Positions 1 to 64,000 of a stretch of 64,000 bases of DNA are shown here, in pieces (positions within the stretch are counted from its first letter, which is position 1; each line of letters begins with the position of its first letter). The translations under genes were made by a program, and so were the position numbers. The stretch comes from an endosymbiont of Lamellibrachia barhami (GTDB lineage: Bacteria; Pseudomonadota; Gammaproteobacteria; Chromatiales; Chromatiaceae): contig NZ_JAAVSH020000001.1 in the NCBI RefSeq assembly GCF_011947365.2, positions 2,296,199-2,360,198 of the forward strand, given 5' to 3'. A model generated the notes under the pieces. The model did not search any database and was not told the origin of the DNA. It saw nothing but the letters and a program-made list of their open reading frames with translations.

Positions 1-1
1 G

Positions 2-109
2 ATCTGGTTGGATATCGAATCCCTGCCGCTGCCGCTGCGCCCCCTGGCCTATCTCGGCACAGGCTGGAAACTGACAACCGGGTGGACCCAATGGCCTCTA
101 CAACCCTGA
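2..109 (+). CDS. 3' end of an upstream gene, possibly a DUF4390 protein
   Basis: An open frame enters from the left edge and ends at TGA 107-109, giving about 35 C-terminal residues rich in Leu, Pro and Trp. It overlaps the start of ntrY by some 20 bases, which suggests one transcription unit. DUF4390 proteins commonly precede ntrY in gammaproteobacteria and have tryptophan-rich C-termini, so that assignment is an inference from position and composition. Too little is present to be sure of the family. Confidence 0.45.
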   Translation: MWLDIESLPLPLRPLAYLGTGWKLTTGWTQWPLQP

Positions 110-2265
110 AATCCATGCGTATGGGCGGCCTGTCAGTGGTGGTGCTGCTGACGCTGCTGTTGACGTCGCTGCATCTGATGAGCAGCGCGGTACAGAACTC
201 CGCTGAACTGAGTCGCTATTTCGTGCCTCTGCTGGTGGTTTCCATCGCCGGCATGTTCATCCTGCTCGGACTGATCATCTACAACAGTATCCGCCTGATA
301 AGACAGTATGCGCGGCAGCGGCCGGGATCCCGCCTGATCCTGCGCATGGTGGTGTTATTCAGCGCGATCTCGCTGGCGCCTGTCGGGGTGGTCTACTACT
401 ACTCATTCGGTTTTCTCCAGGCGGGTATCGACAGTTGGTTCGATGTGGATATCGACCGTGCGATGGAGGATGCCCGTGAGTTGGGTCAGTCCGCGTTGGG
501 TCTGAATCAGCGGCTGCTGCTCAAATACACCGAGCAGTTGTTGAGCAGCATCGATGATCAGTCGGAGTCGGCCCTCTCCCTGGCGATTGCCGAACTGCTG
601 CAGCAGTCAGGGGCAGTGGAGCTGGCGCTCACCGACCTGGGTGGACAGATCATCGCCTATGCCAATGTGGATCCGACCGTGCTGGCACCGGGTGTCCCGG
701 ACAGTGAGATTCGCCAGCAGTTGCGGGCGGGTAATGATTATGTGGGTTTGGAGCATGGTAAGGACGATCTGATGATTCGGGTAGCGGTGCGGGACCCGTT
801 GAGCCGACCTTTTATCCTGCAGGGACTCTACCCGACGTCCACCCGCATCAGCGGGCTTTCGGAGAAACTGGAGCTGGCCTATAACCGGTACAAGGAGCTG
901 GGGTATCTGCGTCAGTCGCTGAAGTGGAATTTCTCTCTGACCCTATCGCTGGTGCTGCTGTTTGGTGTTTTGTCTGCTATCTGGGCCGCCTTCTTCACCG
1001 CGCGCCGCATGGTGGCGCCTATCGCAAATATTGCGGAGGGTACCCGGGCGGTAGCGGAAGGTGACTACGATCGTCAGCTGCCGGTGCCGCGCCGGGCTGA
1101 CGAGCTGGCCTTTCTGGTCGCCTCGTTCAATGCAATGACCCGGCGCATCGCCCAGGCCAGGGATCAGGCAGATCGCAGTCAGCGCGAGGTGGAAGGGCAG
1201 CGTGCCTACCTGGAAACAGTGCTCGGCAGCCTCTCCTCCGGTGTGCTGACCTTTGATGCCACGCGTAATCTACAGACTGCCAACCCAGCTGCGGGAAAGA
1301 TCCTGGGGAGCGATCTTGGTAGCTTGATTGGGGCGCAGTTGCAGGAGTTGGCGCTGGGATCCCCTGTGTTGCGCCAGTTTGTGGAGATCCTGCAGACACC
1401 GCTATTGAATCCGAACGAAGAGTGGAAGGGTGAGGTGACGCTCTTCGGCGGTGAAGGGAGAAAGGTTTTGATCTGCAGGAGCACACCCTTTGCGCAACCC
1501 AATGGGCGCAACGGGCATATCATCCTGTTTGATGATGTTACCGCCCTGATCCGCGCCCAGCGGGATGCGGCCTGGGGTGAAGTGGCGCGTCGCCTTGCCC
1601 ATGAGATCAAGAACCCGTTGACGCCGATCCAGCTCTCGGCGGAACGCCTGCGGCACAAATATCTTCACACCATGCCGGAGCAGGATGCCAGGGTACTGGA
1701 TCGTGCAACCCACACCATCGTGCAGCAGGTGGAGGCGATGAAGGAGATGGTCAATGATTTTTCTGAATATGCGCGCCCCCCCCAGATGCAGGCCAAACCT
1801 TTGCAGGCCGACAGTCTGATCAGCGAGGTGGTGGATCTCTACAGGGGGGTCGATAAGGAGATCTGTCTTGATGTTTCTCTGCAGGCTGGCACCAGTCAGA
1901 TTGAAGCGGATTCCCTGCGGCTGCGCCAGGTGGTGCATAATCTAGTGAAAAATGCTCAAGAGGCGGTTGCCGCCCAGGATAATGGCTGCGTTTCGGTTTC
2001 CACTCAGATCATTGAGCGGGCAGACCATGCCTTCTTTGAGATGCGGGTGCAGGATAACGGTCCCGGTTTCAGTGAAGAGATGCTGCAACATCTGTTTGAA
2101 CCCTATGTAACCTCAAAACCAAAGGGTACCGGTTTGGGGCTGGCGATTGTAAAGAAGATTGTGGAGGAGCATGGCGGTATCATCTGGGCCGAGAACTGTT
2201 CAGACGGTGCCTGTTTGACCCTACAGCTGCCAGTGCTATGTGGTACGGAGGAAGAAAAACAATGA
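91..2265 (+). CDS. ntrY: Nitrogen-regulation sensor histidine kinase NtrY
   Basis: Membrane-bound sensor kinase of the NtrY/NtrX two-component system, linked in proteobacteria to nitrogen metabolism and redox or envelope responses. Two N-terminal membrane segments (residues about 12-70) and a third at about 85-108 precede a periplasmic or linker region. A fourth lies at about 280-303, followed by HAMP, a PAS-like region (about 370-480) and a kinase core. The phosphoacceptor lies in the segment RLAHEIKNPLTP near residue 504. The ATPase domain shows NLVKNAQEA, DNGPGF and GTGLGLAIV. ATG 91 is chosen; an in-frame GTG at 82 would add three residues. Its TGA overlaps the ntrX ATG by four bases, which argues for translational coupling. 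Confidence 0.93.
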   Translation: MASTTLKSMRMGGLSVVVLLTLLLTSLHLMSSAVQNSAELSRYFVPLLVVSIAGMFILLGLIIYNSIRLIRQYARQRPGSRLILRMVVLFSAISLAPVGVVYYYSFGFLQAGIDSWFDVDIDRAMEDARELGQSALGLNQRLLLKYTEQLLSSIDDQSESALSLAIAELLQQSGAVELALTDLGGQIIAYANVDPTVLAPGVPDSEIRQQLRAGNDYVGLEHGKDDLMIRVAVRDPLSRPFILQGLYPTSTRISGLSEKLELAYNRYKELGYLRQSLKWNFSLTLSLVLLFGVLSAIWAAFFTARRMVAPIANIAEGTRAVAEGDYDRQLPVPRRADELAFLVASFNAMTRRIAQARDQADRSQREVEGQRAYLETVLGSLSSGVLTFDATRNLQTANPAAGKILGSDLGSLIGAQLQELALGSPVLRQFVEILQTPLLNPNEEWKGEVTLFGGEGRKVLICRSTPFAQPNGRNGHIILFDDVTALIRAQRDAAWGEVARRLAHEIKNPLTPIQLSAERLRHKYLHTMPEQDARVLDRATHTIVQQVEAMKEMVNDFSEYARPPQMQAKPLQADSLISEVVDLYRGVDKEICLDVSLQAGTSQIEADSLRLRQVVHNLVKNAQEAVAAQDNGCVSVSTQIIERADHAFFEMRVQDNGPGFSEEMLQHLFEPYVTSKPKGTGLGLAIVKKIVEEHGGIIWAENCSDGACLTLQLPVLCGTEEEKQ

Positions 2266-3629
2266 GTACATCCCATATCCTGGTGGTGGATGATGAGCCG
2301 GATATCCGCAATCTCGTCAAAGAGATCCTGGAGGATGAAGGCTACGAAGTGGTGGTCGCAGAGAACGGTGCAACCGCCCGTCAGGCTCTGCGGGATCGTC
2401 GCCCAGACCTTGTGCTGCTCGACATCTGGATGCCTGACGTGGACGGCATCACCCTGCTGAAAGAGTGGGGTGAGGACGAGGGCCTGCCCTGTCCGATAAT
2501 CATGATGTCGGGGCACGGCACGGTGGAGACCGCAGTGGAGGCAACCCGTCTTGGGGCCTACGATTTTCTTGAGAAACCCCTCTCCCTTGCCAAGCTGCTG
2601 TTAACGGTGGAGCGTTCCCTCGAGGCCGAGCAGTTGAAGCAGGAGAATGTGGGACTGCGTCGCCACTCCATGCCGATACATGAGCCGACCGGCAAGAGCC
2701 CAATGATGCAGCGTCTGAAGGAACAGGTGAAGCGGATCGCCCAGCACGACACCTGGGTGCTGATCACCGGTGAACCCGGCAGCGGCCGGGAGACGCTGGC
2801 CCGGTATCTCCATATGCAGAGCGTGCGCCGGGATCGCCCATTTGTCGATGTGGCGGTGAGTTCCATCGCCAGCGAAAATTCTGCCCGGGAGTTGTTCGGC
2901 AGCGAAGAGGGGGGGCGTATCCACTATGGCCGTCTGGAACAGGCCGCGGGTGGCACGCTGTTTCTGGACGAGGTGGCGGATATGGATCTGGAGGCGCAGT
3001 CTCAGCTGCTGGGCGCGCTGGATACCGGCGCCTTTCTGCGGGTGGGTGGTACTGATCCTGTGAGCATCGACGTGCGCATCATCGCCGCAACCCATAAAAA
3101 CCTCGAAGAGTCGGTACAGAGTGGCGATTTTCGGGAAGACCTGTTCTATCATCTGAACGTAGTCCCACTGCGTGTGCCCCCCCTGCGGGAGCACCCGGAG
3201 GATGTGCCTGACTTGCTTAACTTCTACGTCGATCATTTCGTCGCACATGAAAAGCTACCCTACCGGCGTTTCAATGTGGGGGCACAGAATTTTCTGCGCA
3301 ACCACCCCTGGTACGGCAATGTACGAGAGCTTAAAAATCTGGTGCAGCGACTGTTGATTCTCGGAGCGGGAGACGAGGTTTCCCAGGATGAAGTCGAGGC
3401 GGCGCTGGGTGCGCCGGAGCTCAGAAGCGGAGATGGTGGGGGGGGTGTGGTCTCCTTCGATTTGCCGTTGAGGCAGGCCAGGGAGCAGTTTGAAAAGGCC
3501 TATCTTGAATACCAGCTGCACAAGCACGAAGGCAATATTTCACGCATGGCAAAAGACGTGGGGATGGAGCGCACCCATCTCTATCGTAAGTTGCGTTCGC
3601 TGGAAATCGAGATAAAGGATCGGCGCTAG
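2262..3629 (+). CDS. ntrX: Response regulator NtrX
   Basis: Partner of NtrY. An N-terminal receiver (residues about 5-120, Asp in LLDIWMPDVDG) is followed by an AAA+ sigma54-activator-type domain and a C-terminal helix-turn-helix of the Fis type (MAKDVGMERTHLYRKL). Walker A is GEPGSGRE, with Arg replacing the usual Lys; Walker B is TLFLDEVAD. The loop that normally carries GAFTGA reads ELFGSEEGGRIHYGRLEQA, so the sigma54-contact motif is absent. This is seen in other NtrX proteins and suggests it may not act as a classical sigma54 activator. The start is ATG 2262 with GGAGGA at about 2248; an earlier in-frame ATG at 2238 would overlap ntrY by 28 bases. Confidence 0.93.
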   Translation: MSTSHILVVDDEPDIRNLVKEILEDEGYEVVVAENGATARQALRDRRPDLVLLDIWMPDVDGITLLKEWGEDEGLPCPIIMMSGHGTVETAVEATRLGAYDFLEKPLSLAKLLLTVERSLEAEQLKQENVGLRRHSMPIHEPTGKSPMMQRLKEQVKRIAQHDTWVLITGEPGSGRETLARYLHMQSVRRDRPFVDVAVSSIASENSARELFGSEEGGRIHYGRLEQAAGGTLFLDEVADMDLEAQSQLLGALDTGAFLRVGGTDPVSIDVRIIAATHKNLEESVQSGDFREDLFYHLNVVPLRVPPLREHPEDVPDLLNFYVDHFVAHEKLPYRRFNVGAQNFLRNHPWYGNVRELKNLVQRLLILGAGDEVSQDEVEAALGAPELRSGDGGGGVVSFDLPLRQAREQFEKAYLEYQLHKHEGNISRMAKDVGMERTHLYRKLRSLEIEIKDRR

Positions 3630-3659
3630 TGCAGAGTCAGTCTTGAAGTCCGCAACTTA

Positions 3660-3729
3660 CCACGAAGACCACGAAAAACACGAAGATAAGAAATTGATTC
3701 AAAATAAGTTTCTTTGCGTTTTTGTGGTG
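3660..3729. repeat. CACGAA-rich inverted repeat between ntrX and trkA
   Basis: The left arm (3660-3685) carries three irregular CACGAA units. The right arm (3712-3729) reads CTTTGCGTTTTTGTGGTG, an imperfect reverse complement of the left arm. The element fills most of the 143-base gap between ntrX and trkA. Repeats built on CACGAAG units are frequent in intergenic DNA of many bacteria; their function is not known. Confidence 0.6.
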
Positions 3730-3772
3730 AAAACGGTGTTTCTGAACGGGCAATAGTGTAGGGATAAAAAGA

Positions 3773-5146
3773 ATGAAAATTATCATCCTTGGCGCCGGGC
3801 AGGTGGGGCGCTCGGTCGCCAATGCCCTGGTGCATGAGGACAACGACATTACGGTGGTGGACCAGAAAAACGACCTGCTGCTGGAACTGCAGGATCGGCT
3901 TGATCTTGGAATTGTGCAGGGGCATGCCGGGCATCCGGATGTGTTGCGTCGCGCCGGGGCTGAAGATGCCGATATGATCCTGGCGGTGACCAACAGTGAT
4001 GAGACGAATATGGTTGCCTGTCAGGTTGCCTACACCCTGTTCCACACCCCCATGAAGATTGCCAGGGTCCGGGCGCAGGGTTATCTCGACTATCCCGGGA
4101 TCTTTGCCCCAGAGGTCTTCCCTGTTGATGTGCTGATCAGTCCGGAGCAGTTGGTCACAGAATATATTCTGCGCTTGGTGGAGTACCCCGGCGCCCTGCA
4201 GGTGCTCGATTTCGCGAGGGGACGTGTTCGCCTGGTGGCGGTCAAGGCTTACTATGACGGCCCTTTGGTCGGGCATAAGCTCCGCACACTCTATGACCAT
4301 ATCCCGAACACTGATGTCCGCGTGGCGGCGATCTACCGGGAGGGTGAGGTCATCCAGCCGTTAGGTGATACGGTGATTGAAGTGGATGACGAGGTTTTTT
4401 TCATCGCAGCCACGGAGGATATTCGTGCGGTGATGAGTGAGTTGCGCAAGCAGGAGAAGCGATACAAACGGCTGATCTTCGCCGGAGCCGGAAATATCGG
4501 CAGGCGGCTGGCGCAGGCTCTGGAGTCGAAATACCGGGTAAAACTCATCGAATCCAACCAGGATCGGGCGCGGGAGATCGCTGAGCGTCTCGACAAGACA
4601 ATCGTGTTGCACGGCGATGCGGCGGACGAGGATCTGCTGCTGGAGGAGAACATTGAGAATACTGATGTTTTCTGCGCCGTCACCAACGACGATGAGGCCA
4701 ATATCCTTTCGGCGATGCTGGCCAAGCGGCTCGGCGCTGGCAAGGCGATGGCGCTGATCAATCGGGCAGCCTATGTGGAACTGGTGCAGAGTGGTCCCAT
4801 CGATATCGCCATCTCACCGGAACTGGCCACAATCGGCAGTCTCCTGACCCATGTGCGGCGGGGTGATGTCGTGGTAGTACACTCCCTGCGGAGGGGCGCG
4901 GCCGAGGCTATAGAGGCGGTGGCGCACGGTGATCGGGGTTCCTCCAAGGTAGTGGGACGCTCCATTGATGAGATCAAATTGCCCAAAGGGGCCAGCATCG
5001 GCGCAGTGGTGCGGGGCGAAGAAGTGCTGATCGCTCACCACGATACCACCATCGAGAGCGGTGACCACGTGATCCTCTTTCTGGTTGATAAACGGCAAAT
5101 TAGGGATGTAGAGAAGTTGTTCCAGGTTGGGGTTACGTTTCTTTAA
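3773..5146 (+). CDS. trkA: Trk potassium uptake regulatory protein TrkA
   Basis: Cytoplasmic NAD(H)-binding subunit that gates the TrkH potassium channel. The 457 residues form two tandem RCK units. Each begins with a Rossmann glycine motif ([12 protein letters not shown] near residue 5 and [12 protein letters not shown] near residue 235) and ends with a TrkA-C subdomain. The length is that of standard TrkA. The start is supported by a purine-rich GGGATAAAAAG just upstream. trkH follows 127 bases downstream, and the gap is occupied by a repeat element that begins at the trkA stop codon. Confidence 0.96.
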
Positions 5147-5273
5147 GGCAAAAGGCTAAAGGTGAAAGGATAGAGAAAATGGTTTCATTATTACTCGATG
5201 ACAGGCGTCCAGTTCTGGGCTGTGTTCAAGGCTGTGAGCCTTTAGCCTTTAGCCTTTAGCCTTTCCCTTTTTT
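5144..5273 (+). repeat. CCTTTAG-heptad element bridging trkA stop and trkH start
   Basis: Directly after the trkA stop lies AGGCAAAAGGCTAAAGG. Just before the trkH ATG lie three GCCTTTA units plus GCCTTT (5238-5264). The two ends can pair over at least 12 bases (AAAGGCTAAAGG with CCTTTAGCCTTT). The right arm replaces any Shine-Dalgarno sequence: the 30 bases before ATG 5274 are almost all pyrimidine. The same arrangement occurs between cbbQ and cbbO. Confidence 0.7.
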
Positions 5274-6725
5274 ATGCACTTCTCCGTCGTCCAACGCATT
5301 CTCGGTGTCCTGCTCATGCTCTTTAGCCTGACCATGCTGCCACCGATGCTGGTGTCGCTCTGGTTTGGAGATGGGGAGCTGATTGGTTTCACCGATGGCT
5401 TTATCCTGACCTTGGGGCTGGGTTTGGCAATTTGGGCGCCGGTGCGCAGTCGGCATCAGGAGTTGCGGGTCAGGGACGGCTTCCTGGTGGTGGTGATGTT
5501 CTGGACTGTATTGGGTTTGACCGGTGCATTGCCGTTTATGCTCTCAGAAAGTGCGGACATGACAATAACCGATGCGATATTTGAGTCGGTCTCCGGGCTT
5601 ACCACTACTGGGGCAACAGTGATCATCGGGATCGATTATCTGCCTCCGTCAATCCTCTATTACCGGCAGCAACTGCAGTGGCTTGGTGGCATGGGTATCA
5701 TCGTCCTGGCGGTGGCAGTGTTGCCGATGCTGGGTATTGGTGGCATGCAGCTCTACCGTGCGGAGACGCCGGGACCGATGAAGGATAGTAAGCTGACGCC
5801 ACGCATCACCGAGACGGCAAAGGCGCTCTGGTATATCTATCTTGGACTCACTGTCAGTTGCGCCCTGGCCTATTGGGTGGCGGGCATGACGCCCTTTGAC
5901 GCGCTGGGACATGCTTTTTCGACAGTGGCGATTGGCGGTTTTTCAACCCATGACGCAAGCATAGGGTATTTTGACAGTACCCTGATAGAGATGATTGCAG
6001 TCGTCTTCATGGTGCTCTCCGGGGTAAATTTTGCCCTCCATTTTCTCGTCGTCCGGCGCAGGTCGCTGGGTATCTATCTGGGGGATTCCGAATTTCGACT
6101 CTATATCGCAACGCTTGGAGTGGTCACCCTGATGGTGGTAGTCGCACTCTATGGCATGGGCATCTACTCCGATTGGAGTGAAGCGTTTACCCAGGGGCTG
6201 TTTCAGGCGGTCTCCATCGGCACAACCACCGGATTTACCACAACTGACTACTCTCTTTGGCCCGGCGTGATTTCGATTCTGCTGCTCTTTACCAGCTTTA
6301 TTGGTGGCTGTGCCGGTTCCACTGGCGGGGGTATCAAGGTGATTCGCTTTCTGCTGCTGATCAAGCAGGGGATGCGAGAGATCAATCGCCTGATCCACCC
6401 CAGTGCCCAGATTCCCATCCGGGTCGGAGACAAGACCATTCCCAGGCGGGTCGTTGAGGCGGTGTGGGGCTTTTTCGCCCTCTATGTGGCCAGTTTTACC
6501 GTTATGTACATGGCATTGGCATTCACCGGGTTGGACCTGATGACCGCCTTCTCTGCAGTGGGTGCGAGTATCAATAACCTGGGGCCGGGACTTGCCGGTG
6601 TCGGCGCCAACTATGCGGGTCTAAATGACACGGCGAAACTGATCCTCTGCTTCGCGATGCTTCTTGGGCGGCTGGAGATTTTTACTTTGCTGGTGCTGCT
6701 GACCCCTGCCTTCTGGCGCAAATAG
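5274..6725 (+). CDS. trkH: Trk potassium uptake protein TrkH
   Basis: Inner-membrane K+-translocating subunit that works with TrkA. The 483 residues contain about ten hydrophobic segments and the repeated pore/selectivity-filter loops of the TrkH/KtrB superfamily (for example SVSGLTTTGATV, SIGTTTGFTT, GGCAGSTGGG, SAVGASINNLGPG). The N-terminus MHFSVVQRILG is typical of TrkH and fixes the start at ATG 5274. No ribosome-binding site is visible, because a CCTTTAG heptad repeat ends ten bases upstream. Translation may depend on coupling to trkA or on RNA structure; that is inference. Confidence 0.95.
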   Translation: MHFSVVQRILGVLLMLFSLTMLPPMLVSLWFGDGELIGFTDGFILTLGLGLAIWAPVRSRHQELRVRDGFLVVVMFWTVLGLTGALPFMLSESADMTITDAIFESVSGLTTTGATVIIGIDYLPPSILYYRQQLQWLGGMGIIVLAVAVLPMLGIGGMQLYRAETPGPMKDSKLTPRITETAKALWYIYLGLTVSCALAYWVAGMTPFDALGHAFSTVAIGGFSTHDASIGYFDSTLIEMIAVVFMVLSGVNFALHFLVVRRRSLGIYLGDSEFRLYIATLGVVTLMVVVALYGMGIYSDWSEAFTQGLFQAVSIGTTTGFTTTDYSLWPGVISILLLFTSFIGGCAGSTGGGIKVIRFLLLIKQGMREINRLIHPSAQIPIRVGDKTIPRRVVEAVWGFFALYVASFTVMYMALAFTGLDLMTAFSAVGASINNLGPGLAGVGANYAGLNDTAKLILCFAMLLGRLEIFTLLVLLTPAFWRK

Positions 6726-6935
6726 CGTGGGTCAAAACCATTTTAGGAGTTTTGGTTCTTGTTCTGCGATCCAGGATGTCGGTGGGATTTATTTCCAGTA
6801 AAAATAAATGGTTGAGGTTTTTGCGAGCCGATGAAGACTATTTTTCATCAGTTTTGAACTATCTTTGACGATACCGGTCTTATTTTACAAGTCGCGACGA
6901 CTGATAGGGCTGCTTCCCTCCCTTGGCGGCCCGCC

Positions 6936-7010
6936 CTTCCCGGTGACCCCATCCGGGAAGATCGACCCCGGACGCCTTTCCCCTTTAGGTGCTCGGGGTC
7001 TTCTTTTTTG
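6936..7010 (+). terminator. Two-hairpin element ending in a rho-independent terminator after trkH
   Basis: A perfect 8-base stem (CTTCCCGG 6936-6943 with CCGGGAAG 6953-6960, loop TGACCCCAT) is followed at once by a second stem. That stem pairs GACCCCG 6964-6970 with CGGGGTC 6994-7000, extends inward through CGCC/GGTG, and is followed by TTCTTTTTT. It would terminate plus-strand transcription. It lies 210 bases past the trkH stop, so it could instead be the 3' part of a small RNA with C-rich loops. Confidence 0.7.
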
Positions 7011-7044
7011 CCCTGTTTATTTCCTGTCGCGAACTTCTTTGGGC

Positions 7045-7662
7045 TTATTGCGCTTCGTCCTGGTTCTGGTCTAGGTCAAACCAAATGTCGAGCAGGTGAT
7101 GCACTTCGGCAATACCCTGGCGTTTTGGGGATGAAAAAAGCTGCAGCGTAATCTCAGGGTACGCCTTCAGCGTTTCTCTGACCTGCAAGAGTGTGCTGTT
7201 GGCTGCTCCCCGTTTCAGCTTGTCCGCTTTTGTCAGCAGGATGTGAGTGGGGAGGCCCTGGTGGGTGTTCCATTCCAGCATCTGCCGGTCAAAATCCTTT
7301 AACGGGTGGCGAACATCCATTAATAATATCAGTCCGCGCAGAGACTGCCGCTGAGCCAGGTAGTCTGCGAGTGCTCCCTGCCACTGGCGTTTTACCGCCT
7401 CCGCCACTTTAGCGTAGCCATATCCCGGCAGGTCGACCAGACGCCTGTTTTCATCCAGAGAAAAGAAATTCAGCAGCTGGGTCCGCCCTGGGGTTTTGCT
7501 GGTGCGCGCCAGGCTTTTTTGCTGACATAGAGCATTGAGGGCGCTGGACTTTCCGGCATTTGAGCGGCCGGCAAATGCCACTTCGATGCCTGTGTCGGCG
7601 GGACTTTGAGAGAGCTTGGCCGCGCTGGTGAGGAACTGTGCGCGGTGGTAAAAGGGGTTCAT
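7045..7662 (-). CDS. engB: Ribosome biogenesis GTPase EngB (YsxC/YihA family)
   Basis: Small GTPase required for assembly of the large ribosomal subunit. The motifs are complete: G1 GRSNAGKS near residue 33, G2 region TPGRTQ, G3 DLPGYG and G4 TKAD. The preferred start is ATG 7662 ([11 protein letters not shown]), the normal N-terminus of the family. An in-frame start eight codons earlier would overlap the hemerythrin gene upstream. The product is 205 residues, the usual length. Confidence 0.94.
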
Positions 7663-7673
7663 ATTAAGGTAGA

Positions 7674-8129
7674 TCAACTGCCCCAAAGGCGCCGGATCCA
7701 GGATTTTTTGCTCAGTTTCGGGCTGGCGCCTGCGGCAAGAAAGAAGCCGGTGTACCGCATGTCCTCCTCCATAATGTGCTTGGTGAGCCAGGTCTTGAGA
7801 AAATGCAGCAACTCGAAGCCGATGGCGGTTTTGCCCGACTCGACCTTCTCTATGAGCTCGACGACGTGACTAAGCAACTCGTCATGGATCTCTTTGTGCT
7901 CATCATAGCCGGGGTAGTTGAGAATACGCATCAGGCTCTCTTCCACGGCAAAATGGATACGGGTGTAGTCCGCGAGTTCTGCGAGAATGACTTTGACGAC
8001 ATCGCTGCCATGGCGCTCGTGGATTGCCTGATGCATGCGGTTTATCAGATTCACCAGAATTTTGTGCTGTTCGTCGATCTCCTCAATTCCAACGCTTAGC
8101 GAATCTGACCACTCTACAAAGGCACCCAT
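7674..8129 (-). CDS. Bacteriohemerythrin
   Basis: Non-heme di-iron O2-binding protein, probably an oxygen carrier or sensor in the cytoplasm. The ligand pattern is visible: His in DEQHKIL, His and Glu in HFAVEESL, two His in YDEHKEIH, and His/Glu-Asp in [10 protein letters not shown]. The core ends near residue 125 and is followed by a basic, hydrophobic tail. It ends 12 bases before the engB start on the same strand. A single-domain hemerythrin fits a microaerophilic or symbiotic sulfur oxidiser, but physiology cannot be read from sequence. Confidence 0.93.
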
Positions 8130-8235
8130 GGCGTATCTCCTCGGGTTGGCATATCGTTCAAAAGATGCATGTTAAGAAATATGAAGAACACTCATGCTAT
8201 TTTACATTATTTTGCATTTGTTAATATGATCGTAG

Positions 8236-8730
8236 TTACTCAGAACGCTTCCAGTGCCCCGATTTGCCGCCGGCTTTTTCCAATAGCCGCACCTGATTGA
8301 TGGTCATGCCGCGATCGACAGCCTTACACATATCATAGATGGTCAATAGCGCCACCTGGGTTGCACAGAGCGCTTCCATCTCGACGCCGGTCTGACCACG
8401 GGTCTCCACCCTGCTTTGGCAGTAGACACTGTTGCTGTCTGGCTCAGGGATAAGATCGATATTGACCTTGGTCAGTGCCAGTGGGTGGCATAGGGGCACC
8501 AGATCTGCGGTCTTTTTGGCGGCCATGATGCCGGCTACCCTGGCGATACCGAGCACATCGCCCTTTTTATGCCCTCCCTGCATGATCAGTCGGAGGGTGT
8601 CAGGCTCCATTTGGATGCGTCCTTCAGTGACGGCTACGCGGTGGGTAACGGTTTTATCACCCACATCGACCATATGAGCCTCGCCGATAGCGTTGAAGTG
8701 GGTGAGTTCAGACATCTGTTTGTTACTCAT
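8236..8730 (-). CDS. moaC: Cyclic pyranopterin monophosphate synthase MoaC
   Basis: Second step of molybdenum cofactor biosynthesis, converting the MoaA product into cyclic pyranopterin monophosphate. Family signatures are clear: [16 protein letters not shown] near the N-terminus, LIPLCHPL-type segment ([15 protein letters not shown]) carrying an active-site His, and [22 protein letters not shown]. At 164 residues it is normal length. The ATG at 8730 overlaps the stop of the phosphodiesterase gene (ATGAGTAA), implying co-translation; an internal ATG at 8715 is possible. No other moa gene is in the window. Confidence 0.95.
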
Positions 8731-9262
8731 CGTCCTCGTGTTCTATCTTCTTCGAGATCTCGCGGACCTCAAACTGCATGCTTTCAAGATCGGCCATGAC
8801 GTAGGTGGCTGCGGATTTTCCGACGCCACCAATAGTGCCGGGATTGACCAGCGGGGTCTTGCCGCCCTTGATGTTGGGCAGGTCTTCAAATTTGACTTTG
8901 TGACTGTGGCCACAGCAGACCAGATCCCAGTTGCCGGTTGCGGCGATCGCACGCGCATAATGGGGGTAGTGCACCAGAAAGATGCGTTTTCCCGCCAGTT
9001 TCACCCCGGCATCCATACCATGATATTCAATCACGCTGTCTTCATGACTGGTGAGACGCCCCAAGGTATAGAGGTCGCCGGTATTGTTGCCATGAATGAC
9101 GTGTACGGGTAAACGGTGTTTATTCAGGCATTTCAGTGTGCTGGGCGCGACAACATCGCCACAATGCAGGACTGCTTCGGCACCCAGCGACTTGGCCTCG
9201 GCTACCGCAGCGTCGAGCAGGGGGATATGGTCATGGCTGTCGGATAAAATGCAGATCTTCAT
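8723..9262 (-). CDS. YfcE/MJ0936-type metallophosphoesterase
   Basis: Calcineurin-like phosphodiesterase of 179 residues. The metal-binding motifs appear in order: SDSHDH near residue 7, HCGDVV near 34, HGNNTGD near 58 and CGHSHKV near 117. Family members hydrolyse simple phosphodiesters in vitro, and the natural substrate is usually unknown. The gene is translationally coupled to moaC downstream, but no functional link is known. Confidence 0.88.
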
Positions 9263-9325
9263 GGATTTTGGTTGCTTTGGGGAGGGGCAGGCTATTATAG
9301 CCCGTTCACGCCTCCAGTCGTCCCG

Positions 9326-9874
9326 TTAGAAATTGGGTTTTTCAGGGGCATCCTGGTACATCTTGACGCTCGATAGAATCTCGTCTTTCGCTTCATCGAT
9401 GCCGTACCAGCCGTCGACGCGCACCCACTTCCCTTCGTCGAGATCTTTGTAGTGTTCGAAGAAGTGGGAGATGCGGTTGAGTACGTCACCGGGCAAATCC
9501 CGGAAGCTCTGCACATGACGGTAGGATTTGCAGGACTTGTCGATCGGCACAGCGAGAATCTTGGCGTCATCGCCGGACTCATCCTTCATCTTTAGTACGC
9601 CGACCGGGCGGCAGGAGATGACCGACCCTGGGATCAATGGATAGGGCGTAAGCACCAGCACATCGACCGGGTCGCCGTCTGGTGAGAGCGTATGGGGCAC
9701 ATAACCGTAGTTGCAGGGGTAGTGCATTGCTGTGGACATGAAACGGTCGACGAACATTGCACCGGTTTCCTTATCCAACTCATATTTGACGGGATCTGAA
9801 TGAGCTGGAATCTCAATGATGACATTGATTTCATTGGGTAGGTTGTTGCCGGAACTGACTCTGTCCAGATTCAT
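9326..9874 (-). CDS. ppa: Soluble inorganic pyrophosphatase (family I)
   Basis: Hydrolyses pyrophosphate from biosynthetic reactions in the cytoplasm. Family I signatures are present: [15 protein letters not shown], the YGYVPHTL segment and the metal site [11 protein letters not shown]. The product is 182 residues, typical for a bacterial hexameric enzyme. It lies downstream of the broken membrane H+-pyrophosphatase gene on the same strand, 283 bases away and beyond a terminator, so it probably has its own promoter. Having both soluble and membrane pyrophosphatases implies that PPi use is regulated between them (inference). Confidence 0.95.
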
Positions 9875-10106
9875 AAATTGCTACCTTTATGGGCGCAAAA
9901 GGCCGGATAGATACCGGCCTATGTGTGTAAAACGTATTTGTTGATTGGCGGCATCGAGCTGAAATATCGATTTTTTGGCCATGCAATTTTTGGCTAGGTT
10001 AAGGGTATGCGCGGTGGGTGTCCAGTGTGTTGAGTATTTCCCTTTTTTATGGCGTGGGAAATTATTTTGTTGGGATGCCTGGTTGAGGCTCAAAAATGAA
10101 CCCAAC

Positions 10107-10134
10107 AAAAAAGGGGAGCCGAAGCCCCCCTTTT
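10107..10134 (-). terminator. Rho-independent terminator of hppA
   Basis: Read on the minus strand, GGGGGGC-TTCG-GCTCCCC (one mismatch) is followed by TTTTTT. It sits 23 bases beyond the hppA stop codon. The 230 bases from here to ppa contain no convincing gene. Confidence 0.8.
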
Positions 10135-10156
10135 CTCTCAAACCAAAGGTCTGAAA

Positions 10157-11425
10157 TTACAGCAGCGGTACGATCAGCAGTGCAACGATGTTGATGATCT
10201 TGATCAACGGGTTGATTGCAGGACCGGCGGTGTCTTTGTAGGGGTCGCCTACGGTGTCACCAGTGACTGCCGCTTTATGTGCATCGGAACCCTTGCCGCC
10301 AAAGTTGCCGTCCTCGATGTACTTCTTGGCGTTATCCCATGCGCCACCACCGGTGGTCATGGAGATAGCGACGAAGAGGCCGGTTACGATGGTGCCGATC
10401 AGCAGGCCACCCAGCGCCTGAGCACCGAGGGTCAGCCCCACAATCACGGGAACCGCGATTGGCAGCATTGACGGGATGATCATCTCCTTGATGGCAGACT
10501 TGGTCAGCATGTCCACAGCCTTGCCATAGTCAGGCTTCTCACTGTAATCCATGATGCCAGGCTTCTCCTTGAACTGGCGACGCACTTCGTTGACGATGCC
10601 GCCGGCGGCACGGCCAACAGCTTCCATCGCCATGGCGCCGAACAGGAAGGGCACCAGACCACCGATGAACAGGCCGATGATGACCATGTGGTTGGAGAGA
10701 TCGAAGCTGACCAGCTTGCCGGCAGATTCAGGCTGTGGGTGTAGTCGGCGAACAGCACCAAGGCGGCGAGACCTGCGGAACCGATAGCATAGCCCTTGGT
10801 CACTGCCTTGGTGGTATTGCCAACGGCATCCAGCGGGTCGGTGACGTTGCGGACCCTTTCGTCCAACTCGGCCATCTCGGCGATGCCTCCGGCGTTGTCG
10901 GTGATCGGGCCGTAAGCGTCCAGGGCGACGATGATGCCGGTCATGGAGAGCATGGAGGTGGCGGCGATGGCGATGCCGTAGAGGCGGCCAGATCGTGGGC
11001 ACCCCAGATGGAGGCGCAGATCGCCAGCACGGGGGCAGCGGTGGACTTCATGGAGAGGCCTAGGCCGGCGATCACGTTGGTGCCGTCACCGGTGGTTGAA
11101 GCCTCAGCGATGTGCCTCACTGGGGCAAACTCAGTTGCGGTATAGTACTCGGTGATCACAACCATTGCCGCAGTCAGCACCAGACCGATCATGGCGGAAC
11201 CGAAGAGGCATAAAGTCAGTTGTTGACGCCCTCGATAACCACGTCAGCCATCATGTAGTCAGTGACAAAGTAGGAGGCCACTGCGGCGATAACGCCGGCA
11301 ACCGCCAGTCCTTTGTAGAGCGCGATCATGATCTTGGAATCGCCCTCATTCGCCTTGACGAAGTAGGTGCCGATTATCGAAGCGATGATGGAGACGCCGC
11401 CGAGCACCAGTGGGTAGGTGATCCG
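10157..11425 (-). pseudogene. hppA: Membrane H+-translocating pyrophosphatase HppA, 5'-truncated and frameshifted
   Basis: Integral-membrane pump coupling PPi hydrolysis to proton transport. Homology runs in pieces through three frames. The first is [13 protein letters not shown]...DVVIEGVNN (11422-11216); then [12 protein letters not shown]...[10 protein letters not shown] (about 11216-10985); then [16 protein letters not shown]...LFADYTHS (about 10975-10730); and finally [11 protein letters not shown]...LLIVPLL (to 10157). Breaks lie near 11218, 10985 and 10730. The motif [16 protein letters not shown] has the Lys that marks K+-independent H+-PPases. About 280 N-terminal residues of a roughly 680-residue family are missing, because the frame meets opdA sequence near 11423. 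Three single-base-type shifts plus truncation look more like low-quality sequence than natural decay. Confidence 0.85.
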
Positions 11426-11426
11426 A
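11418..11426. other. Apparent chimeric junction between hppA and opdA
   Basis: The minus-strand HppA frame and the plus-strand OpdA frame are both recognisable up to within a few bases of GATC 11420-11423, and each lacks its N-terminal half. The OpdA frame is closed by TGA 11419-11421. Two unrelated genes losing their 5' ends at the same point indicates a joined breakpoint, from either assembly, cloning or rearrangement. Confidence 0.8.
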
Positions 11427-12477
11427 GGCCTGGGACATCGGCTACTACAGCGAAAAACTACGCCAACACCGCCACAACATAACGCAGGAGGAGCTCAAGC
11501 CCTACTTCCCGGAGACGCAGGTGATACCGGGTCTGTTCGCTGTTGTGGAGCGCCTCTATGGCATCAGGATTCAGGAGATCCTGGGCGTCGACAGCTGGCA
11601 CCCGGACGTCCGCTTCTTCGAGATTCGCGACGCCGACGGAGAGGAGCGGGGGCAGTTCTACCTCGATCTCTATGCCCGCCCACACAAACGGGGCGGCGCC
11701 TGGATGGATGAGTGCGTCACCCGTTTCTTTAGCGACACCGTCGACCAGTTGCCGGTCGCCTACCTCACCTGCAACTTTTCACCACCGGTTGGCGACAAAC
11801 CGGCGCTCTTCACCCACGATGAGGTGGAGACCCTGTTCCACGAATTCGGCCACGGCCTGCACCATCTGCTCACCCGCATCGACTATCCGGCAGTGGCAGG
11901 CATCAACGGCGTGGCCTGGGACGCCGTGGAACTGCCGAGCCAGTTCATGGAGAACTTCTGCTGGGAGAAGGCGGCCCTCGATCTTATCTCCGGTCACTAT
12001 GAGAGCGGCGAGTCGATTCCCGAAGTCCTGTTTGAGCGCATGACCGGCGCCAGGAACTTTCAGTCCGCCATGACGATGATGCGCCAGTTGGAATTTTCCC
12101 TCTTCGACTTCCGCATCCACCGGGAGTACGACCCGAAGAGGGGTGGGCGCATCTACGAGATCCTCAACGAGGTGCGTAAACAGGTCTCGGTGGTGACCCC
12201 GCCTGAGTGGAACCGGTTTGCCCACGGCTTCTCCCACATCTTCGCCGGTGGTTACGCAGCAGGTTACTACAGTTATAAATGGGCGGAGGTGCTATCGGCT
12301 GATGCCTTCTCCCTCTTCGAGGAGCAGGGTGTTTTCAATCCAGAAACTGGCAAAGCCTTTCTGACGGGCATCCTTGAACAGGGCGGTTCCCGGGATGCCA
12401 TGGAGCTGTTTATCGACTTCCGTGGACGCGAGCCAAAGATCGATGCGCTGCTGCGTCACAACGGCATCACCGGTTAA
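11422..12477 (+). pseudogene. prlC: Oligopeptidase A (M3 metallopeptidase), C-terminal half only
   Basis: Zinc endopeptidase that degrades cytoplasmic oligopeptides and signal peptides. The frame starts at [12 protein letters not shown] right after the junction and continues to TAA 12475-12477. The catalytic zinc motif is HEFGHGLHH (nt about 11840), with ELPSQFMENFCWE, the downstream glutamate region, and FSHIFAGGYAAGYYSYKWAEVL. About 350 of the usual roughly 680 residues are present; the N-terminal helical part and start codon are missing. A GTG at 11521 is open but would start inside a conserved segment, so it is not a real start. Confidence 0.9.
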
Positions 12478-12491
12478 TGCCACACATCATT

Positions 12492-12563
12492 AGGGGTCGG
12501 AGTCAAACCGCAGCAACCTCGTCAGTGTTACCATCATTGTTGCGCGGTTTGACTCCGACCCCT
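12492..12563. repeat. Long inverted repeat between opdA and the next gene
   Basis: Perfect 20-base arms at 12492-12511 and 12544-12563 enclose a 32-base loop. Pairing can continue through GCAAC/GTTGC with one bulged A. The arm motif (AGGGGTCGGAGTCAAA) resembles palindromic intergenic repeats common in gammaproteobacteria. It lies between convergent genes and could also act as a bidirectional transcription stop, though no T-run follows. Confidence 0.75.
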
Positions 12564-12571
12564 TCAGCCTC

Positions 12572-13078
12572 TTAAATCTGCAGGGCTTCAACCGTCCAGC
12601 CGACAGCGCCAATCTCTGCCTCGGGATGTAATCTGCGGATCTCACGACCGACCTCTGAAACCCTCCAACGGGGCACATCGACCATCAGGAGGATCTCCCC
12701 GTGTTTCAATGCGCTCCGGCACTCGTCCATGTGGGCGTGTGGCACATGTCTGACAAAGTACCGGCCAGCCAAAAAGGTGGCGGCCATAACCAGACCATTC
12801 AACAGCGCCCAACCCACCAAACCGACAAACAGGCTACCGACCAGTAGTATCAGGGCCAGAAAAAAGGTCAGAAGGTTCAGGTTCCATAAGGCGCGTTCCA
12901 GGCGGGCTGCAAAATCGGTGCGCTGGCGCACCGATGCCTCGGGAAGCCCGGAGATATCAATACCTTCCCTCGCGACGGTATGCATGTGGCGCCTGTCGAC
13001 GCCCAGCCGTAGCAGATCAGGCAGCGCCTGTTCAACATGGTGCCGTTGCGGAAACAGCAGATAGATTCGTCTCAACAT
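12572..13078 (-). CDS. Small membrane protein of unknown function
   Basis: A 168-residue protein. A soluble N-terminal part (residues 1-65, with a PQRHHVEQALPDLL segment) is followed by two adjacent hydrophobic segments (about 68-110) and a soluble C-terminal part. The layout resembles small membrane proteins with a ferredoxin-like or DUF1269-like fold, but I do not recognise the family. The 69-residue gene upstream ends nine bases before this start, so the two probably share a transcript. Confidence 0.7.
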   Translation of the reverse strand: MLRRIYLLFPQRHHVEQALPDLLRLGVDRRHMHTVAREGIDISGLPEASVRQRTDFAARLERALWNLNLLTFFLALILLVGSLFVGLVGWALLNGLVMAATFLAGRYFVRHVPHAHMDECRSALKHGEILLMVDVPRWRVSEVGREIRRLHPEAEIGAVGWTVEALQI

Positions 13079-13087
13079 GGCCCCACC

Positions 13088-13297
13088 TCAACCTTCGGCA
13101 ACGTAATCATCGGTATCGTTTCCCTGCACTATCTTGTGATCCTCAGTCTCCATCTCCATATAGAGACGTTTGTTCTCCTCATTTTCGAAGTAGATCTCAA
13201 GGCCGTTCTTGCCATCCCCATCATAGAGGCAGGGGTGGTGTTCAGGATCAGAGACTTCGTGCAACGTGATGGGATCTGTTGTCGTACGAATATGCAT
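13088..13297 (-). CDS. Small acidic hypothetical protein
   Basis: A 69-residue acidic protein starting at ATG 13297 (MHIRTTTDPITLHEV), with GAGGGAA upstream as ribosome-binding site. The frame is open 33 codons further upstream but without a better start. The centre is rich in Asp and Glu (DGDGKNGLEIYFENEENKRLYMEME). No cysteine, membrane segment or known motif is seen. It is the first gene of a two-gene unit with the membrane protein downstream. Confidence 0.6.
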   Translation of the reverse strand: MHIRTTTDPITLHEVSDPEHHPCLYDGDGKNGLEIYFENEENKRLYMEMETEDHKIVQGNDTDDYVAEG

Positions 13298-13438
13298 GAT
13301 TATTCCCTCAGAATGTTGACTGTGTACTGCTTTTATAGGAATACCAAGCAATTTAGTCAAGTATGATGGCGCGCCAAATACTGACGCAGAAAACATGGGT
13401 TTTCAGGCGGCAGGAGTAATATTGCTACTGTGCAAGGC

Positions 13439-13525
13439 GTAGGCCCGATCAAGCGTAGCGGATCGGGCAATACGTGGTTTAAGCACAGGACCGCTGCCGG
13501 TTCCGCTGCGCTTGAAGCGGCCTAC
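13439..13525. repeat. REP pair, family 1 (GTAG-headed)
   Basis: A left unit GTAGGCCCGATCAAGCGTAG (continuing to GGGC at about 13468) and an inverted right unit ending GCGGCCTAC are separated by about 27 bases. Each unit is an imperfect palindrome around AAGCGTAGC. Two units head to head match the layout of REP/BIME elements, whose 5' GTAG tetranucleotide is characteristic. Confidence 0.8.
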
Positions 13526-13541
13526 TTCAGTCACCAAATGG

Positions 13542-14846
13542 TCATCTAAAGATGTCGAAGAAGAGGGTATAGAACAGACTGGCCAGAATCAGGCTGAAAA
13601 AGGTGGTCGGTATGCCGATGCGCATCCACGCGGCTGGCGTGATACGGGCGCCGGGAATATTGGAGTGCTCGGACTCCGCCACCGCGATAATATTCGCCGT
13701 GGCCCCTATGTGGGTGCCGTTGCCGCCCAGACCCACGCCCAACGCCAGCGCCCACCAGAGGGGCGTGATATTGACCCCGCTGGACTCCAGTCCCAGGATG
13801 ATGGGAATCATGGTGACGGTGAAGGGGATGTTATCCACCACCGCGCTGAGAACAGCGGCAATCCACATCAACATCAGGCCCGCCAGCAGCAGCTGACCCG
13901 GTTCCCGCGCCATCTCCGCCAGTGAGTTGCCGAACAGGTTCAGCAGTCCCGAGGCCTCCACCCCGCCGACGATCATGAAAAGCCCGGCAAAAAAGAACAG
14001 CACCGACCAGTTGACCCCGTTGAACAGCACATCCATGTCGGGCTTCATCAGCACCAAGGCCAGCGCCAAGCCGATAAAAGCGGCGTAAGCGGGGAAAAAG
14101 TGAAAATGGTGGTGAACGAAAAACAGCCCCACGACCAGCGCCAGGGAGACAAGTATTTTTTGTAATCCAGCCAAGTCCTTGATGGCATGAGTGTCGACCA
14201 GCTCCCGAACCTCTCCAGTGCCACTGCGCATCTGTTTGCGGAAAAGAAAGAGCAGTAAGAGCACAGTCCCGGCCCAGACCACCACCACCGGTGGCCCCAT
14301 ATGGAACAGAAAATCGTTGAAGCTGATATCCCCCGCACTGCCGATCATCAGATTGGGCGGGTCACCCACAAGGGTCGCCGCCCCGCCGATATTGGAGAGC
14401 ATCGCCTCAGCCATCAGATAGGGCATGGGATTGAGTCTTAGCAGACGGCAGATCAACACGGTCAGGGGCGCAAATACAATGACCGTGGTGACATTGTCCA
14501 GGATCATACTGATCAGGCTTACCGCAAGACTGAGGTAGATCAGCAGCAGACGCGCATCGCCCTTCGCCCAGCGGGTGAGATAGACGGCCATATATTCGAA
14601 GGCGCCGGTGGGACGCAGCAGCGAGACCAGCATCATCATCGCTGCCAGCAGCAGGATGGTATTGGCGTCCACCGCCGCTATAGCCGCCTCCTGAGTATAG
14701 AAATCCATACTCATGCCGACACCGATCATCACCACGGCACCCAGTATCGCCGCACTGGTACGGTGTAGTTTTTCCGAAAAGATCAGCGCGTAGGCCAGCA
14801 CCAGGATCAGCGCGGAGGCCAGCATGGAGTCACTGAAAGCGGTCAT
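13542..14846 (-). CDS. ArsB/NhaD-like ion transporter (IT superfamily)
   Basis: Inner-membrane permease of 434 residues with 11-12 predicted hydrophobic segments. The two repeated IT-superfamily signatures are visible: ILDNVTTVIVFAPLTV and SNIGGAATLVGDPPNLMIGS in the first half, and AVVDNIPFTVTMIPI and LGGNGTHIGATANIIAV in the second. Such proteins export Na+, arsenite or organic anions; substrate cannot be told here. It lies just downstream of a CBS-domain gene (three-base gap) and probably forms an operon with it and the TtcA-like gene. No ars genes are nearby, which makes arsenite less likely. Confidence 0.85.
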   Translation of the reverse strand: MTAFSDSMLASALILVLAYALIFSEKLHRTSAAILGAVVMIGVGMSMDFYTQEAAIAAVDANTILLLAAMMMLVSLLRPTGAFEYMAVYLTRWAKGDARLLLIYLSLAVSLISMILDNVTTVIVFAPLTVLICRLLRLNPMPYLMAEAMLSNIGGAATLVGDPPNLMIGSAGDISFNDFLFHMGPPVVVVWAGTVLLLLFLFRKQMRSGTGEVRELVDTHAIKDLAGLQKILVSLALVVGLFFVHHHFHFFPAYAAFIGLALALVLMKPDMDVLFNGVNWSVLFFFAGLFMIVGGVEASGLLNLFGNSLAEMAREPGQLLLAGLMLMWIAAVLSAVVDNIPFTVTMIPIILGLESSGVNITPLWWALALGVGLGGNGTHIGATANIIAVAESEHSNIPGARITPAAWMRIGIPTTFFSLILASLFYTLFFDIFR

Positions 14847-14849
14847 GCT

Positions 14850-15302
14850 TCAGCAACAGCCCAGATTCAATACCAGACGGGCAATCCCCACCCGGGTAAT
14901 AACCCCTTTGTACTCATCCCCGTCAGTCAGAAACAGATAGCCGGTATTGAACTGCTCCATGATCGCCAGCGCCTTCATTACCTGCGCGCCGGGATTGAGC
15001 TGGATGGCATCCTCCAGCACATACCCTTCGACAGGTTGCGGCAGAATCATCTCCGCTTTCTCCTCGGCCATATCCATATAATCGAGATCATCACCCAGCA
15101 GGTGCGCACCCTGAATATAGTCCCGTGGCACGCAGGTGAGGCGAAACGCATGCCGCAGAGAAAAACGGCCAACGATCTTGCCCTGGTCATCCACATAGGG
15201 GATGCCCGGCACATTCCGTTTTACACACTCCGCCAGGGCATCGCCGAAGCTCATGCCGGCATGGGCCACTTCCGTTGGGATCAGGACCTCTTCCAGGTTC
15301 AT
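14850..15302 (-). CDS. CBS-domain protein
   Basis: A 150-residue protein made of two CBS motifs (about residues 10-60 and 90-150; note GIPYVDDQGKIVGRFSLRHA and TGYLFLTDGDEYKGVITRVGIA). CBS pairs bind adenine nucleotides and regulate attached enzymes or channels. The start overlaps the stop of the TtcA-like gene by four bases, and the transporter gene follows three bases after its stop. It therefore probably regulates the transporter (inference from linkage). Confidence 0.85.
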   Translation of the reverse strand: MNLEEVLIPTEVAHAGMSFGDALAECVKRNVPGIPYVDDQGKIVGRFSLRHAFRLTCVPRDYIQGAHLLGDDLDYMDMAEEKAEMILPQPVEGYVLEDAIQLNPGAQVMKALAIMEQFNTGYLFLTDGDEYKGVITRVGIARLVLNLGCC

Positions 15303-16045
15303 GGGTCAGCTTTCTCCGGACGCTCGTCCATCAGGGGTTTCATGGCATGCAGCATATTGGCAAACAGATGTTTGTTCTGCCGCTCCTCTCTCGCCAGCAA
15401 CTGCTTCATATAAGCGCGTTGGGTGGGTGCCGTAAAGCAGGCAGGGCAGCTGTCGGGTATCACCGGCAGTCCAGCCTCCAGGGCAAAGGCCCCGGTCTGA
15501 CTCTCGCGGCAATAGACCAGCGGGCGGATGATGCGGATATCGCCATCATTGTTCTGATAGTGCGCCTTCATGGTACGTAACTGTCCGCCGTGAAAGATCG
15601 ACATCATCAGACTCTCCGCCAGATCATCGAGATGCTGAGCCAGTGCCAATACATTATAGCCCTCACGGCGACAAGTGGAGTACATGATGCCCCGCTTCAT
15701 GCGGGCGCAGTAGGCACAGAATGAGTCGCCATCCAGACGTGTCTTTGCCTCTTCCATGATCGGCTGCTCTGCATAGATCCAGGATACGCCCAAGCTTTCA
15801 TAATAGGCTTTCAGCGGCGCGGGATCGAAACCCTCCACCTCAGGATCAACAGTGATGACGCCCAGCTCAAACTTAACCGGCGCATAGGTCTGCAGGTGAC
15901 TCAGTATCTGCAGCAGGGAGAGGGAGTCCTTGCCGCCGGAGACGCCCAGGAGTATCCGGTCCCCCTCACGAATCATGTCGTAATCGGCAATCGCGCGACC
16001 GACTTTGCGCAGCAGGGATTTGGGAGGTTTGGCATAGTGTGTCAT
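15299..16045 (-). CDS. TtcA-like tRNA thiolation ATPase
   Basis: ATP-pyrophosphatase of the TtcA/TilS superfamily, whose TtcA members make 2-thiocytidine at tRNA position 32 using an iron-sulfur cluster. The P-loop is LGVSGGKDSLSLL near residue 33. A CxxC pair lies in SFCAYCARMKRGIMY, matching TtcA's first cysteine pair. The second site reads PDSCPACFTAPTQRAYM, whereas canonical TtcA has PCNLCGS. It may therefore be a TtcA-like paralogue rather than TtcA itself. At 248 residues it is shorter than E. coli TtcA (about 310). First gene of a tight three-gene unit. Confidence 0.8.
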   Translation of the reverse strand: MTHYAKPPKSLLRKVGRAIADYDMIREGDRILLGVSGGKDSLSLLQILSHLQTYAPVKFELGVITVDPEVEGFDPAPLKAYYESLGVSWIYAEQPIMEEAKTRLDGDSFCAYCARMKRGIMYSTCRREGYNVLALAQHLDDLAESLMMSIFHGGQLRTMKAHYQNNDGDIRIIRPLVYCRESQTGAFALEAGLPVIPDSCPACFTAPTQRAYMKQLLAREERQNKHLFANMLHAMKPLMDERPEKADP

Positions 16046-16183
16046 GGGGTTATTGTGACACGCGGAAAACCAAGGATTCCAGCAGGATTACCAGTGCCCA
16101 GGAAACCGGGACAGGAGTCAACTGGCACTAACATTAGGCAATATTATTCGTATTATCAATAATTTGCCAAACACCTAAAAACT

Positions 16184-16269
16184 GTAGGTCGTGTTAGCGC
16201 AGCGTAACACGACAAGAGTCGCGCACATTGTTGGGTTACGGCCAAAAAAAACGGCCTAACCCAACCTAC
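16184..16269. repeat. Paired palindromic repeat, third type
   Basis: The left unit pairs GTCGTGTTA with TAACACGAC around GCGCAGCG. The right unit pairs GTTGGGTTA with TAACCCAAC around an A-rich loop. The whole starts GTAGG and ends CCTAC like the REP families elsewhere in the window, but the stems are different. It lies in the 270-base gap upstream of the TtcA-like gene and downstream of the ABC permease gene. Confidence 0.7.
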
Positions 16270-16314
16270 CCAAGCGGTTGATTATTAGTGATTTTCGCGG
16301 CGAGGGCACCGTTC

Positions 16315-18786
16315 CTACAGGATCTGCTGCAACGGCGGTTTCTGTAACACGGAACGAACACCCAATACCCCGGAGGCTCCCATCAGTAACATGCCGCTCA
16401 GCAGGCTGCCGGGCCAGATCCAGAGGTTACCCTGATAGCTGAGACCGAAGAGCTGATCGGCAAGCAGTGCGGCGATGAGGCTGGCGCCAAGGGCCGCCAG
16501 CAGACCGGCAATTGCACCCAGCACCATGAACTCTGTGACGATTGCGGTACGGATCTGCCTTTTCATCGCCCCCAGGGTGCGCAGGATAGCCGCCTCGCGG
16601 ATGCGCTCATCAAGGCTCGACTGGACTGCAGCCAGCAGCACCACCAGCCCTGCCAGCAGGGTGAAGAGGGAGACGAACTGCACCGATAAAATCACCCGGT
16701 CGATGATCGAGCGGATCCGCTGCATCAACGCACCCACATCGATATCGGTAATGTTGGAAAAATGGACGATCAGCCGAGTCAGGAACCGTTCCTCGCCGGG
16801 AGGCAGGAAAAAGGCAGTGATATAACTCGCCTGGGTGGCATCGAGCTGCCCCGGCGGGGCGATGACGAAAAAGTTCACTTCAAAAGAGTCCCAGGCCACC
16901 GTCCGCAGGCTGGTGACGGGCGCACTGACCGTCTGCCCGGCAATCTCGAAGTTGAGACGATCACCAAGCTGGATACCCAGAGTGCGGGCGATACCCTTCT
17001 CCACCGACCAGCCACGTTCATCCGTCCGGCTCCACCAGTGACCTGAGACAAGCCGGTTGGTGGTCGGCATTCGTTCCATCCAGGAGAGATTGAACTCCCG
17101 CTGAATCAACTGTTTGGCGCGGGGTTGAGAGTAGCTTTCAGCCTCAACATGGGTGCCGTTGAGACTGTGCAGACGACCACGAACCATCGGATAGATAACT
17201 GGGGCAGGCTGCTTTTGCTGGCGGAAGAACTTCTCCAGCGGCGCCAACTGATCCGCCTGAACGTTGATCAGGAAGTGATTGGGCGCTTCAAAGGGCAGTG
17301 TGGCGCGCCAGGCATCGAGCAGGTCGGTGCGGATCAGGATCAGCAGCAAAATCACCATCATGCCGAGACCGACGGCGACCAGTTGAATGATACTGACCTC
17401 TGGATGACGGGCAATATTGGCCAGACCCAGCCGCCAGGGCTGGCCGCCGGAGAGAGAAACATGCTGCAGCATACGGGTCATCAGCCAGGCAACCAGAGTG
17501 AGCAGACTCAGGGTAGCCAGCAGACCGAGACTGACCAGCAGGGTCAGCTGCCAGTCGGCGGCCTGCCAGGCCAGCAGTCCTGTGAGTACAGCCAGGGCGG
17601 GGCCATAGATTGCCAGACGACTGAGGCGTGGCAGGGGCATCTCCCGTCGCAACACCCGCAGGGGTGGCGTGTTACGCAGGGCCAGCAGGGGAGGCAGGGC
17701 AAAGCCGGTGAGGGTGACCAGGCCGATCAACAACCCCAGCAGCAACGGCTGTAGCGTGGGAGGAGGCAGCTGCTGAATAAACAGACCGGCCAATAGTGCA
17801 GCAAGCAGATGCTGGACCAGGTAACCGAACAGCAGTCCGATCAGCGAGCCTGCCAGACCGAGCAGCAGAAGCTGCCCCGTGAAGATGCGGGTGATGAGCT
17901 GGCGGCTGGCGCCCAGGCAGCGGAGCAGGGCTGCATTGTCGAGATGGCGGCGGGCGTAACGGTTGGCAGCCATGGCTATCGCCACGGCCGCCAGCAGCAG
18001 ACTGACCAGCGAAGCCAGGCCGAGAAAGCGTTCAGCCCGCTCCAGGGCGGAGGTCAATTCCCGGCGGCTGTCCCGAGGCCCAAGCAGACGTTGCCCGGCC
18101 TGCAGGCGGGGTTTGATCCAGCCACGAAATGCCTCGAGGACATCTGCCTCACCCGCCAGCAGCAGGCGGTATTCCGCCCGGCTGCCGACAGTCAGCAGGC
18201 CAGTGGCCGGCAGATCGACCGGGTTCATCATCAGGCGCGGGGCGATGTTGAACAGACTCCCACCCCGATCAGGCTCCTCGATGATCAGACCACTGATGCG
18301 GAATCCGGACTCTCCCAGCTGTAAGTCATCTCCCGGTTTCAGTCCTAGGCGATCGAGCAGCTGGCGCTCCAGCCAGACAGAGCCACTCTGCGGCGGGGTT
18401 TGGCGCTGTTGTTCCAAATGCCCGGATGTCTCTGCCACCAGCAGCCGACCCCGTAGCGGATAACCACGGGTCACAGCCTTCACTTCGGCCATCTGCAGCC
18501 GTTCTCCCGCCAGGGTCATGGAGCGAAAGCTGATGGTTTCGGCCAGTTGCAGGCCCATCCCGAGGGCCGATTGCCTCCAGGCTTCGGGCAGTGGACTGGA
18601 GGATTGAACCAGCAGATCGGCAGCCAACAGTTCACCGGCCTGATGGGTCATCGCCTGATGTACCCGCTCGTTGAACAGCGCCACTGAGGTGAAAGCACCA
18701 ACACCGATGATCAGCCCAAGCAGCAGCACCCGCAGTTCGCCGGATGCGAGCTCCCGCCAGAGTGATCGCAGGGTGAAGGCTAGCAT
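16315..18786 (-). CDS. FtsX-type ABC transporter permease (YbbP-like)
   Basis: Large inner-membrane permease of about 823 residues with two FtsX domains. N-terminal membrane segment at residues about 15-40, a periplasmic domain, then groups of membrane segments near 250-460 and 690-820. Long permeases of this kind (YbbP) pair with a YbbA-type ATPase and often sit next to tesA, as here. The proposed role is export or membrane extraction of lipids or toxic compounds; the substrate is unknown. The start [13 protein letters not shown] at 18786 overlaps the ATPase stop by seven bases; an earlier in-frame ATG at 18837 would overlap it by 58. Confidence 0.88.
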   Translation of the reverse strand: MLAFTLRSLWRELASGELRVLLLGLIIGVGAFTSVALFNERVHQAMTHQAGELLAADLLVQSSSPLPEAWRQSALGMGLQLAETISFRSMTLAGERLQMAEVKAVTRGYPLRGRLLVAETSGHLEQQRQTPPQSGSVWLERQLLDRLGLKPGDDLQLGESGFRISGLIIEEPDRGGSLFNIAPRLMMNPVDLPATGLLTVGSRAEYRLLLAGEADVLEAFRGWIKPRLQAGQRLLGPRDSRRELTSALERAERFLGLASLVSLLLAAVAIAMAANRYARRHLDNAALLRCLGASRQLITRIFTGQLLLLGLAGSLIGLLFGYLVQHLLAALLAGLFIQQLPPPTLQPLLLGLLIGLVTLTGFALPPLLALRNTPPLRVLRREMPLPRLSRLAIYGPALAVLTGLLAWQAADWQLTLLVSLGLLATLSLLTLVAWLMTRMLQHVSLSGGQPWRLGLANIARHPEVSIIQLVAVGLGMMVILLLILIRTDLLDAWRATLPFEAPNHFLINVQADQLAPLEKFFRQQKQPAPVIYPMVRGRLHSLNGTHVEAESYSQPRAKQLIQREFNLSWMERMPTTNRLVSGHWWSRTDERGWSVEKGIARTLGIQLGDRLNFEIAGQTVSAPVTSLRTVAWDSFEVNFFVIAPPGQLDATQASYITAFFLPPGEERFLTRLIVHFSNITDIDVGALMQRIRSIIDRVILSVQFVSLFTLLAGLVVLLAAVQSSLDERIREAAILRTLGAMKRQIRTAIVTEFMVLGAIAGLLAALGASLIAALLADQLFGLSYQGNLWIWPGSLLSGMLLMGASGVLGVRSVLQKPPLQQIL

Positions 18787-19484
18787 TCTGATGTCTGCAG
18801 CAGACGGCCCTCCGCCAGCTCCAGCCTGCGGCTGCACTGATCCGCCAAAGCCGCATCGTGGGTGACCAGAATCAGGGTGGTCCGGTGCTCACGGTTGAGT
18901 TCGAACAGCAGGTCGATCACCTTGCGGCCAGTCTGCTGGTCGAGGTTGCCGGTGGGCTCGTCAGCCAGCAACAGTTGCGGCGAAGTGGCAAAGGCGCGGG
19001 CAATGGCGACCCGCTGCTGTTCGCCGCCGGATAGCTGATTGGGACGGTGCAGGCGCCGGGGTTGCAGACCAACCCGTTGCAGCCACTCCTCAGCCAGTGG
19101 TCGGGCATCACTGTGCCCGACCAGCTCAAGGGGCACCATGACATTCTCCAGGGCGGTCAGAGAGGGCAGCAGGTGGAAAGACTGGAAAACAAAACCGAGC
19201 AGCTCCCGACGTAAACGGGCGCGGCCATCCTCATCCAGACTGTTGAGATTTTGGCCATTCAGTTCGACCCGCCCCCGGCTGGGCTGGTCGAGGCCGGCAA
19301 GCAGACCCAGCAGGGTCGATTTGCCTGAACCCGAGGCACCGACCACAGCGAGGGTTTCGCTCTGCTGCAGGTCGAAGTTGACCCCCTGCAGAATATCCAG
19401 CGGGCCATCGGGACTGCTGACTTGTTTTGAGAGATCCTCTGCCCGCACAATGGGGCGGCTCTCTGCGCGCTTCTGCTGACTCAT
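18780..19484 (-). CDS. ABC transporter ATP-binding protein (YbbA-like)
   Basis: Cytoplasmic ATPase of the MacB/LolD type for the FtsX-type permease downstream. Walker [10 protein letters not shown] (near residue 51), Q-loop [10 protein letters not shown], signature [14 protein letters not shown], Walker [13 protein letters not shown] and switch His in LVTHD are all intact. The product is 234 residues, typical for the family. Its ATG at 19484 faces the divergent tesA gene; the two starts are only 14 bases apart, so promoters must lie within the opposite coding regions. Confidence 0.93.
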
Positions 19485-19497
19485 GGAAATGGTTTCT

Positions 19498-20145
19498 ATG
19501 TTCCGACTGCTGCCAAGTTTACTGCTCTGCTCACTGCTGCTCCATCTTACGACGCTATTTGCAAATGACAGGCCGGTAATCCTGTTGTTGGGTGACAGCC
19601 TCAGCAGTGGTTATGGCATCGCCCTCTCGGAAAGATGGACAACCGCTTTGCAGGATCGTTTAATCGACCAGGGATTTACGCACCGGTTGGTCAACGCCAG
19701 CGTCACTGGCGAGACCAGCCGTGGCGGCCTGAGTCGTCTGCCCGAGCTGTTGCAACGCCATCGGCCCCGGTGGGTGGTCATCGAGCTGGGTGGCAATGAC
19801 GGCCTGCGTGGTCTCGGCCTGGTGCAGACCCGGCAGAATCTTCAGCAGATGGTTCTCCTCTCCCGCACGAAAGGCAGCAACGTGTTGCTGATCGGCATGA
19901 AGATTCCACCCAACCTGGGGCCGGTTTACACCCGCAGGTTCGAAGCGATCTATACCGGCATCGCCCGTAAGGGGCAGATACCGTTGGTACCCTTTCTACT
20001 GGAGGGTGTGGCAGGGGATTCCACCTTGATGCAAACAGATGGCATTCATCCGAATGCCCATGGTCAGGCGGTTATTCTGGAAAATGTCTGGACGGTTCTG
20101 GAACCGCTGTTGCAACCTCAGGGAGCGAACTCTTCTGAAGACTGA
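19498..20145 (+). CDS. tesA: Arylesterase / lysophospholipase TesA
   Basis: Periplasmic SGNH-family hydrolase acting on acyl esters, thioesters and lysophospholipids. A signal peptide (residues about 1-22) precedes block I LLLGDSLSSGYG with the catalytic Ser, block III ELGGNDGLRG with the oxyanion Asn, and the Asp-His pair in DGIHPNAHGQ. ATG 19498 is preferred; an in-frame ATG at 19483 would overlap the ATPase start. It diverges from the YbbA/YbbP genes, the arrangement seen in many gammaproteobacteria. Its 3' end overlaps the convergent histidine-kinase gene by 74 bases. Confidence 0.93.
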   Translation: MFRLLPSLLLCSLLLHLTTLFANDRPVILLLGDSLSSGYGIALSERWTTALQDRLIDQGFTHRLVNASVTGETSRGGLSRLPELLQRHRPRWVVIELGGNDGLRGLGLVQTRQNLQQMVLLSRTKGSNVLLIGMKIPPNLGPVYTRRFEAIYTGIARKGQIPLVPFLLEGVAGDSTLMQTDGIHPNAHGQAVILENVWTVLEPLLQPQGANSSED

Positions 20146-22357
20146 TCACCGGAGCCTGAAGCATCAGGGTTGCCAAAACAACATCACCCTCTTGCGCAAC
20201 GAAGAGCCGGGCACCCCGGCCTGGCAACATGGATTTGACCAGTTCCAGCCCGGTGCCAAACCCGACACCCGTTGCAAAATCAAAGCCCTCAGGTAGAGAG
20301 CCACGATTGCTGACCGATAGTAACAAGCGGTTCTCTTGCTGCCATTGGACCGTCACCTCCACCGATGGTGGTGAAATTGTCTTGTCGCAATGTTTGGCTG
20401 CATTGATCAGCAGCTCATTGATCACCAGGGCGATGGCAACAGATTTATCCTCGACCACCCGGCAATCCTGAACCGATTCTGTAACTGAGCAGCGTTCAAT
20501 CACTATACCCGTCAAAAACTCAACGGATGCCACGATACTCTCCAGCATCTCGGCAAAATCCAACACCCGATCCTGTTGCTTGCCCAGCAGGCCGTGAACC
20601 AACGCCACACTCTCGACCTGACTGATGGCGTCGTTGAGGATATCGTGCACGTTGGGGTGTTGTTGGGAACGCTCCCGCAACAGTCCGATAACCCCCTGCA
20701 GGTGATTCTTGATGCGGTGATGAACCTCCTGCGTCACGACATTTTGTTGCACCAGGCGCTGCTGCTCGACACGCCGTTTCTCGGTGATATCCTGGAGCAG
20801 GGCGACCCCGGATGATGTCTTACCGGCTTCATCACGAATATATCCTATTGAAACCAGACACCAGATGGGGGAACCATCCTTGCGTTGGTGGCAGACTTCC
20901 ACCTGATACCCGGAAATCTGCTCTTTGAGTGCATCGCTGATACGTGTCCGGGCGGCTTCCCGGTCATCCGGATGAATCACGTCCAGCACGCTTTTGGTCA
21001 GTAGCTCCTCTTCACTATACCCGAGCATGCGGCAAAGCTCGGGGTTGACCCGGGTGAATCGCCCGCCAGGAAAATCCGCCATCGCCATGCCCGCTGCAGC
21101 GTTGCGAAACATGGAGTTGAGCCGCGCCTCACTCTCGCGCAAGGCTATCTCTGCCTGCTGCTTGGCAGTGATATCCTTCAGCGTAAGGACAAAACCGGCC
21201 AACTGATGGGTATCGTCCCAGATGCCAAAAACACGGGCATCATAATATTCAGTTTGCACCTTGCCCTTCCGGGCAATCGGGTAGTCGTAACTGCCCATAC
21301 CTGGAACCAGTCTGGCGCCATGAGTAAAGATTCCGGACTCCATGTCGGAACGCCTCAGGACTTCCGTCAGCTTCTGGCCATAGACATCACCCTGACTGAG
21401 ATCCAGCAGACGGTCCGCCAACTGGTTGCAGAAGGTGATCCGGTAATCGAGGTCGGTCGAAATGACCGCGATATCGCTGGATGAGCGCAGCAGATTGTCC
21501 AGCAGGGTCTTCTCACTGAGCTGTTTGCGAACCTGCTTCAGCGTCCCTGCCTGACGTGTAATCACCTCTTTGAGCAGCTCCACATATTTCCCGTGTACCC
21601 CCTTGACGATGTCGTGTTCAGTGACAAGCCCTTCGATCAAACCCGCCTTATCCACCACCACCAGACGGCGAATGCCCAGCCGCTGCATACGCACAGAGGC
21701 CTCATGGACGCCGATCCCCCCATCCACCGTATGCACAGGTGAAGCCATCACCTGCTCCAGGGGGACCGAGGAGAAGTCGATGCCGTCATCCAGCAGCCGC
21801 ACCGCATCCCTCTCCGTGACCATGCCCAGCGGAAAACCCTCCTCTTCCACCAGGATGCAGCTGATCCGCGCCGATGACATCCGTTCAATTGCCTGATCCA
21901 GGGGCACCTTGGGGCCAAGCGTCGCCACACTACGGGTCATGACATGGGAGAGTCCCGTGTACTGCAGGAAATGCTCCAACCCCATGTGGCGCATGATATC
22001 CGTTTCGGTGACGATACCGGCGAGTCGACCTTTATCATCCACCACCACAAGATGACGGATCTGGTTCTCCGCGAAGCGCTCATACCCTTCCCGATAGTCC
22101 AGGGTATGTGGTGCGGTCACCAGACCTGTACTCATCACAGAACCGACCTGATGGCGATGGATGTCAGCGACCAACGAGGCATGACGCACCAGATCACGCT
22201 CGGTGATGATGCCCACCGGCCGCTCGTCCTCTTTGACCACCAGACAGCTGATCTTTTTCTCCACCAGGAGATGCAGGGCAACAGCCAATGGAGTATCCGG
22301 ACTGACAGTCACCACCGACGAGGTCAGCAGATCCGCCAGGGTCTTGACTGGCTTCAT
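20072..22357 (-). CDS. Sensor histidine kinase with four CBS motifs and two PAS domains
   Basis: A 761-residue, apparently soluble kinase. Four CBS motifs occupy residues 1-250 (for example VVKEDERPVGIITERDLVRH, VVDDKGRLAGIVTETDIMRH, GMVTERDAVRLL, EGLVTEHDIVKGVHGKY). PAS domains follow at about 285-400 and 410-530, then a HisKA_2-type dimerisation helix with the acceptor His in EVHHRIKNHLQGV, and an ATPase domain (INELLINAAKH; GTGLELVKSML). HisKA_2 kinases often pair with ANTAR regulators, and such a gene starts here with a four-base overlap. CBS motifs suggest sensing of adenylate status; PAS domains may sense redox or small ligands. Confidence 0.87.
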   Translation of the reverse strand: MKPVKTLADLLTSSVVTVSPDTPLAVALHLLVEKKISCLVVKEDERPVGIITERDLVRHASLVADIHRHQVGSVMSTGLVTAPHTLDYREGYERFAENQIRHLVVVDDKGRLAGIVTETDIMRHMGLEHFLQYTGLSHVMTRSVATLGPKVPLDQAIERMSSARISCILVEEEGFPLGMVTERDAVRLLDDGIDFSSVPLEQVMASPVHTVDGGIGVHEASVRMQRLGIRRLVVVDKAGLIEGLVTEHDIVKGVHGKYVELLKEVITRQAGTLKQVRKQLSEKTLLDNLLRSSSDIAVISTDLDYRITFCNQLADRLLDLSQGDVYGQKLTEVLRRSDMESGIFTHGARLVPGMGSYDYPIARKGKVQTEYYDARVFGIWDDTHQLAGFVLTLKDITAKQQAEIALRESEARLNSMFRNAAAGMAMADFPGGRFTRVNPELCRMLGYSEEELLTKSVLDVIHPDDREAARTRISDALKEQISGYQVEVCHQRKDGSPIWCLVSIGYIRDEAGKTSSGVALLQDITEKRRVEQQRLVQQNVVTQEVHHRIKNHLQGVIGLLRERSQQHPNVHDILNDAISQVESVALVHGLLGKQQDRVLDFAEMLESIVASVEFLTGIVIERCSVTESVQDCRVVEDKSVAIALVINELLINAAKHCDKTISPPSVEVTVQWQQENRLLLSVSNRGSLPEGFDFATGVGFGTGLELVKSMLPGRGARLFVAQEGDVVLATLMLQAPVISLQKSSLPEVATAVPEPSRHFPE

Positions 22358-22983
22358 GTTCTGCCTTTGCGGGATTTGTGATCCACCCCCCCCTCGAAAG
22401 CCGTTAACTCATGGAGTGAGTCCCAGGCGTCCAGCAGTTCCGCCGCCACATCACGCACCTTGCGGCGCTGCGAACGGGCACGCGAGCGAATGACCTCAAA
22501 CGCCTCCTGCCGGTTGATACGCTGACGCTCCATGATCAACCCCACCGCGACATTGACCAGATTGCCGGTATCCAGCGCATGGTTCAGGCGCTCACCGACC
22601 AACTTCAGCTCTCCCAGTTCCTGGGCTCGTCCCAGCGCCGCCTCTATGGTGGGTATCATCCGGGATACATCGATGGGCTTCACCACATAACCGAGCGCCC
22701 CCTCCAGTACGGCTGATTCGACGATCTCCCGGCCGTCATAGGCGGAGAGGAATATCACCGGAACACCGATTTTACGCATCTCCTTCGCCACCTCGACACC
22801 GGACATACCCGGCATGCGCACATCCAGGATGGCCAAATCGGGCCGATCATTTTGCGCCAAACCAATGGCCGCCTCCCCCGAATCGGCTTCCATTACCGCA
22901 TAACCTGCATCCCTGAGCCCTTTTCCGAAGGTTGCCAGCACCACGCCGTCATCATCTGCCAACAGTAAGCGTGTCTCTTTCAT
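22354..22983 (-). CDS. ANTAR-domain response regulator
   Basis: A receiver domain (residues 1-120; Asp in LAILDVRMPGMSG, Lys in YVVKPIDV) is joined to an ANTAR domain (about 135-195; GLIMERQRINRQEAFEVIRSRA followed by a second helix). ANTAR proteins such as AmiR and NasT bind paired hairpins in nascent RNA and prevent termination. The gene overlaps the CBS-PAS kinase by four bases, so the two form a two-component system acting on RNA. I could not identify a target leader in this window. Confidence 0.9.
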   Translation of the reverse strand: MKETRLLLADDDGVVLATFGKGLRDAGYAVMEADSGEAAIGLAQNDRPDLAILDVRMPGMSGVEVAKEMRKIGVPVIFLSAYDGREIVESAVLEGALGYVVKPIDVSRMIPTIEAALGRAQELGELKLVGERLNHALDTGNLVNVAVGLIMERQRINRQEAFEVIRSRARSQRRKVRDVAAELLDAWDSLHELTAFEGGVDHKSRKGRT

Positions 22984-23046
22984 TTCAAACTCATACCCAT
23001 CAAATCATCATCCAACACTCGGGGAAAGTCTCCCGCATAATCAACC

Positions 23047-24432
23047 TTACTCACAACCTTTCTTTTTTTTCGCTTGGTACATGGCGCTATCGGCATGCCT
23101 TAACAAGCTTTCGCAATCGCCATGGTTGGGGTAGAGCGCATATCCGACACTCATACCGATGGTCAGTTTCTCACCACTTTCAAGATAGAAAGGGGGCGCA
23201 ATGAGATCATTCAATTTCCTTGAGACCACTGCCGCATCCTCCGCTGCCGATATATCTTCCAGAATGATCGCAAACTCATCACCACCAATACGGGCTACTG
23301 TATCCATCTCCCGCACGGCAAGACGAAGCCGCTTGGTCACTGACTGCAACAACCGATCCCCGGCATGATGCCCATATTGGTCATTGACCGGTTTGAAACG
23401 GTCCAGGTCGATATAGAGTAGTGCCAATTTGGACTCTCTGCGCCTTGCCCTGGCCACGCCCGACTCCAGCCGATCCATGAACAGGGTGCGGTTAGGCAGC
23501 CCTGTCAGATGATCATGCTCTGCAAGGTAGACCAGCTGCTGCTGCTTCGACAGACGTTCGGTGATGTCGAAAAAGGTGACAGACAGACCGACGATCCTAT
23601 TATCGTGGAAGATGGGGTGACTGCGGTACTCCACCGGGAAGCTCTCTCCACCGGCGCGCAGAAAGTGGCCATCATCCAGGCAAACTCCGCAACCTGAATC
23701 CAGGGGTTCGTAGATCCGTCCTCTAGTTTCTCCATGACAGGAACCTGCCCCGTTATCAGGCAGATGCAGATTCATGCTGCTGCCAATCATCTGTGACGGC
23801 GCTCTGTAACCGAGCAGATCTGCGGCAGAGGGGTTGGCAAAAGTGCAGCGTCCATCAAGGTCAAGCGCCACTATCGCCGCACCTGTGGATTCCAGTAATC
23901 GCCGGAGCTGCACCTCGCTATCACGCAGCGCGCTTTCCGCCCGCCGTCTCTCGGTAAAATCCCGGCTCACGATGTTGAGCAGTGGCTCCTCACCTGGCCC
24001 ACTGCGCAGATAACGGATCCGCGTCCTCATCCAGCGTGGCTTGCCATTCTTATGTATCTTGCGGCACTCAATCTCCGAATAGGGGGTCTCCCGTTGAAAG
24101 ATTTCGGCCAGCATCCTACGCACCCGTTGCAGATCGTCCCTGTGGAGCAGTCGCCAGACTGAAGATCCAATCAACTCCTCTCTGCTGTATCCCAACAGAT
24201 CGACGACGGAAAGATTGATCTCTCGAATCGTCCCATCCTCTCTGACGGTGAGCAGGATATCCGGGGCATTGTCAAAAAATCCACGGCACCCTGCATCGCC
24301 CGGCACCGAAACCGAGGCCATTGTTGCAGTCTGGTTGTTGAATTCGACCCGCTTCATTTCGTCAACAATACAACCTTCCATAGGCAGCCCCGACGGGACA
24401 GCCTCCCAAGCCAACCAGGGCACAGGGTTCAT
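23047..24432 (-). CDS. PAS-PAS-GGDEF diguanylate cyclase
   Basis: Cytoplasmic c-di-GMP synthase of up to 461 residues. Two PAS domains (about 48-165 and 170-290) precede a GGDEF domain with the active site RIGGDEFAIIL. No EAL domain follows. The usual inhibitory RxxD motif five residues before GGDEF is not evident. The start is uncertain: ATG 24432 is the longest, and internal ATGs near 24378 and 24357 are possible. It lies 63 bases upstream of the ANTAR regulator on the same strand and may share its transcript, linking c-di-GMP to the CBS-PAS kinase system. Confidence 0.88.
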   Translation of the reverse strand: MNPVPWLAWEAVPSGLPMEGCIVDEMKRVEFNNQTATMASVSVPGDAGCRGFFDNAPDILLTVREDGTIREINLSVVDLLGYSREELIGSSVWRLLHRDDLQRVRRMLAEIFQRETPYSEIECRKIHKNGKPRWMRTRIRYLRSGPGEEPLLNIVSRDFTERRRAESALRDSEVQLRRLLESTGAAIVALDLDGRCTFANPSAADLLGYRAPSQMIGSSMNLHLPDNGAGSCHGETRGRIYEPLDSGCGVCLDDGHFLRAGGESFPVEYRSHPIFHDNRIVGLSVTFFDITERLSKQQQLVYLAEHDHLTGLPNRTLFMDRLESGVARARRRESKLALLYIDLDRFKPVNDQYGHHAGDRLLQSVTKRLRLAVREMDTVARIGGDEFAIILEDISAAEDAAVVSRKLNDLIAPPFYLESGEKLTIGMSVGYALYPNHGDCESLLRHADSAMYQAKKKKGCE

Positions 24433-24800
24433 TTTTCAGCCAGGAGAAATGGCTATATCGAACACTCAATCATTGAGTGGAGGTGGCGGGAGGACGGCCG
24501 AACAGTCACCGAACCGCTGCTATGCAATGGCAGTGGGCGGAGCCGAAAATGGGTCGAAACGACCCGGTCAGAATCAGCCATGCCTTACTCAAACAAAGGG
24601 CACGGCGAATCTCTAACGCTTAGAATGAATCTAGCACATTTTGAGGTTTACGTCGAAAAACGCTCCGCATCACTTTCGTGATATATGTCAGTATAAACCG
24701 AGTAAAATCTCACACTTATGTACGCCTCAAGCATTGAAATAGAGCCAACAATGCCCCATCCTTTATCTTAACCCGCTTTATTAAATCAAGGAGTTCCGCC
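24433..24800. other. Intergenic region between diverging GGDEF and SPFH genes
   Basis: No convincing gene. This must contain promoters for both divergent units. A TATAAA at about 24692 and the AT-rich stretch 24660-24790 are plausible promoter DNA for the SPFH operon, and AAGGAG just before ATG 24801 is its ribosome-binding site. No repeat or hairpin stands out. Confidence 0.4.
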
Positions 24801-25715
24801 ATGGAAGTATTTGTCATTGCCGCACTGGTCCTGGCCATTGCTATCGTCGTCATGGGCGCCAAGCGCGTGCCACAGGGCATGGAGTACACGGTTGAACGTT
24901 TTGGACGCTATACCAGGACGCTACGTCCCGGTCTCAATCTGATCGTGCCGGTCATCGATCAGATCGGCCAAAAAGTGAACATGATGGAGCAGGTGGTGGA
25001 CGTACCCTCCCAGGAGGTCATCACCAAGGACAATGCCATGATCACCGCTGACGGCGTGATCTTCTTCCAGGTGCTGGATGCTGCCCAGGCCTCCTATGAG
25101 GTCAACGACCTTTTTCGGGCAATTCTCAACCTGACCATGACCAATATCCGTACCGTCATGGGCTCCATGGATCTGGACGATCTGCTGTCACAGCGGGATG
25201 CGATCAATACCCGGCTGCTCAACGTGGTGGACGACGCCACCACCCCCTGGGGCCTCAAGGTAACCCGCATAGAGATCAAGGATATCTCCCCGCCCCGCGA
25301 CCTGGTGGATTCGATGGCCCGTCAGATGAAGGCAGAGCGTGACAAACGCGCGGCAATCCTCGTAGCTGAGGGGCAGAGGCAGGCGGAGATCCTAAAGGCG
25401 GAAGGCGAGAAGCGGGGCACCATCCTCAAGGCGGAGGGGGAGAAAGAGGCCGCCTTCCGCGAAGCCGAAGCGCGGGAGAGACTTGCCGAGGCGGAGGCGA
25501 AGGCAACCACCCTGGTCTCTAAGGCCATCGCCGAGGGTAACATCAATGCCATCAACTATTTCGTGGCGCAGAAATACACTGAAGCACTGGCCACTATCGC
25601 CTCCGCTGACAATCAGAAGGTAATTTTGATGCCGTTGGAGGCCTCCAGTCTGATCGGCTCCATCGGCGGCATTGCGGAGATCACCAAAGCTGCTTTTGCC
25701 AAGAAGGATGACTAG
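24801..25715 (+). CDS. SPFH/Band 7 membrane protein (stomatin/QmcA-like)
   Basis: Membrane-anchored scaffold protein of 304 residues. An N-terminal hydrophobic segment (about 2-20) is followed by the SPFH domain ([29 protein letters not shown]) and a charged, Ala/Glu/Lys-rich coiled coil (about 175-235, with repeats of [10 protein letters not shown] type). Relatives form oligomers in lipid microdomains and interact with membrane proteases. It is coupled to the NfeD-like gene: the TAG stop overlaps the GTG start by one base, the usual arrangement for this pair. Confidence 0.93.
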
Positions 25716-26161
25716 TGGAATTTCTACCGCAGCTGGACTATTGGCACTGGTTCATCCTGGGTGTCGGTCTGATCATTCTGGAGATCTTCTCACCCGGTGT
25801 CTTTTTCATCTGGCTGGGTTTTGCCGCCGGTCTGGTGGGACTCCTGCTATTGGCCTTGCCGGGGATGGAGTGGGAATACCAGCTGCTCGCCTTCGCCGCG
25901 TTCAGCATAATCAACATCCTCATCGCCCGCGCCATCCTGCAGCGGCGGCCGATCAAGACGGACCAACCCAATCTCAACCGCCGGGGCGCACAGTACACCG
26001 GCCGGGTTTTCACCCTGGACCATCCCATCATCAACGGCGAGGGCAAGATCCATGTCGATGACAGCACCTGGAAGATCAGGGGTGCGGACTGCCCTGCCGG
26101 CACTCAGGTAAAAGTCGTCGGCGACGAAGGGGTGGTGCTGCGGGTTGAGTCGGTCGACTAG
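25715..26161 (+). CDS. NfeD-like membrane protein
   Basis: A 148-residue partner of SPFH proteins. Three or four hydrophobic segments (about 10-80) are followed by a C-terminal OB-fold (about 90-148; RRGAQYTGRVFTLDHPI and VKVVGDEGVVLRVES). It is the short NfeD form without a ClpP-like protease domain. The GTG start overlaps the previous stop. A palindromic repeat begins two bases after its stop. Confidence 0.9.
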   Translation: MEFLPQLDYWHWFILGVGLIILEIFSPGVFFIWLGFAAGLVGLLLLALPGMEWEYQLLAFAAFSIINILIARAILQRRPIKTDQPNLNRRGAQYTGRVFTLDHPIINGEGKIHVDDSTWKIRGADCPAGTQVKVVGDEGVVLRVESVD

Positions 26162-26162
26162 T

Positions 26163-26233
26163 GTAGGATGCCGGTGAGGAACGAACCGCATCATTCGCCA
26201 CCGATGCGGTTCGCAAGCTCACCGGCATCCTAC
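26163..26233. repeat. Palindromic repeat, family 2
   Basis: Starts GTAGGATGCCGGTGAGGAAC and ends TCACCGGCATCCTAC. The outer arms pair over about 16 bases and an inner hairpin pairs AACCGCATC with GATGCGGTT. Related copies lie at 42146-42214 and 46236-46306. Confidence 0.8.
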
Positions 26234-26311
26234 GCCGCTACCGGTTGAGTCGCGCCCATTATGCAGAGGTTTGTCTACGGACAAATTCAATTCGCCCAGT
26301 CCGTATAGTCA

Positions 26312-27307
26312 TCATGGCACCAGCACCAACTTACCTTGCAGGTGCCCGGCTTCGACTTGGCGATGCGCCTCCGCCGCCTCTGCCAGCGGCAAACGCCCGG
26401 CCACTTCGATGTGCAGACTGCCTGCGTCCACAAGCTCATCACAACGTTCCAGTATCTCACCGTGATGGGCGCGGGCTTCCGGCAGGTCACGCAGCAGCGG
26501 CGTCAACATCAGCGTGAAACCGATCCGCAGATTGCGATTGCGGGCCTCTTTCCACACCATATCCGCCCCTGGATCGAGCAGGGTCACCAGATCACCGTAG
26601 TGAGCCACCGCCGGAATAGAGCGGCGAAAGACCTCGGAACCCACGGTGTCCAGCACCACATCGGCGCCCCGCCCACCGGTCAGGTCGTTTACCGCCTCGA
26701 CAAAATCTGTCTCTGGATAGAGAATGGCCTCATCCGCGCCAATGGATTTAACGAACGCCGCTTTCTGGGTCGTACTCACCGTGGTCAATACCCGCGCCCC
26801 GGCCTGTTTTGCCAACTGAATCGCCACATGGCCCACACCACCCGCACCGGCGTGGATCAATACCGTCTGCCCAACTGTGACGCGGGCGCGATCGAACAGC
26901 GCCTCCCAGGCAGTTATCAGCACCAGCGGCCCTGCTGCGGCCGTCGCGAAGTCGATGGAAGTGGGCTTTTTACGCACCACGGAGGAATCAACCAGCACAA
27001 ACTCGGCATAGTTGCCCTGCACACCACCCAGACCACCACTGCAAAACCAGACCGCATCACCCGCCTTGAACCCACCGGCCTCAGCGCCCGTCTCCACCAC
27101 CACACCGGCCCCATCACAGCCCAATACCGCCGGTAGTCCGGCAGGCAGAAAAACACCCCGGCTACGCAGCTTGGTATCGATGGGATTGACTCCCGCCGCC
27201 TCGATGCGGACCTTGAGCTGGGTCTCTGTAATCCGTTCAGGTTCCGGCAGATCCTGCAGGGAAAGCACCTCCGGCGGACCGGGTTCGTTCATCACCACCG
27301 CTTTCAT
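26312..27307 (-). CDS. Zinc-type alcohol dehydrogenase / quinone oxidoreductase family protein
   Basis: NADPH-dependent medium-chain dehydrogenase of the quinone-oxidoreductase group, 331 residues from ATG 27307 (MKAVVMNEPGPPEVLSLQ). The Rossmann motif is HAGAGGVGHVAIQLAK; VNPIDTKLRSRG and LGCDGAGVVVETG are family segments. The structural zinc Cys cluster is absent, as expected for quinone-reductase-like members. A 27-codon upstream extension is open but would overlap the preceding gene deeply. Substrate unknown. Confidence 0.88.
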   Translation of the reverse strand: MKAVVMNEPGPPEVLSLQDLPEPERITETQLKVRIEAAGVNPIDTKLRSRGVFLPAGLPAVLGCDGAGVVVETGAEAGGFKAGDAVWFCSGGLGGVQGNYAEFVLVDSSVVRKKPTSIDFATAAAGPLVLITAWEALFDRARVTVGQTVLIHAGAGGVGHVAIQLAKQAGARVLTTVSTTQKAAFVKSIGADEAILYPETDFVEAVNDLTGGRGADVVLDTVGSEVFRRSIPAVAHYGDLVTLLDPGADMVWKEARNRNLRIGFTLMLTPLLRDLPEARAHHGEILERCDELVDAGSLHIEVAGRLPLAEAAEAHRQVEAGHLQGKLVLVP

Positions 27308-27507
27308 GACGCCTTTTTCTCCAAGGGGGCCAACAGCGCATAGAGTATCCAGGCGAACCAGGAGACAAACAGCACCGCAAGCAGCCAAAACAACTTCTCC
27401 ATACCAGAGGTTTTGTCAGAGCGCAGGATCAGCACAATCGGCAAAAACCAGATAAACAGGGCGATCAGCATGGCACCGACCCCCATTCCCAAAATCATCT
27501 GCATCAA
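27304..27507 (-). CDS. Small two-helix membrane protein (PLDc_N-like)
   Basis: A 67-residue protein with two hydrophobic segments around ILRSDKTSGMEKLFWLLAV. This resembles the phospholipase-D N-terminal-like (PLDc_N) small membrane domain, which often stands alone. Its stop overlaps the start of the oxidoreductase gene (ATGA), so the two are co-translated. Function unknown. Confidence 0.75.
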   Translation of the reverse strand: MMQMILGMGVGAMLIALFIWFLPIVLILRSDKTSGMEKLFWLLAVLFVSWFAWILYALLAPLEKKAS

Positions 27508-27524
27508 CTCAATTCCAATAAACC

Positions 27525-27611
27525 GTAGGCCTGATCAAGCGTAGCGGATCGGGCAAAATGTGTTATGAACAGATAATCCACGCCGGATCCGCTACGCTTG
27601 ATCCGACCTAC
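27525..27611. repeat. REP pair, family 1
   Basis: The left unit GTAGGCCTGATCAAGCGTAG and the inverted right unit GGATCCGCTACGCTTGATCC end at CCTAC 27611. The two units are head to head with a spacer of about 30 bases between the diverging small membrane protein and UDG-like genes. Confidence 0.85.
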
Positions 27612-27638
27612 ACTCCATTTCTGTTAGTTTAACGCCTC

Positions 27639-28250
27639 ATGACCCCCCTTCAAGCCATCAAACAGCACCAATCGAATCTGCGGGCCTGCCGGCTCTGTCC
27701 TGATATGACCGGGCCGGTGGTCATCTGCCAGCCGGTCGTCTCTCCAATCATGCTGGTCGGCCAGGCGCCGGGCGACAGGGAAGGCCCCGCAGGAAAACCC
27801 TTTGCCTGGACCGCCGGAAAGACCCTGTTCAAATGGTTCGACGGCATTGGATTGGATGAAACGCAGTTTCGCAGCCGGATCTATATGACTGCAGTCTGCC
27901 GCTGCTTTCCCGGGAAAAATCCGAAAGGCGGTGACCGGGTACCAACCAGGATTGAGATAGCGAACTGCAGCCGCTGGATCGACGCGGAGTTCGGACTGCT
28001 CAAACCCCGGCTGCTGATCCCCGTCGGCAAACTGGCCATGACTCGTTTCATGAAGGTAGACAAACTGGTCGATATCGTCGGCAAAACCCATCAGATCGAA
28101 ATCAATGGCCTGACCACGGACGTAATTCCCCTGCCCCACCCCTCCGGCCTCAACACCTGGTTCCGCACCGAACCCGGCAAGAGCCTGCTGCAACAGGCCA
28201 TGTCACAAATAGGGGCGCATCGCGCCTGGCAGTCGATTGTCGGTGAATAA
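27639..28250 (+). CDS. Uracil-DNA glycosylase family protein
   Basis: A 203-residue member of the UDG superfamily, which removes uracil or related bases from DNA. Motif 1 is GQAPGDREGPAGKPFAW and motif 2 HPSGLNTWF. Cysteines at CRLCP near residue 17 and in the CRCF and ANCSRW segments could ligate an iron-sulfur cluster, as in families 4 and 5. The exact family and base specificity are not clear. No obvious operon partner; the OsmC gene follows 73 bases later. Confidence 0.83.
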   Translation: MTPLQAIKQHQSNLRACRLCPDMTGPVVICQPVVSPIMLVGQAPGDREGPAGKPFAWTAGKTLFKWFDGIGLDETQFRSRIYMTAVCRCFPGKNPKGGDRVPTRIEIANCSRWIDAEFGLLKPRLLIPVGKLAMTRFMKVDKLVDIVGKTHQIEINGLTTDVIPLPHPSGLNTWFRTEPGKSLLQQAMSQIGAHRAWQSIVGE

Positions 28251-28323
28251 TCGAAGCGGTTAATACCGTCTACCCTCTTTGGATATAGTGTAACCTCATC
28301 AATGATTTACAAAGGAGATTGTT

Positions 28324-28785
28324 ATGTCAGAAGTCGGTCGTTTCACTATCCACCTGGAGCAGGAGGAGGGTTACGCCTTCAAGGTCAAATTCGATCTCAA
28401 AAAAGCAGAGGACATCCTGCTGGATGAACCCCCACCACTGGGCGAACGCAACGGTCCCAACGCATCCCGTCTGCTGGCCGCAGCTACTGCCAACTGCCTC
28501 AGCGCCAGCCTGATGTTCTGCCTGGCAAAAGAGGACGCTCCGGCACACAGCATCAAAGCTGAGGCCACCTGTACCATGGTGCGCAACGAGAAGAAGCGCC
28601 TGCGGGTGGGCGGCATCGAGGTCAAAATCACCATCGACGACGAACTGGCGGAATCCGCAAAACTGAAACGCTGCACGGATCTGTTCGAGGATTTCTGCAT
28701 CGTCACCGCAAGTATTCGTGAGGGCATCCCGGTGGGCGTCCAGGTGGTGGACAAGGCGGGTCAGCTTCTGCACAAGGCAGAGTAG
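28324..28785 (+). CDS. OsmC family protein
   Basis: Thiol-dependent peroxidase-like protein of 153 residues. The two reactive cysteines lie in ATANCLSASLMFC (near residue 59) and FEDFCIVTASIREGIPV (near residue 126), the usual OsmC spacing. AAAGGAG precedes ATG 28324. Relatives reduce organic hydroperoxides or handle persulfides, which would suit a sulfur oxidiser; that link is inference. Confidence 0.9.
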   Translation: MSEVGRFTIHLEQEEGYAFKVKFDLKKAEDILLDEPPPLGERNGPNASRLLAAATANCLSASLMFCLAKEDAPAHSIKAEATCTMVRNEKKRLRVGGIEVKITIDDELAESAKLKRCTDLFEDFCIVTASIREGIPVGVQVVDKAGQLLHKAE

Positions 28786-28797
28786 CCACGGGCCAAT

Positions 28798-28837
28798 GTA
28801 GGCCGGATCAAGCGTAGCGGATCCGGCGCAACCCTAC
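28798..28837. repeat. Single REP unit, family 1, overlapping the next gene's stop
   Basis: GTAGGCCGGATCAAGCGTAG, then GCGGATCCGGC, then CCCTAC. The terminal CCTAC (28833-28837) supplies, on the minus strand, the TAG stop of the histone-deacetylase-like gene. Confidence 0.8.
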
Positions 28838-29781
28838 GCAGCCTCGATAAAGGCCTCGACCACCGCGCACCATGCCACAGCCAGATTCTCCAGGTTGTAG
28901 CCACCACCTCCCAGCGCCAACAGCCTGCCGTCACAGTGACGCTGCGCCAACCGGCGAAGACGTGATGCAGCATGGCGATGAGCAGCGCCTGAATAGCGCA
29001 GATCGGTAATGGGGTCACCCGCCAGGCTGTCGGCACCGCACTGGAAAAGGATGAAGTCGGGCTGCGCGCGATCCAAGAATGACTCGGCAACCTCCCACGT
29101 CTTGAAAAACTCCTTATCATCCGCCTTCGGCGGCATCGGGATATTGAGCTTGGTCCCCTTCGCCTCACCGCGCCCTGTCTCGGTCACCGAACCGGTACCG
29201 GGATAGAGATAGCGGCCATCTTCATGCAGGTCGACGAAGATGAGATCCGGGTCATCCTCGAACGCATAGAAGACCCCGTCACCATGGTGGGCATCTATGT
29301 CCACGTAGGCCACGCGCCTTATCCCATGAACCCGGCGCAGGGTCTCGATGGCGACCCCGCAATCGTTGAAGACACAGAAACCGGCGGCACTGTCACGACG
29401 TGCGTGATGCAGACCGGCTATGGGCACAAACGCCCGGCGGCAATTACCGGTGACGATATCGTCCACCGCCTTGAGCACCGTGCCCACGACCCGGGCAGAT
29501 GCCTCCATCACGCCGGGAAAGGCTGGGGTATCACCCGCATCCAGCAGGCCCTGGCCGTCCACCGAGGCCCGCTCCACCCGATCGATATATTCGCTCGTAT
29601 GAAATCTGGCGATCGCCTCCCGGTCAGCCAATACCGGCGCTTCCACAGCGCAGCGCGCCTCGAGTCCCCGCCGCCTGAACTCGTCGAAAAAGGCATCGTG
29701 ACGGGAGGGGCCGAACGGGTGATCGGCGCCGAAGTTGTACTCCCCCAGTCGTCCTCCTGCGTAGATGGCGGTGTCTGACAT
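28834..29781 (-). CDS. Histone deacetylase superfamily protein (AcuC-like)
   Basis: Zinc-dependent amidohydrolase of 315 residues. The family motifs are present: GLHHARRDSAAGFCVFND, the metal site YVDIDAHHGDGVFYAF, and DFILFQCGADSLAGDPI. In bacteria such proteins deacetylate lysines, polyamines or acetoin-related substrates; the target cannot be told. The stop codon TAG is formed by the GTAG end of a REP unit. msrA lies 12 bases upstream on the same strand. Confidence 0.9.
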   Translation of the reverse strand: MSDTAIYAGGRLGEYNFGADHPFGPSRHDAFFDEFRRRGLEARCAVEAPVLADREAIARFHTSEYIDRVERASVDGQGLLDAGDTPAFPGVMEASARVVGTVLKAVDDIVTGNCRRAFVPIAGLHHARRDSAAGFCVFNDCGVAIETLRRVHGIRRVAYVDIDAHHGDGVFYAFEDDPDLIFVDLHEDGRYLYPGTGSVTETGRGEAKGTKLNIPMPPKADDKEFFKTWEVAESFLDRAQPDFILFQCGADSLAGDPITDLRYSGAAHRHAASRLRRLAQRHCDGRLLALGGGGYNLENLAVAWCAVVEAFIEAA

Positions 29782-29792
29782 GGGACCAGACT

Positions 29793-30425
29793 CTACGGGA
29801 GACAGACGCCGGTTCCACCCAGACCACAGTAACCCTGCGGGTTCTTGGCCAGATACTGCTGGTGGTAATCCTCGGTAAAATAGAACTCGGCGGCAGGTTG
29901 GATTTCGGTGGTGATCTCCGCGCCCCCGGCGGCGGTCAGCGCAGCCTGGAACAGCGCCCGCGTTTTTTCCGCCTCAGCCAACTGGGTCTTGCTGTAGGTA
30001 TAGATGCCGGAGCGATACTGCGTCCCTGCATCATTGCCCTGGCGCATGCCCTGGGTCGGGTCGTGGGACTCCCAGAAATGCTTCAATAGTGTCTTGTAGC
30101 TCACCAGGGCCGGATCGAAAACCACCCGCACTACCTCATTGTGGCCTGTTTTGCCGGTGCAGACCTCGTCATAGGTCGGGTTCGGCGTGAACCCCGCGGC
30201 ATAACCCACGGCGGTGGAATAGACCCCCGGCAACTCCCAGAAGCGCCGCTCCGCCCCCCAGAAACACCCCAAACCGAGCATGGCGAATTCCATCCCTTCC
30301 GGAAATGGGCCTGCCAGTGAATTGCCGTTAACAAAATGCTCCGACAACACGGCCATAGGCGTATCTCTGCCGGGCAGGGCCTCCGACGGCGTCGGCATCT
30401 CTCTCTTGCTGTCCAATCCGAACAT
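29793..30425 (-). CDS. msrA: Peptide methionine sulfoxide reductase MsrA
   Basis: Repairs oxidised methionine (S-sulfoxide). The catalytic Cys is in [12 protein letters not shown], the substrate-binding residues in [24 protein letters not shown], and the C-terminal Cys pair region is [15 protein letters not shown] 30425 ([13 protein letters not shown]) gives 210 residues, the size of longer cytoplasmic MsrA. An ATG 11 codons earlier is possible but lacks a better ribosome site. Confidence 0.93.
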
Positions 30426-30477
30426 GGGGCTCTCCCGGGATCTGTTAGGGCCCCGCATGACAAAAGCCGGGGTCGAT

Positions 30478-31497
30478 TCAATTATAGATGATCAACCCGG
30501 CGGCCACCGCCAGTAACAACACCGTTATCCCCAGATAGAGCAGGGTCCGTTGACCCTGCTTGCCGGCCTTGCTCTGTGCGCTGTCGACCTCATCACTGAG
30601 TCGATGATCGATGAGTGCTTCAGCCGTTTCGATCGCCGTATGGTGCGCCACCTCCTGTGAGACCCGGGTGGCCGTTTCTGTTGCCAGCGCCTCCATGGAA
30701 CCCTCCGTAACCATACGGATATGTTCGATCATGTCGTTCTTTTCCGGCACCTGCCCCAAGACCTCGCTGCGGAACGCTTCAAGCTGTTGAGTTATCTGTC
30801 CGGAGACCTGCTGCCACTGTTCACGAAAATGGGTCTCTATCACCTCAGCCACGATGGAGTCGTTAACCTGTCTGACGATACCTTCCAGCTCCCCGCTGAC
30901 CTGTGTGGCGATCTCTTCACGCAGCTTGTCGACGTCGATCTCCAGCGGCCGTTCTGCCAGCCGCTTCTCCACAGCGGCCTCCGCCAGAGGCCCTATGACC
31001 TCCCCGGCCGCCTGCTGCGCCGCCTCCCTGGCAATCGTCCGCACCTCTTCCGCTGTAATGACAAATGCCGGAACAGCCGGTTTGGCGCCCGCTCCAGTGG
31101 ACACCGCTGCAGGAACAGCCGCGCCTTCAACACCGTCGATGAGTTCGATTATCTCCTTGAGACGCTGTGTGGTCGGCGGCTTGGTAAGAATCCCCATCGC
31201 ACCGTAAGATTGCGCGGCGGTTGCGTAGTCGGCCCCCTCGTTGGCGGTACACATAAAGATCGGCACCTTAGCCAGCCGCTGATCCTTTTTTATCGCAGCG
31301 ATCGTCTCCAACCCATCCATGCCATCCATCTGATAATCGACAAATATGGCATCCGGCACCGTATCCTTGAGCAGTTCGAGGGCCTGTTCACCCGACTCGG
31401 CCATCACCACCTCATCAAAGCCGTGCCGGCTCAACAAACGACTGAGCACGATGCGCGCAGATTTGGAATCATCAATCAGAAAGGCTTGTCTCGCCAC
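30478..31497 (-). CDS. Receiver-domain protein with C-terminal membrane anchor
   Basis: A 339-residue protein. An N-terminal CheY-like receiver (1-125; Asp in [11 protein letters not shown], Lys in GILTKPP) is followed by a long, acidic, helical region with heptad character (about 140-310). A C-terminal membrane segment ends the protein ([21 protein letters not shown]). There is no DNA-binding or enzymatic output domain. A paralogue with an internal membrane segment is encoded at 53657-55072. It may cluster in or signal at the membrane; no kinase is adjacent. Confidence 0.85.
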
Positions 31498-31612
31498 AAT
31501 TCATTCTCCGTGAGGATAAGGAAGCGCCGAGATGCAAAAAACAGAGGGATTCGCCTACATCAACGCAACGTCTTATAATTGTCGGTTCCGTACCAAATTC
31601 TGAGTTCCCTGA

Positions 31613-34600
31613 ATGGCCGATCCGCACAGACAAAATAGTACTCCGGAAATCGAATCGATTCTACGCCAGCGCATCCTCATTCTGGACGGCGCCATGGGCA
31701 CTATGATTCAGCGCCACAAGCTCGATGAGGCCGACTACAGAGGCGAGCGTTTTGCCGACTGGCCGAGCGACCTGAAGGGAAATAACGACCTGCTGGTGCT
31801 GACCCGGCCAGCGGTGATCCAGGGCATCCACGAGGAGTATATGGAGGCGGGCGCCGATATCCTTGAGACCAATACCTTCGGCGCCAACCGGATCTCCATG
31901 GCCGATTACGGCATGGAGGCATTGGCTTACGAGATGAACGTTGCCGCGGCCCGACTGGCCCGCGCTGCGGCTGAAAAGCATACTACCGAAAACAAACCCC
32001 GTTTTGTCGCCGGGGTACTCGGCCCCACCAACCGCACCGCCTCCCTGTCACCGGACGTCAATGACCCCGGCGCGCGCAACATCACCTTCGATCAGTTGGT
32101 GGAGGCCTATGCCGAGGCGGCGCGAGGCCTGATCGAGGGCGGCGTGGACCTGCTGCTGATCGAGACCATCTTCGATACCCTCAACGCCAAGGCGGCGATC
32201 TTCGCCTGCGAGCAGGTCTTCGATGAGGACGGGATACGGCTGCCGATCATGATCTCCGGCACCATCACCGATGCCTCCGGCCGCACCCTCTCCGGCCAGA
32301 CCACCGAGTCTTTCTACAACAGCCTGCGCCATGCCAAACCGATCTCCATCGGCCTCAACTGCGCCCTCGGCCCCGAACTGATGCGCCAGTACGTGGAGGA
32401 GATGTCACGCATCTCCGAGACATTCGTCTCCGCCCACCCCAATGCGGGCCTGCCCAACGAGTTCGGTGAATACGACCTCGACGCGGCCCACATGGCGGAG
32501 TATCTCAGCGAGTGGGCCGAGGCCGGTTTTCTCAATATCATCGGCGGCTGCTGCGGCACCTCACCACTGCACATCCGTGCGATTGCCGACGCGGTGGCGG
32601 GCAAGGCGCCGCGACAACGGCCGGAGATCCACCCCGAGTGCCGCCTATCCGGCCTGGAGCCGCTCAACATCGGGCCTGACTCGCTGTTCGTCAACGTGGG
32701 CGAAAGGGCCAACGTCACCGGCTCCGCCAAATTCAAGCGCCTGATCCTCAACGAAGAGTATGAAGAGGCGCTGGACATCTGCCGCGCCCAAGTGGAGAAC
32801 GGCGCCCAGGTGGTGGACGTCAACATGGATGAGGCGATGCTCGATGGCATTGCCGCGATGCAGCGTTTTCTCAATCTCTGCGCCAGCGAGCCGGACATTT
32901 CAAAAGTGCCGGTGATGATCGACTCCTCCAAGTGGGAGATCATCGAGGCAGGGTTGAAGTGCGTGCAGGGCAAGTCCATCGTCAACTCCATCTCCATGAA
33001 AGAGGGGGTGGAGAAATTCAAGCAGCATGCCAGACTCTGCCGCCGCTACGGCGCGGCGATTATTCTGATGGCCTTCGACGAGACGGGTCAGGCCGACACC
33101 CAGGCGCGCAAGGTGGAGATCTGTACCCGCGCCTATCAGATTCTGACCGAAGAGGAGGGCTTCCCGGCGGAGGACATCATCTTCGACCCCAACATCTTCG
33201 CCGTCGCCACCGGCATCGAAGAGCACAACAACTACGGCGTCGACTTCATCGATGCAACCCGTGAGATAAAAGCGGCCTGCCCCCATGCGCTGATCTCCGG
33301 TGGCGTCTCCAACGTCTCCTTCTCCTTTCGCGGCAACAATCCGGTGCGCGAGGCGATCCACGCAGTCTTCCTCTACCACGCCATCAAGGCAGGCATGGAC
33401 ATGGGCATAGTCAACGCCGCCCAACTGGCGGTCTATGATGATCTGCCCACCGAGTTGCGCAACGCAGTGACAGACGTGGTGCTCAACAAAGATCCTGAGG
33501 CCGGTGACCGGCTGGTGGGGATCGCTCCCAACTACGCGGGCGTGGCCCACGTGGAGAAGAAGGAGGATCTGGAGTGGCGCTCCTGGCCTGTCAGCAAGCG
33601 GCTGGAGCACGCCCTGGTGAAGGGCATCACCGAGTATATCGACACGGATACCGAAGAGGCCCGCCAGGGTTTCGACAAATCCCTGGAGGTGATCGAAGGG
33701 CCGCTGATGGACGGCATGAACGTGGTCGGTGACCTGTTCGGCGCGGGCAAGATGTTCCTGCCCCAGGTGGTGAAATCAGCCCGGGTGATGAAAAAATCTG
33801 TGGCCTATCTGAACCCCTTCCTCGAAGCGGAAAAAGCAGAGTGCGGCGCTCGGGCTCAGGGCAAGATCTTGATGGCCACGGTGAAGGGCGACGTACACGA
33901 CATCGGCAAGAACATCGTCGGCGTAGTATTGCAGTGTAATAACTACGAGGTGATCGACATCGGTGTAATGGTGCCCGCTGACACCATCCTCAAGGAGGCT
34001 CGGGAGCAGAACGTCGACATCATCGGTCTCTCGGGCCTGATCACCCCGTCCCTCGAGGAGATGGTCCACGTCGCCAAAGAGATGAAACGACTCGGCATGA
34101 CACAACCCCTGCTGATCGGCGGCGCCACCACCTCCATCGCCCACACCGCAGTGAAGATCGAACCGGCCTGTGACCACCCGGTGGTCTACGTGCCGGACGC
34201 CAGCCGCGCAGTCGGCGTCGCCAGTAACCTGCTGTCGAGTAAGCAGCGGGACGACTATATAGCCAAAATCCGCGCTGAATACGAAGCAGTTCGCCAGCGC
34301 CGGGCGAATAAGAACGAGGCACGTAACCTGATCCCCATCGAACAGGCCCGCACCAATGCGACCCCAATCGACTGGTCCGTCTTCGAGCCGGTTGCACCCG
34401 CCAAATACGGTATTACAACCCTCAGCGACATCGACCTGAAGCAACTGATTCCCTATATCGACTGGACCTTCTTCTTCCACGCCTGGCAGATGAAGGGGCG
34501 TTACCCCCAGATCCTTGAGGATGCGGTCAAAGGCGAAGAGGCGCGCAAGCTCTTTGCCGACGCAGAGGCGATGCTGGCCAAGACCATCGACGAAAAGTGG

Positions 34601-35413
34601 CTGCAAGCCAATGCTGTTGTAGGGATCTTTCCCGCCAACGCCGTGGGCGATGACATAGAGGTGTATGCCGTACAGGGAAGTACCAATGCCGCGGGAGGCA
34701 CGCCTCCAGGGATGGAGGTGGTAGAGTCGAGTCTGGAGCAGAGACCGAGGACGCCGGGAGCGGCTGCGGATGAATCCCGCGCACAAATCCTCACGACACT
34801 GCACAATCTGCGCAAACAGGGCAAACAGCCCAGCGGCAAGTACAACGAGTCACTGGCAGACTTTGTCGCACCCAAGGAGAGCGGCAAGCTCGATGCCATC
34901 GGCGGCTTTGCCTGCACAACCGGCATCGGCATCGACGAAAAGGTCGCCGAGTTCGAGGCCGATCACGACGACTACTCATCACTGATGCTGAAAGCACTGG
35001 CCGATCGTCTGGCCGAAGCCCTGGCCGAATGGCTGCACGAAAAGGTGCGTAAGGAGCTCTGGGGTTATTCGTCAGATGAGCAACTCAGCAACGCGGAGCG
35101 CATCGCAGAGAAGTACACCGGCATACGTCCGGCAATGGGTTATCCGGCAAGTCCGGACCACTCCGAGAAGGATCTTCTCTGGACACTGTTGGATGCGGAG
35201 AGGAACACCGGCATCTGGCTCACGGAATCCAAGGCGATGGTGCCCACCGCCGCAGTCAGCGGTCTCTATTTCGCCCACCCGGAGGCCCGCTACTTTGCCG
35301 TCGGCAAACTCAACAAAGATCAGGTGGCGGACTATGCCGAACGCAAAGGCATGGATCTGAAAGAAGCGGAAAAGTGGCTGGCGCCCAATCTGGCCTATGA
35401 GCCGGAAGTGTAA
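31613..35413 (+). CDS. metH: Cobalamin-dependent methionine synthase MetH
   Basis: Cytoplasmic enzyme transferring a methyl group from methyl-tetrahydrofolate to homocysteine. Domains in order: homocysteine-binding (zinc ligands GLNCALG and [10 protein letters not shown] near residue 310), pterin-binding (about 350-620), cobalamin-binding (cap then DVHDIGKN near 760 with the B12-ligating His), and the adenosylmethionine-dependent activation domain (about 930-1266). The total of 1266 residues exceeds the usual roughly 1230. The excess is a low-complexity stretch near 1020-1056 inside the activation domain (nt about 34674-34785). No cobalamin riboswitch is apparent in the 115 bases upstream. 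Confidence 0.96.
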
Positions 35414-35757
35414 AACAGAGGGCTTGGGGCCGCTTCTCATTACTGCAAGGCTCAGGTATGCCAGGGTAGGCAATCTGTCTATATCTTCAGCATTGAGCCC
35501 TATCTCTACCCCAATCTCAATGTTTTCCAGGTCATGGAAAACATCTGTTTTTTCAGCTTTCTTATTGCGTTACACATATCTTGGCCTGCCAAATAAACAT
35601 ATTAATAAAATAAGGGTAGGGTTTTTTTTCCGCAATGGTAGTAGTTCTGCCCAAGGTCAAATCTCGTCTGTTTTGTAAGGTTGTTTGTAGATTATCGGCA
35701 ACAGTCAAATAAGCCAATAATCACAATATAACTAAATAATGATTCTGGGGAGGAAAC
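35414..35757. other. Intergenic region between metH and the Cyc2-like gene
   Basis: About 340 AT-rich bases with no convincing gene. The last 60 bases (AATAATCACAATATAACTAA, then TAATG) look like promoter DNA, and GGGGAGGAAAC is the ribosome-binding site of the next gene. No clear terminator follows metH. The lower GC content compared with metH marks a change of region. Confidence 0.4.
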
Positions 35758-37020
35758 ATGACCATAGGCACAAGCAACATGCTTCAACGTATTTCCCTAA
35801 CGGGCTTAATACTAATAAGCGGCGTTTTGACAATACCTAAAGAAGCCTCGGCCGTTCCGGCCTTTGCACGACAAACGAGCATGCCCTGTACCGCATGCCA
35901 CTTTCAACATTTTCCCGCGCTCAATACCTTTGGTCGCGCTTTCCGTGCTGGCGGCTACACCATGACAGGCGGCCAAGGGCTGATTGAGAGTGACGATCTC
36001 TCCATGCCTGCAACACTCAATGCCTCAGTCATCGCAAAGCTCCGTTATGTCAAAACCAACGGAAACTCAGATCAAGGAACAGACCGGGGAGAAATTCAGT
36101 GGCCTGATGAAGCCGCACTGCTTATCGGCGGACGATTGGCTGCCAAGGCGGGATTCCTCATGGAACTTGGCCTTGTCAGTGGCGTTGAAGATGACACCGC
36201 CAACGCTTTCCTGTCGACAAAGGTTCACTTCAATGTTGCACAAGTAGGCAACACTCAACTCAGCGCCATCCCCTTTTCCACGGATGGCCTGGGCTCTGGT
36301 TACGGCTTTGAGCTTCTCAATACCGGCGCTCAGCGCTCCCAGCGCCCCATCGAAGATCGCAAGGGATTCAGTGCTGCCCAGGCACTTGGGCTTGCAAGCG
36401 GGGCCGCCACCGGTCTCGCCTTGGTGGCTTCCAGCAACAACTACTTCCTCAACTACTCGCCTTGGGTTCCTGGATGGGGTGGTACCGATATGGAGGTCGC
36501 ACCATCCGGACTCGCCCACTACTTCAGGGCTGCCTATACGCCATTTATCGGAAGTTGGGACACCGGTTTTGGCGTTCAATACTGGACCGGCGATGCCGAA
36601 GTGGCAGATGGTCCTGTCGACAAGATCATAGCTACAGATGGTTGGGTCATCGACGGGCAGGCACAGGGCAATGTGGGTGGCATGCCGTTGGGAATCTATG
36701 CAAGTTACGGCGAGTGCTCGCATGATGCTGACCATTTTGTCGGTAATTGCAGTAATGCCAATAACGCGGATTCCTTTGCTATTCTGGGACAACTCGGGTT
36801 GATACCCAACAAGGTTGATATCTATGCCGCCTACCGCATGCTGGACGATGGATCGACTACCGATTCAGAATTCAACTCGGTCACGCTTGGTGCAAACTAC
36901 ATGTTCGCTCAGAATGTTCGACTTGAATTCTACTACGTAACAGAAGACGGTTCCGGCGTGGATGCGCGAGCCGATGGTCACGACAACAAGTTTACTCTGC
37001 AACTGTTTGCGGGTTTCTGA
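35758..37020 (+). CDS. Cyc2-like fused monoheme cytochrome-porin
   Basis: A 420-residue outer-membrane protein. A signal peptide ending ASA (residue 32) is followed by a short cytochrome domain: FARQTSMPCTACH (heme motif at 44-48), HFPALNTFGRAF and GGYTMTGG. The remaining roughly 350 residues alternate polar and hydrophobic short strands with Gly/Asn turns. The protein ends in Phe (FTLQLFAGF), as outer-membrane barrels do. One N-terminal heme plus a barrel of this size is the architecture of Cyc2, the outer-membrane Fe(II)-oxidising cytochrome of neutrophilic and acidophilic iron oxidisers. The diheme cytochrome gene follows 68 bases later. Function in this organism is inferred; a heme-tagged porin of other role is the alternative. 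Confidence 0.72.
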   Translation: MTIGTSNMLQRISLTGLILISGVLTIPKEASAVPAFARQTSMPCTACHFQHFPALNTFGRAFRAGGYTMTGGQGLIESDDLSMPATLNASVIAKLRYVKTNGNSDQGTDRGEIQWPDEAALLIGGRLAAKAGFLMELGLVSGVEDDTANAFLSTKVHFNVAQVGNTQLSAIPFSTDGLGSGYGFELLNTGAQRSQRPIEDRKGFSAAQALGLASGAATGLALVASSNNYFLNYSPWVPGWGGTDMEVAPSGLAHYFRAAYTPFIGSWDTGFGVQYWTGDAEVADGPVDKIIATDGWVIDGQAQGNVGGMPLGIYASYGECSHDADHFVGNCSNANNADSFAILGQLGLIPNKVDIYAAYRMLDDGSTTDSEFNSVTLGANYMFAQNVRLEFYYVTEDGSGVDARADGHDNKFTLQLFAGF

Positions 37021-37088
37021 GGGTTAACCTCATTTGTTCGATCAGCCACCACACGTGCTAGTCACAAATAATGTTGCAGGAGTTAGAG

Positions 37089-37748
37089 ATGATAAAACGA
37101 CATACGGTAATACTGGCATCGGCACTACTTGCCGGTGCGATTTTCACTTCGCCCGTTTTTTCCGCCTCATCCAAGGCGTATGAGGGAAATCAATTATTCA
37201 ACACGACCTGTTTTCTTTGCCACGGAAAAAGCGGCAAAGGGGATGGCCCGCTGGCAGGGAAACTGGACACGCCTGTCACGGATCTTACCAACGGAGGCCA
37301 TGTCAGCCAATTGTCGGATAGAGAGTTATTCCGAATCATTCAGGGGACCATGGCCCACGGAACGGTCAATAAGAGCATGCCAAGATGGGGTTTGGCGATA
37401 TCCGAACCGCAGATACACTCTCTGGTTGCCTATATTCGGTTTCTTCACCGATCAAAACACGAGCTTGCAGGCGATCCGGAGCTTGGAAAAAAGGTGTACC
37501 AAAAAAATTGCGCAACCTGCCATGGGAGAGACGGCAAAGGGGATGGCGCTTTGACCAATGTCATTACAATGTCACCCGCAGATCACACTGATGGGGTTAC
37601 GATGAACCAAATCAGTAACGAACAGATGCGCAAAAACATCACCATTGGAAGCACAGGAAAGGGTTTGATGCCTGGCTGGAAAGACTTGTTATCTGATGCA
37701 GAGATTGACGGACTCATCAGTTACATCAGGTTGCTATCCAACCATTAA
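37089..37748 (+). CDS. Periplasmic diheme cytochrome c
   Basis: A 219-residue exported cytochrome with two class I c-type domains. A signal peptide (about 1-26, VFSA-S) precedes heme motifs CFLCH (41-45) and CATCH (141-145). Each motif is followed by GKGDG, and axial Met candidates lie in KSMPRW and GLMPGW. ATG 37089 has AGGAG nine bases upstream. It shares orientation with the Cyc2-like gene and is followed by a strong terminator, so the two form a probable unit in which this protein carries electrons from the outer membrane across the periplasm. Confidence 0.9.
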   Translation: MIKRHTVILASALLAGAIFTSPVFSASSKAYEGNQLFNTTCFLCHGKSGKGDGPLAGKLDTPVTDLTNGGHVSQLSDRELFRIIQGTMAHGTVNKSMPRWGLAISEPQIHSLVAYIRFLHRSKHELAGDPELGKKVYQKNCATCHGRDGKGDGALTNVITMSPADHTDGVTMNQISNEQMRKNITIGSTGKGLMPGWKDLLSDAEIDGLISYIRLLSNH

Positions 37749-37772
37749 CTTACAACTTTACGGCACATTGCC

Positions 37773-37808
37773 ACGTCCCGTTTACCCAACCGGTAAGCGG
37801 GACGTTTT
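37773..37808 (+). terminator. Rho-independent terminator after the cytochrome pair
   Basis: A 14-base stem (ACGTCCCGTTTACC with GGTAAGCGGGACGT, one G-T pair) closes a CAACC loop and is followed by TTTT. It is strong and faces the cytochrome genes. Confidence 0.9.
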
Positions 37809-37818
37809 ACTATTGTCC

Positions 37819-38397
37819 TCACAGTTCATTCAGAATGCGATTACGGATTGTTTGATACTCTTTCTCGGAAACAAGACCTTCCTCATACAGGTCGTTCAGG
37901 TGTATAAGACGCTCTTTACTTGTCTTCGGTACAACCTGCTCTACAGCTTGCGCGGCTTGAGTCTGAGAAGCCTTGGCTGCCTCTGAGGAGACTTCTTTTT
38001 CCACTGGCGCAGCAACCGGCGAGGCAGCAACGGCAGAAGCAGAAGCAGAAGCAGTGCCTTTTGACTGGACTTTCATAGGCTCGCCACACTTTAACTTGGC
38101 ATCAACTCCACGACTGATAACCCGTCCGCTTACACGCTGAGAGAGTGGCTCGCATCCATCCATTTCCAGCTGAATGATTCCGTAGAGTGCTATCTTTTCC
38201 GGATCGTAGACCAGCGGAAACACATCCTGCTGCTTCACATCGACCGGCGTATTCCCCATCGATTTACCCATGACATAAACCGCTGCACCTGAAGGCTCGG
38301 AACGAACCGGTATCGTGTCAGTATTCGGAACAATCAGTGAACTGCCGCATCCCTGCAACAGCATTGCTGAGAAAAGAATAGAATATTTTTTGAACAT
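37819..38397 (-). CDS. Lipoprotein with PEGA-like and SHOCT domains
   Basis: A 192-residue predicted lipoprotein from ATG 38397 (MFKKYSILFSAMLLQGCGSS; lipobox LLQGC). A PEGA-like beta domain follows (VRSEPSGAAVYVMGKSMGNTPVDV), then an Ala/Ser/Val-rich linker (about 115-150), and a C-terminal SHOCT motif (RLIHLNDLYEEGLVSEKEY). PEGA domains bind surface or cell-wall polymers; SHOCT is a short oligomerisation motif. It is convergent with the cytochrome genes. Function unknown. Confidence 0.82.
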   Translation of the reverse strand: MFKKYSILFSAMLLQGCGSSLIVPNTDTIPVRSEPSGAAVYVMGKSMGNTPVDVKQQDVFPLVYDPEKIALYGIIQLEMDGCEPLSQRVSGRVISRGVDAKLKCGEPMKVQSKGTASASASAVAASPVAAPVEKEVSSEAAKASQTQAAQAVEQVVPKTSKERLIHLNDLYEEGLVSEKEYQTIRNRILNEL

Positions 38398-38703
38398 ATC
38401 ACTGACTCCACGTAGTTTTTCTTGTGTCCGATACCATGAATTATTCAAGGCAGGCGATTAAGCCAGACTTCGTCCTCACAACCAATTTGTACCAGCTCCC
38501 GATTAAAAAATCGACGTTGGCTTCTCACATCGCGTGACATAGATCATACCAACATCCCGTATCTTTGGGGACGATATATGGGAACCCTATTGAACCGGTT
38601 TTTCGAACTAACGGGGAGAATGAGACATCTCTACCTGGCCGAAATGACGTAATCACTTTTGCAAAACAACTTTAGAACGCCTCCACCCTGGAAGTGGTTT
38701 TCC

Positions 38704-40122
38704 ATGACAAGAACTCTCCGGCTCACTCTCTTGTTACTGCTCGGCAGCCTGCTCGTCAGCCCTGCCTATTGCCTGCCGTCACTGCAGCTTTTTATTGACC
38801 TGACACCGCTCGGCACCACCCTGCGGCCGCCCGCAGGCACCTATCGCGGCCCTATCATCATTTCACGTCAGATCACCCTCGACGGGCAGGGAGTGGTCAC
38901 CATCGACGGGGGCGGCAAGGGCACAGTCCTCACCGTAAAGGCCGATAATACGGTTATCCGGGGACTGCATCTCACCAACTCCGGGGAGTCCCACAATGCC
39001 CTCGATGCAGGTCTGCAGCTTAACGCGAATAATGTGACATTCGAACAAAACACCCTCGACAATGTGCTGTTCGGCATCAACATCCATCAGGGCAACGACA
39101 ACACCATTCGGGGCAACCGAATCTCCTCCAAACCTGTCGTATCCAGTCTGCGCGGTGAAGGAATACGATTATGGTACAGCCGCAACAATCATATTGAAGA
39201 GAATGAGATTATCGGCGTGCGTGACCTGCTTCTGACCAACTCTGCCGATAACCACATCATCGGCAACAGACTACAGAACAATCGCATCAGTATGGAGTTC
39301 ATCTTCTCACCAGGGAATGAGATACGGGGCAACCATATCGGCAACAATGACACCGGCATCGTCGCCATCTATTCAGATGAACTGGATATCCGGGACAACC
39401 GCATCGAACACATACGCAACACCGGCAGCTCAGCACTTGCCATCAAGGAGAGCTCCCAAGTCGCCATCGTCAACAATGAGATCGTGCACAATGCCGTGGG
39501 ACTGACGGCAAACTCACCGATTCACCCGGAGAACATCCTCTATATACGTAACAACCACTTCACCTACAACAACATCGCCATCTATTTCTACGGCGAGAAG
39601 GGCGGCCACATCATCCATAACAATCATTTCGACAATAACCTGATGTCCGTTGCGGTGAGCGCGCCAATCAGTGCTCGTTATAACGATTGGCGCAACAACC
39701 ATTGGGATAACTATGAAGGTTTCGACTTGGACGGGAACCACATTGGAGATCTGCCGCACGACATCTATCTCTACGCCGACCGTATCTGGATGGATCGGCC
39801 AACAACGCAGTTTTTCCGCAGCACACCCACTATGGAGTTCATCGATTTCATAGAACGCCTCGCCCCCTTCTCCGATCCCGAACTGATTCTCAGCGACCCG
39901 GCCCCCCCGCATACACTGACATGTGCGGCCGCCTATGCCGGGGCTATACTGTGCCTATCTATCCGGACAAGCATTGAAGGCGTTTCATGCAACACAAGGA
40001 CCAGCCAGATCAAAAACTCTGCATCGCATGCAAAGAGCCGATCCACGAAAACGCCTCTCTCTGCCCCCACTGCGCCACTCCGCAGCACCAGAGCAAATGG
40101 CACTATTTCACTCTCTCCCTGA
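38704..40122 (+). CDS. NosD-like periplasmic right-handed beta-helix protein
   Basis: Exported protein whose body is a chain of about 22-residue Asn-rich repeats (NNHIEENEI, NNRISMEF, GNHIGNND, NNEIVHN), the parallel beta-helix of the NosD/CASH family. NosD helps copper-site maturation of nitrous oxide reductase, but no other nos gene is present. The signal peptide starts at ATG 38704 (MTRTLRLTLLLL); a TTG 15 codons earlier is less likely. NosD proteins normally end soon after the DPELILSDPAPP-like segment. Here the frame continues 66 residues and overlaps the next gene by 136 bases. A run of seven C at 39902-39908 is the likely site of a frame error, since losing one C gives a stop at about 39924. 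Confidence 0.78.
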   Translation: MTRTLRLTLLLLLGSLLVSPAYCLPSLQLFIDLTPLGTTLRPPAGTYRGPIIISRQITLDGQGVVTIDGGGKGTVLTVKADNTVIRGLHLTNSGESHNALDAGLQLNANNVTFEQNTLDNVLFGINIHQGNDNTIRGNRISSKPVVSSLRGEGIRLWYSRNNHIEENEIIGVRDLLLTNSADNHIIGNRLQNNRISMEFIFSPGNEIRGNHIGNNDTGIVAIYSDELDIRDNRIEHIRNTGSSALAIKESSQVAIVNNEIVHNAVGLTANSPIHPENILYIRNNHFTYNNIAIYFYGEKGGHIIHNNHFDNNLMSVAVSAPISARYNDWRNNHWDNYEGFDLDGNHIGDLPHDIYLYADRIWMDRPTTQFFRSTPTMEFIDFIERLAPFSDPELILSDPAPPHTLTCAAAYAGAILCLSIRTSIEGVSCNTRTSQIKNSASHAKSRSTKTPLSAPTAPLRSTRANGTISLSP

Positions 40123-41546
40123 AGTGGATCGGTGGCTTTACCGCCATCCTCTCGCTGGTGATCGTTGCCAACCAGACTCAGGATCTTCTCGGCCAGTGGA
40201 AAAATACCCAGGAGACCGTCAATGAGCGGGTGGAGGGGGCGAAACTACAGCGGGAGATAGGCGACTTAAACGGCGCATTCCAGCAGTTGAAGCAGGCGCT
40301 TGAACTCGATCCTTCATCCAGCGAAGCGCGCAAGTTTGAAGTTGAGCTGGCGATGGAGCAGTTGCGCAGAGTCATGGTGATCGACGTGCGTCACTCCCAT
40401 CGCGATCAATACCAGTCCATACAGGAGAACCAACTCGGCCTGGTGCTCTACCGTGGAGCCGTCTCCGCCGCGGACGAAGAGCGGGCAACCATCATGGCCC
40501 ATCTCGGCTGGCTCGATATACTCAGACATCGCAATGGCATCGAAGGCCTGAATATTGACCTCCATTTCAGCAAGGCGCTGAAACTGGATCCAAACAACCT
40601 CTACGCGAACGTCATGTGGGGGAGTTGGATCCCCAACCGATATAATCCGAGCAAAGATACAGAGGACAAAGTAGCGCTCTCACGAAAACACTTCGCCAGA
40701 GCTTTGCAGCATAAAGAACAGCGTCGCTATGTACGCAGGCTCCAGAGACAGGCCTACAGAGACCATCCGTTGGAGCTGTTACGCATCGGCTATGAGATGT
40801 ACAGATCTGGTGAGCTTCCCGCGCTCCAGCCCTATCCCACCCGCCCCTTCGTTGACTTGATCTCCCAAGCCCACCAGCGGCAGCGCAGTTGGGATGCACT
40901 CACCCAGCAGTTTTCACTGGAGGAACTGCTCGCACTCACCGCGTGGCTGCTGGTGGAATATCCCGACCTGGAGAGTGAAAGCGGCGTCTATGCCAACGAG
41001 CAGAGGAAAGAGGCGCTCTACTACGCCAAAGGCAAGATCCTTGTCGAAATGGGGAAGGATAAAAATGCACTGGATGCCTTCCTGAAATCCCAGAGCCTAT
41101 TCATCGAACGGATCAAATTCACCAGCTCCCGCTATGCGGAGAAAGAACTGCAGAACTCCATCAATCCCCAACTCGAGGCGCTGGCGAAGAGACTGGACAT
41201 CCCCCTAAAACCCGCCCTGGTCTCCTACGGGGGATATGCAAACGGCGGCGCCATGACCGCCGGACTGGAGAATGGCGACTTGATCCTTTTCTTTAACGGG
41301 GCCCCCCTGCACTCGCAATCGCGACTCCCCGAAAGAGGCAGCGACCCGACAACCGCTTCGATCGAGGTATTGCGATCAGGAAAGCTGCTGACGATCGAAT
41401 TTCAGGCCAACCGCCACGGCATCAACAGCCGGCAGATCCTTGTGCCTGCAGCGCTATGGGACAGGGAAACGACCGAGATGCAGCGACAGCAGCTGCACCA
41501 AACCTGGATCAACCCGCATGAGACTATTCCCCTTGACGCAGGATGA
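39987..41546 (+). CDS. Zinc-ribbon, membrane and TPR protein with PDZ-like C-terminus
   Basis: A 519-residue protein. A double CxxC zinc ribbon (CIACKEPIHENASLCPHC, about 12-29) precedes a membrane segment (about 46-62). TPR-like helices follow (about 80-120 and 170-390, for example GAFQQLKQALELDP). The C-terminal part has PDZ-like features (about 415-490; LENGDLILFFNGAPL). The zinc ribbon is probably cytoplasmic and the remainder periplasmic. The last 23 bases overlap the convergent aspartic-protease gene. I do not recognise a named family; a role in envelope protein assembly or quality control is a guess. Confidence 0.75.
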   Translation: MQHKDQPDQKLCIACKEPIHENASLCPHCATPQHQSKWHYFTLSLKWIGGFTAILSLVIVANQTQDLLGQWKNTQETVNERVEGAKLQREIGDLNGAFQQLKQALELDPSSSEARKFEVELAMEQLRRVMVIDVRHSHRDQYQSIQENQLGLVLYRGAVSAADEERATIMAHLGWLDILRHRNGIEGLNIDLHFSKALKLDPNNLYANVMWGSWIPNRYNPSKDTEDKVALSRKHFARALQHKEQRRYVRRLQRQAYRDHPLELLRIGYEMYRSGELPALQPYPTRPFVDLISQAHQRQRSWDALTQQFSLEELLALTAWLLVEYPDLESESGVYANEQRKEALYYAKGKILVEMGKDKNALDAFLKSQSLFIERIKFTSSRYAEKELQNSINPQLEALAKRLDIPLKPALVSYGGYANGGAMTAGLENGDLILFFNGAPLHSQSRLPERGSDPTTASIEVLRSGKLLTIEFQANRHGINSRQILVPAALWDRETTEMQRQQLHQTWINPHETIPLDAG

Positions 41547-42075
41547 GGGTTTTGCCTTTCTGCACCAGTTCGAGATGTTTTAGAAAACTCATCCCCAGCA
41601 GCACTTCATCGCCCACCATACCGGGCATGATGGTGGCACGCACATCCTGTCGGATTATGGAACCGAGCTGCACCCGATCCAGCCGGGTCAACCAGGTTCT
41701 GACCCGGCCGTTTGCGGTCAAACTGATCGACTGGGCGCCACGTTTGAGTGCGAGGCGCTCTGCCAGCGAGGCGGATACCGCGACATTGGTGGCGCCCGTA
41801 TCAAGCAGGAAAATTACCGGGGCGCCGTTGATGAAGCCGGGGGCGACATAGTGTCCGGCCCGGTTGCGCAACAGGGTGATCTCTTTGGGACCGGATTCCG
41901 TTGAGGAGTTCACCAGGTCCCGGTTTGGATTGGACTGCTGTTCCAGCAGATTGGAGAAGAACATGGCCAACAGGCCAAGCAGCAACGCCCAGGCGGCAAA
42001 GATCATCCAGCGACCCATTTTTTCACCTGGACGCCTTGGACCTCTGCCTGGTTGCAGTGATGGTCTTTTCATCAA
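41524..42075 (-). CDS. Membrane-anchored retropepsin-like aspartic protease
   Basis: A 183-residue protein of the bacterial clan AA (TIGR02281-type) family. An N-terminal membrane anchor (about 22-45) is followed by a periplasmic domain with the catalytic LLDTGATNVAVS motif near residue 92. A second segment, VLLGMSFLKHLEL, is typical of the single-domain retropepsin fold. Such enzymes act as homodimers. It is convergent with the TPR protein, overlapping by 23 bases. Substrate unknown. Confidence 0.86.
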   Translation of the reverse strand: MMKRPSLQPGRGPRRPGEKMGRWMIFAAWALLLGLLAMFFSNLLEQQSNPNRDLVNSSTESGPKEITLLRNRAGHYVAPGFINGAPVIFLLDTGATNVAVSASLAERLALKRGAQSISLTANGRVRTWLTRLDRVQLGSIIRQDVRATIMPGMVGDEVLLGMSFLKHLELVQKGKTLILRQGE

Positions 42076-42101
42076 CAGTTAGACTCTCCAACAAACGCGA
42101 T

Positions 42102-42131
42102 GCCGGATCCGCTGCGCTTGATCCGGCCTAC
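42102..42131. repeat. Single REP unit, family 1
   Basis: GCCGGATCCGCTGCGCTTGA continues to CCGGCCTAC, in inverted orientation. It lies 15 bases from a family 2 repeat, so both kinds sit in tandem in front of the protease gene. Confidence 0.8.
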
Positions 42132-42145
42132 ATTTGTCAACTTGT

Positions 42146-42214
42146 GTAGGATGTGGTGAAAGAATGAACCGCATCATTAGCGGCCGATGGGTTCGCAAGC
42201 TCACCACATCCTAC
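42146..42214. repeat. Palindromic repeat, family 2
   Basis: Starts GTAGGATGTGGTGAAAGAAT and ends AAGCTCACCACATCCTAC. Outer arms GTAGGATGTGGTGA and TCACCACATCCTAC are perfectly complementary. The inner hairpin is less perfect than in the copy at 26163. Confidence 0.85.
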
Positions 42215-42230
42215 AAGTTCCTTCAGACAC

Positions 42231-42266
42231 AAAAAAGCCGGAGCCGAACCCGACCCCGGCCCTTTT
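42231..42266 (-). terminator. Rho-independent terminator of the MlaC-like gene
   Basis: On the minus strand GCCGG and CCGGC close a 14-base loop that can pair further, followed by TTTTTT. It lies 14 bases beyond the stop codon. Confidence 0.7.
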
Positions 42267-42279
42267 ATTCCCAGCTCAA

Positions 42280-42885
42280 TCAGCCGCGATGACCACGCCT
42301 CTGACCTTTATTATCCCGCAACTGCTTCGAAAAGTGCTGCCGATAGTAGGCAAGAGCGCTGGTGCCGTTGGCGGAGACATCAAACACCTTCCAGCCGTCT
42401 TCAGCATGATAGAAACGAAAATCTATCTTCGCTGGGTAACCGCCGGAGTTGAGGATGCCGACGCTCACCTTCACCTCGTTTCGTCCCGCGCGGCGGGGAC
42501 GATAGAAGCGCACATCCTGGTCTTCGTAGCTGCTGAGGCGTTTGGTCAGCGTGCCCAGCAGCATCTCTTTCACCTGCTGGCTCATAGCCTGACGCTGACC
42601 CCCACTCATGTTGCGGTAGGCCGGTCCGGCCGCCCACTGCGCCATATAGTCAAAATCGAAATTGGGCGCGATTACAGTTTCGAGAAACGCCGTGATCTGC
42701 ATGGGGTTGCGCTGTTCCTTGGTGCGCAGAAACTTCAGCAGCTGGGTCAAACCCTCGCGTATGATCGTATCCGGGCCGACTTCCTGCTGCTGTTGGGACT
42801 GTGGATAACCATAACCCGGCATGGCGTGTGCCTGCACAGCGCCGAAAAGCATCATTGCGCATACTGCAACCAGTCTTAACTTCAT
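42280..42885 (-). CDS. MlaC/Ttg2D-family phospholipid-binding protein
   Basis: A 201-residue exported protein. Signal peptide to about residue 21 (VQAHA), then the MlaC fold: ITAFLETVIAPNFDFDYMAQWAAGPAYRNM, a central KEMLLGTLTKRLSSYEDQDV segment and KIDFRFYHAEDGWKVFDVSANGTSAL. MlaC carries phospholipid between outer and inner membranes for the Mla transporter. GGAGGAAATT precedes the start. The rest of the mla operon is not here, so this is a stand-alone paralogue whose partner is unknown. Confidence 0.87.
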   Translation of the reverse strand: MKLRLVAVCAMMLFGAVQAHAMPGYGYPQSQQQQEVGPDTIIREGLTQLLKFLRTKEQRNPMQITAFLETVIAPNFDFDYMAQWAAGPAYRNMSGGQRQAMSQQVKEMLLGTLTKRLSSYEDQDVRFYRPRRAGRNEVKVSVGILNSGGYPAKIDFRFYHAEDGWKVFDVSANGTSALAYYRQHFSKQLRDNKGQRRGHRG

Positions 42886-42995
42886 AATTTCCTCCAGTGG
42901 TCAAAATAACTCCGACCCTCTTTGTGGCCGTTGTCTGTACACTTTCAAGCGTGTGCTGGGAGGTTGCCTACGCGCTCGAAGAAAATCAAGCTGTA

Positions 42996-45119
42996 TCAGC
43001 TCGTTATTCTTTTATAAATATCTGAAACTTTGAGGGGGAGTTTCTCCACGTCCTTTACTACAGCATAGTTTGCCGCCCCGTACATATGGGGCAGATAGTC
43101 CTGCCCTTCCTCATCGATGGTGATGCAGAAGGCATGGATACCGTCACGATGGGCTTCGTAGAGGGCCTGTCGCGTATCCTCAACACCGTACTCTCCACGA
43201 TACGGGTCGGGATAGTCCTCCGGTTTTCCGTCGGACAGGGTTATCAGCAGCTTGGTGCGCGCCTCAACCTCTCTCAGCAACTGGCTGAGGTGGCGGATCG
43301 CCGCCCCCATGCGAGTGTAGTCCCCCGCCTCTATACCGCTGATCCTCGCCTTTACCTCATCGTCGTAAGGTTCATCGAAGGTCTTGATCCGATAGATTTC
43401 GCAACGCTTGCGGCTCGAACCGGTGAAGCCATAGATGGCATAGCGGTCACCAAGGGTCTCCAGGGCCTCCGCCATCAGCACCAACGCCTCTCGCTCCGCC
43501 TCATTGATCCATCCCTTGGTGGAACCCGACATATCCACCATGAATATGACCGCGATATTGCGCTCGTCCCGGTGCATGCGGGTAAACAGCCGGTCACTCA
43601 TCTCCAACCCGACATGCATATCCGCCCAGGCCTCCACAAAGGCATCGATATCCACGCCGTCACCGTAGACCTGGCGTTTCAGCAGCCGGTCCTCGTCCCG
43701 CATCGCCTCGAAGGTCTTACGCAGATTACCCAGCAACCGCCGGTACTTGGTCACCACCCGGCCGGCAAATCCATCGTAAGAGGGTTTGGCCGGCAACTCG
43801 CGCACCACGCACCAATCCTTGCGATAGTGTTTGCGGCGAAAATCCCACTCCTGGTAGAGAAACGCGCCCTCCTCATGGTAGGTGCCGCCCCAGACATCTT
43901 CAGGATCGAGCCGCTGCTCCGCATAATCCTTCAGCTCGTATTCACCGGCTCCCGCCGGGACGAGATATTCATCGGGGATATCGCCGAGATCCTGCAGGAT
44001 CGAGGTCATGGTGCCCTTCACATCGTCCGGGATGGGGATGGACTTGCCGTCCAGCATGAGTTCGATCTGAAACCCCTCCGGCACCGACATATCAGGCTTC
44101 TTGTCCACCTCAAACTTTCCAGGCGGGGCCTCTTCATCTTCCCGCCCCTCCTTCAGTTCATCCTCGATCAGCTTCAGGGCCACCCGCAGTTGTGCCTGCT
44201 CGCGCTGCAGGCGTTTATCCAAAACAGCCGTCACTTCTGCGGGTTTCAGGCGCCCCCGGTAACAGCTGGATGCAGGTAACCGGCTACCGATGACTTTGTC
44301 GACCAACCGCAGGGAATCCGCTGCGCTGGCCTCCCGCCGGGTCAGCTCGGCGGTCACTGATGACCAGCCATCCGGCACATCCGCATCACCAAGCTTATCC
44401 CGCAGTTCACCCATCTCCCGAAACAGGCCGGGCAGTTCACGAGCGATACAGGTGTCGAGACGCACCGACTCGAGTGCATGAAAACAGCGCAGCGCCAGAT
44501 CGGGCGTAGGATGTGCTGCGATGTATTGTTCGAGATCGACCCTGAAGGTGCCGAAACGGGCCTGCGCCCAAAGGTGCGCCACTGCAGATTTGTAGAGCTT
44601 GAAGTTGTCCTGCTTGTCGGGCAGATGGGCCATCACAGCCGGTAGAAAGATCACTTCACTGTCGGTAAAAGTGTGGTCGCCCTGCTCAACCTTCAGTTTG
44701 CGCCCGGAGAGGCCCTGGACAAAGGGCAGCAACACCCCCACCTCCTCTTCGAAAACACAGCCGGATGCCCGCTCCCGCCCCTGGCGCACGAAGAGATCGA
44801 TCTCCCGAATCACCTTCAGGCCGGGATAGAGGCCGGAGCGGTCGTAGATATCCATGGCATGCAACACCCAGGCCTCGATCATGTGCTCATCCATCAGACT
44901 CAAGGCGCGGCTGGACTGCTCGACAAACTGGAAGGCGATCTCGACATGCGTGCTGGCGATGCGCTGTGTCCAGTCGAGTACAAAGGCCTGTTCACCCGCA
45001 GACATCAGCGCGAGGGCAGCGGCGAGAACACCGGTATTACGGAAGGTAAATTCCACCTCGAACCAGTCGTCCAGGAGGGGTTGGATTTGGTCAGCGGTTA
45101 GTTGGGGCAGTTTTGGCAT
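42996..45119 (-). CDS. cbbO: RuBisCO activase subunit CbbO (VWA protein)
   Basis: Adaptor of the CbbQO-type RuBisCO activase, which removes inhibitory sugar phosphates from the enzyme. The N-terminal half is helical. The C-terminal VWA domain has the metal-binding motif VDMSGSTKGW near residue 528 and later SDGKPEDYPDPYRGEYG. The 707 residues also fit the related NorD family. Pairing with a CbbQ-like ATPase in an autotrophic sulfur oxidiser favours CbbO, but without RuBisCO genes nearby NorD cannot be fully excluded. No Shine-Dalgarno is visible before ATG 45119; a CCTTTAG heptad repeat ends about ten bases upstream. Confidence 0.85.
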   Translation of the reverse strand: MPKLPQLTADQIQPLLDDWFEVEFTFRNTGVLAAALALMSAGEQAFVLDWTQRIASTHVEIAFQFVEQSSRALSLMDEHMIEAWVLHAMDIYDRSGLYPGLKVIREIDLFVRQGRERASGCVFEEEVGVLLPFVQGLSGRKLKVEQGDHTFTDSEVIFLPAVMAHLPDKQDNFKLYKSAVAHLWAQARFGTFRVDLEQYIAAHPTPDLALRCFHALESVRLDTCIARELPGLFREMGELRDKLGDADVPDGWSSVTAELTRREASAADSLRLVDKVIGSRLPASSCYRGRLKPAEVTAVLDKRLQREQAQLRVALKLIEDELKEGREDEEAPPGKFEVDKKPDMSVPEGFQIELMLDGKSIPIPDDVKGTMTSILQDLGDIPDEYLVPAGAGEYELKDYAEQRLDPEDVWGGTYHEEGAFLYQEWDFRRKHYRKDWCVVRELPAKPSYDGFAGRVVTKYRRLLGNLRKTFEAMRDEDRLLKRQVYGDGVDIDAFVEAWADMHVGLEMSDRLFTRMHRDERNIAVIFMVDMSGSTKGWINEAEREALVLMAEALETLGDRYAIYGFTGSSRKRCEIYRIKTFDEPYDDEVKARISGIEAGDYTRMGAAIRHLSQLLREVEARTKLLITLSDGKPEDYPDPYRGEYGVEDTRQALYEAHRDGIHAFCITIDEEGQDYLPHMYGAANYAVVKDVEKLPLKVSDIYKRITS

Positions 45120-45347
45120 AGGTTGGGGGCTAAAGGCTAAAGGCTAAAGGTGGCCGTGCCAAGGGAGATGCCGAGTTATGCCGCCTGATGTGTCGTAGTC
45201 GTAGGCCGGTTCAAGCGTAGCGGAACCGGCAACCTAAATCGTTCTGCCAAAGCCTGGATGCCCGATCCGCTACGCTTGATCGGGCCTACATGCTTGACGC
45301 AAGATTCGGCCAAATATTCGATTTGCCAGCCTTTAGCCTTTTGCCTA
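45120..45347. repeat. CCTTTAG-heptad element with nested REP between cbbQ and cbbO
   Basis: Read on the minus strand, TTAGGCAAAAGGCTAAAGG starts at the cbbQ stop codon, and three CCTTTAG units (45129-45151) end just before the cbbO start. The element thus spans the whole gap exactly as between trkA and trkH. A family 1 REP pair (45201-45289; GTAGGCCGGTTCAAGCGTAG and inverted partner ending CCTAC) lies inside it. Confidence 0.75.
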
Positions 45348-46178
45348 AAAAAGTGACGCGCTAAGTTCATTCACCGCCGTCAGCATATCCGCATCGTCGG
45401 TCAGCGCCTGGGCGATAGATGCCCGGCAGGCAACCACGGGATCGACGCCATCGTGAATCAACTTGGCAGCATGTACCAGCAGACGCGTGGAGGCGCCCTC
45501 GTCCAGACCGCTGCCTTTGAGGTTGCGGGTCATATGGGCGAACTTCACCAATCGATGCGCCATCTCCGAGGCCACTTCGACCTCGTTTTCGATAATCTTC
45601 TGCTCCAGCGCCGCGTCCGGATAGTCGAACTCCAGGGCAATAAAACGCTGTCGGGTACTCTGTTTGAGATCCTTCAACACACTCTGGTAACCTGGGTTGT
45701 AGGAGATCGCGAGACAGAAGTCGGCGTTCGCCTCCAGCAGTTCCCCAATCTTCTCCATCGGCAACACCCTGCGGTCATCCGCCAGGGGATGGATCACCAC
45801 AGTGGTGTCCTTGCGCGCCTCGACCACCTCGTCCAGATAGCAGATGGCACCGGCCCGCACCGCAGCCGCCAGGGGACCGTCCACCCAGACTGTTTCACCA
45901 CTTTTGACCAGGAAACGTCCGACCAGATCAGACGCAGTCAAATCATCATGGCAGGAGACGGTGATCAGCGGGCGCTTTAGCCGCCACGCCATGTGCTCCA
46001 TGAAGCGGGTCTTGCCGCAACCCGTCGGCCCCTTCAACAGAACCGGCAGTTGATTGCGATAGGCGGCCTCGAAGACCTCTATCTCATCACCTACCGGCTG
46101 ATAGTAAGGCTCTTCGTTAATAAAATACTCTTCAGGCTTCAGAATGCGCGCTTGCAACGGGTCTAACCTCTTCCACAA
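45345..46178 (-). CDS. cbbQ: RuBisCO activase ATPase CbbQ
   Basis: MoxR-type AAA+ ATPase of 277 residues and motor of the CbbQO activase. Walker A is GPTGCGKT (50-57), Walker B is [11 protein letters not shown], and the NorQ/CbbQ C-terminal domain follows ([13 protein letters not shown]). Its stop codon overlaps the heptad element that leads to cbbO. NorQ is the close alternative, but no nitric-oxide-reductase genes are in the window. Confidence 0.87.
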
Positions 46179-46722
46179 AATTAAAGTATGTAATGAAGTA
46201 TCAATTCAGCGCATAGTGAAGACTGAGGCAAGGTATAGGATGCGGTGAGTAAAACGAACCGCATCAATCGCGACAGATGCGCATCGCACTGCTCAGCACA
46301 TCCTACAATCCCATATTTTCCGCACTTACGTGAGGTAGCTGAATAGTTATGTAACGAATAATTAACCCGGAGCAGGTCTCTTTACAAGAGTCGTGTCCTG
46401 TTTGAACCCAAGATAATCCGTGAGGTAGAACCTCTCTTTAGCTGAGTGCATATTCCTGGATTACCCCACTCAAAGGTCAAGTATTAATTAGCGGATGCTA
46501 ATAAACTATAACTGCTTTCTATCAAAGCATTGGAAAATTCGATGGGGAATTAGCAGCTTTTATATGGCGGGGAATCCCGAAGGCGGGTATCGTATCGAGT
46601 CCAGAATCTGGGCGCAGTAACGCTGACGCCAATCATGGAATAACCTAGCAGGCAAGTCAAGTATTATTGCGCTGCCGGTTATTTCGGACTTTGAAAAGCC
46701 ATTCCGCGACGGAGGAGATTCC
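46179..46722. other. Divergent intergenic region cbbQ / qmoA
   Basis: About 540 bases with no convincing gene; it should hold promoters for cbbQ and for the qmo operon. It contains a family 2 palindrome (next entry) and an 11-base direct repeat GTCAAGTATTA at 46476-46486 and 46656-46666, 180 bases apart, the second 57 bases before the qmoA start. CGGAGGAGA is the qmoA ribosome-binding site. Confidence 0.5.
46236..46306. repeat. Palindromic repeat, family 2, diverged
   Basis: Starts ATAGGATGCGGTGAGTAAAA and ends GCTCAGCACATCCTAC. Outer and inner arms carry more mismatches than the copies at 26163 and 42146, suggesting an older copy. Confidence 0.7.
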
Positions 46723-47994
46723 ATGACGGAAGTAATCGCAACCAATGAGACCATTCTGGTGGTCGGCGGCGGGATCAGCGGCATGACCGCTGCCCTTGAA
46801 GCTGCTGAAACCGGAAAAAAGGTCGTACTGGTTGAAAAGCGCCCCTATGTTGGCGGTCGCGTCACCCAGCTGTACAAATATTTCCCTAAGCTCTGCCATC
46901 CCACCTGTGGTCTGGAGATCAACCAGCGCCGGGCCAAGATGAACCCCAATCTCACCATTATCACGATGGCTGAGGTAACGGACATCAAGGGCGAGGCCGG
47001 CAACTACACTGCCACGGTGAAGATCGCCCCCCGCTATATCAACGACAACTGCACCGGTTGCGGCGATTGCGGCAAGGCTGTCGAGGCCGAGTTCGACGAT
47101 GAGTACAACTACGGGATGGGCAAGCGCAAAGGCGCCTACCTGCCACATCGCATGGCCATGCCCCAGCAGTACATCATTGATCCCGCCATCATCGGCACCG
47201 ATGACGCGCAGAAAGCCAAGGACGCCTGCAAAGTGAATGCAGTCGACCTGGACATGCGGGAAGAGACCATCGAATTCAACGCCGGCGCCGTGGTCTGGGC
47301 CACCGGCTGGCAGCCTTACGATGCAAACAAGATCCAGCCCTACGGCTACGATCGTTTTGAAAACGTCATCACCAGCGTCGAGTTTGAGCGCCTGGCAGAT
47401 CCCACCGGCCCCACCGGCGGCAAGATCCTGCGCCCCTCCGACGGCAAAGAGGTGAAGAGCGTCGCCTTCATTCAGTGCGCCGGCTCCCGTGACAAGAACC
47501 ACCTGCTGCACTGCTCGCGCATCTGCTGCATGGCGTCACTCAAGCAGTGCACCTACCCGGCTGACGACGTGGACATCTCTGTCTACTACATCGACATCCG
47601 CGCCATCGACCGTTTCGAGGACTTCTATCAGAAGGTCAAGGCGCAGGATAACGTCAAGTTCATCAAGTCCAAGGTTGCCTCCATCGTCAAGGGCGAGGAC
47701 GACAGTCCCGTACTACACGGGGTGGACACCGAAGGCTACAACCGCTACGCCAACCAGCACGACTTGGTGGTACTGGCGGTCGGCATGGAGCCCAGCGTCG
47801 ATAAAGAGAGCTTCCCGGTGGATATCGTCATCAATGAGGAGGGCTTCATTGAGCCTGCCTCTGAGAATGGCGGCATCTTCGCAGCGGGTTGCTCATCCGA
47901 CGCACTGGATGTAAACCGGGCTGTACAACATGCGACCGGCGCTGCACTACGCGCCATCCAGGTCATTAACCGCGTAGCTGGAACGGAGGGCTAA
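46723..47994 (+). CDS. qmoA: QmoA, HdrA-like flavoprotein subunit
   Basis: First subunit of the quinone-interacting membrane-bound oxidoreductase type complex that exchanges electrons with AprBA. FAD motif VVGGGISGMTAALEAAETG (about 13-31), then GGRVTQLYKYFPKLCHPTCGLEI with conserved cysteines, a CTGCGDC iron-sulfur segment near residue 110, and a second flavin-binding region near the C-terminus (GGIFAAGCSSDALDV). The 423 residues match QmoA. GGAGGAGA precedes the start. qmoB follows after three bases. Confidence 0.93.
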   Translation: MTEVIATNETILVVGGGISGMTAALEAAETGKKVVLVEKRPYVGGRVTQLYKYFPKLCHPTCGLEINQRRAKMNPNLTIITMAEVTDIKGEAGNYTATVKIAPRYINDNCTGCGDCGKAVEAEFDDEYNYGMGKRKGAYLPHRMAMPQQYIIDPAIIGTDDAQKAKDACKVNAVDLDMREETIEFNAGAVVWATGWQPYDANKIQPYGYDRFENVITSVEFERLADPTGPTGGKILRPSDGKEVKSVAFIQCAGSRDKNHLLHCSRICCMASLKQCTYPADDVDISVYYIDIRAIDRFEDFYQKVKAQDNVKFIKSKVASIVKGEDDSPVLHGVDTEGYNRYANQHDLVVLAVGMEPSVDKESFPVDIVINEEGFIEPASENGGIFAAGCSSDALDVNRAVQHATGAALRAIQVINRVAGTEG

Positions 47995-47997
47995 ACA

Positions 47998-50247
47998 GTG
48001 GCTGAAGAAAAGAAAATGGCAGGATTTGTCTGCACCGGCTGCGGCATCGGCGAGCGACTCGACGCCGGCCAGCTGGAAACCACCGCAACCCGCGACGGCA
48101 AGATGAACACCTGTGTACAGCACGACATGCTGTGCAGCAAGGAAGGTGTGCAAGTGATCCGTGACGCCATCGACAACGACGGCGCCACCCATGTCATGAT
48201 CGCCGCATGCTCCCGTCGCGCCAAGGTCGAAGCCTTCAACTTCCCTGAAGTCGCCATGACCCGCGCCAATCTGCGCGAAGGCGTCATCTGGGTTCGCCCG
48301 GACACCGACGAAAACAAGGAAACCACTCAGGAGATGGCGGACGACTACATCCGCATGGCCTGTGCCGAAGCCAAGTTCAGCACCAAGCCGAATAAATCCG
48401 GCGAACAGGAGCTGAACAAGACCATCATGGTGGTTGGTGGCGGTATCACCGGCATGACCGCCGCGATGGAAGCTGCTGCTGCAGGCTACCCGGTTCATCT
48501 GGTGGAAAAGAGCGGTGCGCTGGGCGGACGGATCGCAGAATACTATAAAGTTCTGCCGACCCGCTCCCCTTATGCGACCCCTCAGGAGAGCGGCATCGCC
48601 GAGATGGCTGCCGCCATCGAGGCTGACGACAAGATCACTGTTCACCTGAACAGCACCCTCGCCCAGACCTCCGGTGCCCCCGGACGTTTCAGCGTGGATG
48701 TCGCTACAGAGTCCGGTTCCACCAGCAACTTCACCTGCGGTGCGATCGTTCAGGCTTCCGGCTTCACCCCCTACGATGCCAATAAACTGCCTGAGTTCGG
48801 CTACGACAAGAGCGCGGACGTGGTCACCAATCTCGAACTCGAAGCGCTGGCCAAGGCTGCCAACGGCGAACCGATCAAACGTCCTTCCGACGGTAAGGAG
48901 ATCAAGTCTGTCGCCTTTGTACAGAACGCCGGTCAGTGTTCCGATGAAGAGGGCAAGCTTGCTTACTTCTCCGGCGTCACCGACCTGGTCTCCATCAAGC
49001 AGGCGATGTACTTCAAGGAGCTGAACGGCGACTGTGACACCACGATCCTGTTCGACAACCTGCGCACCCCCGGCGCTGCCGGTGAGGATTTCTACCGCGC
49101 CGGACAGGAAGCGATGGTTCTCTTCTCCAAGGGCATCGTCTCAGAAGTCGTTCCTGGTGATAGCCTGACGGTCAAGTTCAAGGACCTGATCCTGAACGAA
49201 GATACCGAGATGGATTGTGATCTGGTGGTACTGGCGGTCGGCATGGAGCCCAACTCCGGCCCCGATCCCTACTACGCCACAGAAGGTGCCGGTGCGCCAG
49301 GACCAGGCGAAGAGGCCAACCCAAACGCTACACCGGAAGTCAGCGTCGACTCCATCCTCAACCTCGACTACCGTCAGGGCACCGACCTGCCGCAGCTGAA
49401 GTATGGTTTCAACGACTCCCACTTCATCTGCTTCCCTTATGAGACCCGCCGTACCGGCATCTACGCCGCCGGCCCAGTGCGTCGTCCCATGGATATACAG
49501 CAGGCGCGTGATGACGCAGCCGGCGCCACCATGAAGGCAATCCAGGCTGCGGAGAACGCAGGCAAGGGTATGGCGGCCCATCCCCGTGCCGGTGACCTCT
49601 CCTATCCGATATTCCGTAAAGAGGGCTGCACCCAGTGTAAGCGCTGCACGGTTGAGTGCCCCTTCGGCGCCATCAACGAGGACGAGAAGCGTTACCCGCT
49701 GTTCAACGAGGCCCGCTGCCGCCGCTGCGGCACCTGCATGGGCGCTTGCCCGGTGCGCGTCATCTCCTTCGAAAACTACAGCATCGACACCGTCGGTCAG
49801 CAGATCAAGATCGTCGAGATCCCGGAGGAGTGGGACGAGAAACCCCGCATCCTGGTGCTGGCCTGCGAGAACGACGCCTACCCGGCGCTCGATCAGGCAG
49901 CCATGAACGGCGTTGAGATCAATCCCTGGGCACGTGTCATCCCGGTACGTTGCCTCGGTTCTGTGAGCCTCTCCTGGATTACCGACTCCCTCAACAACGG
50001 CTACGACGGCATCGTTCTGATGGGTTGCCAGCATGGAGAGGACTACCAGTGCCACTTCGTACGCGGTTCTGCCATGGCGGCCGAGCGTATGAGCAAGGTC
50101 GGCGATACCCTGCAGACCCTCAACCTCGAACCCGAGCGTGTTGTGGTCTACGAGGTCGCCATCACCGATATCGAACGTGCGCCCAAGCTGATCAACGACA
50201 TGGCTGAGACCATAGAGAAGATCGGCATGAGCCCATTCAAGTTCTAA
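47998..50247 (+). CDS. qmoB: QmoB, HdrA/MvhD-like subunit
   Basis: Second flavoprotein of the Qmo complex, 749 residues, starting at GTG 47998. An HdrA-like N-terminal part (FVCTGCGIGERLDAG; CSRRAKVEAF) precedes an FAD motif (VVGGGITGMTAAMEAAAAG near 143). Two 4Fe-4S motifs follow (CTQCKRCTVECPFG and CRRCGTCMGACPVR, about 545-590). The C-terminal MvhD-like domain carries LACENDAYPAL, VIPVRCLGSVSL and GCQHGEDYQCHF. The tight spacing indicates a stoichiometric operon with qmoA. Confidence 0.93.
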   Translation: MAEEKKMAGFVCTGCGIGERLDAGQLETTATRDGKMNTCVQHDMLCSKEGVQVIRDAIDNDGATHVMIAACSRRAKVEAFNFPEVAMTRANLREGVIWVRPDTDENKETTQEMADDYIRMACAEAKFSTKPNKSGEQELNKTIMVVGGGITGMTAAMEAAAAGYPVHLVEKSGALGGRIAEYYKVLPTRSPYATPQESGIAEMAAAIEADDKITVHLNSTLAQTSGAPGRFSVDVATESGSTSNFTCGAIVQASGFTPYDANKLPEFGYDKSADVVTNLELEALAKAANGEPIKRPSDGKEIKSVAFVQNAGQCSDEEGKLAYFSGVTDLVSIKQAMYFKELNGDCDTTILFDNLRTPGAAGEDFYRAGQEAMVLFSKGIVSEVVPGDSLTVKFKDLILNEDTEMDCDLVVLAVGMEPNSGPDPYYATEGAGAPGPGEEANPNATPEVSVDSILNLDYRQGTDLPQLKYGFNDSHFICFPYETRRTGIYAAGPVRRPMDIQQARDDAAGATMKAIQAAENAGKGMAAHPRAGDLSYPIFRKEGCTQCKRCTVECPFGAINEDEKRYPLFNEARCRRCGTCMGACPVRVISFENYSIDTVGQQIKIVEIPEEWDEKPRILVLACENDAYPALDQAAMNGVEINPWARVIPVRCLGSVSLSWITDSLNNGYDGIVLMGCQHGEDYQCHFVRGSAMAAERMSKVGDTLQTLNLEPERVVVYEVAITDIERAPKLINDMAETIEKIGMSPFKF

Positions 50248-50258
50248 GGGAGCCTTCA

Positions 50259-50870
50259 ATGAGCACAAATAGTCAAAAATACCGCAACAGCTTCCTGAAG
50301 GAGGTTGAAGCGAACGTCGAAGAGGGCGAATGGGTCAAGATGTGCATGCAGTGTGGTGTATGCGCAGGCTCATGTCCTTTGGGCAAGCACTGGGACCATC
50401 CACCGCAGGAGATCTTCATGATGATCCGGGCGGGCAAGCGTGAAGAGGTTCTGACCTCCGACTCCATGTGGATGTGTACCTCTTGCTACAACTGTATCGC
50501 ACGCTGCCCACGCGGCCTGCCGATCACCCACATCATGCACGGTCTCGCCACCTACGCGAAACGCCTCGGCCTGGCGCCGAAGAACCAGCCGACTCAGGGA
50601 TTCTCTCAACTGTTCTGGGACAACCTGATGAAGAAGGGCCGCGTGAACGAACTCAAGATGGGCCTCTCCATGTACTTTAAGGACGGCTTTGCCCAAGGCG
50701 TCAAAAACGCCATGGCCAACCAGAAGCTGGGCCAGAACATGATGAAGGCAAAGCGCATGAATGCGATGGAGATCATGGGTGGACACGGCGTCAAGAGTCC
50801 TGGCGATCTGGCAAAGATCATCAAAAAGGCCCAGGAAATCGAAGACGGCAAAATCCAGGACTTCAGCTGA
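50259..50870 (+). CDS. hdrC: HdrC-like iron-sulfur subunit of the Qmo/Hdr complex
   Basis: A 203-residue soluble protein with two 4Fe-4S motifs: CMQCGVCAGSCPLG near residue 30 and CTSCYNCIARCPRG near 75. It matches the N-terminal half of QmoC, but the membrane-embedded C-terminal half of canonical QmoC is absent. An HdrB-like gene follows instead. This QmoAB-HdrCB arrangement is known from several sulfur oxidisers. The start lies 11 bases after qmoB. Confidence 0.9.
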   Translation: MSTNSQKYRNSFLKEVEANVEEGEWVKMCMQCGVCAGSCPLGKHWDHPPQEIFMMIRAGKREEVLTSDSMWMCTSCYNCIARCPRGLPITHIMHGLATYAKRLGLAPKNQPTQGFSQLFWDNLMKKGRVNELKMGLSMYFKDGFAQGVKNAMANQKLGQNMMKAKRMNAMEIMGGHGVKSPGDLAKIIKKAQEIEDGKIQDFS

Positions 50871-50886
50871 GCGAGGACATACCCAA

Positions 50887-51786
50887 ATGGCTAAGATAGA
50901 ACTTTCATTCTACCCGGGGTGCTCCTCACAGACAGGCGCATCCTCATCCAACTACCTCGTCTCTGCACAAACCATGTGCGAGGAGCTGGATATCACCCTC
51001 AATGAGATCCCCGACTGGAACTGCTGCGGCGCTTCCATCGGTTACGGCGGTGGTGGCGAACTGCCACGTCTGACCCTCTCTGCCCGTAACATTGCACTCT
51101 CCGAAGAGCACAATGCCGGTCAGGAGATCGTCGCGACCTGTGCCGCCTGCTGGCTCTCCACCCGCGAGGCAAAAGAGCGTCTGCATGAAGACGAGCAGAT
51201 GTTCAAGGATGCCAATACCGCACTGGCCGAAGGCGGACTTCGCTATAAAGGCGAAGTCGGCGTCCACCACATGGTTGAGGTGCTGATTGAGGACATCGGT
51301 TTCGACGCCATCAAGGAGAAGGTCAAAAAACCTCTTGAAGGCATCAAGATAGCCGGTTACGTCGGCTGTCAGACCAACCGCCCCTTCGGTATCGCCGGAG
51401 AGTCTTTCGAAAATCCGCAATATCTCGACAAGATTGTCGAGGCTGTCGGCGCCGACTCGATTCCCACCTACGAGAAGAAGGTACAGTGCTGCGGCGGCGC
51501 CCTGGCATTCTCCGAGCCTGAAAAGTCTCAGGAGATGATCCACGGCATCATCGAGGCGGCCTACGACAATGGTGCAGACATGATCGTCACCCCCTGCCCG
51601 CTCTGTCAGGCCAACGTTGAGATCTATCAGGATCAGATCAACGAGACCTACGGCACCAAGTTCGACATGCCCGTGGTCTACTACTCCACCCTGATGAGCG
51701 TCGCCTTCGGCCGCAATGCAAAAGACGCCGCACTAAATGGCCACATCATCAAGGCCAAGAAGCTGGAAGAGATCGCAAACAAATAG
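50887..51786 (+). CDS. hdrB: HdrB-like CCG-domain subunit
   Basis: A 299-residue protein with two CCG domains: YPGCSSQTGASS at the start, NCCGASIGYGG near residue 46, then GYVGCQTNRP and QCCGGALAF near residue 201. CCG motifs in HdrB hold non-cubane 4Fe-4S clusters at a disulfide or thiol active site. ATG 50887 is preceded by GCGAGGACATACCCAA. It is the last gene of the operon and is followed by a strong terminator. Confidence 0.92.
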   Translation: MAKIELSFYPGCSSQTGASSSNYLVSAQTMCEELDITLNEIPDWNCCGASIGYGGGGELPRLTLSARNIALSEEHNAGQEIVATCAACWLSTREAKERLHEDEQMFKDANTALAEGGLRYKGEVGVHHMVEVLIEDIGFDAIKEKVKKPLEGIKIAGYVGCQTNRPFGIAGESFENPQYLDKIVEAVGADSIPTYEKKVQCCGGALAFSEPEKSQEMIHGIIEAAYDNGADMIVTPCPLCQANVEIYQDQINETYGTKFDMPVVYYSTLMSVAFGRNAKDAALNGHIIKAKKLEEIANK

Positions 51787-51824
51787 ACCGATCTTTACCA
51801 GCGCCCCCCTTGCGGGGCAGACTG

Positions 51825-51849
51825 AAAGCCCGCTTCGGCGGGCTTTTTG
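51825..51849 (+). terminator. Rho-independent terminator of the qmo-hdr operon
   Basis: GAAAGCCCGC-TTCG-GCGGGCTTTTT, a perfect stem with a tetraloop and T-run 39 bases after the hdrB stop. A smaller GCCCC/GGGGC hairpin lies just upstream. Confidence 0.95.
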
Positions 51850-51938
51850 TTGCACGCCCTAAAAGACACCTGAGGCGACGAAGGGATATCAACGCTCCAT
51901 GCTATAGTGAAATGCAACCTTCGCACAGGCATCTCTTT

Positions 51939-52430
51939 ATGGTCACTCCAACGAGTCCCGCTCCCTGGGCAAAACTCATCGAACTGGCCCTTCTGTTCTC
52001 GCTTGTGGCGCTGCTCGTTACGCTTTATACCCAAGGCTACCTGGATCGTATTCTCGGCAATCTCCTGACCCTATGGTTCTTTTGTATCATCCTCACCATC
52101 GTCCTGCTGGTTGAATCCTTCGCCTTCGCCGGGCGCGATGCCGATGACCACTTCTGGTCCTGGCTGACGACCGGGCTTGGCATGTTGGGTACGGTTCTCG
52201 GGTTTTCCATGGCGCTGGCCGGACTTGAAGTTGACGCCCTGCATGAGCCAGCCACCCTGTCGGCCGAGATCGGACGATTCCTGAAAACCGTCTCGTTCGC
52301 CACCGATACCACCATGATCGGTTTGTCTGCAGCCATGACGATGGAGGCCATGAACAAGGTTCGCAAGATGCTGTATGGCGAAAGAACTGCCGAATCAAGC
52401 ACACGAGCGATTGCCTCAGAGAAGGATTAA
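51939..52430 (+). CDS. MotA/TolQ/ExbB-like membrane protein
   Basis: A 163-residue protein with four hydrophobic segments (about 12-30, 37-60, 72-93 and 115-135). The segment FWSWLTTGLGMLGTVLGFSMAL followed by TMIGLSAAMTMEAMNKV matches the channel-forming helices of the MotA/TolQ/ExbB family, whose members convert ion flow into mechanical work. The frame is open back to 51810 through the terminator, so ATG 51939 (or 51912) is the real start. It is three bases from the next gene. It is shorter than MotA and lacks its large cytoplasmic domain. Function unknown. Confidence 0.75.
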   Translation: MVTPTSPAPWAKLIELALLFSLVALLVTLYTQGYLDRILGNLLTLWFFCIILTIVLLVESFAFAGRDADDHFWSWLTTGLGMLGTVLGFSMALAGLEVDALHEPATLSAEIGRFLKTVSFATDTTMIGLSAAMTMEAMNKVRKMLYGERTAESSTRAIASEKD

Positions 52431-52433
52431 GCC

Positions 52434-53057
52434 ATGACCCGGCAGCGCGAAGACAGCATGTCCATTGTTTTCCGTGATCTGCTGATGCTGCTGGCGCTCC
52501 TGATGCTTACCCTGGTGGTGTTATTGATTCCTCTCATCGAGGTCAAGCAGGAGACCACACAGACCGAGACCGAGATAGAGAAGGCTGCAGGGGATATGAT
52601 CGCCGAGATCAGCTGGGCCTCGGACAGCCCTGCCGATATCGATCTGTGGACCGATGCGCCGGGCGAAGAGAAGGTCGGCTACTCCATGCCCTTCGGTAAA
52701 ATTTTCAACCTGGTACGGGATGATCTTGGCCGCGACGTGGACTATTCCGGCCTGAACTACGAGTTCTCCTTCTCCCGCGGCATCCCCGATGGCCGCTATC
52801 GCTTCTCCATCGTCTACTACACCGACAACGGTCAAGGCGAAACACCGGTGGATGTGCGTATCTCCATCCGGCACCGCCAGGGAAAGCTCATGATCCCGAT
52901 ATACGAGGATGTGATGACGCTGGACTACCCCGGGCAGGAGAAGGGCGTCGTGACCTTCACCATGGAAGATAAAAAACTGCTCCCGGACAGCCGATCATTT
53001 GAGCCATTTGATATTTTCCACAACACACTGAAGCAGAGCCAGACAAAGAGCAAATAG
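52434..53057 (+). CDS. Single-pass membrane protein with YfaP-like periplasmic domain
   Basis: A 207-residue protein. A short cytoplasmic N-terminus is followed by one membrane helix (FRDLLMLLALLMLTLVVLLI, about 12-31). A periplasmic domain contains WASDSPADIDLWTDAPGE, similar to the D-x-D-L-x-x-x-D-P-x-G-E signature of DUF2135/YfaP beta-sandwich proteins. The helix layout (acidic residue at its start, long hydrophobic run) is like MotB/ExbD partners of MotA/ExbB proteins, fitting its position in the module. It abuts the next gene with no gap. Confidence 0.72.
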   Translation: MTRQREDSMSIVFRDLLMLLALLMLTLVVLLIPLIEVKQETTQTETEIEKAAGDMIAEISWASDSPADIDLWTDAPGEEKVGYSMPFGKIFNLVRDDLGRDVDYSGLNYEFSFSRGIPDGRYRFSIVYYTDNGQGETPVDVRISIRHRQGKLMIPIYEDVMTLDYPGQEKGVVTFTMEDKKLLPDSRSFEPFDIFHNTLKQSQTKSK

Positions 53058-53522
53058 ATGTTCACCGATCCGCTAACGCTGCAATATCTACTGCTGGCTG
53101 TTTTCGCCATCTGGGGAAGCTTGGCTGTCATAGCAACCAGACGCAGCTTCGCCTCTTTTCTGCTGGGCGCCTGCGTGTTTCTCACCATCGCCTACATTGC
53201 GCTGGGATCCGGCTTCTCTATCCGCTTACCCTACCTGCACGAAAAGATGGAGGTTATCGTCTACACGGTTCACAATGACCGTGTTCACGCCCTCGCCCAC
53301 CCCCTGAATCGTCCCGGCGAACCCATACACATCGTCTTCAGTATCGACCCCGACACCCACGCTGGCGCCCAGATGCGCAAGAGCTTCTTCGATGCAGTCC
53401 GCGCCCGTGAAGGCAAGCGCCATCAAACAAAAATTGTTATCGACATGCGTGGCCACTTCACTGACCTGGGCGTCTACAAATATGAGATACCACCAGCCAT
53501 GCCACCGAAGATGCCACCGTAG
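53058..53522 (+). CDS. Two-helix membrane protein of unknown function
   Basis: A 154-residue protein. Two membrane helices (about 8-25 and 34-52) precede a soluble domain of about 95 residues ending in Pro/Met-rich PPAMPPKMPP. It starts one base after the previous stop, so all three genes are co-expressed. The stop codon TAG is formed by the GTAG head of a REP element. I recognise no family. Confidence 0.7.
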   Translation: MFTDPLTLQYLLLAVFAIWGSLAVIATRRSFASFLLGACVFLTIAYIALGSGFSIRLPYLHEKMEVIVYTVHNDRVHALAHPLNRPGEPIHIVFSIDPDTHAGAQMRKSFFDAVRAREGKRHQTKIVIDMRGHFTDLGVYKYEIPPAMPPKMPP

Positions 53523-53587
53523 GCCGGTTAAAGCGTAGCGGAACCGGCAAACCAGATGCCCGATCCGCTACGCTTGATCGTGCCTAC
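53519..53587. repeat. REP pair, family 1, overlapping a stop codon
   Basis: The left unit GTAGGCCGGTTAAAGCGTAG and the inverted right unit CGATCCGCTACGCTTGATCG end at CCTAC 53587. The first GTAG supplies TAG for the gene ending at 53522. The spacer between units is only a few bases. Confidence 0.85.
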
Positions 53588-53656
53588 GCCTTGAGCTAAA
53601 CAAGCCAATCTTCACAACCGATCTGAATAGACACGATTGAACGAACGCTTCATGTT

Positions 53657-55072
53657 TTATTCCGCAGCAAACAACTTGATATCGATACGTTGGTTCTGGC
53701 TGGCAACCTGGTTCCAGGCACCGACATCCTGCGCGACATAGGGCTCTGGATAGGGCACCTTCGTCGCGTCAAACCCCGATACCTCCAACTCGACGAATAT
53801 ATCTCCATTGATCAATGAGGGGGCATTATTCAGATAGTTGGAAAAACCGATCGTTGGAACCGCCTGCTTTTTGCCCTCGGTTTCCGCCAGATCACGGGCG
53901 AATACACAGTCTGCAAATGTCGTCTCGCCGGAAGCAGGCACAAACCGGCTCTGATCGTTTCTGCTCAGACAATAATTACCATAGTTGGCCGCCAGCCTTA
54001 CGGTTCCGGTAAAACCTGCTGCAGCCAGATGGTCGATGATCTGGGAGAGCCAGATGACCCGCTTATCACTAAACGGCCCTTCGCCATAGGGGAAACGCGA
54101 ATCACGGTTAACCGCCCACTCAAGCAACGGCAGCGCTTCTGTACCAACCTGTTTACCTAAATCCTCCAAGCGACTTTTCAGCGTCTCAATGGCTGTTTGC
54201 TGCTGCTGTATCAGCGCATCCACCTGCGTGACTTTTTCTGTCAGAATATTCCGTCCTGACTCCAGCAGCAGCAGGTTTTCCGCCACATCCCTCTGTGTCC
54301 TGTCGCTATTGATATTCCAGAACCACACCGTTGCCGAGATCGCCAGGCAGGCAACGAATACCATCAGCAACCACTTTGGGACACCCCCTTTTTTGGGAAG
54401 GCTCGCAGCAATCGATCGCTGGGTATCATTCAGACGTTCATTCACCCCGGAAAATTGCTGTTCCATGGAGCGCAATGACCTTGCTGCATTCACATCCATG
54501 CGCTTTGAAAGCAACTTATGCTGTTGCGCCAACAGCAACGCCATCTGTTTACGGCTGCCCCCCTGCTTGAGTGATTGCTCCGCCTGTTCAACCAAGCCCT
54601 GAAATCGATCGATATATTCTGCCTCGGCCCTGACTTCGTCACCACCACTCGCAGCCCCCACTACTGCGTGCGTATAACGCGCGACCAGGGAATCCTGATC
54701 GGGGTTGAGATGAAGCGCATGAATGACTTCGTCGAGATCCTGCGTCTCCAACTCCTTCGGCAGGACACCCAGCGCACCTAGCGCCCTCGCCTGGCCAATC
54801 GCCAACCCTCCTGCTCTGGAGGTATACATCATCACTGGGATCGCGGCCGTATTGGGATTCGATTTGATCGCTTTCAAGGCCTGAAAGCCGTCCATACCAG
54901 GCATTTCATAATCCAGGAAAACCGCGTCCGGAATATGCTCGCTGAGATAGTCTATGGCTGCACCGGCTGATTCTACGGCATCGACCTCGATATCGTAGCC
55001 GGCCAGGCGTTTCGCAAGCACCTCTCTGGCCGTTTGCGAGTCATCAACAATGAGCGCATGTTTGCGTGCCAT
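53657..55072 (-). CDS. Receiver-domain protein with internal membrane helix and periplasmic-like C-terminus
   Basis: A 471-residue protein from ATG 55072 (MARKHALIVDDSQTARE). A receiver (1-125; Asp in FLDYEMPGMDG) is followed by a helical linker (about 150-235) and one membrane helix (KWLLMVFVACLAISATVWFW, about 240-260). A coiled coil (about 280-315) follows, then a C-terminal domain with OmpA/MotB-like features (SQIIDHLAAAGFTGTVRLAANYG and NQRIDIKLF). The receiver would be cytoplasmic and the C-terminal domain periplasmic, so a phosphorylation signal could be passed outward. It is a paralogue of the protein at 30478-31497, and convergent with the MotA-like module. Confidence 0.8.
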   Translation of the reverse strand: MARKHALIVDDSQTAREVLAKRLAGYDIEVDAVESAGAAIDYLSEHIPDAVFLDYEMPGMDGFQALKAIKSNPNTAAIPVMMYTSRAGGLAIGQARALGALGVLPKELETQDLDEVIHALHLNPDQDSLVARYTHAVVGAASGGDEVRAEAEYIDRFQGLVEQAEQSLKQGGSRKQMALLLAQQHKLLSKRMDVNAARSLRSMEQQFSGVNERLNDTQRSIAASLPKKGGVPKWLLMVFVACLAISATVWFWNINSDRTQRDVAENLLLLESGRNILTEKVTQVDALIQQQQTAIETLKSRLEDLGKQVGTEALPLLEWAVNRDSRFPYGEGPFSDKRVIWLSQIIDHLAAAGFTGTVRLAANYGNYCLSRNDQSRFVPASGETTFADCVFARDLAETEGKKQAVPTIGFSNYLNNAPSLINGDIFVELEVSGFDATKVPYPEPYVAQDVGAWNQVASQNQRIDIKLFAAE

Positions 55073-55186
55073 ATCGATTACCATCTGAATTCGACTATTC
55101 CATAAACAATAACAGTATTTATCTTCCAAGAACTATCGAATAATTCGCATCCTGTGAAGTCTCAAAGATTAGAGGATCGGTATAAA

Positions 55187-55534
55187 ATGTCCACGAATGA
55201 GCTGACAAGTGTCCATTGCGAAGCCTGCAGGGCGGATGCACCCAATGTTTCAGATGATGAACTCGCCAGTTTGATAAAAAAGATTCCAGATTGGAATCTA
55301 GAGGTCAGAGACGGCATCATGCAGCTGGAAAAATCTTTTTCCTTCAATAACTTTGTTGATGCAGTCGCCTTCACGAACCGGGTCGGTGAACTGGCGGAGT
55401 CTGAAGGGCATCACCCTGCACTGCTGACTGAGTGGGGCAAAGTGACCGTGACCTGGTGGTCTCACAAAATCAAAGGACTGCACCGCAACGATTTTATTAT
55501 GTCTGCAAAGACCGACCAGATTGCGGCCTCTTAA
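55187..55534 (+). CDS. phhB: Pterin-4a-carbinolamine dehydratase
   Basis: Recycles the pterin cofactor of aromatic amino acid hydroxylases. The 115-residue product has the family motif [20 protein letters not shown] and an N-terminal segment [14 protein letters not shown] 55187 is chosen with AGAGGA upstream; a start 11 codons earlier is open. No phenylalanine hydroxylase gene is adjacent, and such stand-alone copies are common and may have another role. Confidence 0.9.
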
Positions 55535-55540
55535 GGAGAC

Positions 55541-55655
55541 TGTCGGGTTTAACGCTGTTCAATCCGCGCCTGCGGATTAGTCGCTTCGACCGCCATGGAT
55601 GGCGGAAGTGCGGGAAACGCAGGAGCAGTTATCCGTCAAACGGATAAACCCGACA
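55541..55655. repeat. Structured inverted-repeat element after phhB
   Basis: Outer arms TGTCGGGTTTA (55541-55551) and TAAACCCGACA (55645-55655) are perfect complements. Inside lie hairpins AATCCGC-GCCT-GCGGATT (about 55561-55578) and CCGCC-ATGGAT-GGCGG (55590-55605). A third, TTATCCG-TCAAA-CGGATAA, overlaps the right arm. A multibranched RNA or a mobile palindromic element would both fit. Confidence 0.65.
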
Positions 55656-55670
55656 ACCTCCTGGAGAAAT

Positions 55671-55700
55671 AAAAAAGCCGCACAGATGTGCGGCTTTTTT
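55671..55700. terminator. Bidirectional rho-independent terminator
   Basis: AAAAAAGCCGCAC-AGAT-GTGCGGCTTTTTT is a perfect palindrome with T-runs on both strands, between the convergent phhB and YkgJ-like genes. Confidence 0.95.
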
Positions 55701-55717
55701 GGATTTGAGGGACGAGA

Positions 55718-56608
55718 TCAGGAGATCGCGTCTTTCATCTTCTCCGCTTCCCTCTGACGATGAATCTCCGCCTCGGCCTCGCGGCGCATCTTCAGGATAT
55801 CCTCCCGCTCTGCCATGCGCGTTTCATAAGCCCCCTCTTTTTCCGGGATGGTCTTGTCGCCAAACAGTACCTGTTTGAGCAGACGTGCACCAAACAGCAT
55901 CAAGGCAACGTCCTCTTTTTCGACAGTCGCGTAGAAAGCCTCTTCAAGGTCGTAGGTGGCCCGGAAAGAGTCATTCATTACATAGTGGCGCAGCCGGTCT
56001 ACATCATAGGAACACATGAAGAAGAACTGCAGACTGGTGTCCGAAGGACGGCCGATGCTGGGACCCGCCGAGCGCTTTTTAAGCATCAGCTGCAACCACT
56101 CACGGTTGATCTGGTCGTACTGCTCCACACCCTGCTCACGACGGTAGGCATCGATAGAGATCTTTCGATCCTCGTTATGCCCCATGCAGTGATCCTCCTT
56201 GATCATGAAATAGCGGGTTTCATCCTCAGTCGCTCCTGCCTCGTGCAGCGCCATATGACCCAGCGGATAGTAACGGCAGGCGGTGGGGCGGTCAGCATAG
56301 ACACTGCACCCTTCATCGGTGACAAACAGGCAGGCACCCTCATCGTCAGTGCGCAGCTTAACGCCGGGTATGCCATCCTTATCCATCTCGAACGGCACCG
56401 TGTGATTCTTCAAAAACTCGGTTCCACTGATCCCCAGATTATCCTTCAGACGAATGATGTCGTAAGGCATCAGCTGAATATCTGCGCGGCGGCAGCACTC
56501 ATTGAAACAGGATATGCCCTTGGAGCACTGAAACTGGATCTTAGTACCCGGATCCAGAATATTTGGCACCAGGTCACTTTTGAAAGGGATATCAAACTTT
56601 TCGCTCAT
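55718..56608 (-). CDS. YkgJ family cysteine-cluster protein
   Basis: A 296-residue protein with the zinc- or iron-binding cysteine cluster of the YkgJ/UPF0153 family: FQCSKGISCFNECCRRADI near residue 28, then GACLFVTDEGCSVYADRPTACRYYPLG (about 90-117). The second half is helical and charged (RMAEREDILKMRREAEAEI). It lies directly downstream of aprBA on the same strand, separated by a terminator. It may assist cluster assembly or a sulfur-related modification; the function is not established. Confidence 0.83.
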   Translation of the reverse strand: MSEKFDIPFKSDLVPNILDPGTKIQFQCSKGISCFNECCRRADIQLMPYDIIRLKDNLGISGTEFLKNHTVPFEMDKDGIPGVKLRTDDEGACLFVTDEGCSVYADRPTACRYYPLGHMALHEAGATEDETRYFMIKEDHCMGHNEDRKISIDAYRREQGVEQYDQINREWLQLMLKKRSAGPSIGRPSDTSLQFFFMCSYDVDRLRHYVMNDSFRATYDLEEAFYATVEKEDVALMLFGARLLKQVLFGDKTIPEKEGAYETRMAEREDILKMRREAEAEIHRQREAEKMKDAIS

Positions 56609-56792
56609 TTTTCTCTCCGCTGGATCAATTCGGCAAAGGAGCCTGCCGAACCCTAATCAGCCAGACTATATTGATTGACTATCGGATTATCATAATCCGC
56701 AAATGAGTACCGATTACCCTACAATTTACAGGCGTTGAGAAACACTTGATAACACAGGATTACCGTCCTTCATTTACAGACTCGCTAGAGGC

Positions 56793-56828
56793 AAAAAAGT
56801 CCGGATGCCTTGCGACACCCGGACTTTT
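56793..56828 (-). terminator. Rho-independent terminator of aprBA
   Basis: On the minus strand AAAAGTCCGG and CCGGACTTTT pair around a 14-base loop and end in a T-run, 26 bases after the aprA stop. Confidence 0.93.
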
Positions 56829-56854
56829 CACGCCATCAGGCTATCAAGTAAGAC

Positions 56855-58849
56855 TTACTTGAACAGCTTGGACTTGTCGACCAGATCAACGTGGGCGCGC
56901 TTGAAGCAGGTCCACTCTTTGGTCTCTTTGTTGTAGATGGAGTTCACGAAGCAGTGCCAGTTCTCTTCGTCCACGAAGTTCTTGTCCATGCGGTAGTAGA
57001 AGCCCGGGTAACGGGACTCCTGGCGGAACTGGATGTGTTTCATGTGGGCTTCCGCGGTGAGGATGCGGTGATAGTTTTCCCAGGCACGAAGCAGCTCGTG
57101 AAGATCCTTGGCGCGCATCTTCAGCGCATCTATCTTCAGCTCAGTCAGCTTGCCTTCAGCCACTTCCAGCATGTTGGCGTTGGTGGTGTAGTAGGTAGCA
57201 ACACCGGCAACGTACTCATCCATCAGTTTCTGCAGACGGAACTGCAGCATCTTGGGAGTGATGTAGTTGGGGTTAACGTCGATCGCGGTGCTGTAATCCT
57301 TGTGCTCAAGGTAGGTACGAACAGGGCGATAGATCTCTTCAACCAGCTGATCAACCGAAGTATCCAGCTCAGGCTTCCAATCCTTGTTGTCCATGACGAA
57401 CTTGACCATGGACTTGGCGCACATGCGACCTTCAGCGTGAGAGCCGGAGGAGAACTTGTGGCCAGAGGCGCCAACGCCGTCAGCTGCGGTGAACAGACCG
57501 GTTACGGTGGTCATGCCACGGTAGCCCCAGTTCCAACCAGAAGGCAGGTGACCAGGAACCTTATCAGCTTCAGCGTGCCCTTCTTCAGTTGGCGCGCCAA
57601 CATCGTCAGGACCGGAAACCCAGATGCCGCAGCAACCGGAGTGAGAACCCAGCAGGTAGGGTTCGGTAGGCATCAGCTCGGAGTTCTTCTTCTCAGGCTC
57701 GATGTTCTCACCAGCCCAGATACCGCACTGGCCGATACACATGTCGAGGAAGTCTTCCCATGCCTCTGCTTCCAGATGCTTGACCTCACGAGGAGTCAGG
57801 GTCTCACGCAGGTTGGCGAGGGCGGTAACGGTGTCCATCCAGATGGGACCACGACCTTCCTTCATCTCTTTGAGCATCAAGTGGTTACGCAGGCAGGATG
57901 CGGGAACGGCAGCCGCTCCGTAAGGAGGATAGTCGTTCAGCATCTCCTTGTTGCGATCCATGTACACTTCGCCGAAGGCGTTGGTGGCCTTGGACTTGAA
58001 GAGCAGGAACCAGGCGCCTACCGGACCGTAACCGTCTTTGAAACGGGTCGGTACAAAGCGATTTTCCATCAGGGTCAGCTCGGCACCGGCCTCGGCAGCC
58101 ATGGTGTAGGTGGAACCGGCGTTCCATACGGGGTACCAGGCACGGCCCTGACCCTCACCCACAGAGCGGGGACGGAAGATGTTCACACAACCACCGGCAA
58201 CCAGCAGGCAGGCCTTGAACTTGTAGACCACAACCTTGTCTTCACGAACAGAGAAGCCAACAGCACCGGCAACGCGGTTCTTGTCGTTCTTGTCGTTAAC
58301 CAGCTTGACAACGAAGATACGCTCTTCAATGTTGTCCATGCCCAAGGCTTTCTTGGCAGCCTCAGCAACGATCCATTTGTAGGATTCGCCGTTGATCATG
58401 ATCTGCCACTTGCCGGAACGTACAGGCTTGCCACCGTCTTTCAGGGAGGTCATGCCTTTGGAGCCGTCGAAACGCTCGCCGTTCTCATCAGTCTTCCAGA
58501 TGGGCAGGCCCCACTCTTCGAACAGATGTACGGATTCGTCAACGTGACGACCCAGATCGTAAGCCAGATCGTCGCGGGTGATACCCATCAGATCGTTGGA
58601 AACCATACGGGCGTAGTCTGCAGGATCCTGGTCAGGACCGATGTAGGTGTTGATAGCGGAGAGACCCTGTGCAACAGCACCGGAACGATCCATAGCAGCC
58701 TTGTCAACCAGCTTTACGCTGATGTCTGCACCGGAAGCCTTGATCCAGGGACCAAGCTCATAAGCGGCGCCGCATGCACCCATGCCACCACCGATGATGA
58801 GGATGTCTACCTCTTCTTCGACGACATCAGGATTACCGAATTCAGCCAT
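56855..58849 (-). CDS. aprA: Adenylylsulfate reductase alpha subunit AprA
   Basis: FAD-containing catalytic subunit of dissimilatory APS reductase, which in sulfur oxidisers turns sulfite plus AMP into APS. The N-terminal FAD motif is LIIGGGMGACGAAYELG (about 17-33). Further family segments include GAVAQGLSAINTYIG, NRFVPTRFKDGYGPVGAW and GSHSGCCGIWVSGPDDVG. The 664 residues match AprA. Codon use is strongly biased towards a few codons, consistent with high expression. It follows aprB by 51 bases. Confidence 0.97.
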   Translation of the reverse strand: MAEFGNPDVVEEEVDILIIGGGMGACGAAYELGPWIKASGADISVKLVDKAAMDRSGAVAQGLSAINTYIGPDQDPADYARMVSNDLMGITRDDLAYDLGRHVDESVHLFEEWGLPIWKTDENGERFDGSKGMTSLKDGGKPVRSGKWQIMINGESYKWIVAEAAKKALGMDNIEERIFVVKLVNDKNDKNRVAGAVGFSVREDKVVVYKFKACLLVAGGCVNIFRPRSVGEGQGRAWYPVWNAGSTYTMAAEAGAELTLMENRFVPTRFKDGYGPVGAWFLLFKSKATNAFGEVYMDRNKEMLNDYPPYGAAAVPASCLRNHLMLKEMKEGRGPIWMDTVTALANLRETLTPREVKHLEAEAWEDFLDMCIGQCGIWAGENIEPEKKNSELMPTEPYLLGSHSGCCGIWVSGPDDVGAPTEEGHAEADKVPGHLPSGWNWGYRGMTTVTGLFTAADGVGASGHKFSSGSHAEGRMCAKSMVKFVMDNKDWKPELDTSVDQLVEEIYRPVRTYLEHKDYSTAIDVNPNYITPKMLQFRLQKLMDEYVAGVATYYTTNANMLEVAEGKLTELKIDALKMRAKDLHELLRAWENYHRILTAEAHMKHIQFRQESRYPGFYYRMDKNFVDEENWHCFVNSIYNKETKEWTCFKRAHVDLVDKSKLFK

Positions 58850-58900
58850 TTCTAAATACCTCAGTTAATTCAAGTTCTGTAGATTCTGTCTGAATCCGAC

Positions 58901-59374
58901 TTATTTGCAGATCAGCTCGCTGGGATCGCCAGCGCGGTAACCGTTCTGCTGATTATGGTTGAAGAAACCGGTATCGGAGATCTTCGCATAGTCAGCATCA
59001 GGCGTATCGCCATAGGGATCAATAGAACCTTCAGGCGTGGTGCGGATCGGGAACTTGAAACGCTTCATGGTGCCGTTGCGGAACTTGATGGTCCACATGA
59101 TGGAATCGGTACCGCGCAGAGGCTGTACAGAGGCGCCCATGGGTACGATGTCGGCGTAGGGACGCGCTTCGATCGCCTGCTGAGGGCAGATCTTGATGCA
59201 GGAGTAGCACTCCCAGCACTGCTCAGGCTCCTGATTGAAGGCTTTCATGGCATGGCCGGTCTCAGAACCGTCCATATCCAGCTTCATCAGGTTGTGAGGG
59301 CAGATGTACATGCAAGCGGTCTTGTCCTGGCCTTTACAGCCATCGCACTTCTCAGTACGCACAAATGTTGGCAT
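58901..59374 (-). CDS. aprB: Adenylylsulfate reductase beta subunit AprB
   Basis: Iron-sulfur subunit passing electrons from AprA to the Qmo complex. Two 4Fe-4S motifs are present: CDGCKGQDKTACMYICP and CWECYSCIKICPQ. The C-terminal tail wraps AprA in known structures. ATG 59374 (MPTFVRTEKCDG) with AGGAG upstream gives 157 residues, the normal size; an ATG eight codons earlier is unlikely. First gene of the apr operon. Confidence 0.97.
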   Translation of the reverse strand: MPTFVRTEKCDGCKGQDKTACMYICPHNLMKLDMDGSETGHAMKAFNQEPEQCWECYSCIKICPQQAIEARPYADIVPMGASVQPLRGTDSIMWTIKFRNGTMKRFKFPIRTTPEGSIDPYGDTPDADYAKISDTGFFNHNQQNGYRAGDPSELICK

Positions 59375-59691
59375 GGTTTTATTTCTCCTAGGTTTCACTG
59401 CAGTGATTTCTGCCGCCGCAAAATGCCACGGCTTAGAAGCACTTTTTTAAGTCCAGTCTCCATCCTTATGCGGTCGAGACCTGCAATGCAGACTGGACTA
59501 CTGAAGATGGTTTGATCCCCCCATGTGGCCGGCCTTTTCGGCCAAAAATCACGCACACGCGGTCATCAGGGCGGTAAACAATACGGTTTTCCTCCCTGAT
59601 ACGCCAAACAATTTTCAATCTGGCATCATAAAATCCGCTTATTGAGCTAGCTTATTGAAATACCAACCAAAACAGTGGGATTAGTAAATGC
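59375..59691. other. Intergenic region upstream of aprB
   Basis: About 300 bases without a gene, expected to hold the apr promoter. It contains a GGCCG/CGGCC hairpin near 59526-59545 and a tandem 9-base repeat GCTTATTGA at 59637-59645 and 59650-59658, close to the znuB stop. No confident promoter could be assigned. Confidence 0.4.
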
Positions 59692-60486
59692 TTATTTTCT
59701 CTGGAAAAACAGGCCAGAGACCTGCACCAGTACAAACAGCAATCCCGCAGCAACTACCATAGACGGGCCGGTGGGCGTATCCCATTGCAATGATCCCCAG
59801 AGCCCTGCTGCAACAGAAACAGCCCCAATAACCGCTGCCAGCAGTGCCATCTGCTCAGGCCCCACTGCAAATCGCCGGGCCGCAGCCGGCGGTATGATCA
59901 TCATGGAGGTAATCAGCAGAATACCCACAATCTTCATGGACACTGCAATCACCAGGGCGATCAATATCATGAACAGCAGACGCACTTGGGTGACCGGCAC
60001 CCCCTCGACCCGAGCCAGCTCTTCATGCACGGTCAGCGCCAGCAGTGGGCGCCAAATCAGCGTCAGTACGATCAGCACCAGCAGACCGCCACCATAGATC
60101 CAGTAGAGATCGAGGGTGGAAACCGCAAGGATATCCCCGAACAGGTAACCCATGAGATCGACCCGTACCGTCTCCATGAAGGCCAGCAGCACCAGACCCA
60201 GGGAGAGCGCAGTATGCGCAAAGATTCCCAGCAGGGTGTCACTCGCCAGCTGCCGCTGCTGTTGCATCGCCACCAGCAATACCGCCAGCGTCACCGACAC
60301 CAGCATCACCGACAGCTGGGTGCTCACACCCAACAGCAGTCCAAGTCCCACCCCCAACAGGGCCGTATGGGACATCGCCTCGCCGAAGTAGGCCATGCGC
60401 CGCCAGACCACAAAGGCCCCCAGTGGTCCAGCCAGACAGGCCACACCCAGCCCTGCCAGCAGAGCCCGCAGCAAAAAATCATCCAT
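59692..60486 (-). CDS. znuB: Zinc ABC transporter permease ZnuB
   Basis: Inner-membrane permease of the high-affinity Zn2+ importer, 264 residues from ATG 60486 ([12 protein letters not shown]) with AGGTGA upstream. It has seven or eight hydrophobic segments and the ABC-3 family region [18 protein letters not shown]. It overlaps the znuC stop by eight bases. The family also includes Mn2+ permeases; zinc is favoured by the His-rich partner proteins. Confidence 0.92.
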
Positions 60487-61252
60487 CGGAGTCACCTGTT
60501 TCGCAATGCGCTTCGTCCCCCGGGATCACATTGCCATGCAGATCATGGGCATGATCGTGATGGTGAGAATAGACAGCGAAGGCTGCGCCGCCGAAGAGAT
60601 CCAGATAGGCAGGGTGACGCGTCACCACCTCAGGGGTGCCCGAACAACAGACATGATGGTTGAGACAGAGTACCCGATCTGTGGCGGCCATCACCAGATG
60701 GAGGTCGTGGGAGACCATCAGTATTCCACAGCCACGTTGGTCACGAATGCGGCCGATTAAATTGTAGAGCGCGACCTGACCATTGACATCGACACCCTGC
60801 ACCGGCTCATCCAGCACCAGCAGGTCCGGCCCCCGCAACAAAGCCCGAGCCAGCAGGACACGCTGCAGTTCCCCTCCAGACACACTCTGCAGGGGATGAT
60901 CAGACACATGATCGGCACCCACCTCTCGCAGAACCGCTGCCACCTTCTCCTTCGCATAGCGACCGGTGAGGGTCAGAAAACGGGCTACGGAGAGGGGCAG
61001 AACCTCATCGACCTGCAGCTTCTGCGGCATATAACCAATACGGAGTCCATCCGCACGGCGCAGAGCACCCGCCGTTGGCCTGAGCAGACCCAGCAGCAGA
61101 CGCACCAGGGTACTCTTGCCGGAACCATTAGGGCCGATCAGGGTAAGAATCTCACCCCGATGCAGAACCAGGTTCACATCGCGCAGCACCTCACGGCCGC
61201 CAAATGCCATGCAGACGCCGTCGGCCTCCAGTAACAGATCGCGCTCAACCAT
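60479..61252 (-). CDS. znuC: Zinc ABC transporter ATPase ZnuC
   Basis: ATP-binding subunit of the zinc importer. Walker [11 protein letters not shown] near residue 38, signature [14 protein letters not shown], Walker [13 protein letters not shown] and MVSHDLH are intact. The C-terminus carries a His-rich tail ([13 protein letters not shown]), a probable metal-binding region found in some ZnuC proteins. AGGAG precedes ATG 61252. It diverges from znuA across a 143-base region with a Zur-like site. Confidence 0.93.
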
Positions 61253-61335
61253 CCATCATCTCCTGCGCCACTCCCGCTCCCAACCTTGGCATCAACTCAA
61301 TCACGGTCCAAATCCCGCACTCTCTTTAATAAAGG

Positions 61336-61352
61336 GAGTGATAATATAGCGC
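61336..61352. promoter_or_regulatory. Candidate Zur operator between znuCB and znuA
   Basis: GTGATAATATAGC (61338-61350) is close to the gammaproteobacterial Zur box, which centres on GTTATAATATAAC. It lies midway between the divergent zinc-uptake genes, where Zur repression under zinc sufficiency is expected. No zur gene is in the window. Confidence 0.6.
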
Positions 61353-61395
61353 CCCAGCCGGTCAATTACCTCTCTCCGCCAAACCATAAACGATA

Positions 61396-62277
61396 ATGAC
61401 TCACCCTAGACTTTCCCTGCATCTCGTCCTTCTGCTGCTTTTTTGCTGCTCTTCCTGGACCCAGGCCGCCGTACTGGTGAGCATCAAACCGATCCATTCG
61501 CTGGTGGCGGGCATCATGCAGGGGGTAGAGGATCCACAACTGCTGCTATCCGGCGGCCAATCACCGCACCGCTACACACTTAAACCCTCAGATGCGCGAA
61601 ACATCCAGCAGGCTGATCTGATCATCTGGATAGGGCCGGAAATGGAATCTTTTCTGCCGAGAATTCTGACCGCTTCAGGACGGCCCAATATCGCACTACT
61701 GGATCTGCTCAAGATTGAGGACAGGGCAAGCCACAATCACGACGGTGAAGACCATGCCGGGCGCGACCCCCATCTCTGGCTCGATCCTTTGCGGGCAAAA
61801 CGGGTCGTGCGGCTGATTGCCGATCGCCTCAGCCTGCTGGATCCAAAACACCGCGGGTCATATGAAGAGAATGCACGGACACTGCAGCAGCGCCTGGATC
61901 TGCTACATCAAGAGTTGGAGTCCCGCCTGGCGCCTGTGCGCACTATCCCCTACATCGCTTTTCACGACGCCTATGGCTATCTGGAAGCACGCTACCAGCT
62001 CAACTCAGTCGGCACGGTAACCCTCGACCCTGAACGCCTGAGTGGCGCCCGGCATATTCACGATCTCCAGCAGAAGATCCGCCGCATCGGAGTGGACTGC
62101 ATCTTCACCGAGCCACAATTTGAACCCCGGCTGGTGGAATCACTCAGCGGGGACACGACAACACGCAGTGCGGAACTCGATCCATTGGGGAGCGATCTGC
62201 CGCCCGGTCCGGATGCCTATTTCCAACTGATGAGAAGGGTTGCCGACCAATTGGTGCAGTGCCTGGCAAATCAGTAA
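61396..62277 (+). CDS. znuA: Zinc-binding periplasmic protein ZnuA
   Basis: Substrate-binding protein of the zinc importer, 293 residues. A signal peptide ends near residue 25 (TQA). Metal ligands are His in KPIHSLVAGIM, in the segment DPHLWLDP and in AFHDAYGYLEARY, plus a C-terminal acidic residue. The charged loop HNHDGEDHAGRD just before DPHLW is the His-rich zinc-trapping loop of ZnuA, though short. Confidence 0.93.
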   Translation: MTHPRLSLHLVLLLLFCCSSWTQAAVLVSIKPIHSLVAGIMQGVEDPQLLLSGGQSPHRYTLKPSDARNIQQADLIIWIGPEMESFLPRILTASGRPNIALLDLLKIEDRASHNHDGEDHAGRDPHLWLDPLRAKRVVRLIADRLSLLDPKHRGSYEENARTLQQRLDLLHQELESRLAPVRTIPYIAFHDAYGYLEARYQLNSVGTVTLDPERLSGARHIHDLQQKIRRIGVDCIFTEPQFEPRLVESLSGDTTTRSAELDPLGSDLPPGPDAYFQLMRRVADQLVQCLANQ

Positions 62278-62290
62278 CTCAAGCAATCAT

Positions 62291-62410
62291 GGTGCGCGCG
62301 GCGCACCCTACGTTTGTCACTGATGAGTTCGTAGGCCTGATCAAGCGTAGCGGATCAGGCAAAAGACTACAAACGGCGACTGCCGGTTCCGCAAGCTCGA
62401 ACCGGCCGAC
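62291..62410. repeat. Palindrome plus REP pair, family 1
   Basis: GGTGCGC-GCG-GCGCACC followed by CTAC (62291-62311) is a separate small palindrome. Next comes a family 1 unit GTAGGCCTGATCAAGCGTAG (from 62331) and a degenerate inverted partner ending at about 62410 without the CCTAC end. Confidence 0.75.
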
Positions 62411-62445
62411 AGTTCACTATAGTCCGTCGATACAGTCCAGTAAGA

Positions 62446-62718
62446 TCACTCACCAAAATAGAGCTTGGGTTTGATCTCCGGCGGCATCTGAAGATGAAAT
62501 CCCAACTCGGACAGGTTTGCCATTACCTTTGACACATCCTCACGGGCCAGGACTCGGCCAGCATGCAACTCCAGCTCCATCACCAGTGCTGGCACGCCGA
62601 AACGCTCCAGCAGTGGTGCAGGGACCAGGTCGAAGCCCTCCTCTTCTCTTAGATAGAGGTACATCTGCTCGTTACGCGGGCTGCGATAGACCCAGCAAAT
62701 AAGCTTGTCTTCCGCCAC
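62446..62718 (-). CDS. ycgL: YcgL domain-containing protein
   Basis: A 90-residue protein of the YcgL family. Signatures are CWVYRSPRNEQMYLYL at the N-terminus, VPAPLLERFGVPALVMELEL, and GFHLQMPPEIKPKL near the end. It is a small gammaproteobacterial family of uncertain function. Normal length. It lies just downstream of the glgP fragment on the same strand. Confidence 0.87.
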   Translation of the reverse strand: MAEDKLICWVYRSPRNEQMYLYLREEEGFDLVPAPLLERFGVPALVMELELHAGRVLAREDVSKVMANLSELGFHLQMPPEIKPKLYFGE

Positions 62719-62720
62719 GG

Positions 62721-62917
62721 TTACGCCGGAGCGACCGGCGGAGCCACCACGGGCTCAAGCCGCCAGATATCCCGGTTGTACTCTTCCATTGTCCTGTCGG
62801 TGGAGAAGTGACCGCTCTTCGCGGTATTGATGATGCTCATGCGCACCCTCTCATCCACAATTCTGATAGGCCGGTGCGCCTCCTCCTGAGCATCGACATA
62901 ACTGCGAAAATCCGCCC
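62721..62917 (-). pseudogene. glgP: C-terminal fragment of glycogen phosphorylase
   Basis: The last 65 or so codons of a glycogen/maltodextrin phosphorylase are readable: FRSYVDAQEEAHRPI, RMSIINTAKSGHFSTDRTM and EYNRDIWRLEPV, ending at TAA 62721. Upstream, one extra G in GGG near 62912 breaks the frame (MLADFRSY would be expected). Phosphorylase homology stops there, where ptsP sequence begins on the other strand. Over 90% of the gene is missing. Confidence 0.8.
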
Positions 62918-64000
62918 AACATGACGATATCTACCTCGCGTGATGTTAACGATGCGCGATCTGGGCCGCCGCATACTCATGCACTTCCAGCAGAAACAGT
63001 CTGGCCCGGTCGACTATCCGGAGGACACCATCTTGGTGGGTGGTGAGGTCAGCGTCATGCAGCTTGCCGATGTACCGATGGAACGCCTTGCGGGCCTTGT
63101 TTCGGCGAAGGGCGTTTCAGCTCTCCCATGTCGCCACATTGGCTCAAGCATCTCCCAGTGAGCTGACCCGCCCGTGGACGGGTCGATGGGCGTTTCCTCA
63201 TCAGCGACGGTTACCGGGGGCGCATCTGCTCTGTCGGCGCCGTCGGTGCGAAAAACCGAGTACCTGGTACAGCAGTGAAGAGGATCGGGCACTGAGTGCA
63301 GAGCTGGAGGCGACCCGTGATCTGCCTTCAGGAGAATCTATCGGGGTGACGGTGCGCCCCCCATTCGAACACCCCGCCCGGTTCCGAGATGCGAGCAATC
63401 TCCCGTCTCTACGATATTGCGTCGGTCTCTATCGAACAGAAGTCCCCTTTATGGTGCGCGACCGTTTCCCCAGTGAGGAGGCGCAGACCGCAAACTATCG
63501 GAATGTTCTTGAGACCTTTGCCCCCAGATCCGTCACCATCCGCACCCTCGACATTGGTGGCGATAAACCCTTGCCCTATTTTCCGGTCAATGAGTCCAAC
63601 CCATTCCTTGGTTGGCGTGGCATCCGCATCTCACTGGATCATCCGGAGATATTTCTCACTCAAGTGCGTGCCATGCTGCGTGCAGCCATCGGCTTGGATA
63701 ATCTGCAGCTGCTATTGCCGATGATCAGCAATGTGAGTGAGGTGGATGACTCACTGCTGTTGATTCAGCGGGCACACGATGAACTGATCGAAGAGGGACA
63801 TGGGGTGAAGATGCCCCGTGTCGGTGTGATGATAGAAGTGCCGGCTGCGGTCTATCAGGTGGAGGCGTTGGCGCGCCGGGTCGATTTTCTCTCTGTCGGC
63901 ACCAATGATTTGACCCAGTATCTGTTGGCGGTGGATCGTAACAACCCCCATGTGGCGGAGATCTACGATGATCTGCATCCCGCTGTGTTGCGGGCCCTGA
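62918..64000 (+). pseudogene. ptsP: PtsP, PEP-protein phosphotransferase (enzyme I Ntr), 5'-truncated, frameshifted, runs off the end
   Basis: First enzyme of the nitrogen-related phosphotransferase system. Homology begins near 62920 (DDIYL, then [12 protein letters not shown]) and continues through LAGLVSAKG with the phospho-His region. That part is broken by several single-base shifts between 62945 and 63445. From about 63447 the frame is clean to the window end: [46 protein letters not shown] and [16 protein letters not shown]. The N-terminal GAF part is missing, at the same point where glgP is cut. The 3' end lies outside the window. Confidence 0.85.

Follow-up and report, generated by a model that had tools for sequence, protein, structure and literature searches.

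The locus described here raises the question of whether a sulfur symbiont holds a second route for electrons. The symbioses of vestimentiferans and of lucinids are textbook examples of partnerships driven by sulfur, and a gene resembling cyc2, followed by a cytochrome gene, lies in the genome of an endosymbiont of Lamellibrachia barhami. That this organism oxidises sulfur would follow from its relatives. We analysed a window of 64,000 nucleotides of that genome, and all coordinates refer to this stretch. The gene is an intact, selected Cluster 1 cyc2, and its carrier is most likely a vestimentiferan tubeworm symbiont. The presence of cyc2 in a metagenome does not prove an iron oxidiser. The reading that we favour, by analogy and at a probability of about 0.72, is that Cyc2 would provide a supplementary input of electrons from Fe(II), relayed with the diheme cytochrome encoded next to it. 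The features of the locus are the following.

35758-37020, plus strand: cyc2, 420 aa, a Cluster 1-type fused cytochrome-porin (ORF, similarity, tree and model)
35758-35853, plus strand: probable signal peptide, residues 1-32, ending ...EASA before VPAFARQ (sequence and model helix 5-24)
35851-35877, plus strand: AVPAFARQT, residues 32-40, the Cyc2 signature AXPXFAR[Q/K][T/Y] (sequence and published motif)
35887-35901, plus strand: CTACH heme c attachment site, residues 44-48 (sequence)
36019-37014, plus strand: predicted 16-strand beta-barrel, residues 88-419 (AlphaFold2, OprP/OprO match)
37089-37748, plus strand: periplasmic diheme cytochrome c, 219 aa, with two Cytochrome_CBB3/Cytochrom_C stretches
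37773-37805, plus strand: terminator-like hairpin after both genes, 14 pairs (8 G-C), then TTTACT
37819-38397, minus strand: convergent PEGA-domain lipoprotein (PF08308; lipobox LLQGC read by eye)

The original prediction placed a 420-residue exported protein at 35758-37020, with a single CxxCH at residues 44-48 and a barrel region ending in Phe, and all of this agreed with what we found. The ORF lies at that place, CTACH occupies exactly residues 44-48 and is the one CxxCH in the whole protein, and the C-terminus reads ...LQLFAGF. At the N-terminus, the model has a helix at residues 5-24 and the sequence, read by eye, has A-S-A followed by V; after the likely signal peptide the protein continues AVPAFARQTSMPCTACHFQHFPALN. 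The marks of Cyc2 given in the available text of PMC8406198 are AXPXFAR[Q/K][T/Y] upstream of the heme site, CXXCH and PXL. The PXL of the present protein is PAL at residues 53-55, four residues past CTACH, and its 420 aa lie above the Cyc2 length threshold of at least 365 residues. An alignment of 57 rows had 17 invariant columns, and 12 of these fall at residues 32-62, around the heme site; the invariant residues include A32, P34, A37, R38, Q39, T40, C44, C47, H48 and P53. The Pfam profile search of Cyc2 returned Porin_4 only, at 21.2 bits against a cut-off of 27. No match was obtained with the NCBIfam profiles or in a sequence search of the PDB, and no Rfam family reached the gathering cut-off anywhere in the 64-kb window.

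A 16-strand outer-membrane barrel was the structural check set beforehand. The AlphaFold2 model (57 sequences, heme absent; mean pLDDT 87.6, pTM 0.84) passed it, with 16 main strands, counted by hand, over residues 88-419, an extra hairpin at 279-292 and porin-like matches. The best solved structures in VIA-align were OprP (2o4v) and OprO (4rjw), both at Z 23.3, with an rmsd of 3.3 over 303 aligned residues and 3.8 over 308, respectively. The same two porins are named for Cyc2 of Mariprofundus PV-1 in the accessible portion of PMC8406198. All of the best 50 rows in Foldseek were outer-membrane barrels, with OmpT of Vibrio in 1st and OprP in 3rd place. Since OmpT ranks above OprP, the fold points to a porin-like barrel more than to Cyc2 as such.

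Sequence similarity was assessed by tblastn. Among the matches listed, the closest named ones came from the symbionts of Lamellibrachia anaximandri (96% identity) and Escarpia spicata (95%), followed by Ca. Thiodiazotropha and other lucinid clam symbionts (66-69%). Gallionellaceae relatives, again among the matches listed, were 34-39% identical and spanned query residues 3-33 to 389-420, and the named Mariprofundus loci listed were 26-32% identical. Against a threshold of E <1e-5, the listed Gallionella and Sideroxydans loci gave 4e-67 to 5e-54 and the best listed named Mariprofundus gave 2e-31; these E-values hold for candidate stretches only, in a set without the PV-1 Cyc2.

We then placed the query in two trees whose rows were hand-picked from fetched loci; near-identical and truncated rows, many redundant zetaproteobacterial rows, L051 and L061 were omitted. 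In the careful tree (56 rows, rooted on distant Cyc2-like proteins), the query falls inside a clade of Zetaproteobacteria and Gallionellaceae that comprises 52 rows and has a root branch support of 100/100. The quick tree of 69 rows has the same outline, and both trees put the query within Cluster 1, which was the outcome looked for in the tree check. Its own branch (13 rows, 100/100) is gammaproteobacterial with one 'Lambdaproteobacteria' row. This branch adjoins a delta/Nitrospirota/Nitrospinota branch, and the union is supported at 94/87 in the 56-row tree. The order is the same in the available tree text of PMC12442345, where gamma stands beside delta and beta outside. The query does not belong with the more distant Cyc2-like proteins L008-L012, as those of them included in the tree form the outgroup. 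The Cyc2-like identity first proposed for the protein is thus upheld by the signature motif, the long-range similarity and the position in the tree.

Compared with the Cluster 1 Cyc2 of Mariprofundus and Gallionellaceae, the query shares the signature, the single CXXCH, the 16-strand barrel, the OprP/OprO-like fold and the clade, and in the rows printed also the 4-residue spacing from heme site to PXL. It differs in being only 26-39% identical (among the matches listed) and in the biology of its host. The likeness to an Acidithiobacillus plasmid protein and to L008-L012 is limited to the N-terminal heme region, with residues about 1-146 aligned, in a comparison set without a verified A. ferrooxidans Cyc2. 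In these more distant proteins, PXL is one residue closer to the heme site and the barrel sequence differs.

Related symbionts have been described before. No Endoriftia Cyc2 was recovered in our sequence searches. The symbionts of Tevnia and Ridgeia are Ca. Endoriftia. He et al. (2017; PMC5566968, available portion) report Cyc2-like genes and PCC3 in the symbionts of Riftia, Tevnia and Ridgeia, which resemble the present case in the vestimentiferan host and the Cyc2-like gene, and probably also in the PCC3 cluster that those genomes contain, for which the present genus has a PCC3-like candidate. In the text available of PMC12045306, the Riftia symbionts are Ca. Endoriftia, another genus, and the L. 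anaximandri symbionts form the GTDB genus QGON01, apart from Ca. Endoriftia. The window genome most likely belongs to a QGON01 species. The Cyc2 of lucinid symbionts is used to date the family in PMC12442345 (2025; accessible part). No published Cyc2 of the seep (QGON01) symbionts was found in the open-licence literature. Given that Cyc2-like genes are already published for other tubeworm (2017) and lucinid (2025) symbionts, we regard the gene as a new example of a known Cyc2 type.

The whole cyc2 ORF is kept in 6/6 genomes of the genus, including the window's own. Of the 210 genomes of the family, 28 had a cyc2 match, and these represent 5 of its 61 genera: g1, the window's own genus, accounts for six, the sister genus g8 for 19, and g73, g22 and g61 for a single genome apiece. 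The g61 match (G078) covers only 71 N-terminal residues, in a 96-aa frame, and cyc2 is whole or near-whole in length in 27 family genomes. The genus g8 is likely Thiodiazotropha, and its member G012 (L007) sits among the named Thiodiazotropha/Ctena symbionts in the 69-row tree. Two of the 19 g8 carriers have broken frames (G159, by a frame change; G163, by one TAA), and cyc2 was not found in 3 of the 22 g8 genomes. The gene is therefore dispensable there, which counts against the Fe(II) reading.

The neighbours of cyc2 are inherited with it. The diheme gene follows directly downstream in 6/6 genomes of the genus and in 19/19 g8 cyc2 carriers, with 114-171 bases between the matched ends in g8. 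The three g8 genomes without cyc2 had no diheme match at E 1e-30, and the co-occurrence of both genes in the same 19 of 22 genomes gave a Fisher p of 6e-4 with kinship ignored. The cyc2 gene, the diheme gene and the convergent PEGA lipoprotein gene occur together in 27/27 family genomes with whole-length cyc2, and all three were undetected in the same 3 of 22 g8 genomes. They constitute a co-inherited trio, of which the PEGA lipoprotein is the most novel element; we found no published trio of this kind in the open-licence literature. G147 and G202, from two further genera, carry the same trio, which favours inheritance within the family over separate acquisitions in the individual symbiont genera. 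In the tubeworm loci L013 and L014, the trio is flanked by the outer neighbours known from the window (a metH-like gene, a NosD-family gene and four others); in the lucinid loci L015-L019 and L021, these neighbours were not found within 6 kb. With the outer flanks differing and the trio constant, it is the trio and not a larger block that is kept. The Ca. Thiodiazotropha symbionts of lucinids form the sister group of the query (100/99; 66-69% identical among the matches listed) and have the same trio, and they differ in genus, host and outer flanks.

The GC3 was 0.55 for cyc2 and 0.53 for the diheme gene, compared with 0.78 for the metH-like gene upstream, which we take to be metH. The lower GC3, the patchy spread and the tree neighbours from other phyla fit an older transfer into the family. 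A plasmid origin was rejected, the plasmid collection having given N-terminal matches only, in 8 records.

We made several observations on selection. First, the dN/dS of cyc2 was 0.050-0.130 (15 pairs from the six genus genomes), and that of the diheme gene was 0.096-0.249 in the same six genomes. In addition, two control pairs gave 0.087 for cyc2 in both and 0.108 and 0.085 for metH, so that in these two pairs cyc2 and metH are under selection of equal strength. Finally, five other neighbours in these pairs ranged from 0.096 to 0.254, each above cyc2, and the PEGA lipoprotein was the highest. The cyc2 gene is under strong purifying selection and in use, and the PEGA lipoprotein is less constrained than cyc2. 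A chance ORF or a mis-called motif was ruled out by conservation, dN/dS and synteny. Strong purifying selection on a Cluster 1 cyc2 in six species of a genus of tubeworm symbionts suggests that, during some part of their life cycle, these bacteria benefit from a further input of electrons, probably one linked to iron.

The two-heme cytochrome of the original prediction was recovered, and so was a terminator-like hairpin in the place of the shared terminator. At its longest, the diheme ORF runs from 37071 to 37748 on the plus strand (225 aa) with two CxxCH, and Pfam recognises its two cytochrome c stretches (Cytochrome_CBB3, E = 6e-25). The start at 37089 is more probable than that at 37071 because AGGAG (37078-37082) lies 6 bases ahead of the ATG at 37089. 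The terminator-like hairpin at 37773-37805 stands 3' of both genes; terminator-like sites numbered 8 in the scanned stretch, compared with 3.9 (sd 2.1) in shuffles. A weaker hairpin of 5 pairs lies between the two genes at 37018-37032, and the sole sigma-70-like site found is on the minus strand. Given these two features, co-transcription of cyc2 and the diheme gene is graded as likely and no higher. Among the named loci, a two-heme ORF follows cyc2 in 10/10 of L013-L022, and likewise in L037 and L059 and in the Gallionellaceae-type loci L044 and L045. In L023-L036 no such ORF was detected downstream by a script that can overlook them and missed the existing one of L002.

The PEGA lipoprotein scored 26.2 bits with PF08308 (cut-off 20.8), and a C-terminal SHOCT was weak at 16.4 bits, below the cut-off of 27. 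The automatically called ORF extends to 38448; translation more likely begins at the ATG at 38397, because the five sister species have a TAA inside the matched stretch and a shorter open frame. Matches to the lipoprotein occurred in 34/210 family genomes (E up to 1e-8), including all 27 with whole-length cyc2, in which it always adjoins the diheme gene. The remaining seven were weak (E 4e-16 to 7e-9) and lie outside the trio, indicating that the lipoprotein family is wider than the trio.

To look beyond the family, we scanned 79 named loci (E up to 1e-3) with a PEGA profile built from six of these proteins. A match was present in 16/79 loci; every one of these lies within 2 kb of cyc2, and the 438 kb farther out gave no match. 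The six seeds came from an all-ORF search with a profile of the window's family and are all cyc2 neighbours, and therefore the count near cyc2 leans towards them. The profile detected only 3 of the 8 gammaproteobacterial loci (L013-L019, L021) already known to have the lipoprotein; because it is this insensitive, its misses elsewhere are weak evidence. Eleven of the 15 loci L023-L036 (delta-like and Nitrospirota) and L038 had a match, in a lipoprotein different from that of the window; L027 has only 302 bases downstream, and the match of L028 is upstream. In new loci, with 4 repeats of earlier loci set aside in each set, PEGA was present in 7/11 from the phylum of L032 (L167 being counted whatever its position). 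The phylum of L036 gave 0/8, with <900 bases downstream in two of these loci. Pfam PEGA was above the cut-off in 10/10 of one protein set and in 4/5 of another (L151, 19.7 vs 20.8). The lipoproteins of the different lineages are alike in domain and differ in layout: PEGA is C-terminal, on the strand of cyc2, in delta-like and beta loci, and it is N-terminal with a weak SHOCT, on the strand opposite to cyc2, in gamma loci. With such uneven counts, the PEGA link is frequent in certain lineages and went undetected in the rest, so that it is only partial across Cluster 1. The lipoprotein gene faces cyc2 in the window, whereas no PEGA match beside cyc2 was found in Gallionellaceae or Zetaproteobacteria loci with this insensitive profile and flanks of unequal length. 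The branch of the query may accordingly differ in function, which is a further point against the Fe(II) reading.

A broader proposal about this lipoprotein is doubtful, though still within reason. It may be an unrecognised third component of the Cluster 1 Cyc2 conduit. The branch of animal symbionts, groundwater 'Deltaproteobacteria', some Nitrospirota, Nitrospinota and Rhodocyclales/Burkholderiales might then possess a lipoprotein-anchored outer-membrane machine unlike that of the classic iron oxidisers, one through which sulfur symbionts inside host cells would trade electrons with Fe(II) or with their host.

In the route favoured here, the Cyc2 heme, in or at the barrel, would accept electrons one at a time at the cell surface from Fe(II) or a similar soluble donor. 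The diheme cytochrome, the probable electron acceptor of Cyc2, would ferry them across the periplasm to a cbb3 oxidase or to a putative bc1, and the PEGA lipoprotein may serve to anchor the conduit in the outer membrane or to assemble it there. The cbb3 gene ccoN was over the cut-off in 6/6 genus genomes. The diheme cytochrome and the lipoprotein are concrete, testable partners for electrons leaving Cyc2. The electrons of Fe(II) would supplement sulfide and might be used mostly at vent and seep interfaces in the free-living phase; alternatively, Cyc2 could serve in coping with Fe(II) inside the host. In adults the symbiont is intracellular and extracellular Fe(II) or minerals are no obvious donor, which counts against Fe(II). 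Verified Cyc2 proteins are those of A. ferrooxidans and Leptospirillum (PMC7029218, available text, where Cyc1 is thought to carry electrons across the periplasm) and the iron oxidase of PV-1 (PMC8406198, likewise in part). Of the donors that the original prediction had offered, namely Fe(II), minerals and partner cells, dissolved Fe(II) is the best founded because this activity has been shown for other Cyc2 proteins. We infer by analogy that these symbionts may oxidise Fe(II). Against this, iron oxidation by lucinid symbionts is called undemonstrated in the accessible part of PMC12442345, and the available portions of the papers examined report Fe(II) oxidation for no member of the query's gammaproteobacterial branch. 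The word Cyc2 is absent from the available text of the Riftia symbiont proteomics papers PMC6918071 and PMC7787665, whose porin and cytochrome passages there mention a dominant porin only.

In a rival reading the protein is a Cyc2 homologue with a donor other than Fe(II). It would then be a single-heme outer-membrane conduit that serves some different soluble donor or acceptor, such as sulfide or thiosulfate derivatives or redox carriers of the host, or a means of electron disposal. Within Cluster 1, the query branch is separate from the known iron oxidisers in the 56-row tree, has its own neighbours in the diheme cytochrome and the PEGA lipoprotein, and is carried here by symbionts known as sulfur oxidisers; the accessible part of He et al. 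(PMC5566968) also raises extracellular electron transfer other than Fe(II) oxidation in bacteria not known as iron oxidisers. However, conservation of the heme region equals that in iron oxidisers (12/17 invariant columns in residues 32-62), the porins that the model resembles are those named for the PV-1 Cyc2, and nothing positive points to any other donor; we consider a different donor unlikely and retain Fe(II). An ordinary substrate porin, in which the heme is decorative or structural and no electrons cross the membrane, would suit the sub-threshold Porin_4 hit and the resemblance to phosphate and general porins, but we reject it as highly improbable, given that the heme domain is the best conserved part, that a cytochrome gene comes next in 27/27 family genomes with whole-length cyc2 and that the Cyc2 of PV-1 resembles the same porins yet is an iron oxidase (PMC8406198, in part).

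Other candidate electron-transfer genes occur in the genus. An MtrA-like decaheme family had matches in 6/6 genomes, with 0/6 over the cut-off, and a paired-CXXCH family was over the cut-off in 6/6. A PCC3 cluster consists of adjacent genes for a porin, two large multiheme cytochromes and an inner-membrane protein. A candidate PCC3-like cluster is present in G005 as consecutive ORFs of 308, 560 (20 CxxCH), 1209 (47 CxxCH) and 839 aa. In the genome that contains the window, this cluster is disrupted by frame breaks, through decay or an assembly error.

The cyc2 frame was broken in two sister-genus genomes, by a frame change in G159 (locus L153) and by one TAA in G163 (L155). The diheme cytochrome and PEGA-domain lipoprotein genes were open in both genomes. 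A partial cyc2-like sequence was found in G078, a genome of another genus in the same family:

L150 5241-5528: 96-aa stretch resembling the N-terminal part of cyc2, in which the heme motif is present and the barrel absent

Neither a diheme nor a PEGA neighbour of this stretch was found at E 1e-5, and it may be a remnant or an assembly break.

Upstream of cyc2, the block at 35612-35652 was unusually highly conserved among the six genus genomes compared. Its invariant parts were AAGGGTAGGGTT and ATGGTAGTAGTTCTGCCC, and the rest of the leader was AT-rich and drifting. This block is possibly a regulatory site.

Two further heme-rich loci of the window's own genome (G000) and a gene pair beyond the cyc2-diheme-PEGA trio were recorded:

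C1 1257000-1275000 (L147): PCC3-like multiheme cluster, with a counterpart (L149) in the genus genome G005
C1 3070000-3086000 (L148): second heme-rich island
Window 38659-41546: NosD-family beta-helix protein and TPR protein, overlapping ORFs downstream of the trio

The PCC3-like cluster of G005 contained two open frames, of 560 aa with 20 CxxCH and 1209 aa with 47 CxxCH; the matching frames in the window's own genome were split. The second island carried a pair of 4-heme and 3-heme genes in duplicate, and also encoded an 11-CxxCH protein and a 380-aa protein of which a diheme cytochrome paralogue forms part.
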